Both the position numbers and the translations under genes were made by a program. A model generated the notes under the pieces. It did no database searches. It worked only from the letters and a program-made list of their open reading frames with translations, and was not told the DNA's origin. From a virus: 32,004 bases of DNA. Location of the stretch: the IMG/VR virus record IMGVR_UViG_3300042922_000073, positions 1-32,004 of that record. One strand, 5' to 3'. Positions 1-32,004 of the stretch are shown here, piece after piece; position 1 is the first letter of the stretch, and every line of letters starts with the position of its first letter.

Positions 1-237
1 GTGTTGGTACGTGAAGAGTTGCAACGCTACAACTTAAATATAAGAACAAAAACAAACATCCGTCGAGTACCACAGAAACGAGATACGAAGTGGGTTGAAT
101 ATCACAATATGGATGTTGTATTTACATACGCTGTCAATACACAGCAGATTGTGGATGTTGTCGAGGCTGTCATTATCAGAGATACCCAAACAGGGGAAAC
201 TCAGGTGATTCCTCCAGATTTTATCATAAACCCATAA
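1..237 (+). CDS. Tail/neck terminator-like protein, C-terminal part
   Basis: The frame is open from the first base to a TAA at 235-237, so the true start is probably outside the window; the GTG at base 1 is not a supported start. The visible 78 residues are mixed beta-rich sequence ending in PPDFIINP. Position just upstream of the tail sheath, where contractile phages usually encode head-tail connector or tail terminator proteins (the LIC_12616/neck family is one candidate), suggests a connector role. No diagnostic motif is visible, so the assignment rests on synteny only. Confidence 0.5.
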   Translation: MLVREELQRYNLNIRTKTNIRRVPQKRDTKWVEYHNMDVVFTYAVNTQQIVDVVEAVIIRDTQTGETQVIPPDFIINP

Positions 238-253
238 TGAGAGGAATTCTCAA

Positions 254-1537
254 GTGTCAGAATTGGATCAAATTGTCCAGATTCAAATTAACCGGGAAAC
301 CACAGCAATTGCTACCGCTTCCTTTCAAATTCCTTTGGTACTAGCAAGCTTTACAAACTTCGCAGAGCGTACACGAATCTATACAGACTTTGATTCTGTA
401 GCTGATGACTTTGATAGCACCGATAATGTATATAAGATTGCATCGAACTTGTTTGGTCAAGATGGTGTACGTCCTCCGTATATCATTGTAGGTCGTCGTC
501 AGGTTGATAGTGTAACTTTTACCCCTACGGTTGCAAACAACACTGTTTATAGCATCACTATTAACGGCACAACTTATTCGATTACTTCTAGCAACTCTGC
601 CACTGCAACTAATATTATTAGTGCATTGGATACAGAGATTGGTGACGTTGCTGGTATTACCTTGTCAGGCACTACGAGTCTGACTGTAGCGCCCTCTGTT
701 GCTGGTAGTCCTTGGAGTGTAACCTCTAGTTCTAATCTTGTAGGTGTGAACGCCCAGCCTACCGAGACTTGGGTAGAAGCTTTGGATACGGTATCTGATG
801 TAAACAATCAGTGGTATGCTTTGATTGCAGAAACTCATGTACAGGCAGATGTCCTTGCACTGGCAGCAGCCATTCAGCCACGGCATAAGATTTACATCAC
901 ATCTACACAAGATCCAGCAGTTGTAACCACTGCAACTACAGATGTAGCAAGCCTCCTTAAGGCTGGTGGATATAGTCGTACTGCGATTATCTATCTTCCA
1001 ACGGCTGATACTCAGTATCCAGAGGCTGCTTGGGTGGGGAGTCAACTTCCTCGCACTCCCGGTAGTAATGATTGGGACTTCAAGAAAGCAAATGGTATTA
1101 CAGTTTCTAGCTTGACAGATACGCAGCGGACTAACCTGCGCGCCAAGAATGCTAATATGTACACGACTGTTGCTGGTGTAGCTATCTTCCAAGATGGTAA
1201 TATGTCTACGGGTGTTAGTGACGCGATCGATATCATTATCGGAATCGACTGGACTTACGCTCGTATGCAAGAGGCGATTTATAGTCGTCTTGTAAACCTG
1301 TTGAAGGTCCCTTACACACGTAATGGTTTTTTGATCATTGAAAGCGAAATGCGTAGTGTACTTTCCCAAGGCGAAGCAAATGGTTTGTATGATTCTGGTT
1401 GGAATGTTATCTCTCCAGACCCTCTGACTATCGCAGCTTCTCAACGAATCCAACGTATCGCCGGTGATTTCACCTTTACTGCACGCCTGCAAGGTTCGGT
1501 AAGGGTTGTAACTATCGTCGGGACTGTAACCGCCTAA
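254..1537 (+). CDS. Contractile tail sheath protein (DUF3383-like)
   Basis: A 427-residue protein starting at GTG 254, preceded by GAGAGG at 239-245. It opens with a short polar helix, then IQINRETTAIATASFQIPLV, which is characteristic of DUF3383 sheath proteins. The middle (about residues 75-170) is a Ser/Thr-rich beta insertion resembling the surface domain of sheath subunits. The C-terminal 170 residues carry the conserved D-W-T-Y-A-R-M and R-I-Q-R-I-A-G-D-F-T-F-T-A-R segments that form the core around the tube. It polymerises around the tail tube and contracts on infection. The tube gene follows 16 bp later, as expected for co-expressed sheath and tube. Confidence 0.88.
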   Translation: MSELDQIVQIQINRETTAIATASFQIPLVLASFTNFAERTRIYTDFDSVADDFDSTDNVYKIASNLFGQDGVRPPYIIVGRRQVDSVTFTPTVANNTVYSITINGTTYSITSSNSATATNIISALDTEIGDVAGITLSGTTSLTVAPSVAGSPWSVTSSSNLVGVNAQPTETWVEALDTVSDVNNQWYALIAETHVQADVLALAAAIQPRHKIYITSTQDPAVVTTATTDVASLLKAGGYSRTAIIYLPTADTQYPEAAWVGSQLPRTPGSNDWDFKKANGITVSSLTDTQRTNLRAKNANMYTTVAGVAIFQDGNMSTGVSDAIDIIIGIDWTYARMQEAIYSRLVNLLKVPYTRNGFLIIESEMRSVLSQGEANGLYDSGWNVISPDPLTIAASQRIQRIAGDFTFTARLQGSVRVVTIVGTVTA

Positions 1538-1553
1538 TAGAAGGAATATTAAA

Positions 1554-2084
1554 ATGGCATCCGATACTATCCTTGGCACTTATAGTCCTGAAGAAGTAGC
1601 AGTAATTATCACAGTTGCAGATCAAACACATATTGTTTCTGGTTTCTCCACAGGTACGTTTATTAACGTGACTCGTATGGTTCCGGCTGCAAGTTTGGTT
1701 GTAGGTTCTGACCTTTCGGCATTTCGTGTAAAACGTCGTAACAAAGCTTCCACAATCAGTATCACTCTTCACCAAGCATCTATTAGCAATCGTGTATTTC
1801 AACAAATGCAAATTGCTGACGAAAATGATGCCACCGATGAGTATGTTTTCAGTATTACAGTAAAAGATAATTCTGGTCAAAGTCTGTATTACGCACGTCA
1901 AGCTTTCATTGGTAATATTCCAGACGCTGCTTATTCAGATTCTGAAACTGGTGAAACTCGTCAGTGGGATATTCAGTGTGTTAATCTGATTCGCATGGAA
2001 GGTGGTAACACCAAGATGGACGAGTCTGCTGTTGCTGTTGTTGAAGCACTCGGCGGTGAGATTGACCCTCGCTGGCAGCTATGA
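1554..2084 (+). CDS. Tail tube protein (DUF3277-like), copy 1
   Basis: A 176-residue protein preceded by AAGGAATATTAAA. It begins with YSPEEVAVIITV and has the DUF3277 layout: an N-terminal strand pair, a basic K-R-R-N-K-A-S-T-I-S-I-T-L segment, a conserved V-F motif, then V-K-D-N-S-G-Q-S and an R-Q-W-D-I-Q strand near the C terminus. In DUF3383-type myoviruses the gene directly after the sheath is the major tube subunit. A strong intrinsic terminator follows at 2090-2115, consistent with high expression of sheath and tube relative to later tail genes. It is the first of three adjacent paralogues. Confidence 0.78.
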   Translation: MASDTILGTYSPEEVAVIITVADQTHIVSGFSTGTFINVTRMVPAASLVVGSDLSAFRVKRRNKASTISITLHQASISNRVFQQMQIADENDATDEYVFSITVKDNSGQSLYYARQAFIGNIPDAAYSDSETGETRQWDIQCVNLIRMEGGNTKMDESAVAVVEALGGEIDPRWQL

Positions 2085-2089
2085 AGTTG

Positions 2090-2115
2090 AAAGGGTCCTT
2101 GTGACCCTTTTGTTT
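2090..2115 (+). terminator. Intrinsic terminator after the tube gene
   Basis: An 8-bp perfect stem AAAGGGTC (2090-2097) / GACCCTTT (2103-2110) closes a 5-nt loop and runs into TTTTGTTT. It lies directly before the AGGAG ribosome binding site of the next tail gene (start 2127). No obvious promoter separates it from that gene, so it probably acts as a partial terminator that lowers expression downstream of the sheath-tube pair. Confidence 0.82.
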
Positions 2116-2126
2116 AGGAGTTAATA

Positions 2127-2630
2127 ATGGCAGATTTAGCTACCTACATACCTGCTGAAGTTAGTGTTTTAGTTGCCGGTATTGTTCCTTTAGAAGGTTT
2201 TGTAGACAGTTCTTTCATTGCCGTAAGTAAAGATGTAATGCCTTATGCTACACAAAAAAGTGTGGATGGTAGGGTAAGCAGAATTTACAATAATGATCAG
2301 ACCTACACTATTCGAGTAACGGTATACAGTGGAAGTAGTAGTAACACTATTCTAACTAAGCTTTGGCAGATAGATGAAATTACACAGCGTGGAAAATTCC
2401 CTCTTCTGATCAAAGATGGTAGCGGGAGTGATTTATTTTTCTCAACTAATACTTGGATTGAGGAAATCCCGTCGCTGGTAAAAAGTAACGATTATGAGCC
2501 TAGGACTTGGGTAATGAAATCCTCTCAAGCGGTTATAAACCTAGGTAGTAACAATGGTCCTTCCAGCCTTCTTGAAGATTTGTTGAATATTGGTATCAGT
2601 TCCCTCCCTATCCTTGAAGGAATTGTTTAA
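2127..2630 (+). CDS. DUF3277-like tail tube/tail-tip protein, copy 2
   Basis: A 167-residue paralogue of the preceding tube protein. It shares the Y-I-P-A-E-V-S-V-L-V opening (compare Y-S-P-E-E-V-A-V-I-I), the central Q-T-Y-T-I-R-V-T-V strand, L-I-K-D-G-S-G-S-D-L-F-F-S (compare V-K-D-N-S-G-Q-S-L-Y-Y-A) and a final R-T-W-V-M-K-S strand. SD AGGAG lies at 2117-2121. Its C-terminal tail (SLLEDLLNIGISSLPILEG) is hydrophobic and unlike copy 1. It overlaps the next gene by one base (TAATG). It may be a specialised ring at an end of the tube; that role is inferred. Confidence 0.68.
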   Translation: MADLATYIPAEVSVLVAGIVPLEGFVDSSFIAVSKDVMPYATQKSVDGRVSRIYNNDQTYTIRVTVYSGSSSNTILTKLWQIDEITQRGKFPLLIKDGSGSDLFFSTNTWIEEIPSLVKSNDYEPRTWVMKSSQAVINLGSNNGPSSLLEDLLNIGISSLPILEGIV

Positions 2631-3127
2631 TGGCTAATACGTTTACTGTATCAACATACTCACCCACGGATGTTATTTTAAACATTGGTGGCTATCAAGT
2701 AGCTGGTTGGATGTCTATCGGTATCACTAGAAACAGTCGTGGCTACACTGTTGTTAAAGGAATTAGAGGTAAAAATACAAGGGTGAGGAATCAGGATACA
2801 TCTGCTACCATCCTTGTAACTCTAATGGCTAGCAGTCAAACCAATGATGTATTTTCCTACATTCACGAACTAGATATGGAAGAAGGTACAGGAAGGATTT
2901 CTCTTACCCTAAAAGACCTTAGTGGATCTAGTGTATTCTCTACCAGCGAAGCTTATATAACAGGCTACCCTGCCGTAAGTAAGACAGGTCAGATTGAAAA
3001 TACAGTGTGGGAAATATTTGCACAAACGACAGAAGATTTCTTCGTAGGTGGTAATGCTAGACCTTCTACTAATATGTTTGATTCGGCAGTATCAGAGGCT
3101 TCCGATTTCATATCAAACCTTTTCTAA
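2630..3127 (+). CDS. DUF3277-like tail tube/tail-tip protein, copy 3
   Basis: A 165-residue third tandem member of the tube-like family: Y-S-P-T-D-V-I-L-N-I opening, S-A-T-I-L-V-T-L-M strand, L-K-D-L-S-G-S-S-V-F-S-T-S motif and a closing T-V-W-E-I-F-A strand. The C-terminal extension contains an amphipathic FDSAVSEASDFISNLF segment. It starts at the last base of the previous stop codon, so translation is probably coupled. Copies 2 and 3 are more diverged than copy 1 and may cap the tube or connect it to the baseplate; no direct evidence separates these roles. Confidence 0.66.
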   Translation: MANTFTVSTYSPTDVILNIGGYQVAGWMSIGITRNSRGYTVVKGIRGKNTRVRNQDTSATILVTLMASSQTNDVFSYIHELDMEEGTGRISLTLKDLSGSSVFSTSEAYITGYPAVSKTGQIENTVWEIFAQTTEDFFVGGNARPSTNMFDSAVSEASDFISNLF

Positions 3128-3150
3128 TTTGAACTTATTGAGATAAAATA

Positions 3151-3480
3151 ATGGCGCAAAATAAACTCTCCCTTCTTCCACAGACTGAAGTTACTGTGGA
3201 TGATATGGATTATGTACTTAATGCACTTCCTACAACTCTTGCGGTAGATATTCAAAATGTTCTGATTGAGAACGGACATGTTGAAGGCTGGCGTCCAGAT
3301 ATCGATCTTGTACGTAAAGCTGTAGTAGGTAGTCAGGTTCAATATGAAGGAAAAGTAATCACCAAAGACTTGTTTGAAGTTCACTTTGCTCGCAAAAGTG
3401 TTCACCTTTACAAACTTGTTGATGAAATTATCAAATGGAACTTTGAAGATGTTTTTACGGTAAGCGATTCAGAGGAATAA
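3151..3480 (+). CDS. Tail assembly chaperone, short form (gpG-like)
   Basis: A 109-residue acidic protein located between the tube genes and the tape measure gene, the standard position for tail assembly chaperones. The chain is largely helical, with a Y-V-L-N-A-L-P segment near residues 26-33 and a polar C terminus FTVSDSEE. The frame ends at TAA 3478-3480, but a -1 shifted frame continues open to 3710 with good protein character (see the fusion entry). By analogy with lambda gpG, the short form would be the abundant product binding the tape measure during tube assembly. Confidence 0.78.
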   Translation: MAQNKLSLLPQTEVTVDDMDYVLNALPTTLAVDIQNVLIENGHVEGWRPDIDLVRKAVVGSQVQYEGKVITKDLFEVHFARKSVHLYKLVDEIIKWNFEDVFTVSDSEE

Positions 3481-3710
3481 AATCCTTTGGATCAACAGCC
3501 TCAATATTATCTAAAGATGAGAAACAAATTCATGAAGAATTTTCTCAGGATTGGCTAGTGTACAGGCTGATTACACATGAAACAAAACCCTGCACGTTGT
3601 GGGATTTGGAAAACAAATATTCAATAAAGCAAGCCTACCAGCTTTTGGAAATAATTGAAGTTTACGATGCCCGTAGAAAGATTGCTATGGACAAATCCAA
3701 GGAAAAATAA
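3151..3710 (+). CDS. Tail assembly chaperone, -1 frameshift fusion (gpGT-like)
   Basis: In the frame one base back from the chaperone gene, the sequence is open from 3447 (after TGA 3444-3446) to TAA 3708-3710. It encodes a convincing helical domain: ILSKDEKQIHEEF, then DWLVYRLITHE, then LWDLENKYSIKQAYQLLEII, ending in a basic K-S-K-E-K tail. No credible start codon with an SD precedes this domain, and it ends on the first base of the tape measure ATG. This matches lambda-type gpG-gpGT frameshifting. Slipping on the TTT at 3454-3456 would give about 186 residues. The exact slip position is uncertain. Confidence 0.72.
3451..3459 (+). promoter_or_regulatory. Candidate -1 ribosomal frameshift site (GTTTTTACG)
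   Basis: The only homopolymer in the window where both frames are open (3447-3480) is the T run at 3452-3456, read GTT TTT ACG in the zero frame. A phenylalanyl-tRNA on TTT can re-pair after moving back one base. It is not a canonical X-XXY-YYZ heptamer in the correct phase, so the site is a best guess. Confidence 0.45.
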
Positions 3711-5653
3711 TGACTCAAATTACAAGCTATTTTGCCTCTTTAGGATTTGACATCGACCAAAGAAGTGTTCGTAAGGTTGATACAGCCCTTAAGAACATGG
3801 AGAAGAGACTTAGAGCCTTTGGTAAAAACTTCAATAAAAAGATTGGTATTAGTGTCGACATATCATCCTTTAGGATTGATCAAAAGAAGCTGCGTACCGC
3901 TTTGGGCAATTCTCTAGACCAAGCTAGTAAAGGCGTTGCTTTTGAAGTTTCAAGATTTGTTGTAAATGATCGTAATCTTTTAGCAGCTCTTCTTAGGGCA
4001 GCTAGGCGTCTTCCTCCTTTACCTCCGGGACCTACTCCTCCTAACCCTCCTAGACCACCTCGCCCCGGTCCAAACCCACCTCCTCCGGGTCCGGGTGGAC
4101 GTAGATCAGGGTCTTCAGGAGGTTATGGATATCTTGGTGGTGGTCTTGGTAGATTGTACGGTCCAGCTTTGGCGTTAGGCTTGGGTGGATACGGCTTGTC
4201 AAACCTTAACCAGAGAAACCAACAAGTTGTATCAGCACAGCTTCAAACGTCTGCCGTTACTCAGCAAGCCGGAGGATCTGCTCAACAAGGGCAACAATCT
4301 TTTGAGTGGTTGAGACAACAAGGTAATCGTGTTGGTTTTAACTACCTAGACGCCGCATCAGACTACAACAAGCTTACATCTGGTTTGACAGGTGCAGGCA
4401 TGAGTATTAAACAATCTCAGAATGTCTTTAAAGGCTTTTCTGAGTTGTCTCGCGTAAACAAACTTGATCGAGTACAACAGCAACGTGTTTATCGTGCTTT
4501 GAGCCAGATTGCTGGCAAGAATAAGCTTCAGTCTGAGGAACTTACCGGACAGCTTGCTGAAAGCCTACCGGGTGCTGTAAGTATCTTTGCAAGAGCGTAT
4601 CAGAATCAATTGGCAGCCCAAGGCAAGGGCGGTGGTAAAGAGGGGCAGGAAGCTATTACAGAACTTCTTGCGGCCATGAAGAAAGGTCAAGTTAAGGGCG
4701 ATATCCTCACATATGCGGGAGATATTGCTTCTCAGCAAGCTGCTCCCGGTTTAGCTGCGGCATCTACCGCATCACAAGCAGAACAAGCTCGTGCTCAGAA
4801 CTCGCTTAATGATTTGGCTGTACTAGCTTCGAATGCCGGTGTAGAATCAGGTTTTGCAAGGCTATTTAGGGCACTTAACGAGGGTCTAAAAGAGTCTGGG
4901 CCTATGGTTGAGTCATTGGCAAGGGGTTTCGATAATGTATCTAAATACGTGTCTTTTGCCGTTCTTTCTGCCCAATCTCTACAGAGATTCTTTGCCGGTA
5001 AGGATAGTTACTTAGGAGACAAGTTTTTCCCTAGTCAAGAAGATAGGGAGCTTGCCTTTGGTTTTCTGAATTCCTATAAGTCTCTCATGTCGGAGATTGT
5101 TGAGCTTGGTAGAAATGCCCTAGACGGTTGGCAGAAACTTGGTGCTGCTATGGGGTCTGGTCCATTAGCTAAGATCAAAGAACAGATTGATACTATCGCT
5201 AATGGTATCAATACGGCTAACAAGCTTGCAAGTGGTGACTTCTCAGGTGCAGCAGATTCAGCAGCGGGCTTTGGTAAAAGATTTGCAAATGCCGTAACAG
5301 CACCGGGTCGTTTGGGTATTAACACTCTGACTCCCTTTACTGTAGAAGCTCCTTTTGCGAATACAACCTCTAGCTTTGATATGCAGAACCAAGCTAAAAC
5401 TGACCAAGATCTAGCATTTGCAAACCGAAGAAAGGATAATTTTAACGGCCCTCTTGGTATTTTTCCTATGGAGAAGCCGGGAATGCCATCTCTTCCAAGT
5501 GCTCCTGTTGGCGTTATGGCACCTAAGGCAGATGTTAAACTTGATATCAATGTCAAGATTGATGCTGCAAATCCAGAAGACTTCAAGAATAAATTTGAAG
5601 CTAGTCTAAGTGATGTTGTTCGTCAAACCCTCGATAAATATTCTGAAAAATAA
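3710..5653 (+). CDS. Tail tape measure protein
   Basis: A 647-residue protein that sets tail length and is packed in the tube lumen. The N terminus (SYFASLGFDIDQRSVRKVDTA) and basic coiled segment are typical of tape measure starts. Residues about 104-130 form a Pro/Gly-rich linker. This is followed by Gly-rich and Gln-rich stretches and a domain containing LQSEELTGQLAESLPGAVSI near residues 270-295, a hallmark of the tape-measure N-terminal domain family. The C terminus has V-K-L-D-I-N-V-K-I-D and a helical end. At about 0.15 nm per residue it predicts a tail of roughly 100 nm. It starts on the last base of the frameshifted chaperone stop codon. Confidence 0.88.
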   Translation: MTQITSYFASLGFDIDQRSVRKVDTALKNMEKRLRAFGKNFNKKIGISVDISSFRIDQKKLRTALGNSLDQASKGVAFEVSRFVVNDRNLLAALLRAARRLPPLPPGPTPPNPPRPPRPGPNPPPPGPGGRRSGSSGGYGYLGGGLGRLYGPALALGLGGYGLSNLNQRNQQVVSAQLQTSAVTQQAGGSAQQGQQSFEWLRQQGNRVGFNYLDAASDYNKLTSGLTGAGMSIKQSQNVFKGFSELSRVNKLDRVQQQRVYRALSQIAGKNKLQSEELTGQLAESLPGAVSIFARAYQNQLAAQGKGGGKEGQEAITELLAAMKKGQVKGDILTYAGDIASQQAAPGLAAASTASQAEQARAQNSLNDLAVLASNAGVESGFARLFRALNEGLKESGPMVESLARGFDNVSKYVSFAVLSAQSLQRFFAGKDSYLGDKFFPSQEDRELAFGFLNSYKSLMSEIVELGRNALDGWQKLGAAMGSGPLAKIKEQIDTIANGINTANKLASGDFSGAADSAAGFGKRFANAVTAPGRLGINTLTPFTVEAPFANTTSSFDMQNQAKTDQDLAFANRRKDNFNGPLGIFPMEKPGMPSLPSAPVGVMAPKADVKLDINVKIDAANPEDFKNKFEASLSDVVRQTLDKYSEK

Positions 5654-5670
5654 CTCACAAGGAGTTTAGT

Positions 5671-6453
5671 ATGTCGTTTGGACTCCGCTGGGGTGAAGAT
5701 AATGAAGAGGGTGGTGGTTTTATCTGGTTTGATGCAATCACGGCAAATGTTGAATCTTATAGAGGTCAAGTTACAAGACACCCTATTGCCAACGGTGGTT
5801 CGGTGTCTGACCACTTTATCCGTGAGAACCCTACGATTACATTGTCTGTAGTTATTACAGGATTTGATATTTCACAAGGCAGCTACTTAATTCAGGATTT
5901 GGTGGGGAACTCGCCCTACAATGTTAACGAAGCTCCTAATGCTGTACAAGTTAACTCGACAGATCAAAGTGTACTGACCAAGTTCATTCCAGACAGTATT
6001 GGACAGTTCTTAGCTGACACTTCTCCTGAAGTGATTATGGATACTCAAAGACTTCAGGTTCTTGACACTGTAAGAGAGTACATGATAAACCTGATGTCTG
6101 GTTTTATCTACAGTGATGCTAAACAAAAGTTTGTGCCGAATATTCAAACGGTTCGCCTTTTTGAATACAATAAGACACTACTTAAGAAAATCATAAACAA
6201 TCTTGTTATCACTAACATGGTGTTTAAAGAAGATGCCAACAGTGGTGAAGGGTTATATTGTGATTTGACATTTGAGCAAGTTACTTTTGCATCGCTTAAG
6301 AAGACTATTGTTCCTAAAGATATCACAAATTCTCTTAAGAAGAAAGCAGCACCAAAGGTCTCTAAAGGTAAACAGCCTGCTGAGGTAAATGATGTCACTG
6401 AAGACAAAGGGCCAGAGGCGGATAAACAACGAGATATCGCGGCGGAGCTATAA
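5671..6453 (+). CDS. Dit-like distal tail / baseplate hub-connector protein
   Basis: A 260-residue protein with a good SD (AAGGAGTTTAGT) before ATG 5671. The N-terminal half reads as a beta-sandwich with HPIANGGSVSDHFIRENPTI, matching the Dit-like N-terminal signature of contractile-tail phages (conserved H-P, S-D-H and N/D-P-T-I). The second half is helical (TQRLQVLDTVREYMINLM), followed by V-I-T-N-M-V-F and an F-E-Q-V-T-F strand. The C terminus is a long charged, probably disordered Lys/Glu tail. It sits directly after the tape measure, where the tail tube is joined to the baseplate. Confidence 0.68.
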   Translation: MSFGLRWGEDNEEGGGFIWFDAITANVESYRGQVTRHPIANGGSVSDHFIRENPTITLSVVITGFDISQGSYLIQDLVGNSPYNVNEAPNAVQVNSTDQSVLTKFIPDSIGQFLADTSPEVIMDTQRLQVLDTVREYMINLMSGFIYSDAKQKFVPNIQTVRLFEYNKTLLKKIINNLVITNMVFKEDANSGEGLYCDLTFEQVTFASLKKTIVPKDITNSLKKKAAPKVSKGKQPAEVNDVTEDKGPEADKQRDIAAEL

Positions 6454-6789
6454 ATGGCTTTAAAATATGTTGAACTACCACTATTTGCTGATAGCTATTA
6501 TGAATACTCCACAGCACTCCAAGATAACTCTTACATTTTGGAATTCTATTTTGTAGAAAGGGTACAGAGTTATTTTTTCTCTTTATATGATGCCGATAGA
6601 AATCCAATTGTGTTAGGTGAGAGGATGGTTCCATCATATCCTATGTTTAAAGATTACGCATTGTTTCCTTTAACAGGTTGGATTTGGATGGAAAGTATTG
6701 CTGAACTAGAAGATGAAGCTTACTTAAAGTATCCAGATAAGATTAATGAATATTACAGAATGTACTACGTGTATGATGACGGGGTTTAG
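6454..6789 (+). CDS. Baseplate plug-like small protein (Pam3 gp18-like)
   Basis: A 111-residue protein beginning immediately after the previous stop. It is beta-rich with many aromatics: LEFYFVERVQSYFFSLYDAD, I-V-L-G-E-R-M-V-P, a Y-A-L-F-P-L-T-G-W-I-W-M strand, then a charged Tyr-rich C terminus. The pattern of two strands, a D-A-D-R-N turn, then a G-E-R-M-V-P-S-Y-P loop resembles small baseplate plug proteins of the cyanophage Pam3 gp18 type, found between Dit-like and hub genes. The call is based on pattern and synteny and is tentative. Confidence 0.55.
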   Translation: MALKYVELPLFADSYYEYSTALQDNSYILEFYFVERVQSYFFSLYDADRNPIVLGERMVPSYPMFKDYALFPLTGWIWMESIAELEDEAYLKYPDKINEYYRMYYVYDDGV

Positions 6790-6791
6790 CT

Positions 6792-7682
6792 ATGATAACG
6801 GGCCTACAAAGAAATAGGATATTTCAACTAATTGTGGGTGACTACAAAACATCCCAAGGGATTCTTATTGAGGATCTACAGGTTAGTTTTGATATCAGTA
6901 AAAGCTCTAACAACAAAGACCGTACAAATTCTGCTGCAATTAGTATATACAATCTAGACCCTGAAACTCTTGCATTACTAGATACAGATTATCCAGCTGC
7001 TGCTTTTAGTGTGGGTTATGAGGATACTGGAAGTTTTCAACGCCTCTTCGGCGGGCAAGTTACTAATATTGTAACACGAAAGAGCGGTACGGATATAATT
7101 ACTCAGTTACAAATGGGTAGTAAATATACGCAACTTAATCACACACTAGTAAGTAAACTTGTGGCCCCCGGAAGGTCACGGGAAGATGCTTTACAAGAGT
7201 TAGTAACATCCCTAGGTGCTGATCGTGGTGTTTTTAATATTCCAGATAAAGCTCAAACACTTTTATATGGTTATCCTATGAGTGGAACGCCTAAAGAGTG
7301 CTTGGATGAATTCTGTAGTAAATATGGATATGATTGGCAAATTGAAGATGATGTCCTATACGTCCACGCTAATGACCGTGCAAACAGTGAGAACTTTCTA
7401 CTAGCATACGTAATCTCTGAAGATACAGGATTGGTTGAAACTGCCTATAGAGAAACAGCCAAAATAAGAAAGTCTAAGAAAGACAAGGCTAAAAAGCCGG
7501 GAGTTGTCTGGAAGTCTCTTCTTAACCCTGATATCAAAGCTGGAGATATTGTTAAACTGGAAGACACCTTGATCCAAGGATACTTCAAAGTAGACAAACT
7601 TCGTCACTATGGTGGCTGGCGCGAAAATACATGGTACACGGAATGCACTGGAGTAGCACTAGAAAAGGTAGTTAAATCATGA
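6792..7682 (+). CDS. Baseplate hub protein (gp27/gpD-like)
   Basis: A 296-residue protein. The N terminus has the usual hub signature: a short beta strand, F-D-I-S-K-S-S-N-N-K-D-R-T-N, then A-A-I-S-I-Y-N-L-D-P-E-T-L. The central part (V-G-Y-E-D-T-G-S-F-Q-R-L-F-G-G-Q-V-T-N) is typical of the beta-barrel that forms the trimeric hub. Near residue 160 there is a helix ECLDEFCSKYGYDWQIEDDV, common in gpD/gp27 proteins. The C-terminal barrel follows a Lys-rich linker. It overlaps the spike gene by four bases (ATGA), consistent with hub and spike being assembled together. Confidence 0.78.
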   Translation: MITGLQRNRIFQLIVGDYKTSQGILIEDLQVSFDISKSSNNKDRTNSAAISIYNLDPETLALLDTDYPAAAFSVGYEDTGSFQRLFGGQVTNIVTRKSGTDIITQLQMGSKYTQLNHTLVSKLVAPGRSREDALQELVTSLGADRGVFNIPDKAQTLLYGYPMSGTPKECLDEFCSKYGYDWQIEDDVLYVHANDRANSENFLLAYVISEDTGLVETAYRETAKIRKSKKDKAKKPGVVWKSLLNPDIKAGDIVKLEDTLIQGYFKVDKLRHYGGWRENTWYTECTGVALEKVVKS

Positions 7683-8434
7683 GTGCCGATATCCAAGAGC
7701 TTCTTGGTGCAGTGTATGAAGATAAGATGAATAATCAGTATACCTCTATCCCTTGTATTGTGCTAGCTGTTAGAGATAATCTAACGGGGCAGATGGTAGA
7801 TATTCAACCTACCATTAACCAAAAATCCCCTGACGGTACAGTCGCTGAACGTCCACCGATTCTTGGAGTACCTGTAAGCTTTCCAGTTTCCAGTACAGCA
7901 GGTATGACCTTTCCTATTAAAGCGGGTGATACAGGAATGGCTGTCTTTTCGATGCGTTCTATGGATGCTTGGAAAGCTGGTAATGGAAGGGCATCAACTC
8001 CAACCACGTTTGCAAAGATGGATAAGGGAGATGCTGTATTCTATCCCGGTATTCAACCTCCCGGAGTTGCTGTAAATAACCCTGCAAAGCATGTACTCAC
8101 TCACAGCACAGAAGATACTGTCCTTTTTCAAAACCTTGGAGGAGGAGCTGAATGTGAGGTTAGACTTAGCTCGGACGGAAGTATAAATATTACTACGTCG
8201 AATCAGCCTGTCACCATTAACTGTTCAAGTGCCGTCGTCAATGCTACACAAAGTATTGGTTTGAATACACAGAATCTTACAGTGGATGCTCCCTCAATGA
8301 CTTTTATAGGGAATATAACTCATATAGGGGATTATACCCAGACGGGAACCTACGTACTAAATGCAGTAAATATAAACCTGCACAAGCACGTAGGGGTGAC
8401 AACGGGTAATGGTATTTCGGGCACTATGGTATGA
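7679..8434 (+). CDS. Baseplate central spike protein (Gp138/gpV-like)
   Basis: A 251-residue membrane-piercing spike. Residues about 5-115 form an OB-fold domain of the Gp138 N-terminal type (I-P-C-I-V-L-A-V, V-D-I-Q-P-T-I, P-V-S-F-P-V, G-D-T-G-M-A-V-F-S). The rest is a triple-stranded beta-helix (S-I-N-I-T-T-S, T-V-D-A-P-S-M-T-F-I-G-N). The tip contains L-H-K-H-V-G-V-T-T-G-N-G-I-S-G; an H-x-H pair at this place usually binds iron at the spike apex. The stop codon overlaps the start of an inserted homing-type gene. In related operons the gpW/gp25 gene comes next. Confidence 0.82.
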   Translation: MSADIQELLGAVYEDKMNNQYTSIPCIVLAVRDNLTGQMVDIQPTINQKSPDGTVAERPPILGVPVSFPVSSTAGMTFPIKAGDTGMAVFSMRSMDAWKAGNGRASTPTTFAKMDKGDAVFYPGIQPPGVAVNNPAKHVLTHSTEDTVLFQNLGGGAECEVRLSSDGSINITTSNQPVTINCSSAVVNATQSIGLNTQNLTVDAPSMTFIGNITHIGDYTQTGTYVLNAVNINLHKHVGVTTGNGISGTMV

Positions 8435-9363
8435 TAACTCTGGATGAAGTTTTCCCTAAATCAAAGGGAAAAAGTTTTGGTGAAAGTTTTATTGTATTAG
8501 AGGTAGGTGTCCCAAAAAGAACTAGTAGCAAATTTAGGTTACTTTGCAAAGTGTGTAGTTGTGAAGTTGAAATGAAGCCTGTAAAAGTATTTATGGGACA
8601 AAAAGCTTGTAAGTGTAGCACCCAGTACTATAGGAACAGCTCTAGAAGGCTTGAAAGACTACTTACTAAACTGAAAGATAAAAATATTTCTTCGATTGAA
8701 ATTCCAGAAAATCTGAAGTGGTACCACGACATAAGCGTTAAGTGCAATGTCTGCGAGTACCAGTGGTCAACTAAAGAAAATAGTTTAGTTAATCAAGATG
8801 CAGGTTGTCCTAATTGTGCAAACGTTAGAAGATATACACAGAGTGAAGTTGAGTATAAGTTACTATCATTGCTAGGTAACTCTAAAATAGTTAGTTATAA
8901 AATTCTTAACGCTCACTGGTCTTCGGGTGAAGTCGATGTTCAGTGTGTTTGTGGACATTCACGTAAAACAACTCCTAGAAATGCTTACTATGATTGTAAT
9001 TCCTGTATGGGTTGCAGCGAGAGTGGCTTTAAATCTTTGGAGCCTGCGATACTCTACTTATTGGAACTAAAAGATACTGGTGGAGTCTTAATTGGATATA
9101 AGTACGGAATAGCGGGTAATCTTTCTCAAAGATACAAGAAAATTTTAAGGGGCTTTGAAGGCCTTGTTTCAGTCTGGTACTCATGGGACTATAGTGTTGG
9201 ATGTGTTGCTCAAAGACACGAATCCATTATCAAAAAAGCTTTACCTCAACTCTTATCAAAAGAAATTTTACCAGACGGTTTTACTGAGACTTTTAGTAAA
9301 GACCTATTAAGTACATTTTTAGCTATCCAACAATCTCAATATGAGAGGGAGGTGTATTATTGA
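8431..9363 (+). CDS. Zinc-ribbon plus GIY-YIG-like homing-type nuclease
   Basis: A 310-residue protein foreign to the tail module. It has four Cys clusters: C-K-V-C-S-C with C-K-C (about residues 39-62), C-N-V-C and C-P-N-C (about 108-130), C-V-C (about 173) and C-N-S-C-M-G-C (about 191-197), resembling tandem zinc ribbons. The last 100 residues read A-I-L-Y-L-L-E-L, Y-K-Y-G-I-A-G-N-L-S-Q-R-Y, then R-H-E-S-I-I-K-K and E-T-F. This fits a divergent GIY-YIG fold with its Arg and Glu. Such proteins are usually free-standing homing endonucleases. It overlaps both neighbours (ATGA at the left, 23 bp at the right). Nuclease function is inferred from the pattern. Confidence 0.66.
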   Translation: MITLDEVFPKSKGKSFGESFIVLEVGVPKRTSSKFRLLCKVCSCEVEMKPVKVFMGQKACKCSTQYYRNSSRRLERLLTKLKDKNISSIEIPENLKWYHDISVKCNVCEYQWSTKENSLVNQDAGCPNCANVRRYTQSEVEYKLLSLLGNSKIVSYKILNAHWSSGEVDVQCVCGHSRKTTPRNAYYDCNSCMGCSESGFKSLEPAILYLLELKDTGGVLIGYKYGIAGNLSQRYKKILRGFEGLVSVWYSWDYSVGCVAQRHESIIKKALPQLLSKEILPDGFTETFSKDLLSTFLAIQQSQYEREVYY

Positions 9364-9733
9364 TTTTCTTCTACACCCTGAGCTTCATGATATAGTATGG
9401 GTCAACGGGCCTCTAACAAAGCAATATACAACTCAACCTTATACTCAAACAGTAGCTCAGAGGCTGAAGATTCGTCTTCTTACATTCCAAGAAGAATGGT
9501 TCATGGACACTACCTACGGTGTTCCCTATTTTCAAAGATTGCTTGGAAAGAAGCAAGCATCTAAATCAGGAATTGATTTGATATTCCAAACAAAAATTCT
9601 TGAAGAACCCGGCGTCAAAGAAATCACAAGTTTTGAATCCACATTCCGCAACCGTCAATACTCTTTGTCTTTCACAGTAAGAGTTGTCACAGGCGAGATT
9701 ACAGCCCCAATTGTGCTTCAACCTATAAATTAA
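9341..9733 (+). CDS. Baseplate wedge protein (gpW/gp25 family)
   Basis: About 124-130 residues with the gp25-like core: V-A-Q-R-L-K-I-R-L-L-T-F-Q-E-E-W-F-M-D, Y-G-V-P-Y-F-Q-R-L-L-G-K and a final beta pair ending in A-P-I-V-L. It is a lysozyme-like-fold structural protein that nucleates baseplate wedge and sheath. The ATG at 9341 lies inside the preceding gene and inside the SD region. The strongest SD, GGGAGGT (9347-9353), points instead to an in-frame ATT at 9359, giving I-D-F-L-L-H-P-E, which is where family members usually begin. Start choice is therefore uncertain; see findings. Confidence 0.82.
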   Translation: MRGRCIIDFLLHPELHDIVWVNGPLTKQYTTQPYTQTVAQRLKIRLLTFQEEWFMDTTYGVPYFQRLLGKKQASKSGIDLIFQTKILEEPGVKEITSFESTFRNRQYSLSFTVRVVTGEITAPIVLQPIN

Positions 9734-9745
9734 AAAGGAAATAAA

Positions 9746-11185
9746 ATGGCGGGTATTTCTGACCAAGGCTTTGCTATAAAAAGAATGACAGAAATCCTGT
9801 CTGACTTACGCGCTGAAGCAGTAACTCTATTTCAGGATCTTGTTCAACCCGGTGACACAGTTGATACATCAGACAGTTCAGCACTTGGAAGATTGATTGC
9901 TCTTGTTGCACCATCTATCACGGAAAATTGGGAACTAGGTCAGCTTATTTATGCGTCTTTTGATCCCAATTCTGCTACTGGAATCGCCCTTGATAATCTT
10001 GTAGCCCTTGGTGGTATCTCTCGTCAAGAGCAAACTTATTCCACTGCACAAGTCATTTTGTCTGGTGATAATGGGGTACTTGTATCTGCTGGTCTTACGA
10101 TTGCAAGCTCTGTAGACAGTTCTCAGTGGACTTTGATTGCCCCCGTAGCACTTTCTCCTTCTGCTGCATCAGGTGCTACCTTCACTCCTTTGGTAGTAGC
10201 TGACAATACACTTTACACCATCTCATATTCTTCCATATCCACGACTAACACCATTAGTTATACAAGTGGTGTAAACGCTACAGCAGCTTCCATTGTGGCA
10301 GGTATTGCTTCTGTTGTAACACTCAGTCACCCAACACTTCAAGCTACTGTAACTGGTTCTACTGTAACTTTAAAACGTGTTGATGAATTTGCTGTGGTGA
10401 GTTTTACAACATCAGTAAACCTCGGCATTACAAAAGTACAGAAAGTTGGTGAAGTTATCTCCAGCAATGTGGGAAGTGTCAATGCTGAAGCAAACACTCT
10501 TACAAGAATCAGTACACCCCAGCTTGGGTGGGATAGCGTCTACAACCCCGTGGCTGCATCTCCGGGCAGAGAGAAAGAAACTGATGAAGAGCTACGTCTA
10601 AGGTTTCGTGAAACTAAGTTTGAACGTGCCTCTAACATTCTTGAAGCCCTGTACTCTGCCCTCATCAATGTTGAAGGTGTAGAAGAAGTCAGAATTTACG
10701 AGAATGATACAGATGTAACTAATGAGTTTGGTGTACCTCCGCACAGCTTTATGCCTATTGTTCTTGGCGGATTGTCATCGGAAATTGCTGACTCCATTTG
10801 GGAAAATAAACCAATGGGGATTAGAAGTTTTGGTGACACTGTAGTGAATATCTTTGATAGCCAAGGCTTTACCCATGCTATTGGATTCAATCGACCAGAT
10901 CCTGTACCTGTCTATATTATAATCAACCTTTCAACAGATGGTAATTTCCCAGCAACTGGCCCTGATAGTATCCGTTCTGCTCTAATTTCCCATTTTAGTT
11001 CTCTTGGAATTGGCGATGATGTTGTATATAGTCGTCTTTACACTCCAATTAACACCGTACCGGGTCATCAGGTAGATAGTCTGTTTATTGGTACAACCCC
11101 TAACCCTAGCGGTCAAAATAATATCATAATTGATTTTGATCAACTTGCATCACTTAGCAGTGAAAATATTATCATCAATACTTAA
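9746..11185 (+). CDS. Baseplate J-like wedge protein
   Basis: A 479-residue protein (ATG preceded by AAAAAGGAAATAAA). It shows family marks of gpJ/gp6-like proteins: an N-terminal helical region with L-F-Q-D-L-V-Q-P-G-D-T-V-D-T-S-D-S-S-A-L-G-R-L-I, A-L-D-N-L-V-A-L-G-G-I-S-R, N-V-G-S-V-N-A-E-A-N-T-L, then G-R-E-K-E-T-D-E-E-L-R-L-R-F and V-E-G-V-E-E-V-R-I-Y-E-N. The region from about residue 110 to 230 is a Ser/Thr-rich beta insertion. It forms the wedge ring around the hub together with gpW and the DUF2612 protein that follows. Confidence 0.87.
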   Translation: MAGISDQGFAIKRMTEILSDLRAEAVTLFQDLVQPGDTVDTSDSSALGRLIALVAPSITENWELGQLIYASFDPNSATGIALDNLVALGGISRQEQTYSTAQVILSGDNGVLVSAGLTIASSVDSSQWTLIAPVALSPSAASGATFTPLVVADNTLYTISYSSISTTNTISYTSGVNATAASIVAGIASVVTLSHPTLQATVTGSTVTLKRVDEFAVVSFTTSVNLGITKVQKVGEVISSNVGSVNAEANTLTRISTPQLGWDSVYNPVAASPGREKETDEELRLRFRETKFERASNILEALYSALINVEGVEEVRIYENDTDVTNEFGVPPHSFMPIVLGGLSSEIADSIWENKPMGIRSFGDTVVNIFDSQGFTHAIGFNRPDPVPVYIIINLSTDGNFPATGPDSIRSALISHFSSLGIGDDVVYSRLYTPINTVPGHQVDSLFIGTTPNPSGQNNIIIDFDQLASLSSENIIINT

Positions 11186-11197
11186 GGAGTATTTTAA

Positions 11198-11992
11198 ATG
11201 GCGAATATTCCTATTATAAAAGATGATTATATTGAAATTGCAAGAAGTCGGGTCACTGAGCAATTTGAGGGTAAAGAAGTATTTGATAAATACCTCCAGC
11301 TTCTTATAAAAGCTCATACAGAAATTCAAGATGTTTATGTAGACCTACTACAGCTTCGTGATTTGGATAGTGCTGAAGGTGAACAGTTAAATATTATTGG
11401 TCGTATTGTGGGACAAGACAGGGTTCTTATCAATGCAGACCTGTACACATTCTTTGGCTTCCAAGGAGCATTGAAGGCAGGATCATTCGGTGAAATAGGT
11501 AATAATCTTGCAGGTAGTAGATTTCTTGATTATGGAAGTCCTACAGGGGGTAACATTACCCTTGATGATGAAACTTACCGACTATTTATTAGAGCAAAGA
11601 TTTATAAAAACACTACAACCTCTACACCAGAACAATTTATCGAAGTTATTAACCTAATATTCGGAGTAACCGGTACTTTCCTTAGTGAAAATGGAAATGC
11701 CAATGCTACAGTTTTTATCAGTAGACCCCTTACTGACATTGAAAAAGGTTTATTGCAATACATCAACTCTACAGCAGGCTACCCTTCAAGACTTATTCCT
11801 AAGACGGTAGGTGTGGGTATTGGCTTTGGTGAATATCAAGCAGATAACTTCTTTGGTTTTGAGGGGGTTCCGGGAGCTAAAGGTTTCGGGGAAATTAATG
11901 GTACATATGGTTACGGATTAGGTTACGGTCTTAACTATGGTGATAGCGATTATGATAATAAAGGCGGCGGATTTTTTGCCAACCTCTTCTAA
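11198..11992 (+). CDS. DUF2612 baseplate wedge/tail protein
   Basis: A 264-residue protein whose first 65 residues are helical and contain D-L-L-Q-L-R-D-L-D-S-A-E-G-E-Q-L-N-I-I-G-R-I-V-G, the DUF2612 hallmark shared with gpI/gp7-like wedge proteins. A F-F-G-F-Q-G-A-L-K-A-G-S-F-G-E motif recurs as F-F-G-F-E-G-V-P-G-A-K-G-F-G-E near the C terminus, an internal Phe/Gly repeat. The tail end is Gly/Tyr-rich and ends in F-F-A-N-L-F. SD AAGGAGT. It probably links the gpJ wedge to the fibre proteins encoded next. Confidence 0.8.
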   Translation: MANIPIIKDDYIEIARSRVTEQFEGKEVFDKYLQLLIKAHTEIQDVYVDLLQLRDLDSAEGEQLNIIGRIVGQDRVLINADLYTFFGFQGALKAGSFGEIGNNLAGSRFLDYGSPTGGNITLDDETYRLFIRAKIYKNTTTSTPEQFIEVINLIFGVTGTFLSENGNANATVFISRPLTDIEKGLLQYINSTAGYPSRLIPKTVGVGIGFGEYQADNFFGFEGVPGAKGFGEINGTYGYGLGYGLNYGDSDYDNKGGGFFANLF

Positions 11993-12015
11993 AAGATTAA
12001 AAAAGGAATAAATAA

Positions 12016-12717
12016 ATGGCGAATATTTCTAAGCCCACAGATATTAATAAAATTTGGTCTGCCAGCGGAGACATACTAGCTCCCTCGGATAATAAAATTA
12101 GTCAGGGGTGGGCTGTTGAAATCCCTCCTCGGCAGTATTTTAATTATATCGACAATAAGCAAGACCAAGCTATCGCGCATATTAATCAGCACGGTATCGC
12201 CACTTGGGATAATCAAACTGAGTATCAGGCCAATCTTAGTTACACGCAAGGAAGTAATGGGGTTGTTTACAAGTGCCTAGTTACGAATACCAACATCAAC
12301 CCTGTGGGCGATATTACAAACTCATGGCGGGTAGCGTTTATAGATGGTGGGTCTTCTATTGGACCTGTCGTAGCAACCGCTGCACAATCTAGGGCGCAAA
12401 CAGATAATACGGTTTTTATCTCTCCCTTGCAACTTCTAAATGCATTTACAGGGGCAAAACAAAGTCTTTCGCAAAATGGATTTCAAGTTCTGCCGGGTGG
12501 ACTAATTATAAATTGGGGTCAAGGCGATGCTGCCAGTGGTACAACAGCAACTGTAAATTATGGTCAAGCTTTTGCCAATAACACTTTCATTGCAATGGCA
12601 ATTGACGCTGGAGTTAGTAACAGAACTATCTCTAATACGTCAAGAACTAAGACTTCCGCTACCTTTCAGTTTTCTGGTAGTGCAAACTCTTTCTACTGGA
12701 TTGCTTTGGGGAACTAA
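12016..12717 (+). CDS. Tail fibre protein with gp53-like C-terminal domain
   Basis: A 233-residue short fibre. Residues 1-55 (I-W-S-A-S-G-D, I-S-Q-G-W, P-P-R-Q-Y-F-N-Y-I-D-N-K) are a common baseplate-attachment domain of small phage fibres. A W-D-N-Q-T-E-Y module (about residues 57-105) resembles carbohydrate-binding-like repeats. The last 75 residues (G-G-L-I-I-N-W-G-Q-G, A-F-A-N-N-T-F-I-A, S-F-Y-W-I-A-L-G-N) match the gp53-like fibre-tip domain that often binds host glycans. No chaperone gene is adjacent. Receptor recognition is inferred. Confidence 0.75.
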   Translation: MANISKPTDINKIWSASGDILAPSDNKISQGWAVEIPPRQYFNYIDNKQDQAIAHINQHGIATWDNQTEYQANLSYTQGSNGVVYKCLVTNTNINPVGDITNSWRVAFIDGGSSIGPVVATAAQSRAQTDNTVFISPLQLLNAFTGAKQSLSQNGFQVLPGGLIINWGQGDAASGTTATVNYGQAFANNTFIAMAIDAGVSNRTISNTSRTKTSATFQFSGSANSFYWIALGN

Positions 12718-12720
12718 GTA

Positions 12721-14856
12721 ATGGTACAACAAACATCACCTTTCCTAGAAGCTAATTTTGGCTGGAACTACGGAGAGTCAGGCTGGAACGCAGGGATGGA
12801 CGAGAATTTGTTAAAATTCTCTTTTCACCTTGACGGTAATATTGATGGTGTAGTTAATACTCTACCAGTTCTGACTAACGGAAAAGCTTATTACCTCACC
12901 ACGGATAAAAGACTTTATTATGTAGTGAATAATGTAGCATACTCAAGTCCTGTGCCTAAGTGGAAGATTCTTAAACTTAGGGATACAGGGACTTGGTTGC
13001 AATTTAATGGTACAGATATTGTATCAATAAACAATCCTACACAGCTACAAAGCAATATAAACTCTATTTCTAGTGCTGTGGGAAGTCTAGGTACAGCGGC
13101 GTATCAGCCTACCACAGCTTTTGCAGCACCATCTGATGTAACAGCAGCTTTGAATACTGCTAAAAGCTATACAGACACATCAGTTGCAAACGTTCAGTCG
13201 CAAGTCTCCTCTATCAATAATAGTTATCAAACCAAGTCTTATGGTAGTACAACAATTCCCGTAAGACTTGCCAATATTGTTATTCCAGAACAATATGGTG
13301 CTGTAGGTGATGGTGTAATAGATGATACTGCCGCGATTAATAATGCAATAGCCACAGGCTTACCTGTTGAGGGTTTACCTGGAAAGACTTACGCTGTTAA
13401 TGGGCGGATTACCTATACAGGGTCACTTTTCAGGTTGAAAAACTTGAGGTTTAAGCAACTCGCTCCCCAAGCTGTAGATGTACGTACTATTTATTATCAA
13501 GGCTCTGGAAGGGTAGAACTAGAAAATCTAATTGTAGACCGTAACGGTGACGGAACTGGTGGTGCATTAAATGATTCGGCTGGTATCTGGATTGCGGGTG
13601 CTACATCTGGATATATAAAAAACTGCGAAGTTTTTGGTAAAGACAAAGGTAATGGTATTGCAGTTATTGATTGCCTAAACAGGTTCCTTATTGAAGGTAA
13701 TTCTGTTCATGATCTTCAAGCTGGAACTACAACATCTGCTGTGATCACTGACGATACAATTCAGGGTATTTGGTGTCAACGGTCTAGTGTAGTACTTAGA
13801 GGTAATACAGTCCGCAACCTATCTAATATCTGGACGGGACAAGTATCGACACGTAGGTACACTCGTGGTATTGCTCTTGGTGGTAATGCCGATTATCTTG
13901 TAGAGGGTAACTACATTGATGGTGTAGATCAGGGTATTGACTCAACTGGCGGTGAGGTAAATCGCCGGGGTACGTATAGTAATAACGAAGTTAACAATAC
14001 CTATACTTGGGGTCTTAAGTTTGCCAATACTGGATTTGATCACCTCGTCAAGGGTAACCGAATCTACCGCGCAGGGTGTGCAGGTATTGTGCTGTCCGCA
14101 CCCACTAGTAATATTGGGGTAGATGTTTCCTTTATTACTCGTAGAATTACTATCATCGACAATGATATTATCGATGCAGGTATTGATGGTAATTGGGATA
14201 ACTTTGAAAGTATCGGACCTTGCGGCATCCTTATCCTTAATAACCCAACCACCTACCCTAACGATCCTCGTGGAATAAAAATGCGAGGTAATCGGATATC
14301 TGCACCTGCGGGTAAAATGCGTTTTGGTATTTACAGTAGATTGTCACCCACTTCAATCCTTGCTGACTGGAATGAAGGAGTAGGTAATGATATTTTTGAC
14401 TTTACTGTGGCTGCAACCAACAATCTGGCTTCTACCTACGCAGTTAGGAAATCCACAACCAACCAACCTACGATTGCCAATACGGACCTTGATCTTGTGC
14501 TTGCGACTATCGTTAATGATAATGGTGGGATGTCAGCAGATAATAGTAACTTTGTGGTTAGAAAGTCAGGCGTATATACTATTCAAGGTTCCGCGAGATT
14601 TAACTCATCAGCGAATGGTTATATCACTATGAGGATTCTTGTTGGTGGGACGGTCAATAACGGGGATACAGATGGTGAGGGTGTTGTTAAATTTCCTCCT
14701 AATGCTAATACCTCTGAATCTAGGTTGTACTCGGTGTCAATGACAAAGTTCTTATCTGCCGGAACCACTGTAAGGCTTCAAGTGAATACAGGAGCCGTAG
14801 CGTCTTCTGTTGTAGGTGCAACACTCTCTATGGTTATGGTTCCATCTATAGGCTAA
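12721..14856 (+). CDS. Tailspike with right-handed beta-helix (putative depolymerase)
   Basis: A 711-residue protein. Residues about 1-105 (F-G-W-N-Y-G-E-S-G-W-N-A-G-M-D-E-N) form the particle-binding domain often seen in tailspikes of gammaproteobacterial phages. A short helical coiled stretch (about 110-165) precedes the pectate-lyase-type entry Y-G-A-V-G-D-G-V-I-D-D-T-A-A-I near residue 195. Parallel beta-helix rungs continue to about 560, with repeated N/G-N-x-I/V turns (I-E-G-N-S-V, L-R-G-N-T-V, V-E-G-N-Y-I, V-K-G-N-R-I). The end (about 580-711) is a C1q/jelly-roll-like beta-sandwich. Such proteins bind and often cleave capsule or O-antigen. Catalytic residues cannot be assigned by eye, so enzymatic activity is inferred. 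Confidence 0.78.
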   Translation: MVQQTSPFLEANFGWNYGESGWNAGMDENLLKFSFHLDGNIDGVVNTLPVLTNGKAYYLTTDKRLYYVVNNVAYSSPVPKWKILKLRDTGTWLQFNGTDIVSINNPTQLQSNINSISSAVGSLGTAAYQPTTAFAAPSDVTAALNTAKSYTDTSVANVQSQVSSINNSYQTKSYGSTTIPVRLANIVIPEQYGAVGDGVIDDTAAINNAIATGLPVEGLPGKTYAVNGRITYTGSLFRLKNLRFKQLAPQAVDVRTIYYQGSGRVELENLIVDRNGDGTGGALNDSAGIWIAGATSGYIKNCEVFGKDKGNGIAVIDCLNRFLIEGNSVHDLQAGTTTSAVITDDTIQGIWCQRSSVVLRGNTVRNLSNIWTGQVSTRRYTRGIALGGNADYLVEGNYIDGVDQGIDSTGGEVNRRGTYSNNEVNNTYTWGLKFANTGFDHLVKGNRIYRAGCAGIVLSAPTSNIGVDVSFITRRITIIDNDIIDAGIDGNWDNFESIGPCGILILNNPTTYPNDPRGIKMRGNRISAPAGKMRFGIYSRLSPTSILADWNEGVGNDIFDFTVAATNNLASTYAVRKSTTNQPTIANTDLDLVLATIVNDNGGMSADNSNFVVRKSGVYTIQGSARFNSSANGYITMRILVGGTVNNGDTDGEGVVKFPPNANTSESRLYSVSMTKFLSAGTTVRLQVNTGAVASSVVGATLSMVMVPSIG

Positions 14857-14876
14857 GTGTTTATAAAGTGTAAATA

Positions 14877-14892
14877 AGCACAAGGACGTGCT
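14877..14892 (+). repeat. Small stem-loop ahead of the endolysin gene
   Basis: AGCAC (14877-14881) pairs with GTGCT (14888-14892) around AAGGAC in the 57-bp spacer between tailspike and endolysin. No T run follows, so it is not a terminator. It could be a processing or stability hairpin. The SD of the endolysin (AGAGGAT) lies 9 bases further on. No promoter is evident in this spacer. Confidence 0.35.
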
Positions 14893-14913
14893 ACATTCTA
14901 AAGAGGATGTAAA

Positions 14914-15489
14914 ATGATTGATTACTCAAAAGCTGCAAAAGAACTTGGTGTTGAAGAAGCTGCTGTAAAGGCTGTTGCTTCAGTGGAGTCTTCGGGAAAT
15001 GGTTTTATCACTGATCCACAATCCGGTAAGCAAGTTCCGAAGATTCTCTTTGAACGTCATATCATGTTCAAACGTCTTCGTGACCTCACTCCTCTTAAGT
15101 CTGCTGATTTGATGGCTAAGTATCCTGATATTGTAAACTCATCCCCCGGTGGTTACAAAGGTGGAATTGCTGAACATGAGCGTCTTGACAGGGCTGTAAA
15201 CATTGATCGTAAAACAGCTTTGGAAAGTGCTTCGTGGGGTGGGTTCCAGTTGATGGGCCTTCATTGGCAAACTCTTGGTTATGAATCTGTACAAGCATTT
15301 GTAAACGATATGTATACAGAGCAAGGTCAGTTGAATGCTTTCATTAAATTTATCAAGGCTGATAAGCGTTTGGTGAAGGCTTTGAAAGAAAAAGATTGGA
15401 CTAGTTTTGCACGTATCTTTAACGGTCCTGCATATAGCCGTAATGCTTATGATCAGAAAATGAAGGCAGCATATGAGCGATACAGTTGA
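14914..15489 (+). CDS. Endolysin, N-acetylmuramidase (DUF3380 type)
   Basis: A 191-residue single-domain peptidoglycan hydrolase. The N-terminal V-A-S-V-E-S-S-G-N-G-F near residues 21-31 carries the conserved catalytic Glu (E26). It is followed by K-I-L-F-E-R-H-I-M-F, a Y-P-D-I-V conserved segment, A-S-W-G-G-F-Q-L-M-G near residue 108 and a C-terminal I-F-N-G-P-A-Y-S-R-N-A-Y. All are hallmarks of the N-acetylmuramidase PF11860 family. There is no signal peptide, so release to the periplasm needs the holin encoded next. It overlaps that gene by 17 bases. Confidence 0.9.
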   Translation: MIDYSKAAKELGVEEAAVKAVASVESSGNGFITDPQSGKQVPKILFERHIMFKRLRDLTPLKSADLMAKYPDIVNSSPGGYKGGIAEHERLDRAVNIDRKTALESASWGGFQLMGLHWQTLGYESVQAFVNDMYTEQGQLNAFIKFIKADKRLVKALKEKDWTSFARIFNGPAYSRNAYDQKMKAAYERYS

Positions 15490-15802
15490 AAAACCTAAAG
15501 AAGTTCCTTTAACGGCTACCACAGCAACTGAGGCAACTATTCCTCTCCCAGCTACAAAAATAGCTGTAGTACCTAACTGGAAATCCGTGCTTAAAACTTA
15601 TAGCTTCTGGTTTTATGTTTCCAGTATTGTTATTACCCTCTTAGACCAAATCTTACCTCTGTTGGGTATGATTGAACCTCTGATGACTGGCTCTACATAT
15701 GTAGTTGTGGTATTCACTCTAAACCTTCTTGGCGTTGTATCACGTTTCATTCAGCAACGTAAGCTCTGGCAGTATCCTACGGAGCCTCCAAAAGATGTTT
15801 AA
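15473..15802 (+). CDS. Holin candidate, two TM segments
   Basis: A 109-residue membrane protein with a Thr/Pro-rich soluble N terminus (about 35 residues), TM1 around residues 44-68 (F-W-F-Y-V-S-S-I-V-I-T-L-L) and TM2 around 74-92 (T-Y-V-V-V-V-F-T-L-N-L-L). The C terminus is short, basic then polar. Two TM helices and position between the endolysin and the spanin genes fit a class II-type holin that forms membrane lesions at lysis. No family-specific motif was recognised. Start ATG 15473 overlaps the endolysin end. Confidence 0.68.
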   Translation: MSDTVEKPKEVPLTATTATEATIPLPATKIAVVPNWKSVLKTYSFWFYVSSIVITLLDQILPLLGMIEPLMTGSTYVVVVFTLNLLGVVSRFIQQRKLWQYPTEPPKDV

Positions 15803-16199
15803 CTTCAGTCTCTCCACATATATCATAACAGGATTGCTGGTAATTTTGTTGGTTGTTAGTGGTCTTTTCTATGTACAGATTGGGAAGACATCAGAAGCTG
15901 AATCAGCGCTAGCCTCAGCTATTAACGCTAATACAAGTCTACAAAAGTCCCTTGAACTCAAAGAACAAAGCTGTCAATTGACAGATAAACTCCTTAAAGA
16001 ACTTCAGGGTGAACAAGCTGTTATTGTCGATGAAAAAAATAGTCTCCTAGACAAACTCAACAAACTCCCTCCTATCAAGTCGGTAAAGTCAAATGAAAGT
16101 AGTGTTGCTAGCATTGATGACAGCTTGCCTAATGAGCTTATCGGCTTGCTCAAACAAAGTCGTGGTGGAGACAAGGCAGGTGATGCTGTACACCCCTGA
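15795..16199 (+). CDS. Inner-membrane spanin (Rz-like), pair 1
   Basis: A 134-residue protein starting at ATG 15795, eight bases inside the holin gene; a longer upstream frame in the holin is not credible. Residues about 8-29 form one TM anchor (Y-I-I-T-G-L-L-V-I-L-L-V-V-S-G-L-F-Y-V), followed by a periplasmic coiled-coil-like helix rich in Glu, Lys and Leu. Its 3' 107 bp overlap an outer-membrane lipoprotein gene in another frame, the nested Rz/Rz1 arrangement. With that partner it would fuse inner and outer membranes in the last step of lysis. Confidence 0.8.
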   Translation: MFNFSLSTYIITGLLVILLVVSGLFYVQIGKTSEAESALASAINANTSLQKSLELKEQSCQLTDKLLKELQGEQAVIVDEKNSLLDKLNKLPPIKSVKSNESSVASIDDSLPNELIGLLKQSRGGDKAGDAVHP

Positions 16200-16383
16200 C
16201 AGTCTTATGATTGATCCTTGTAAGTCTGTAGACGCAGGGACTACTGTACGGTCTTTAGCTGCGGGATATATTAGCAACACAAGCTGTATTGATCAATATA
16301 AAGCTTTGCTTGAAAAACAAAGACAATGGAAAGTAGAACAAATTAATCTTTATAAAAATCTTGATAAAAAGAAAGGTGAGTAG
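16093..16383 (+). CDS. Outer-membrane spanin lipoprotein (Rz1-like), pair 1
   Basis: A 96-residue protein read in a different frame from inside the inner spanin gene. The signal peptide (M-K-V-V-L-L-A-L-M-T-A-C-L-M) ends in lipobox L-S-A-C, so Cys19 would be lipidated. The mature part has L-Y-T-P-D-S-L-M-I-D-P-C and a C-x(n)-L-L-E-K-Q-R-Q-W-K helix, the usual layout of Rz1-type proteins with two Cys that may bond. It stops two bases before the next spanin-like gene begins. Confidence 0.85.
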   Translation: MKVVLLALMTACLMSLSACSNKVVVETRQVMLYTPDSLMIDPCKSVDAGTTVRSLAAGYISNTSCIDQYKALLEKQRQWKVEQINLYKNLDKKKGE

Positions 16384-16385
16384 TT

Positions 16386-16886
16386 ATGGAACGGCTTAAG
16401 TCTTTCTTTGAAAGATCCGAAACTTGGTTTATAGAAAACGATCTGCATATTTATCTTGGTGTCTTAAGTATTGTAGTAATAAGCGTACTTTCTTGGATGC
16501 TTATTACAGAGGTCCAAAAGAATAATATCCTCCGAGAGCAAGTGGTTGAAGCTATTGGTGTTATATCAGACAGGGATCGTAAAATCTCTGGACTTCAGGC
16601 CGAAGTAGATCTTAATAAAATTAATACTCCGACTATTTTAGAAAATCTCCAGTCAAGACCTGTATCAGAAACGGTTGAAAAGGGTAGTAATAAACTCAAT
16701 GCAAAAATTGAGAAAGTACAAAACACTTTGATAAATAAACCTGCTGATACAGTGATCATTACTAAGACTGAAACTAAGACTGTTGAAAAACCAGTACCCG
16801 TTGATTCAGAACTTAAAGCTATGATGCAGCAGTCTTATTGTCAAAGCTACCCAGAAGACAAGTCTTGCAAAAAGGTGAAGAAGTGA
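16386..16886 (+). CDS. Inner-membrane spanin-like protein, pair 2
   Basis: A 166-residue protein with an N-terminal amphipathic stretch, one TM segment at about residues 21-41 (I-Y-L-G-V-L-S-I-V-V-I-S-V-L-S-W) and a long periplasmic Glu/Lys/Asn-rich helical region, ending in a Cys-containing basic tail (S-Y-C-Q-S-Y-P-E-D-K-S-C-K-K). Its stop overlaps the GTG start of a lipoprotein (GTGA). Topology and coupling to a lipoprotein match a second inner spanin, although its sequence shows no clear similarity to the first. Confidence 0.68.
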   Translation: MERLKSFFERSETWFIENDLHIYLGVLSIVVISVLSWMLITEVQKNNILREQVVEAIGVISDRDRKISGLQAEVDLNKINTPTILENLQSRPVSETVEKGSNKLNAKIEKVQNTLINKPADTVIITKTETKTVEKPVPVDSELKAMMQQSYCQSYPEDKSCKKVKK

Positions 16887-17152
16887 AATATCTAATTTTA
16901 TTCGCTTTATCAATATCTTTGTGCTCTTGTGGATATCAAAAACCTATTGTAATTTTACCTGCTGATGAGTCTTTGGCTGAATGCACAATTAGTCCCCCTC
17001 CTGAACTAACAGGTAGAGATGGCAAAGATAAACTTATTCTTGCTTCTGCATGGTCTGTACAGACAAATAATTTGGGTAAGTGCAATCAAAAATTACAACG
17101 TCTCCAAGTCTGGAAACGGATAAATCAGCAAAGATTTGGGGAGGGAAAATGA
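16883..17152 (+). CDS. Outer-membrane spanin lipoprotein (Rz1-like), pair 2
   Basis: An 89-residue lipoprotein. GTG 16883 is chosen over an upstream ATG because it follows an AAAGGTGAAG SD and puts the signal peptide (M-K-Y-L-I-L-F-A-L-S-I-S) at the N terminus, ending in lipobox L-C-S-C. The mature chain has I-V-I-L-P-A-D-E-S-L-A-E-C, a Pro-rich S-P-P-P-E-L-T motif, and N-L-G-K-C-N-Q-K-L-Q-R-L-Q-V-W-K at the end, closely resembling outer spanins. It shares the C...L...LQ-W-K end pattern with the pair 1 lipoprotein, suggesting an ancient duplication or functional parallel. Confidence 0.8.
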   Translation: MKYLILFALSISLCSCGYQKPIVILPADESLAECTISPPPELTGRDGKDKLILASAWSVQTNNLGKCNQKLQRLQVWKRINQQRFGEGK

Positions 17153-17424
17153 CCACACCATCTAACAATGACCAGTCCAAAGCCTACGAAACTGTTAAGA
17201 GTGCATTGATTGCACTTCTCTTTCTAATAGCAGGCTGGAGTTATAACAGCATCCAAAAATTAGAAGAAAGATTATATACAATTCAGTCGACGGCTATGAC
17301 ACAAGCCTCAGCACAGCAGTTAGAAGATCGCCTGTCACGGTCTATAGAAGTGCGTTTTAACGACTTAGGTAATAGGTTGGACTTGATACTTCAGCTTGTC
17401 AGGGCATCTGATAAAAATAAATAA
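17149..17424 (+). CDS. Single-TM coiled-coil protein of the lysis cassette
   Basis: A 91-residue protein starting at ATG 17149 (overlap ATGA with the previous gene, SD GGGGAGGG). A polar N terminus, TM at about residues 17-34 (A-L-I-A-L-L-F-L-I-A-G-W) and a C-terminal helix L-E-D-R-L-S-R-S-I-E-V-R-F-N-D-L-G-N-R-L-D with heptad pattern. It could be a pinholin or antiholin-like regulator, or a membrane anchor. Function is not recognisable. Confidence 0.65.
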   Translation: MTTPSNNDQSKAYETVKSALIALLFLIAGWSYNSIQKLEERLYTIQSTAMTQASAQQLEDRLSRSIEVRFNDLGNRLDLILQLVRASDKNK

Positions 17425-17464
17425 TCTCCTTGTAAAAACAAAAATTAAATAGGGGATTTATCCT

Positions 17465-17980
17465 ATGCTTTTGAAAATATTAAACGGATTTTCACAGGCA
17501 GCTATCATCGTACTTGCCTTTGTATTAATAGTAACGATCACAAATAAACACTCTTCAAATCTTGCACTTGAGGATTTTCAAACACAGGTGAATAAAAGAT
17601 TTGAAGATGATAAGAAATATTATGACGGTAGGATCAAAACTGTACAAGATAATTTAAACACTTATCAACAAACAAGGGAAGCAAGGGCACAACTATACTC
17701 TAAACGACTTGATGAGCTATACGATTTGTACAAGAAAGATCCTATTCCTATTCAAAATACTAACAAAGTTGCTCCTAGTGTTGATGGTAACTTTTCTTAT
17801 TTAGAAGTAAAAGCAAATAAGATTGATGAAAAGGTGGATAACCTTGATAGTAAGGTATCAACTAAAATTTCTATAATCGAAAAGAAACTTGAACTGGTGG
17901 AACAACAAAATAAAGTAGGTACAAAAGTAATTAATAACAACCAATCAAGTGCTGTTGTTAATATGCCTGTACCTAACTGA
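17465..17980 (+). CDS. Membrane-anchored coiled-coil protein, unknown
   Basis: A 171-residue protein with TM at about residues 7-27 (N-G-F-S-Q-A-A-I-I-V-L-A-F-V-L-I-V-T-I) followed by an entirely helical, charged region. It includes a long D-D-K-K-Y-Y-D-G-R-I-K-T stretch and a second coiled coil K-I-D-E-K-V-D-N-L-D-S-K-V. It ends in an Asn/Pro-rich tail. It is the last gene before the convergent terminator. Topology is spanin-like but no outer partner follows. The role is unknown. Confidence 0.65.
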   Translation: MLLKILNGFSQAAIIVLAFVLIVTITNKHSSNLALEDFQTQVNKRFEDDKKYYDGRIKTVQDNLNTYQQTREARAQLYSKRLDELYDLYKKDPIPIQNTNKVAPSVDGNFSYLEVKANKIDEKVDNLDSKVSTKISIIEKKLELVEQQNKVGTKVINNNQSSAVVNMPVPN

Positions 17981-18012
17981 ATTATAAGAATAAGAAGTCC
18001 CCTAGGACACAT

Positions 18013-18036
18013 AAGAGCTTATCGCCATTTGCTCTT
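18013..18036. repeat. Short inverted repeat before the terminator
   Basis: AAGAGC (18013-18018) and GCTCTT (18031-18036) flank a 12-nt loop, directly before the main terminator hairpin. It may help termination of the late transcript; no T tract follows it. Confidence 0.35.
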
Positions 18037-18040
18037 CTCA

Positions 18041-18080
18041 AATTAAAAGCCGCCTTCCTTTTGGGAGAGCGGCTTTCTTT
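18041..18080. terminator. Bidirectional intrinsic terminator between convergent units
   Basis: The stem AAAGCCGC (18046-18053) / GCGGCTTT (18069-18076) extends inward through CTTCC/GGGAG-type pairs with one bulge around a TTTT loop. The right side runs into CTTTT for the plus strand. The left side (AAATTAAAA) gives a U-rich tract for the minus strand. It sits between the last late gene and the last minus-strand gene. Confidence 0.88.
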
Positions 18081-18100
18081 TCGTCTATGATTTTATGCGA

Positions 18101-18265
18101 TTAATCAAATGCTCCATAAACATTTATTTCAAGCCACATCTTAGCAGCCAACAGATTAATCGTTTTATGTATGAGATTCATATCCTTATCAAATATTTGC
18201 GTGTTTCCTTGCCCATCATCACCAATTTGATAATCTTTATATTTTGTTAGCGTCAATTTAATCAT
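18101..18265 (-). CDS. Small protein, 54 aa, unknown
   Basis: An ORF of 54 codons read from ATG 18265 to TAA 18101. It shares a base with the stop of the upstream gene (TAATG), a translational coupling arrangement used repeatedly in this operon. The chain starts M-I-K-L-T-L-T-K-Y-K-D-Y-Q-I-G-D-D-G, then a helical L-I-H-K-T-I-N-L-L-A-A-K-M-W-L-E, ending G-A-F-D. It fills the space up to the terminator. No family was recognised. Confidence 0.62.
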   Translation of the reverse strand: MIKLTLTKYKDYQIGDDGQGNTQIFDKDMNLIHKTINLLAAKMWLEINVYGAFD

Positions 18266-18483
18266 TATTCAGTCCTCTTCACTTTGAATTCAAAAGATTC
18301 TTTATCATTATTATCCACCCTATGCTCCTTGTCAACCTTTTTCACAGGCAGCTGTAGTGGAATATTCCTATACCCGTTCATCTCTGCAATATCCCTCTTA
18401 AAATAGTATGTGAAGATCCCTGCTGAGAATAGAATCACTATAGCAGCGATAAGAGCTAGAGTTTTATAGAAGTCTTTTGTCAT
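18265..18483 (-). CDS. Small single-TM membrane protein, 72 aa
   Basis: The start ATG at 18483 is preferred because it overlaps the previous stop as ATGA. An upstream in-frame ATG at 18495 adds only four residues and lies within the previous gene. TM at about residues 9-27 (L-A-L-I-A-A-I-V-I-L-F-S-A-G-I-F-T-Y-Y), then a charged cytoplasmic or periplasmic tail with K-V-D-K-E-H-R-V-D-N-N-D. Function unknown. Confidence 0.68.
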   Translation of the reverse strand: MTKDFYKTLALIAAIVILFSAGIFTYYFKRDIAEMNGYRNIPLQLPVKKVDKEHRVDNNDKESFEFKVKRTE

Positions 18484-18863
18484 CAAATATAACACTCCGA
18501 ATACAAAGTACCGGGACAGTGATCTTCGCGGATAATCTGCCCGGCAGCTTTGGCAATTGGATAGGCTTCTTTTCGAGTTAAGAAGTTACCATATTGGTCA
18601 GTGAAACCTTGAACCATTTTATCAAGACCACACCACTCAGCTAGCAATTCATTACCAATGGCATACATCTGCATTTGCATGATAGGACAACTATGACGAG
18701 TACCTGTAACAATATAACCGTTAAAGTTATAAGCTGCTTGTGCAATACGCCTTTGAACACCGTAATATTCCCAACGCATACGTCCATCTTCCATGACATT
18801 GGTAGAAGTCATTTCCTTGTGAACTTCAATAGCTTCTTTGATTCGCACAAATTTATCTGTCAT
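18483..18863 (-). CDS. Conserved phage hypothetical protein, 126 aa
   Basis: A 126-residue soluble protein with Y-I-V-T-G-T-R-H-S-C-P-I-M near residue 50, then G-F-T-D-Q-Y-G-N-F-L-T-R-K-E-A-Y-P-I-A-K-A-A-G-Q-I-I near residue 88 and a Cys pair at the end. The G-x-R-H and F-x-x-R-x-E-A...A-x-x-x-G-Q pattern is recurrent in unnamed phage proteins, but I know of no function. It overlaps its upstream neighbour by four bases. Confidence 0.72.
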   Translation of the reverse strand: MTDKFVRIKEAIEVHKEMTSTNVMEDGRMRWEYYGVQRRIAQAAYNFNGYIVTGTRHSCPIMQMQMYAIGNELLAEWCGLDKMVQGFTDQYGNFLTRKEAYPIAKAAGQIIREDHCPGTLYSECYI

Positions 18864-19078
18864 TTTCCCGCCCTTTTATTATTCCACTCAAGCTTAACAG
18901 TGTTAAGTTCACTTTCCAACTCTTTTCTATCCTGTGCAGAAATCACTCCTTGGGCATAGGCAAGGCTAATCTGAGCTTCACTCCATGTAGCATAGAATTG
19001 CATTGTTTCAGGAATCCTTGCTGTATGGATTAAGAGGATGTTGTCTCGGATGAATTGGATTAGTTGTTGTGTTGTCAC
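18860..19078 (-). CDS. Small helical protein, 72 aa, unknown
   Basis: GTG start at 19078 overlapping the upstream stop (GTGA). The chain is all-helical: Q-L-I-Q-F-I-R-D-N-I-L-L-I-H, then a W-S-E-A-Q-I-S-L-A-Y-A-Q-G-V-I-S-A-Q-D segment and a Lys/Glu-rich helix. No family recognised. Confidence 0.65.
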   Translation of the reverse strand: MTTQQLIQFIRDNILLIHTARIPETMQFYATWSEAQISLAYAQGVISAQDRKELESELNTVKLEWNNKRAGK

Positions 19079-19269
19079 AGGATCACCTCAAAGCTATCTT
19101 TATCAAACCAATAGTCAACTCTGTGGGGACCACGATAATCATAGACACCTTCCACAGTTACATGTGTAGAATTTACCTTTGAAACTTTGTACTGACCTCC
19201 TTTACGCATAGCGCCGCTCAAATCAACTACGGGGTGTTTTCGGATAACTTTGTCGCCTGACTTCAGCAT
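19075..19269 (-). CDS. Small SH3-like beta protein, 64 aa
   Basis: ATG 19269 follows TTGGAGAATAATAAT and is preferred over a longer frame that would run through the terminator hairpin. The chain (M-L-K-S-G-D-K-V-I-R, G-G-Q-Y-K-V-S-K-V, H-V-T-V-E-G-V-Y-D, F-D-K-D-S-F-E-V-I-L) has the five-strand layout of small SH3-like or KOW-type barrels seen in many phage early proteins. It is the first gene after promoter 19328-19356. Confidence 0.65.
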   Translation of the reverse strand: MLKSGDKVIRKHPVVDLSGAMRKGGQYKVSKVNSTHVTVEGVYDYRGPHRVDYWFDKDSFEVIL

Positions 19270-19286
19270 TATTATTATTCTCCAAT

Positions 19287-19324
19287 AAAAGAAAAAGGTC
19301 ACGACCTGTGAAAGCGTCATGACC
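19287..19324 (-). terminator. Intrinsic terminator downstream of nrdA
   Basis: On the minus strand a 9-bp stem (19316-19324 with 19297-19305, including one G-U wobble) closes a 10-nt loop and is followed by CTTTTTCTTTT. On the plus strand the same position is a C-A mismatch, so it is a minus-strand signal. It lies between the NrdA stop and the SD of the next gene. Confidence 0.82.
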
Positions 19325-19327
19325 GTA

Positions 19328-19356
19328 ATTTTAGGCTAAAGCATTGGGTGTGTCAA
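19328..19356 (-). promoter_or_regulatory. Sigma-70 type promoter (TTGACA-17-TAAAAT)
   Basis: Minus strand: consensus -35 TTGACA (19351-19356), exactly 17 nt spacer, -10 TAAAAT (19328-19333). Predicted start is about 19321, in or just before the terminator stem. It would drive the small genes 19269-18101 independently of nrdA. It is the closest match to a host housekeeping promoter that I saw in the window. Confidence 0.82.
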
Positions 19357-19365
19357 GGGTTTATT

Positions 19366-21060
19366 TTACTGACAAGCTAGACATTGGTCCTTGTCAGACG
19401 AAGCCTGAATCCCTGCCATGCTGTACACATAATATAGCCCAAGAATGTCTTCATTCAAGAATGCTTCCTTGTGTACTTCGTTGATGTAAGACTCATCCTC
19501 ACCAGCAGCAAAGAACAAATTCAAAGATTGCCATTGGTCCATGAACTTACCACGAGCAGCAGCTAGACGCAAGATAGTATGCTGATTGATTTCAAAAGCT
19601 GTGCGAAATACAAGCTTCTCTTCATCAGTCAACCAATCAACATGTTGAACACTCCCCATCTTGTCACGGATATCCTCAACATTTGCTTTGGTGAACACAC
19701 CCTTTTCTTTCATCAGTTTCAAAAGGTAGGGATTAACTCGGTCAACCTCACCCCCTGCACTTTTTTGTGTATAAACCATTGCAGTGTCGGGGCTAATCCC
19801 TTCACTAACACCCCCCATAATCAATGCCGTAGATTTAGTTGGAGCAATTGCAATCAAGTGTGTATTAGCTCGACCATAACCCTTCATCCACTTAGGCTCA
19901 CCCCAAACAGTTGCTAGCCATTCAGATGCTTTAATTGCCTCATCCTGAATATATTTAGCAACCTTGTTGTTCAACATATGTGCATCAAAGCTTTCAAAAG
20001 CAATCATCTTCTTTTGCATGTAAGAGTGAAGACCGCACTGACCCAAACCTAATGCACGGCTGTTCTTGGTGAACGCTACAGCCTTCTCAAGTCCCGGAAT
20101 GTTCTTGGCACGTTCAATGAACTCCTGACAAACAGCATCAAGGAAAACAATTGCTGTAAATACAGCATCAGTCTTATACCACTCATCGAAACGTTCAATG
20201 TTCATCGAAGCCAACACACAGGTGTAGGTGTACTCTTTACTTGAATGAAGCATAATTTCATTACAAAGCTGTGGGCTTTTCACATCAAGATTCTGCTCTA
20301 CATACCACTTAGGTCGTTTACGTTGTGCCTTTTGTGGAAAGAAGAAATAACCTTTACCTGTAACCATCTTGGTCTTGAGAGCTTTACCGTACCGTTGAAT
20401 AGCTTCTTGATCGCCAGATTTCAGACGTTCAATAAACTCATCCGAGACGTTCCACCCAATGTTATTACCATCCGGATGTTGTTCTAGATAAGTACAAACC
20501 TCGTTAAAATCTCCATGATCAATCGGCAAATAACCAGCCCAAGAACCACGCCGAGCCGTTCCTTGAGCTACGTACTCCATATCGCTCTGAAACCCTTCAA
20601 TCACCTGCATAACGCCGGTAGAAGTGCCACCTACACTGATAGATGAACCACGTGGACGTACATCACCAAGATATCCAGCAGTACCAAAGCCCATCTTAGT
20701 AAGCATTGCAGTTTCATGCTTTGCTTTATAGATACCGTCAATACTATCGGGAACATAGCTACCAGCGCAACTTACTGGAAGACCTCGATTAGTGCCTGTA
20801 TTCGCCAAGATGGGTGTACTAGGGCTTAGCCATCCTTTCCACATAATATCAAAGAACTTCTCTTTCCACTCCGATGGATCTGGCGTGTGTGCAGCCAATG
20901 TTGCCGCAATTCGTTGATATTGTTCTTTAGGGTTTGCAGCTTGGTACAAGTATTTATTTTTGAATAGCTGCCAAGAACCAGTGGACCAATGAGCAGGCAT
21001 TAAACCTTCTTCTTGCATCTTCTTGCGTTCATCACTCAATACACGATAACTGTTTGTCAT
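19366..21060 (-). CDS. nrdA: Ribonucleoside-diphosphate reductase, alpha subunit
   Basis: A 564-residue class I RNR large subunit that reduces NDPs to dNDPs for phage DNA synthesis. It lacks the N-terminal ATP-cone, so it is shorter than E. coli NrdA (761). Visible residues are redox Cys98 in P-V-S-C-A-G-S, the finger-loop motif P-Q-L-C-N-E-I (thiyl Cys266, Glu268), the second redox Cys281 and a C-terminal C-L-A-C (560/563) for thioredoxin or glutaredoxin. The residue aligned with E. coli Asn437 is Gln264, which is unusual. SD AAGGAGAAC; it follows nrdB by 10 bp. Confidence 0.92.
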   Translation of the reverse strand: MTNSYRVLSDERKKMQEEGLMPAHWSTGSWQLFKNKYLYQAANPKEQYQRIAATLAAHTPDPSEWKEKFFDIMWKGWLSPSTPILANTGTNRGLPVSCAGSYVPDSIDGIYKAKHETAMLTKMGFGTAGYLGDVRPRGSSISVGGTSTGVMQVIEGFQSDMEYVAQGTARRGSWAGYLPIDHGDFNEVCTYLEQHPDGNNIGWNVSDEFIERLKSGDQEAIQRYGKALKTKMVTGKGYFFFPQKAQRKRPKWYVEQNLDVKSPQLCNEIMLHSSKEYTYTCVLASMNIERFDEWYKTDAVFTAIVFLDAVCQEFIERAKNIPGLEKAVAFTKNSRALGLGQCGLHSYMQKKMIAFESFDAHMLNNKVAKYIQDEAIKASEWLATVWGEPKWMKGYGRANTHLIAIAPTKSTALIMGGVSEGISPDTAMVYTQKSAGGEVDRVNPYLLKLMKEKGVFTKANVEDIRDKMGSVQHVDWLTDEEKLVFRTAFEINQHTILRLAAARGKFMDQWQSLNLFFAAGEDESYINEVHKEAFLNEDILGLYYVYSMAGIQASSDKDQCLACQ

Positions 21061-21070
21061 TTAGTTCTCC

Positions 21071-22096
21071 TTAAAATTTAAAACCTTGGGAATCCCAATC
21101 ACGCTGGTATTGGTTGCCTTGACTGTTGAAGAAGTCAATAGAGCTGAACCCGTTGATACCTTTATAGAACCAATCTGCTACAGGGTTGTATTCCACTTTG
21201 AATAGATTTTCATATCCAAGGTTACGCAGGCAAAGATTGATACGACTCTGAGCAAAATACTCTAGCTGAACGTCTGTGATACCATCAATACGACCTTTCT
21301 CAAAGATTTTCTTGATGATTGCCTTCTCATGGAGAAAGACAGTTTCAGCGGCCAGATAAATATCTTTCTTAAGTTCTTCCTCAAAAGAGGAATCAATCAA
21401 TCCCGCTTCTTTCTTCTCTTTAAGAAGTGTGCGAAACAACCATGCTGCTGCCTCTGAGTGAAGATGTTCATCACGGGCAGAAAAATTAATTCCACTTACA
21501 ACATTCAGAAGTTTGTTCTTACCCTGACTCTGAAAATGTTTCAAGAAAGCAAAGCTGCTGTAAAGAATGGCACCCTCACCAAATGTGAAACACCCCAAAG
21601 CACGTAGATCATCCTTATCAGCAATACTACCTTCAAGAAACTCTACACGGGCTTTCAAATCTTCATCATCAAGGTATTCGTTATAGAAACTATCTGTAGC
21701 AAGTCCCAGTTCTTCATTGAGTGTACTATAAAATTTCCCGTGTACTGCAAGTTCCATTGCACCAAACATTGCAGCCATCGGTTGGATGTCAGCAGGGCGT
21801 GGGAATTTGTTAAATACAAATCCAAGCCAAAACTCATCACCAATGATCTGTTCGTACTTAGTGAACAATTTCAAAGTTGTAATAGTACCATGACGTTCAG
21901 CTTCAGTCATGTTTACTAGAATGTCTTGTTTATCCTTGTGAACCTTCACTTCAAAATGAGGCCAGAAAACAGCCGCTTGTTGATTAGTAAATTCACAAGC
22001 CTCTGGATAGTCAACAGTAAACTCTGTCTTTGGCGTTTGAATTTTAGTTAGCAAAACCTTCTCCTTATTGATTTGCATGTCGTTCAAGTTCAGCAC
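21071..22096 (-). CDS. nrdB: Ribonucleoside-diphosphate reductase, beta subunit
   Basis: About 341 residues (GTG 22096) or 335 if the ATG at 22078 is used; both starts lie inside the previous gene and neither has a clear SD. It supplies the radical to NrdA. Numbering from GTG: helix motif E115-L-A-V-H119-G-K-F-Y123, a G-E174-G motif and a proper E210-H-L-H213 motif. Tyr123 sits four residues after the His, as the radical Tyr122 of E. coli does, but the first E/H pair is spaced E-x3-H rather than E-x2-H. Otherwise the ferritin-like fold pattern is intact. Confidence 0.9.
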   Translation of the reverse strand: MLNLNDMQINKEKVLLTKIQTPKTEFTVDYPEACEFTNQQAAVFWPHFEVKVHKDKQDILVNMTEAERHGTITTLKLFTKYEQIIGDEFWLGFVFNKFPRPADIQPMAAMFGAMELAVHGKFYSTLNEELGLATDSFYNEYLDDEDLKARVEFLEGSIADKDDLRALGCFTFGEGAILYSSFAFLKHFQSQGKNKLLNVVSGINFSARDEHLHSEAAAWLFRTLLKEKKEAGLIDSSFEEELKKDIYLAAETVFLHEKAIIKKIFEKGRIDGITDVQLEYFAQSRINLCLRNLGYENLFKVEYNPVADWFYKGINGFSSIDFFNSQGNQYQRDWDSQGFKF

Positions 22097-22427
22097 AAAT
22101 TTTACCAGTGTTGTTAGATTGTTGACTCATTGTTTTCAGTGCAATTCGCAAGTCTAGGTCACAGGATTCCACGATTGCTTCCCAACTTGCTGCTCCACTC
22201 TTGAGCCACTTTTGGTCTTGCCTCTCCTCTCCCACATAACGCTGACAACTTACAATATTTCCTCGCAAGTTACGATGTTTAGAGAATTCAAGACTATAAG
22301 GTTCTGTAATATCCATTCCATTTTCAAACAAGATCTTTTCAATTGATTGTTTGTCATCTTTACCAAAAGCTTCTTTAAAATTATCAATAAGAAGCAAATC
22401 GCTAATCGAAAGTGTGTGACCGATCAT
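22065..22427 (-). CDS. Hypothetical protein, 120 aa
   Basis: A 120-residue soluble protein with a helical start (L-S-I-S-D-L-L-L-I-D-N-F-K-E-A-F-G), an R-Y-V-G-E-E-R-Q-D-Q-K-W-L-K-S-G-A-A-S-W-E-A-I-V-E-S-C segment and a helical end. It overlaps the next gene (nrdB) by up to 32 bases and the previous gene by four. Location between thyX and nrdBA suggests a link to nucleotide metabolism, but no family is recognised. Confidence 0.68.
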   Translation of the reverse strand: MIGHTLSISDLLLIDNFKEAFGKDDKQSIEKILFENGMDITEPYSLEFSKHRNLRGNIVSCQRYVGEERQDQKWLKSGAASWEAIVESCDLDLRIALKTMSQQSNNTGKICAELERHANQ

Positions 22428-22615
22428 TCTGTGTACTCCTCGAAAGCTTCCTGTGGCGAACTACCACCTTCATACATTTCAATAAACTCTACAATATTTT
22501 CTTGGACAACTAACCATGCGTCTTCTTTCTTCATTAGAAAGCCACGCTTTTTGAGGATGTTGATCAAGTCATTCAACCAAGCTGATACGTTGTAGTCATC
22601 GCGTTCAATAATCAT
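22424..22615 (-). CDS. Small acidic helical protein, 63 aa
   Basis: ATG 22615, three bases from the thyX stop. It is helical throughout with V-S-A-W-L-N-D-L-I-N-I-L-K-K-R-G and an acidic end S-P-Q-E-A-F-E-E-Y-T-E. Four-base overlap with the next gene. Function unknown. Confidence 0.65.
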   Translation of the reverse strand: MIIERDDYNVSAWLNDLINILKKRGFLMKKEDAWLVVQENIVEFIEMYEGGSSPQEAFEEYTE

Positions 22616-22617
22616 TT

Positions 22618-23343
22618 TTATTTCTCTCCTACCAAAGCTTTATAAGAAACAGGGAAAAGCTCTTTAACAATCTCTGCAACTTGCTGTGCAACTAGACGGG
22701 TTTCGTATTGCGTGTGAGAGTCAAGTCTCAGCACAAGCATATCACAGAAAGCTCCCAAAGTTCCACTCCAAATCCAAGTAGTCATCATCGATTGCGGAAG
22801 CACTTGTCGAGCCTGTTCGGCACACACTCCCTCTTCAATCATTGCAGTATAAACCTCCAACGCTACATCATTTACATCAGAGGGTGTCAAGTAGTTAGCA
22901 GCCGTATCGCTTGAAAAACTCATCCTGTGTGGTGGTATAGTTTCGAAGCTACTACCTTGCTTGACATTTTCAGCAGCCTTACGCCACGAGTCAGGCGTGT
23001 AGAATTCCACCTCACCCTTCACATACCGACGACTCACTTCATTCCAAGGCATAAACTTGTGCTTTACAAGTTGACGTGCTACAAATACTGGAGCCTTTAC
23101 ACGTACACTAATAAAGCTGTGATTAAATGGTGAAAAATGCTTATGTGATGCAAGATAGTTAATAAGCTTCTCGTCTGAACTTTTTAGTTTTTTATCATTA
23201 CCTGCACAATCACAAGTAAAACACATCCCATCGCAAATATATTCCCAGTCACTTTTCTTATCAAAGCTGCAACGTGCTGCGTCTACAACCGAAAGATCGT
23301 CGCCACAGTGGTTAATGTATTCTACTTTAATCTGACTCATCAC
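22618..23343 (-). CDS. thyX: Flavin-dependent thymidylate synthase ThyX
   Basis: A 241-residue FAD-dependent dTMP synthase. The ThyX motif normally R-H-R-x7-S appears here as K94-H95-K96-x7-S104, preceded by the conserved R90-Q and followed by R-R-Y-V, with H-F-S-P-F-N-H (residues 69-75) upstream. A Cys-rich insert C-D-G-M-C-F-T-C-D-C (residues 37-46) is extra compared with the canonical enzyme and could bind a metal. The C terminus has L-R-L-D-S-H-T-Q-Y-E-T-R. It adjoins RNR and a MazG-like gene, forming a dTTP-supply block. Overlap ATGA with the upstream gene. Confidence 0.88.
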   Translation of the reverse strand: MMSQIKVEYINHCGDDLSVVDAARCSFDKKSDWEYICDGMCFTCDCAGNDKKLKSSDEKLINYLASHKHFSPFNHSFISVRVKAPVFVARQLVKHKFMPWNEVSRRYVKGEVEFYTPDSWRKAAENVKQGSSFETIPPHRMSFSSDTAANYLTPSDVNDVALEVYTAMIEEGVCAEQARQVLPQSMMTTWIWSGTLGAFCDMLVLRLDSHTQYETRLVAQQVAEIVKELFPVSYKALVGEK

Positions 23344-23819
23344 TTAAACTCCTCTGGTACAAACAAACTCAAGTCAGGACTTTCATGGTGTTTCAACTTC
23401 AACACCTTGTTATCCTCGTCACGTCGGCAGACATAGTAAATCTCCCCTTCGTATTGCGTCTGATCAACGTAACATTCCACCCCTTTAGCCTCCAAAGCCT
23501 CTTTGCTCTCCATTGCATAGGTGTAGCTGGTTGTGAACTTTTGATCGTTATTATTGCACACACTTTCCCAACTTTTCTTTGTATCTACTTCACCAGCAAC
23601 CAGAAGGTCTTCCATGTACTCGTTAGTGTAACGTACATCAAGGAATCCATCCAACACTTGCTGCATATCTTCCGCTTCAACAGCCTCCAACAACTCCTTC
23701 GCTTCTTCGTAGACACGTTTGGCTTGATTTTTCAACTGCTGCCAATATTCGTAGTCTGTACCCATGTGAGGCATGTTACCACAGATATGGTTGAAGCGTG
23801 TAACTCGGTAGTTCGACAA
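23340..23819 (-). CDS. MazG-like nucleotide pyrophosphohydrolase
   Basis: A 159-residue protein. The N-terminal 65 residues are helical and carry the metal-binding pattern V-Y-E-E-A-K-E-L-L-E-A-V-E-A-E-D followed by L-D-G-F-L-D-V-R-Y, i.e. E-E-x-x-E...D-x-x-x-D of MazG/PRA-PH all-alpha NTP pyrophosphatases. The C-terminal part (about residues 95-159) is an extra beta-rich module (Y-Y-V-C-R-R-D-E-D-N-K-V-L). It may hydrolyse (d)NTPs or alarmones; substrate unknown. Confidence 0.72.
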   Translation of the reverse strand: MSNYRVTRFNHICGNMPHMGTDYEYWQQLKNQAKRVYEEAKELLEAVEAEDMQQVLDGFLDVRYTNEYMEDLLVAGEVDTKKSWESVCNNNDQKFTTSYTYAMESKEALEAKGVECYVDQTQYEGEIYYVCRRDEDNKVLKLKHHESPDLSLFVPEEFK

Positions 23820-23831
23820 AACTCTTTCTCC

Positions 23832-24365
23832 TTAATTCAAATATTCTTTACAGAATTCTTTTACACTAAAACTGTTCCAGTCTTCAATTGTGTATCCTAC
23901 ACTACATTCTGTAGTTTGTACATAGGGTGTTTTGTACAAGATACGTTTATGAGCATCAAACCCTTTAAGATTGTCGAGTCTGTCATCAATCATAGCAACT
24001 ACCGAATCATTCATCAAGAACTTTTCTTTCGTTGCAAGGTAGCCTTTACTAAAAGGAAAGTGCTCTTCCAACCAATAATACTTGCTTTTTGTATGTTGAC
24101 CTTTAATTGCCGAAATAAATACAATATCAAAATACTTACTCAGCGCTTCCAGTTTCTCTACAGCACCCTCAATAGGTTGAAACTGCGAATATTCAAGTGT
24201 ACGCCAGTATTCAAAAGGATCTTCTACGTGTGGGTAGTATGATCCAAAGTTGTATTCAGTCATTGGACATTTTACGTAGCCATGACGCTCAGCTAACCAC
24301 TCTCTCCAACCAACATCAGATGGACAAACAGTCAAGTCGCAGTCTACAGCAAGGATTCTACTCAT
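23832..24365 (-). CDS. HAD-superfamily 5'-nucleotidase-like phosphatase
   Basis: A 177-residue protein with HAD motif I at the N terminus, A-V-D8-C-D10-L-T (D-x-D-x-T), Ser/Thr motif II in I-V-F-I-S-A near residue 76, Lys in the K-G-Y-L-A-T-K-E-K segment, and acidic motif IV in V-A-M-I-D-D-R-L-D-N near residue 125. Size and cap region suit 5'(3')-deoxyribonucleotidase-like enzymes common in phages. It shares an ATGA overlap with the DUF3310 gene. Confidence 0.75.
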   Translation of the reverse strand: MSRILAVDCDLTVCPSDVGWREWLAERHGYVKCPMTEYNFGSYYPHVEDPFEYWRTLEYSQFQPIEGAVEKLEALSKYFDIVFISAIKGQHTKSKYYWLEEHFPFSKGYLATKEKFLMNDSVVAMIDDRLDNLKGFDAHKRILYKTPYVQTTECSVGYTIEDWNSFSVKEFCKEYLN

Positions 24366-24826
24366 TTATCCGTATACTCCATTTCAATCAGCAATTCAAG
24401 GTAGTGGATAGCCTTCTCCAAATCAGCTTTACCATTTTTCTTACGATGCCGAGTGATGTATTTTACAGCATTACCTTCAAAGTAATCTAAGCCATTTGCG
24501 TGGATATATTCAATAGGTTGAATACCACAGGACTTATAGTGATCACCGCTGATTTGTTTGTCTAGGGCAGAGACAGAGCTTTGTTCGATAACTTCTGTTA
24601 TCCCTTCTTGTTCTCCCACTAACTCAAAGTCTCTTTCGTCAATCCACATTGCCCGAATAGAGAAATCACAACCTTCTACAACATATGCTGGATATATTTC
24701 ATTAAACTCATGATCTTCAATATGTCCCAAATATTCTTTAATTGTATATACTTCCCCAAGTCTGTACCAATTGTCAGTTGCTTTAATACAGACAACTTCC
24801 TCTCCGACTTTAAATTTACCTTCCAT
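24362..24826 (-). CDS. DUF3310 protein with N-terminal SH3-like domain
   Basis: 154 residues; ATG 24826 is chosen because it follows AAGGAGAGGAAG, 32 bases after promoter 24858-24886. An upstream frame extension would include the promoter itself. The N-terminal 80 residues are beta-rich (F-K-V-G-E-E-V-V-C-I, G-E-V-Y-T-I-K-E-Y). The C-terminal 60 residues hold the DUF3310 motif: Q-I-S-G-D-H-Y, I-Q-P-I-E-Y-I, F-E-G-N-A-V-K-Y-I-T-R-H-R-K-K and K-A-I-H-Y-L-E-L-L. DUF3310 is widespread in phage metabolism modules; its activity is not settled. Confidence 0.82.
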   Translation of the reverse strand: MEGKFKVGEEVVCIKATDNWYRLGEVYTIKEYLGHIEDHEFNEIYPAYVVEGCDFSIRAMWIDERDFELVGEQEGITEVIEQSSVSALDKQISGDHYKSCGIQPIEYIHANGLDYFEGNAVKYITRHRKKNGKADLEKAIHYLELLIEMEYTDK

Positions 24827-24857
24827 CTTCCTCTCCTTAAAAATAATCTGTTGTAAT

Positions 24858-24886
24858 ATTATGAGGCATCCTTGCCGATGTGTCAA
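24858..24886 (-). promoter_or_regulatory. Sigma-70 type promoter (TTGACA-17-CATAAT)
   Basis: Minus strand: TTGACA (24881-24886), 17 nt spacer, CATAAT (24858-24863), start expected near 24851. The -35 box contains the TGA stop codon of the upstream HNH gene. It would drive the DUF3310, HAD, MazG-like, ThyX and RNR genes. Confidence 0.78.
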
Positions 24887-25356
24887 GCTGTTTGTTTAGA
24901 ATGCCTACACAGTGCTCCTAGTTGTGAATTCTTCCAATGTGGAAGCCATCGCATATTAGCTAGGTTATATCCTAAAGTGGAATCTTTTCGATCTACAGAT
25001 GGTGCAAGTCTGTTTTCATAGTTTGAATTTTCATATTCTACAAAAAGTTCATTAAATGTTGGATCATTTATAGACCAACTATAAAACTCTTCTTTGCTTA
25101 GAATCTCCAAACCTTCGTACAGATGAGCGTTCTTAGATTGCACACCGGTAACTCTTGAAAGCATATTTCTGTAAGCCCTCATAAGATAACCATTTTTAGT
25201 CTTCTCATAGAGCTTTGTACTCAAATCTCCAGAGCGTTTTCTATTCTCCCTCTGTTTAATATTTCTGCACGACCTACAAACTCTACCATGTTGTTTGGGA
25301 AATTTGCTTCTGTCTTGTTCAATACCGCAACAAATACATACCTTACTCTGCTCCAA
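24883..25356 (-). CDS. HNH homing-type endonuclease
   Basis: A 157-residue protein with an N-terminal zinc ribbon (C-I-C-C-G...C-R-S-C, residues 7-31), a basic linker, and a C-terminal HNH-like core: L-A-P-S-V-D-R-K-D-S-T-L-G-Y-N-L-A-N-M-R-W-L-P, then W-K-N-S-Q. This layout matches free-standing HNH homing endonucleases of phages. The start overlaps the end of the metallophosphoesterase gene by 14 bases. Its stop falls inside the -35 box of the next promoter, so it is tightly inserted in the operon. Confidence 0.78.
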   Translation of the reverse strand: MEQSKVCICCGIEQDRSKFPKQHGRVCRSCRNIKQRENRKRSGDLSTKLYEKTKNGYLMRAYRNMLSRVTGVQSKNAHLYEGLEILSKEEFYSWSINDPTFNELFVEYENSNYENRLAPSVDRKDSTLGYNLANMRWLPHWKNSQLGALCRHSKQTA

Positions 25357-26239
25357 TCCACCGACCCTCTGAGTTCAATCGCATTGGTTCCAATACAGGC
25401 ATAGAATCAATAATCAGCCCGGTCCCAATTATTGGACGCTTAATATTGACATTGTTATAGTTGAATGCAAGTTTCTCGTCGTCAATCAGGCAGCCGACAG
25501 ACATACCCCAAAACAACCCCGTGCTGTTGCCCCAATAATCAATTTTATATTTTTCATGAAAATGTCCACTCAAGGCATTCATGCCCATCTGTTGACTCAG
25601 CTGAATAATATTGTTTGTTTTACCATGGTGCATGTAGCATTTTTGACCATTAGGAAGATCAACCGTTAAGTCAAAACTCCACTTCCAGCCGTCATCTACG
25701 CCAAGTACATCATTGTAACTTTTAATGTAGTGTTTAGGAATACCAAAAACTTTAGCTTTACGCCAGACCAAACTGCCGTGGTTGCTTTCAAGTACATCCA
25801 TTTTAGGAAACATCTTGAACAGTTCTGCAATAATAGGTAAGGACTGTTTTAGTTCGTCTCCCGCACTTGGTAGATCTGGATCACTGTCATGGAAGCTCAA
25901 GGCATGACAATCCACCTCGTCCCCGACACAAATAACTCGTGTGGGATTATACTTTTTCTTAAGGTACGCAAGAAAAGGGATCATATCTTGATGGTGATAG
26001 GGAATGTGCATATCACTGATAATAAGAATACGACTGTTGTCCTGTTCTGCCTTATCTCCCTTACGAACAGAGTAAGTTTCTGAGGACTTCCGATTATCTA
26101 CCACAACTTGACTAAATTCTTTACGAAGATAATCACTGACAGTAGAACGAGCAACACCAATACTCTCAGCAATCTTCCTCCAGCTTTTACCAGTCTTTGC
26201 CAGATCAATTGCTTGTTGTTTCCAATTAACTTCACTCAC
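25343..26239 (-). CDS. HTH-metallophosphoesterase
   Basis: A 298-residue protein. Residues about 17-40 (K-S-W-R-K-I-A-E-S-I-G-V-A-R-S-T-V-S-D-Y) form a helix-turn-helix resembling resolvase/transposase heads. The rest is a calcineurin-like phosphoesterase: D76-M-H78, G106-D-E-V-D110, S-N153-H154, M-H-H-G-K and S-G-H-F-H. The usual G-N-H-D/E block is S-N-H-G here. Metal-dependent phosphodiesterase activity on a nucleic acid or nucleotide is likely. The HTH implies DNA targeting. It lies in the replication operon. Confidence 0.82.
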   Translation of the reverse strand: MSEVNWKQQAIDLAKTGKSWRKIAESIGVARSTVSDYLRKEFSQVVVDNRKSSETYSVRKGDKAEQDNSRILIISDMHIPYHHQDMIPFLAYLKKKYNPTRVICVGDEVDCHALSFHDSDPDLPSAGDELKQSLPIIAELFKMFPKMDVLESNHGSLVWRKAKVFGIPKHYIKSYNDVLGVDDGWKWSFDLTVDLPNGQKCYMHHGKTNNIIQLSQQMGMNALSGHFHEKYKIDYWGNSTGLFWGMSVGCLIDDEKLAFNYNNVNIKRPIIGTGLIIDSMPVLEPMRLNSEGRWIGAE

Positions 26240-26484
26240 TTCAACTTCTCCTTCAATTCCAAGACTAATGCATAAAGATCGTTCGACATATCCAAGACGG
26301 TATCTAGAATACCTTGTTTCTCGTATGCGTTATATTTATGAAACTCATCACTAATAACTTTATTTCTACTAATCCACTCCTCCAGCAACACTTCAGGCTC
26401 CACATGAAACAAAACTTGAGTCATCAGATTCTCTGAAGCTTCTTGCTGAGATTGCTTCTTAGGAAATTCAAATACAGTACCCAT
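26236..26484 (-). CDS. Small acidic helical protein, 82 aa
   Basis: 82 residues, overlapping the phosphoesterase start by four bases. A short basic/Phe start (V-F-E-F-P-K-K), then almost entirely helical and Glu-rich (V-L-L-E-E-W-I-S-R-N-K-V-I-S-D-E-F). No recognised family. Being coupled to the phosphoesterase, it may work with it. Confidence 0.65.
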   Translation of the reverse strand: MGTVFEFPKKQSQQEASENLMTQVLFHVEPEVLLEEWISRNKVISDEFHKYNAYEKQGILDTVLDMSNDLYALVLELKEKLK

Positions 26485-26486
26485 AT

Positions 26487-26672
26487 CTAATTCCTCTCTA
26501 TTTCGACAGAATAACAGCTAGGATGTTCACAGCGGTATTGCTCGAATGTATTATTAAAAGCTGCATAATCATCCGCTTGAGCATAGTCTTGCAACATATG
26601 AAACAAGGCTACTTTATCATCTGGAACCAAATACCAATGACAATCATCGTCTTGCAAGAATGTATGTTTCAT
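26487..26672 (-). CDS. Small hypothetical protein, 61 aa
   Basis: 61 residues starting at ATG 26672, which overlaps the stop of a 31-codon upstream ORF (ATGA). Composition: acidic, aromatic (H-W-Y-L-V-P-D-D-K-V-A-L-F-H-M-L-Q-D-Y) with two Cys near the end. Unknown function. Confidence 0.62.
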   Translation of the reverse strand: MKHTFLQDDDCHWYLVPDDKVALFHMLQDYAQADDYAAFNNTFEQYRCEHPSCYSVEIERN

Positions 26673-26764
26673 GAGTATAGGCCAACAGTTTGATTGAGAA
26701 AGATTGTGTAATAAACAGTAAACTCCATAAGGAGATTATACATGTTGTAGTCACTGAGCTTCAT
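26669..26764 (-). CDS. Micro-protein, 31 aa, hydrophobic
   Basis: 31 codons from ATG 26764 (SD GGAG seven bases upstream, in the end of the previous gene) to TGA 26669, overlapping the next start as ATGA. Sequence has L-L-M-E-F-T-V-Y-Y-T-I-F-L, a short membrane-like helix. It exactly fills an otherwise empty 78-bp gap. Supported by coupling and SD only. Confidence 0.45.
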   Translation of the reverse strand: MKLSDYNMYNLLMEFTVYYTIFLNQTVGLYS

Positions 26765-26954
26765 TGTATTCTCCAATCCTTTTCAAGTAGTCGGTATATG
26801 ACTCATTAGGCCACTTAGGAGGCTTGTCAAGATTCTCTTCCCACTGAGGGATCGGATACTTCTTGATCTGTCTTTCTTCTTCCAAGGCCTTCACACGACC
26901 TTCTAGCTTAGCTAGTTTAATGTGCAGAAGATTAATATCAACGTCACTACTCAC
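26751..26954 (-). CDS. Small coiled-coil protein, 67 aa
   Basis: GTG start at 26954, preceded by AAGGAGAAAGATA; a longer frame upstream of this lies within another ORF and is not supported. The N-terminal half is a coiled coil (L-A-K-L-E-G-R-V-K-A-L-E-E-E-R), the C-terminal half is Pro/Trp-rich (Y-P-I-P-Q-W-E-E-N-L-D-K-P-P-K-W-P). Function unknown. Confidence 0.62.
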   Translation of the reverse strand: MSSDVDINLLHIKLAKLEGRVKALEEERQIKKYPIPQWEENLDKPPKWPNESYTDYLKRIGEYNEAQ

Positions 26955-27063
26955 TATCTTTCTCCTTAAACACAACCACAAGTTCTGCTGTAAGTCCATC
27001 CAAGAAATATTGGTCAATTTCCATATTGTCAGGGATGATGTAGTTATCAATCCAGTATTTCAT
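26947..27063 (-). CDS. Micro-protein, 38 aa
   Basis: 38 codons from ATG 27063 (inside the end of the HNH gene) to TAG 26947, overlapping the next gene by eight bases. Sequence pattern: K-Y-W-I-D-N-Y-I-I-P-D-N, then F-L-D-G-L-T-A-E-L-V-V-V-F. It bridges the gap between the neighbouring genes and carries the SD of the next gene within its 3' end. Confidence 0.5.
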   Translation of the reverse strand: MKYWIDNYIIPDNMEIDQYFLDGLTAELVVVFKEKDSE

Positions 27064-27673
27064 CACCTCGGGTAGTGGTACTTTTAGGATTCTCATTTGT
27101 TTTCTCCTTTATCACTGCTTCTCTTACAGCATCTCTGCGTGCTTTAGGATTCTTTGCACAAGTTATGCCACGTTGTTTAAGCCAGTTGTCAATCTGTGAG
27201 ACTTTCATTTTACAAACCTTGATTACAGAACGTTCAATGACAGCTTCTTCAAAGGTAATACCCAGCTTCTCGCTCAACGTCTTACTTTGGTGATCATCCT
27301 CACACAAGATTTGAAGGTCATCAAATTTAACCATCAGAATCTTATGGAAATAATTCTCAAAGTCCTCGACCTTTGTGAAGCTGTGATTGCCTAGACGATG
27401 GTCTATTTGAACATCTGTCAGTTTGAATAGTTTACCACAAATCTCACACTCTACCAACCACTTTGTACGTGTACTGTCATCCATGTCAGGAATTGTTTTA
27501 CTGTATAGGTAGGCAAGCTTCACATCTGACTTCATCCAAGCTTGCCTAATGGCTGAACGTACAACAGATACAACATGCTTTTCTTGGGGTGAGCCATCCT
27601 CGTTGAGTTTCTTCATGAACTCTTTAAGCTTATCTTCACGCTTCTTGATGTCTGCTGCTGATGGGATTGTCAT
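27047..27673 (-). CDS. HNH nuclease-like protein
   Basis: A 208-residue protein. The N-terminal 80 residues are helical and basic. The core has C-E-I-C-G near residue 77, then V-Q-I-D-H-R (HNH first His), D-D-L-Q-I-L-C-E-D-D-H-Q-S-K-T (second Cys, Asn-equivalent region and final His), i.e. a Cys-bound HNH fold. It is followed by a basic helical tail with I-D-N-W-L-K-Q-R-G. Located next to the exonuclease gene, it may be a resident nuclease for host DNA breakdown or recombination rather than a homing enzyme. Confidence 0.72.
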   Translation of the reverse strand: MTIPSAADIKKREDKLKEFMKKLNEDGSPQEKHVVSVVRSAIRQAWMKSDVKLAYLYSKTIPDMDDSTRTKWLVECEICGKLFKLTDVQIDHRLGNHSFTKVEDFENYFHKILMVKFDDLQILCEDDHQSKTLSEKLGITFEEAVIERSVIKVCKMKVSQIDNWLKQRGITCAKNPKARRDAVREAVIKEKTNENPKSTTTRGDEILD

Positions 27674-27981
27674 TCTTCTTCGTCTTCGTTTTCAACATCT
27701 TCCCAATATTTGTCTTCATCAACCTTTTTAGAAAGATCGAATATTGCTTGGAAAGCCTGACCACCATAGTATTCCTGTAAAGCAAACATTACAAATCCAT
27801 CACGTTCGACTTCAAACTGAATACTATAGGAATATGTAGCCCCATCTCCATTCATCAGGTCATCAACCCTACCTTTCTTGTTATAAGACATCTCATCATC
27901 ACAAGCTCGGGTCCAGACGTAAGCAGTACAATCATCTGGTGTCCAAATTTCTTTTTCAAACAGCTTGTAAATGTCAGTCAT
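27670..27981 (-). CDS. Hypothetical acidic protein, 103 aa
   Basis: 103 residues, between the exonuclease and HNH genes with four- and eight-base overlaps. Aromatic, mixed alpha/beta body (Y-S-I-Q-F-E-V-E-R-D-G-F-V-M-F-A-L-Q-E-Y-Y) and a strongly acidic C terminus (E-D-V-E-N-E-D-E-E-E). Acidic tails like this often mediate contact with basic partners. Not recognised. Confidence 0.66.
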   Translation of the reverse strand: MTDIYKLFEKEIWTPDDCTAYVWTRACDDEMSYNKKGRVDDLMNGDGATYSYSIQFEVERDGFVMFALQEYYGGQAFQAIFDLSKKVDEDKYWEDVENEDEEE

Positions 27982-28972
27982 AACTTACCCCCAGTTTATC
28001 CATAACATCATATGCATTAATATTCTCACCCTCAACTTTGAGCATCCTAGCCATCATGAACATTTCGTTCAACACGTAGTCCCATGTAATGCTGATAGGC
28101 TCATTTCTCCATCCCAAAACAGCCTTTTCTTGTGGGTAAAGTAGTAGGAAAATCTCTTTAAGCTTCTCCCAAGCCTCCTTGTCTGTCTTGCATTCTACTA
28201 AGGCTTTGTAGGCTGATTTATCGCCCCATTTGATATCAGAAAAACAATTGGCTTTGTAATTATCTGTGTCATCTTGGCTGGCAACTTGGTAGTAGAAAAA
28301 CATCCTGCCCTCACCACGCACCTTACCCTTGTCGTCCAAGTACAAGTGACCAAACTTATTACAAGCTACAATCCCACGTTCCTGCTGATTTCGGTCCCAT
28401 ACATTGATTGGACAACCCCAGAAATCTTTGTCTTCGATGATAGCAAAATGAGAAGGCTTCTTATAGCATGCCATAACAACAGCGTCATCACACTCAATTG
28501 AAGTAACCACTTCAGCTTTAAACTTACGCTCAAGATAGTCTGTAACTTCATCGAGTGCAAGAGGCTTCAGCAGGTGCTCACGATCTTTGTACTTAAGAAG
28601 TGTGGAAAGTTCAACACGAAAGCTTTCACCTTTTCCCAAGAACGCCTTATGACTCTTAGCCCCGCTTGCAGCTAAATCTTTCTCAACCATCATTTTAGCT
28701 GTGTGGAGAATATTTTCTATCGGTTCTGGTCGTTGGATGTCATTGTAACTAAACTCGTCCCAAGTAAATGGGCTTGTTCTACCCTCGTTGATTTCAGCAA
28801 GTGCTCCACCATTCTTTTTACGCCAATCTCCGTAGAAGGCAGTTCTCGTTTTATATTCCTTTTCACGACCCGATGCTTTGTGTGTAACAAGAACAGAACG
28901 AGTTTCACCAGCCGCTGCTGCATGGTATTTGTACAGGTCGAGGTCAAGAACTCCCACTGTTGGTGTTTTCAT
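27974..28972 (-). CDS. FEN-like 5'-3' exonuclease (PIN fold)
   Basis: About 332 residues from ATG 28972, which has AGGAGG four bases upstream; an adjacent ATG at 28975 is too close to the SD. Acidic PIN/FEN metal-binding clusters are in order: G-V-L-D-L-D-L-Y near the N terminus, S-I-E-C-D-D-A-V-V mid-chain, I-I-E-D-K-D-F-W-G-C then D-D-T-D-N-Y-K-A-N. This is the pattern of T5/T7-type 5' nucleases that remove RNA primers or resect DNA. The flanking SSB, HNH and polymerase genes agree with a replication role. Confidence 0.78.
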   Translation of the reverse strand: MKTPTVGVLDLDLYKYHAAAAGETRSVLVTHKASGREKEYKTRTAFYGDWRKKNGGALAEINEGRTSPFTWDEFSYNDIQRPEPIENILHTAKMMVEKDLAASGAKSHKAFLGKGESFRVELSTLLKYKDREHLLKPLALDEVTDYLERKFKAEVVTSIECDDAVVMACYKKPSHFAIIEDKDFWGCPINVWDRNQQERGIVACNKFGHLYLDDKGKVRGEGRMFFYYQVASQDDTDNYKANCFSDIKWGDKSAYKALVECKTDKEAWEKLKEIFLLLYPQEKAVLGWRNEPISITWDYVLNEMFMMARMLKVEGENINAYDVMDKLGVSYD

Positions 28973-28982
28973 CATACCTCCT

Positions 28983-29007
28983 AAAAGAAAGGGAGCGTGA
29001 AGCTCCC
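28983..29007 (-). terminator. Intrinsic terminator before the exonuclease gene
   Basis: Minus strand: GGGAGC (29002-29007) / GCTCCC (28991-28996) with a 5-nt loop, then TTTCTTTT (28983-28990), immediately followed by AGGAGGT and the exonuclease start. It ends the upstream small-gene transcripts in part, or attenuates the exonuclease. Confidence 0.78.
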
Positions 29008-29020
29008 AATTCAATCTAGA

Positions 29021-29275
29021 TCAATTATTAGAATACATATCCTGCAACTCTTGCAGTTTTGTAAACTCTTCAGCTTTAGCTTTCAAGTCATCAGACTTTG
29101 CTTTAGCCTTGGCAGCTTTCATGATATCACTCACTTCTTCTTTGTCGAATCCGTCAGTGTTGTATTCTTTGTGATAAACAAATTCACCTTTAAGTTCTTT
29201 CAAATCTTCTTGAAGAGTGAGAACTTCTTGTTCCAATTGATATGCACGATCAAACAACGATTGTTTCTCTTTCAT
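29021..29275 (-). CDS. Small coiled-coil protein, 84 aa
   Basis: 84 residues, SD GGAGAAAATT. Entirely helical: heptad-like L-E-Q-E-V-L-T-L-Q-E-D-L-K-E-L-K, a central Y-N-T-D-G-F-D-K-E-E-V-S-D-I-M, then Ala/Lys-rich helix. Soluble. No family recognised. Confidence 0.7.
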   Translation of the reverse strand: MKEKQSLFDRAYQLEQEVLTLQEDLKELKGEFVYHKEYNTDGFDKEEVSDIMKAAKAKAKSDDLKAKAEEFTKLQELQDMYSNN

Positions 29276-29294
29276 AATTTTCTCCTAATTTAAA

Positions 29295-29432
29295 TTAATG
29301 GTTAAGACGTTGGATTGCAGAAGACAATGCAAGAATAAGTTCTGCGTTGTCTCGATGTACGGCATGTTGTAGTGCAGCGTATAGTTTTTGCATAGTTGCT
29401 TGATGTACACTTTCTAGTGACATGTCAGTCAT
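29295..29432 (-). CDS. Small helical protein, 45 aa
   Basis: 45 codons from ATG 29432 (SD AGGAGAAACAAA) to TAA 29295. Sequence: M-T-D-M-S-L-E-S-V-H-Q-A-T-M-Q-K-L-Y-A-A, then a helical D-N-A-E-L-I-L-A-L-S-S-A-I-Q-R-L. It fills the 171-bp gap between its neighbours and has as good an SD as they do. Confidence 0.68.
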   Translation of the reverse strand: MTDMSLESVHQATMQKLYAALQHAVHRDNAELILALSSAIQRLNH

Positions 29433-29446
29433 TTTGTTTCTCCTAA

Positions 29447-29674
29447 TTAAATTAGCCGGACACAAATATCATTCACAGCATTAACATGGATGCGAACAAC
29501 CAAGTTTTCAAGTACATCACTAAAAGCAGTTTGAGCTTTAGTCTCTAGTTCATGTACGCCTAGATTAGTTGTTGGGATCTTAACTCCAAGTGAAATCAGA
29601 CTAAAGACATAAGAAGCTACTGCGTCTTCAAGCTGATTACCACCTTTGGTCCCTACACTAAATAAGTCAGTCAT
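29447..29674 (-). CDS. Hypothetical protein, 75 aa
   Basis: 75 residues, ATG 29674 with AGGAGAG upstream. Features: F-S-V-G-T-K-G-G-N-Q-L-E-D-A-V-A, V-F-S-L-I-S-L-G-V-K-I-P, and a helical/beta C terminus V-R-I-H-V-N-A-V-N-D-I. Function unknown. Confidence 0.66.
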   Translation of the reverse strand: MTDLFSVGTKGGNQLEDAVASYVFSLISLGVKIPTTNLGVHELETKAQTAFSDVLENLVVRIHVNAVNDICVRLI

Positions 29675-29728
29675 TAATCTCTCCTAAATACTTTAGCATC
29701 CTTGCTCATAAATTCCTAAGTTGTTAGA

Positions 29729-30436
29729 TCAGAAAGGAATATCTCCGAATTGATCATCTTCTTCAGTGTAGTTCTGAGGTGTTACTACTTTAGTAGCCTT
29801 CACAGGAACCTCTTGCTTCTCCTCTTCAACAACAGGCTTCTCAACCTTCTTCACTTTGTAGCTTACCCCAAGTACATCATCTTCAACGCTATCAGCCGAA
29901 CCCTTGTTCTCATAAGGAATGTGCTCAATCACTTGAACAGTGTCCAGAGTTACAACCAACTGATTGTCTTGGTTCTTATATCCGAACAACTTTAGTGTAC
30001 AGACGGAACCATTACCAATGTTATCAGTGAAGGTGTTGCCTTCTGTGTCAATCACGTTGACAGACATTTTATTACCCTTCTTGCTGAACTCAGGCTTGGC
30101 TACAGTGAAACCAAACATACCGTCCACAACATCGTAGTTCACCTTGCCTTCCTCTACTTGCGAGGACAGTGGATACTTGATTCGACGCGGTGCCTTGCTG
30201 GTTTTATCCTTACCAACTTGCGCAAAGGTTTTGTTCAACATAACTTCATCAAGCAATTGATCCTTAGTTTCCTCACTGACAAAGGATGTCAGACTAAACT
30301 CTTTATCAGTAGATTGATACTTCAGTTTAGGATCATGTACCGCTGCGTAGAACACAGGAGTGTTCTTGATGTAGATGTTGAAAGTTTCCAGCGTACCAGA
30401 CTTCGGAAGTTGTTTAACGATAATGCTAGTAGTCAT
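29729..30436 (-). CDS. Single-stranded DNA-binding protein (gp2.5-like)
   Basis: A 235-residue protein with a beta-rich N-terminal body of about 170 residues containing V-C-T-L-K-L-F-G-Y-K-N and basic patches (K-A-P-R-R-I-K-Y-P). A disordered Lys/Glu/Val-rich linker leads to an acidic tip D-D-Q-F-G-D-I-P-F. The D-x-I-P-F end is the classic SSB C-terminal peptide that recruits replication proteins. Together with size and location near polymerase and exonuclease, this supports an SSB of the OB-fold phage type rather than bacterial Ssb. SD AGAGAGAAATAAT. Confidence 0.83.
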   Translation of the reverse strand: MTTSIIVKQLPKSGTLETFNIYIKNTPVFYAAVHDPKLKYQSTDKEFSLTSFVSEETKDQLLDEVMLNKTFAQVGKDKTSKAPRRIKYPLSSQVEEGKVNYDVVDGMFGFTVAKPEFSKKGNKMSVNVIDTEGNTFTDNIGNGSVCTLKLFGYKNQDNQLVVTLDTVQVIEHIPYENKGSADSVEDDVLGVSYKVKKVEKPVVEEEKQEVPVKATKVVTPQNYTEEDDQFGDIPF

Positions 30437-30465
30437 ATTATTTCTCTCTATTTAGTTGCGTTTAA

Positions 30466-30525
30466 TTATTTCGCGTTTATGTTGAGCTTTTGTTGCATAT
30501 CTGTCCGAAGACAAATTCTTTTCAT
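30466..30525 (-). CDS. Possible 19-aa leader-like ORF upstream of ssb
   Basis: ATG 30525 overlaps the previous stop (TGATG) and reads 19 basic residues to TAA 30466. It might be a coupled leader peptide or simply chance. Included because the 88-bp gap before ssb is otherwise empty. Confidence 0.22.
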   Translation of the reverse strand: MKRICLRTDMQQKLNINAK

Positions 30526-30731
30526 CAAGGCTTCAAATTCATAAGCCAAGCTTGGTAAGCTTTAATCAGATGATTTGGAAGCTTTTCGTATTCAATATTA
30601 TCTTTCTGAACTTCTGAGCCGACAGTCTCTGTTCGAGTAACATTACGGTTTTTCAGGTAAATCGTGTAAGCCACTGAAATATTACCTACAGCCTCAATCA
30701 TTGTAAATGAAACTGAGTTTTGGTTACTCAT
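30525..30731 (-). CDS. Hypothetical protein, 68 aa
   Basis: 68 residues. N-terminal beta stretch F-T-M-I-E-A-V-G-N-I-S-V-A-Y-T-I-Y-L and a helical end L-I-K-A-Y-Q-A-W-L-M. Start ATG 30731, two bases after the previous stop codon. Unknown function. Confidence 0.65.
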   Translation of the reverse strand: MSNQNSVSFTMIEAVGNISVAYTIYLKNRNVTRTETVGSEVQKDNIEYEKLPNHLIKAYQAWLMNLKP

Positions 30732-30732
30732 A

Positions 30733-30909
30733 TCAGCGCACCTGTTTCGACGTTACAAAAATGTACTCTTCCCTCACAATCTTCGCATCTGAATAACCCA
30801 GAGCTTTAACTTGACGAAGTTCTTCACGAGCACATTCCCGAGTAGGAATATCATCTGCAAACAGATTGTTGGTGTCTTGGACTGTATACGAATACTTAAG
30901 TTTACGCAT
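30733..30909 (-). CDS. Small protein, 58 aa
   Basis: 58 codons from ATG 30909, overlapping the previous stop as TAATG, to TGA 30733. Sequence runs K-L-K-Y-S-Y-T-V-Q-D-T, then a helical R-E-C-A-R-E-E-L-R-Q-V-K-A-L-G, then V-R-E-E-Y-I-F-V-T-S-K. The beta-alpha-beta pattern resembles small phage accessory proteins. It explains the otherwise empty 177 bp here. Confidence 0.68.
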   Translation of the reverse strand: MRKLKYSYTVQDTNNLFADDIPTRECAREELRQVKALGYSDAKIVREEYIFVTSKQVR

Positions 30910-31133
30910 TATGCTTCTCCTTCAATAATTGCTTTAAGTTCTACAATGATATCTTCAGCCATACTTGTCTGTCCGGTGATGAAACCAAGCTCTACATTAT
31001 CGTCAAAATGGTTATTGTACCAATCCGAAATATCACCATCATTTAGTTGACCAGTATACGTCAGATAGAATCTATCTTCAAAGTCATGAGTTTTCTCAAG
31101 TTTTTCAATTAATTCTAGCAATTTCTCTTTCAT
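30909..31133 (-). CDS. Hypothetical acidic protein, 74 aa
   Basis: 74 residues, SD AGGAGAAAGAG. N-terminal helix L-L-E-L-I-E-K-L-E-K-T-H, a W-Y-N-N-H-F-D-D-N-V-E-L-G-F loop and a C-terminal helix I-I-V-E-L-K-A-I-I-E. Function unknown. Confidence 0.66.
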   Translation of the reverse strand: MKEKLLELIEKLEKTHDFEDRFYLTYTGQLNDGDISDWYNNHFDDNVELGFITGQTSMAEDIIVELKAIIEGEA

Positions 31134-31147
31134 CTCTTTCTCCTCAG

Positions 31148-31354
31148 TTAATGATAAACAACATCATCAGGGATACCGGCTGCATCCCGATAAATCATTT
31201 CAGTTTGAATCTCTTGGACAACCAGACTTGCTAAATATGGAGATTCTGGTCCAATCACCACAATACCACATTCTTCCTGAATCTTCAACACTTCCTTATC
31301 AACAGCTTTACAGGCTTCTTGCCAATCATTGTAAGCTTGCTGTATGTCAGTCAT
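31148..31354 (-). CDS. Hypothetical protein, 68 aa
   Basis: ATG 31354 (SD TAGGAGTC) is preferred over an upstream in-frame ATG at 31378 that overlaps the promoter start region. Helical start (I-Q-Q-A-Y-N-D-W-Q-E-A-C-K-A-V-D), then G-I-V-V-I-G-P-E-S-P-Y-L-A-S-L-V-V-Q-E-I. First gene after promoter 31386-31413. Function unknown. Confidence 0.64.
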   Translation of the reverse strand: MTDIQQAYNDWQEACKAVDKEVLKIQEECGIVVIGPESPYLASLVVQEIQTEMIYRDAAGIPDDVVYH

Positions 31355-31385
31355 TTTAAGACTCCTAAATATTTTCAATGGGAAT

Positions 31386-31413
31386 ATTCTACCACATTGA
31401 TTAGGGAGTGCAA
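31386..31413 (-). promoter_or_regulatory. Sigma-70 type promoter (TTGCAC-16-TAGAAT)
   Basis: Minus strand: TTGCAC (31408-31413), 16 nt spacer, TAGAAT (31386-31391), start expected near 31379, followed by the SD of gene 31148-31354. It lies in the gap after the polymerase gene, so the small-gene/SSB unit can be transcribed on its own. Confidence 0.7.
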
Positions 31414-31447
31414 GGGTTATTTTGGATTATTTTTATTGCTTTAATAA

Positions 31448-31711
31448 TCAATGGCATCCAGCCCAATTTTTGTGCACCATATAGCCTGCTGTCAACTCTA
31501 CGTTTAGTTTGTAATACTCTCCAGCTTCTTTTACTGCCTGTGCAGCAAGCTCCCCTGCACGAGAATAGGCAATATAGAAGCCACCCTTTACATTTGGTTT
31601 AATATCCGACCAAATTTTATCAGATGAATCTTTAAATGCTTGTGCTTCTTCCTCAGTTGCAAACATCTTGAACTTCACCAACTCTTTCTTTACTTCCAAT
31701 TGTGCCTCATC
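31448..31711 (-). CDS. PolA-family DNA polymerase, 3' exon (C terminus)
   Basis: Exon 2 codes for 87 residues: D-E-A-Q-L-E-V (rest of motif C H-D-E), then a helical stretch, A-Y-S-R-A-G-E-L-A-A-Q-A-V-K-E-A-G-E-Y-Y-K-L and the final G-Y-M-V-H-K-N-W-A-G-C-H. The polymerase ending N-W-A-x-C-H after a beta strand is typical of phage A-family polymerases such as T7 gp5. The Asp of motif C at the exon start is a catalytic metal ligand. An alternative GTG/ATG at 31717-31712 in this frame lies in the intron and lacks an SD. Protein enzyme: replicative polymerase. Confidence 0.8.
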   Translation of the reverse strand, partial: DEAQLEVKKELVKFKMFATEEEAQAFKDSSDKIWSDIKPNVKGGFYIAYSRAGELAAQAVKEAGEYYKLNVELTAGYMVHKNWAGCH

Positions 31712-31950
31712 CATCACGTTATTGGGTTCGCTAATCCCACTACGCTTTCACGTAGAATCAGACTATATCACTAACTCTTTCGAGTTACCTGCCGCTTCGA
31801 ATGCGCTTGCATCCTACTCCCTTACGGGATAGTCGTTACACCTTCCCATTTCTGGGCTTGGCTCGGGATTGGCATAGGCATAAACCCTTAGCTTTCCCCG
31901 AATTCAACAGGTTATTCAATGCACTTCACAATGCAAGGCCACAATTATTT
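31712..31950 (-). other. Group I self-splicing intron (IA-type), 239 nt, ORF-less
   Basis: All core helices can be drawn on the minus strand: P1 CCAU/GUGG with the splice-site U31951-G31942 wobble; P2 31934-31930/31925-31921; P3 31912-31908/31791-31787; P4 31902-31897/31867-31862; P6a 31856-31853/31848-31845; P7 31834-31829/31766-31761; P7.1 CCC/GGG around GUAA; P7.2 31814-31809/31804-31799; P8 31786-31782/31777-31773 with GAAA loop; P9 31755-31751/31744-31740; P9.1 31739-31736/31726-31723. It ends in G31712. The internal guide also pairs with the 3' exon (P10, GAU). P7.1/P7.2 indicate subgroup IA. Confidence 0.93.
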
Positions 31951-32004
31951 ATGGTAGGCAATCATTTGTTGGCAGAAAGGTTTGTTCTTCCAATCGTCCT
32001 TAAA
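31951..32004 (-). CDS. PolA-family DNA polymerase, 5' exon (partial)
   Basis: The last 18 codons of exon 1, cut by the window edge: K-N-K-P-F-C-Q-Q-M-I-A-Y-H. They lead to the His of motif C; the next codons in the unspliced frame are K and a TAA stop, so the protein can only be completed by splicing to 31711. The spliced product reads A-Y-H|D-E-A-Q-L-E-V. Palm and fingers motifs A and B should lie beyond 32004. Confidence 0.8.

Follow-up and report, generated by a model that had tools for sequence, protein, structure and literature searches.

The window analyzed here, a stretch of 32,004 nucleotides of virus DNA, comes from a contractile-tailed phage whose T7-type family A DNA polymerase gene is almost certainly interrupted, at the His/Asp codon junction of motif C, by a small self-splicing group I intron of the IA2 type; the intron belongs to a family that was recently mobile. 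The evidence comes from the RNA structure and the insertion site, from empty alleles and same-site introns in relatives, and from an intron history that is incongruent with that of the polymerase.

Polymerase gene and reading frame

The contig is an environmental assembly that stops 54 nt into exon 1, at 32004. Read on the minus strand from there, the polymerase frame encodes FKDDWKNKPFCQQMIAYH, closes exon 1 with ...ATT GCC TAC CAT (last base 31951) and then meets AAA TAA, confirming the in-frame stop two codons into the insert (31947-31945) noted in an earlier, sequence-only reading of this DNA. The intron, AAATAATTGTGG...AACGTGATG (31950-31712, 239 nt), has G as its final base and boundaries that are exact to the base; exon 2 opens with GAT GAG GCA CAA from 31711. 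Removal of 31712-31950 had been proposed to restore motif C, and it does: the result is a single open frame, FKDDWKNKPFCQQMIAYH/DEAQLEV...NWAGCH, with its stop at 31448 and the other frames closed, which rebuilds IAYH/DEAQ, the motif C of a T7-type family A polymerase (Table 1).

The spliced polymerase end alone (105 aa) gave no Pfam match. The longer, intron-free relative L002 matches Pfam DNA_pol_A and T7 DNA polymerase (E 1e-19), and in the latter alignment YHDEAQ of L002 falls on T7 VHDEIQ; the insertion therefore separates the His of motif C from the catalytic Asp. Other genes of the window encode a Gp2.5-like SSB, a 5'-3' exonuclease, ThyX and NrdA/B, and its tape measure, DUF3383 and baseplate J genes mark it as DNA of a contractile-tailed phage. 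A false ORF of 89 aa at 31448-31717 (minus strand) starts at GTG-ATG in the 3' end of the intron and continues into exon 2; gene callers could list it as a separate gene.

Table 1. Coordinates of the polymerase exons, intron elements and endonuclease genes near the polymerase stop in relatives; positions are those of the window unless a relative is named.
Feature	Position	Strand	Basis or remark
Exon 1 3' end, family A DNA polymerase gene, FKDDWKNKPFCQQMIAYH	31951..32004	-	homologous to intron-free L002, L003, L006
Group I intron (239 nt) with IA2 subgroup features; ends in G, lacks an ORF	31712..31950	-	RF00028 84 bits; same-site introns in nine relatives; covariation
Polymerase exon 2, DEAQLEV...NWAGCH, stop	31448..31711	-	homology to intron-free relatives
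In-frame TAA, at which translation of unspliced mRNA would stop short of Asp-Glu	31945..31947	-	reading frame
P1: exon CCAU (31954-31951) with guide GUGG (31942-31939), U.G at 5' splice site	31939..31954	-	invariant in 10/10
P10 guide AUU, pairs with exon 2 GAU (31711-31709)	31943..31945	-	kept in 9 or 10/10; one compensatory change
P2 hairpin	31920..31935	-	six pairs, compensatory changes in all
P3 5' arm; 3' arm 31794-31788	31905..31911	-	four covarying pairs
P4 (31902-31897 / 31867-31862) with P5 inside (31892-31872)	31862..31902	-	three P4 pairs covary
P6 and P6a	31840..31862	-	alignment of same-site introns
P7 5' arm GACUA (3' arm UAGUC 31765-31761), guanosine-binding helix	31830..31834	-	pairs in 10/10; two pairs covary
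P7.1 (31829-31818) and P7.2 (31814-31799), GUA linker	31799..31829	-	GUA invariant in ten
P8	31772..31787	-	5/6 pairs covary
P9 (31755-31740), then hairpin (31739-31723)	31723..31755	-	covarying pairs
GIY-YIG gene, free-standing, just behind polymerase stop	L004:5317-6051		intron carrier
HNH gene, free-standing, just behind polymerase stop	L009 about 5380-5760		intron carrier
HNH match just behind polymerase stop	L002 about 5421-5825		empty site
HNH matches just behind polymerase stop	L044, L066, L068		empty sites

Intron structure

The proposal that a group I intron lacking an ORF separates His from Asp in motif C was borne out by the covariance model as well as by same-site introns and read-through relatives. 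RF00028 is the sole Rfam match in the whole window; it lies at 31739-31961 on the minus strand, scores 84 bits (E 3e-20 over the window) against a curated cut-off of 50 bits and covers the full model (1-253). The RNA fold of the intron stretch has a z of -2.8 relative to shuffles.

Ten introns from the one junction were aligned for covariation, after excision of the HNH insert from P6a in two of them; helices were drawn on the window sequence and then scored in the other rows, and pair counts were taken on a global-pair alignment. A standard pair is kept in 613 of 671 cells (91%) and pairs changed on both sides occur in P2, P3, P4, P6, P6a, P7, P7.1, P7.2, P8 and P9, while weak pairs (outer P5 and the last P3 pair) fail in several rows. 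The elements claimed from sequence alone, P1 to P9, P7.1, P7.2, P10 and the terminal G, were thus all recovered with support from covariation across the ten introns, and the terminal G at the 3' splice site is present in every one of them. Joining of P7.1 and P7.2 by GUA is a sign used for subgroup IA2 (PMC3428280), and the window intron has this linker (TCCC-GTAA-GGGA-GTA-GGATGC...). BLAST also matched the intron core to terminase, tape measure and thymidylate synthase genes, which we read as similarity between cores at other sites.

These features predict the following course of splicing. The polymerase pre-mRNA would fold so that exon CCAU pairs with guide GUGG in P1, an external guanosine would cleave 3' of the U that ends the His codon, and exon 1, now free, would attack behind the terminal G while P10 (AUU/GAU) keeps exon 2 in place. 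Ligation would then rejoin CAT-GAT-GAG, that is His-Asp-Glu. Translation of unspliced mRNA would stop two codons into the intron and yield a polymerase without the catalytic Asp; replication of this phage would probably depend on splicing.

Same-site introns and empty sites in relatives

Relatives were drawn from two viral-contig scans and from phage records, and the contig relatives used are the best 80 of 104, ranked by match, so that interrupted genes may be under-counted. In this set, 77 of 87 distinct polymerases are uninterrupted, in agreement with the expected intron-less relatives, and ten, the window included, are interrupted, all at exactly the same base of the H/D junction. The nine other introns span 226-839 nt: 232 nt in L004 and L005, 236 in L088, 226 in L074, 243 in L010, 266 in L009, 282 in Shewanella phage KASIA, 792 in SPA01 and 839 in KLEP7. 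The intron had been described as near minimal at 239 nt; it is small, yet not exceptional beside the same-site introns of 226, 232 and 236 nt. Only SPA01 and KLEP7 (two of the nine) have an HNH gene in P6a, which in the window is a short GAAA-capped stem; the HNH gene of the SPA01 intron is phrog_59-like.

A reading frame could also be interrupted by an assembly join, or by a disruptive insert that inactivates or shortens the polymerase, and the contig end is close by. We consider such an origin extremely improbable: the same junction and structure recur in nine other records, phage isolates among them, the helices show compensatory changes, and the exons on both sides are intact and conserved.

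In KASIA, splicing of the polymerase mRNA has been reported: RT-PCR products of two polymerase segments, amplified from cDNA and sequenced, lacked the introns (PMC8541194). Its CDS is annotated in three pieces and, given the two polymerase primer pairs, the motif C intron was presumably one of the two tested. In SPA01 (OP875100.2), the intron-split polymerase gene at 54907-58413 is annotated as three hypothetical proteins, and two more weak group I matches lie at 32142-32983 and 71159-71411. The contig of L006, whose polymerase site is empty, has group I matches elsewhere (G005:C1:85456-85667 and 83987-84232, minus strand).

Movement between phages

Between the window and L088, identity is 91% in the intron and only 75% in exon 2, whereas L004 is nearer to the window in exon 2 (84%) and further from it in the intron (88%). 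Constraint on the ribozyme may account for part of this high intron identity. On the polymerase tree, built from the best 80 of 104 contig relatives and the phage records, the ten carriers need nine changes compared with a mean of 9.6 for shuffled labels, which means that they are about equally scattered. L088 is nested within an intron-free group, and SPA01 has as its neighbours Pakpunavirus polymerases that are nearly identical but lack the intron; the position of KASIA on the tree is not reliable.

L088 shares with the window the final 15 nt of exon 1, ending GCC-TAC-CAT; in its intron-free sisters the Ala and His codons are different, the latter being CAC. This is the kind of match that co-conversion during homing would leave. 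TACCAT precedes the intron in all ten carriers. The CAT codon is found in 10/10 carriers versus 12/68 distinct empty sites (Fisher p 5e-7, in a test that ignores shared ancestry), and since its T makes the U.G pair, the bias may be due to target choice, a condition for splicing or co-conversion. Judged from these sequence patterns, the intron family is mobile and has moved recently between divergent polymerases of different phages at one site. L002 (5001-5315) is intron-free, nested with the carriers L004 and L005 and keeps GCC-TAC-CAT; its empty site possibly reflects intron loss.

Endonuclease genes

No endonuclease ORF was found within 31712-31950, and the window has no endonuclease gene directly behind the polymerase. 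The sequence-only reading had left two options, mobility supplied in trans or mobility lost. It was right about the missing internal gene, but loss is unlikely for the intron family because the family has moved between divergent polymerases. Homing would most likely be driven by an endonuclease made elsewhere, either free-standing or encoded by an HNH-bearing copy of the same intron.

One tentative possibility is that an HNH gene in P6a, like those of SPA01 and KLEP7, formerly made the intron mobile, and that what remains is a deletion derivative, vertically inherited and merely tolerated. HNH-bearing introns do exist at this site, the window P6a is reduced to a short capped stem, and neither the intron nor the position behind the polymerase holds an endonuclease gene. 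This fits poorly with the incongruent pair of the window and L088, 91% identical and both ORF-less; movement therefore went on in the absence of an internal gene, unless a donor with an HNH gene had lost it on two occasions.

Free-standing endonuclease genes lie about 10-220 nt from the polymerase stop in several relatives, both intron-bearing and intron-free (Table 1), which suggests homing in trans. It is quite possible, if short of probable, that the intron spreads with the help of such enzymes (GIY-YIG in L004; HNH in L009, L002 and L044), which would cleave motif C where it is still uninterrupted and take the intron with them. Movement of the ORF-less intron is what collaborative homing would produce, and there is precedent for this process in T3/T7-like phages and a cyanophage (PMC10448857, PMC3984707). 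The window polymerase has no such gene behind it, however, and most carriers showed none with the probes used. The relatives' enzymes are candidates, and we hypothesize that they cut motif C. T3 gene 5.3 and PhiI I-TslI reportedly cut polymerase genes at the same position. Two other genes of the window, both on the minus strand, were weighed as possible helpers in trans: 27047-27673 encodes an HNH protein (phrog_1985) with a counterpart of 62% identity in L005, and 24883-25356 an Endo VII-like protein (phrog_1035). They lie 4-7 kb off and resemble other families, and we claim no link between them and the intron.

A broader and rather unlikely proposal, which we offer as speculation, is that the ORF-less intron family at this one polymerase junction travels among environmental myophages via interchangeable free-standing endonucleases (GIY-YIG and HNH) behind the polymerase. 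If true, several unrelated enzymes would serve one intron.

Comparison with known introns

The window site presumably corresponds to position 881 of E. coli Pol I, where His881 precedes Asp882 of motif C. In this numbering, introns in phage polymerase genes have been placed at 674 (SPO1, SP82, Bastille and Pf-WMP3), 676 (phiL7) and 881 (PhiI and W31) (PMC3428280). SPO1-type phages had been named as the precedent: they too have group I introns in family A polymerase genes, but at site 674 instead of the present motif C site, and with an HNH gene inside. The real precedent is the intron of the T7-like phages PhiI and W31 at 881, an IA2 intron with the HNH endonuclease I-TslI in P6a (PMC3428280). 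The agreement with the His/Asp junction is by published site number alone and the likeness in subgroup features by published description; the HNH gene is in the same place as in the related SPA01 and KLEP7 introns, whereas the window intron has no endonuclease gene and is in a myovirus-type polymerase.

Among the same-site introns, that of Shewanella phage vB_SspS_KASIA shares the insertion point (YH/DE), the ORF-less form, the terminal G and the core, yet it is longer in the P9 region, and both polymerase and intron have diverged (67% intron identity). Pseudomonas phage SPA01 and Pseudaeromonas phage KLEP7 are identical to the window in site and core and differ in the length of the intron and its HNH gene. 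Cyanophage psbA with F-CphI, a case of collaborative homing, is alike in that ORF-less introns occur together with free-standing endonuclease genes next to the gene concerned, as in some relatives of the window, though not in the window itself.

Both the kind of intron and its site were thus already known from the published introns at 881. What is new is the occurrence of the ORF-less form in this group of phages, together with a clear record of intron movement. The phage polymerase introns that target motif C gain an ORF-less member with good support. Gene callers break such polymerases into "hypothetical" pieces, as in SPA01, and replication genes are hidden in this way. Because a single site is found here in empty, ORF-less and HNH-bearing versions, this set of alleles lends itself to the study of how endonucleases are acquired and lost by introns.
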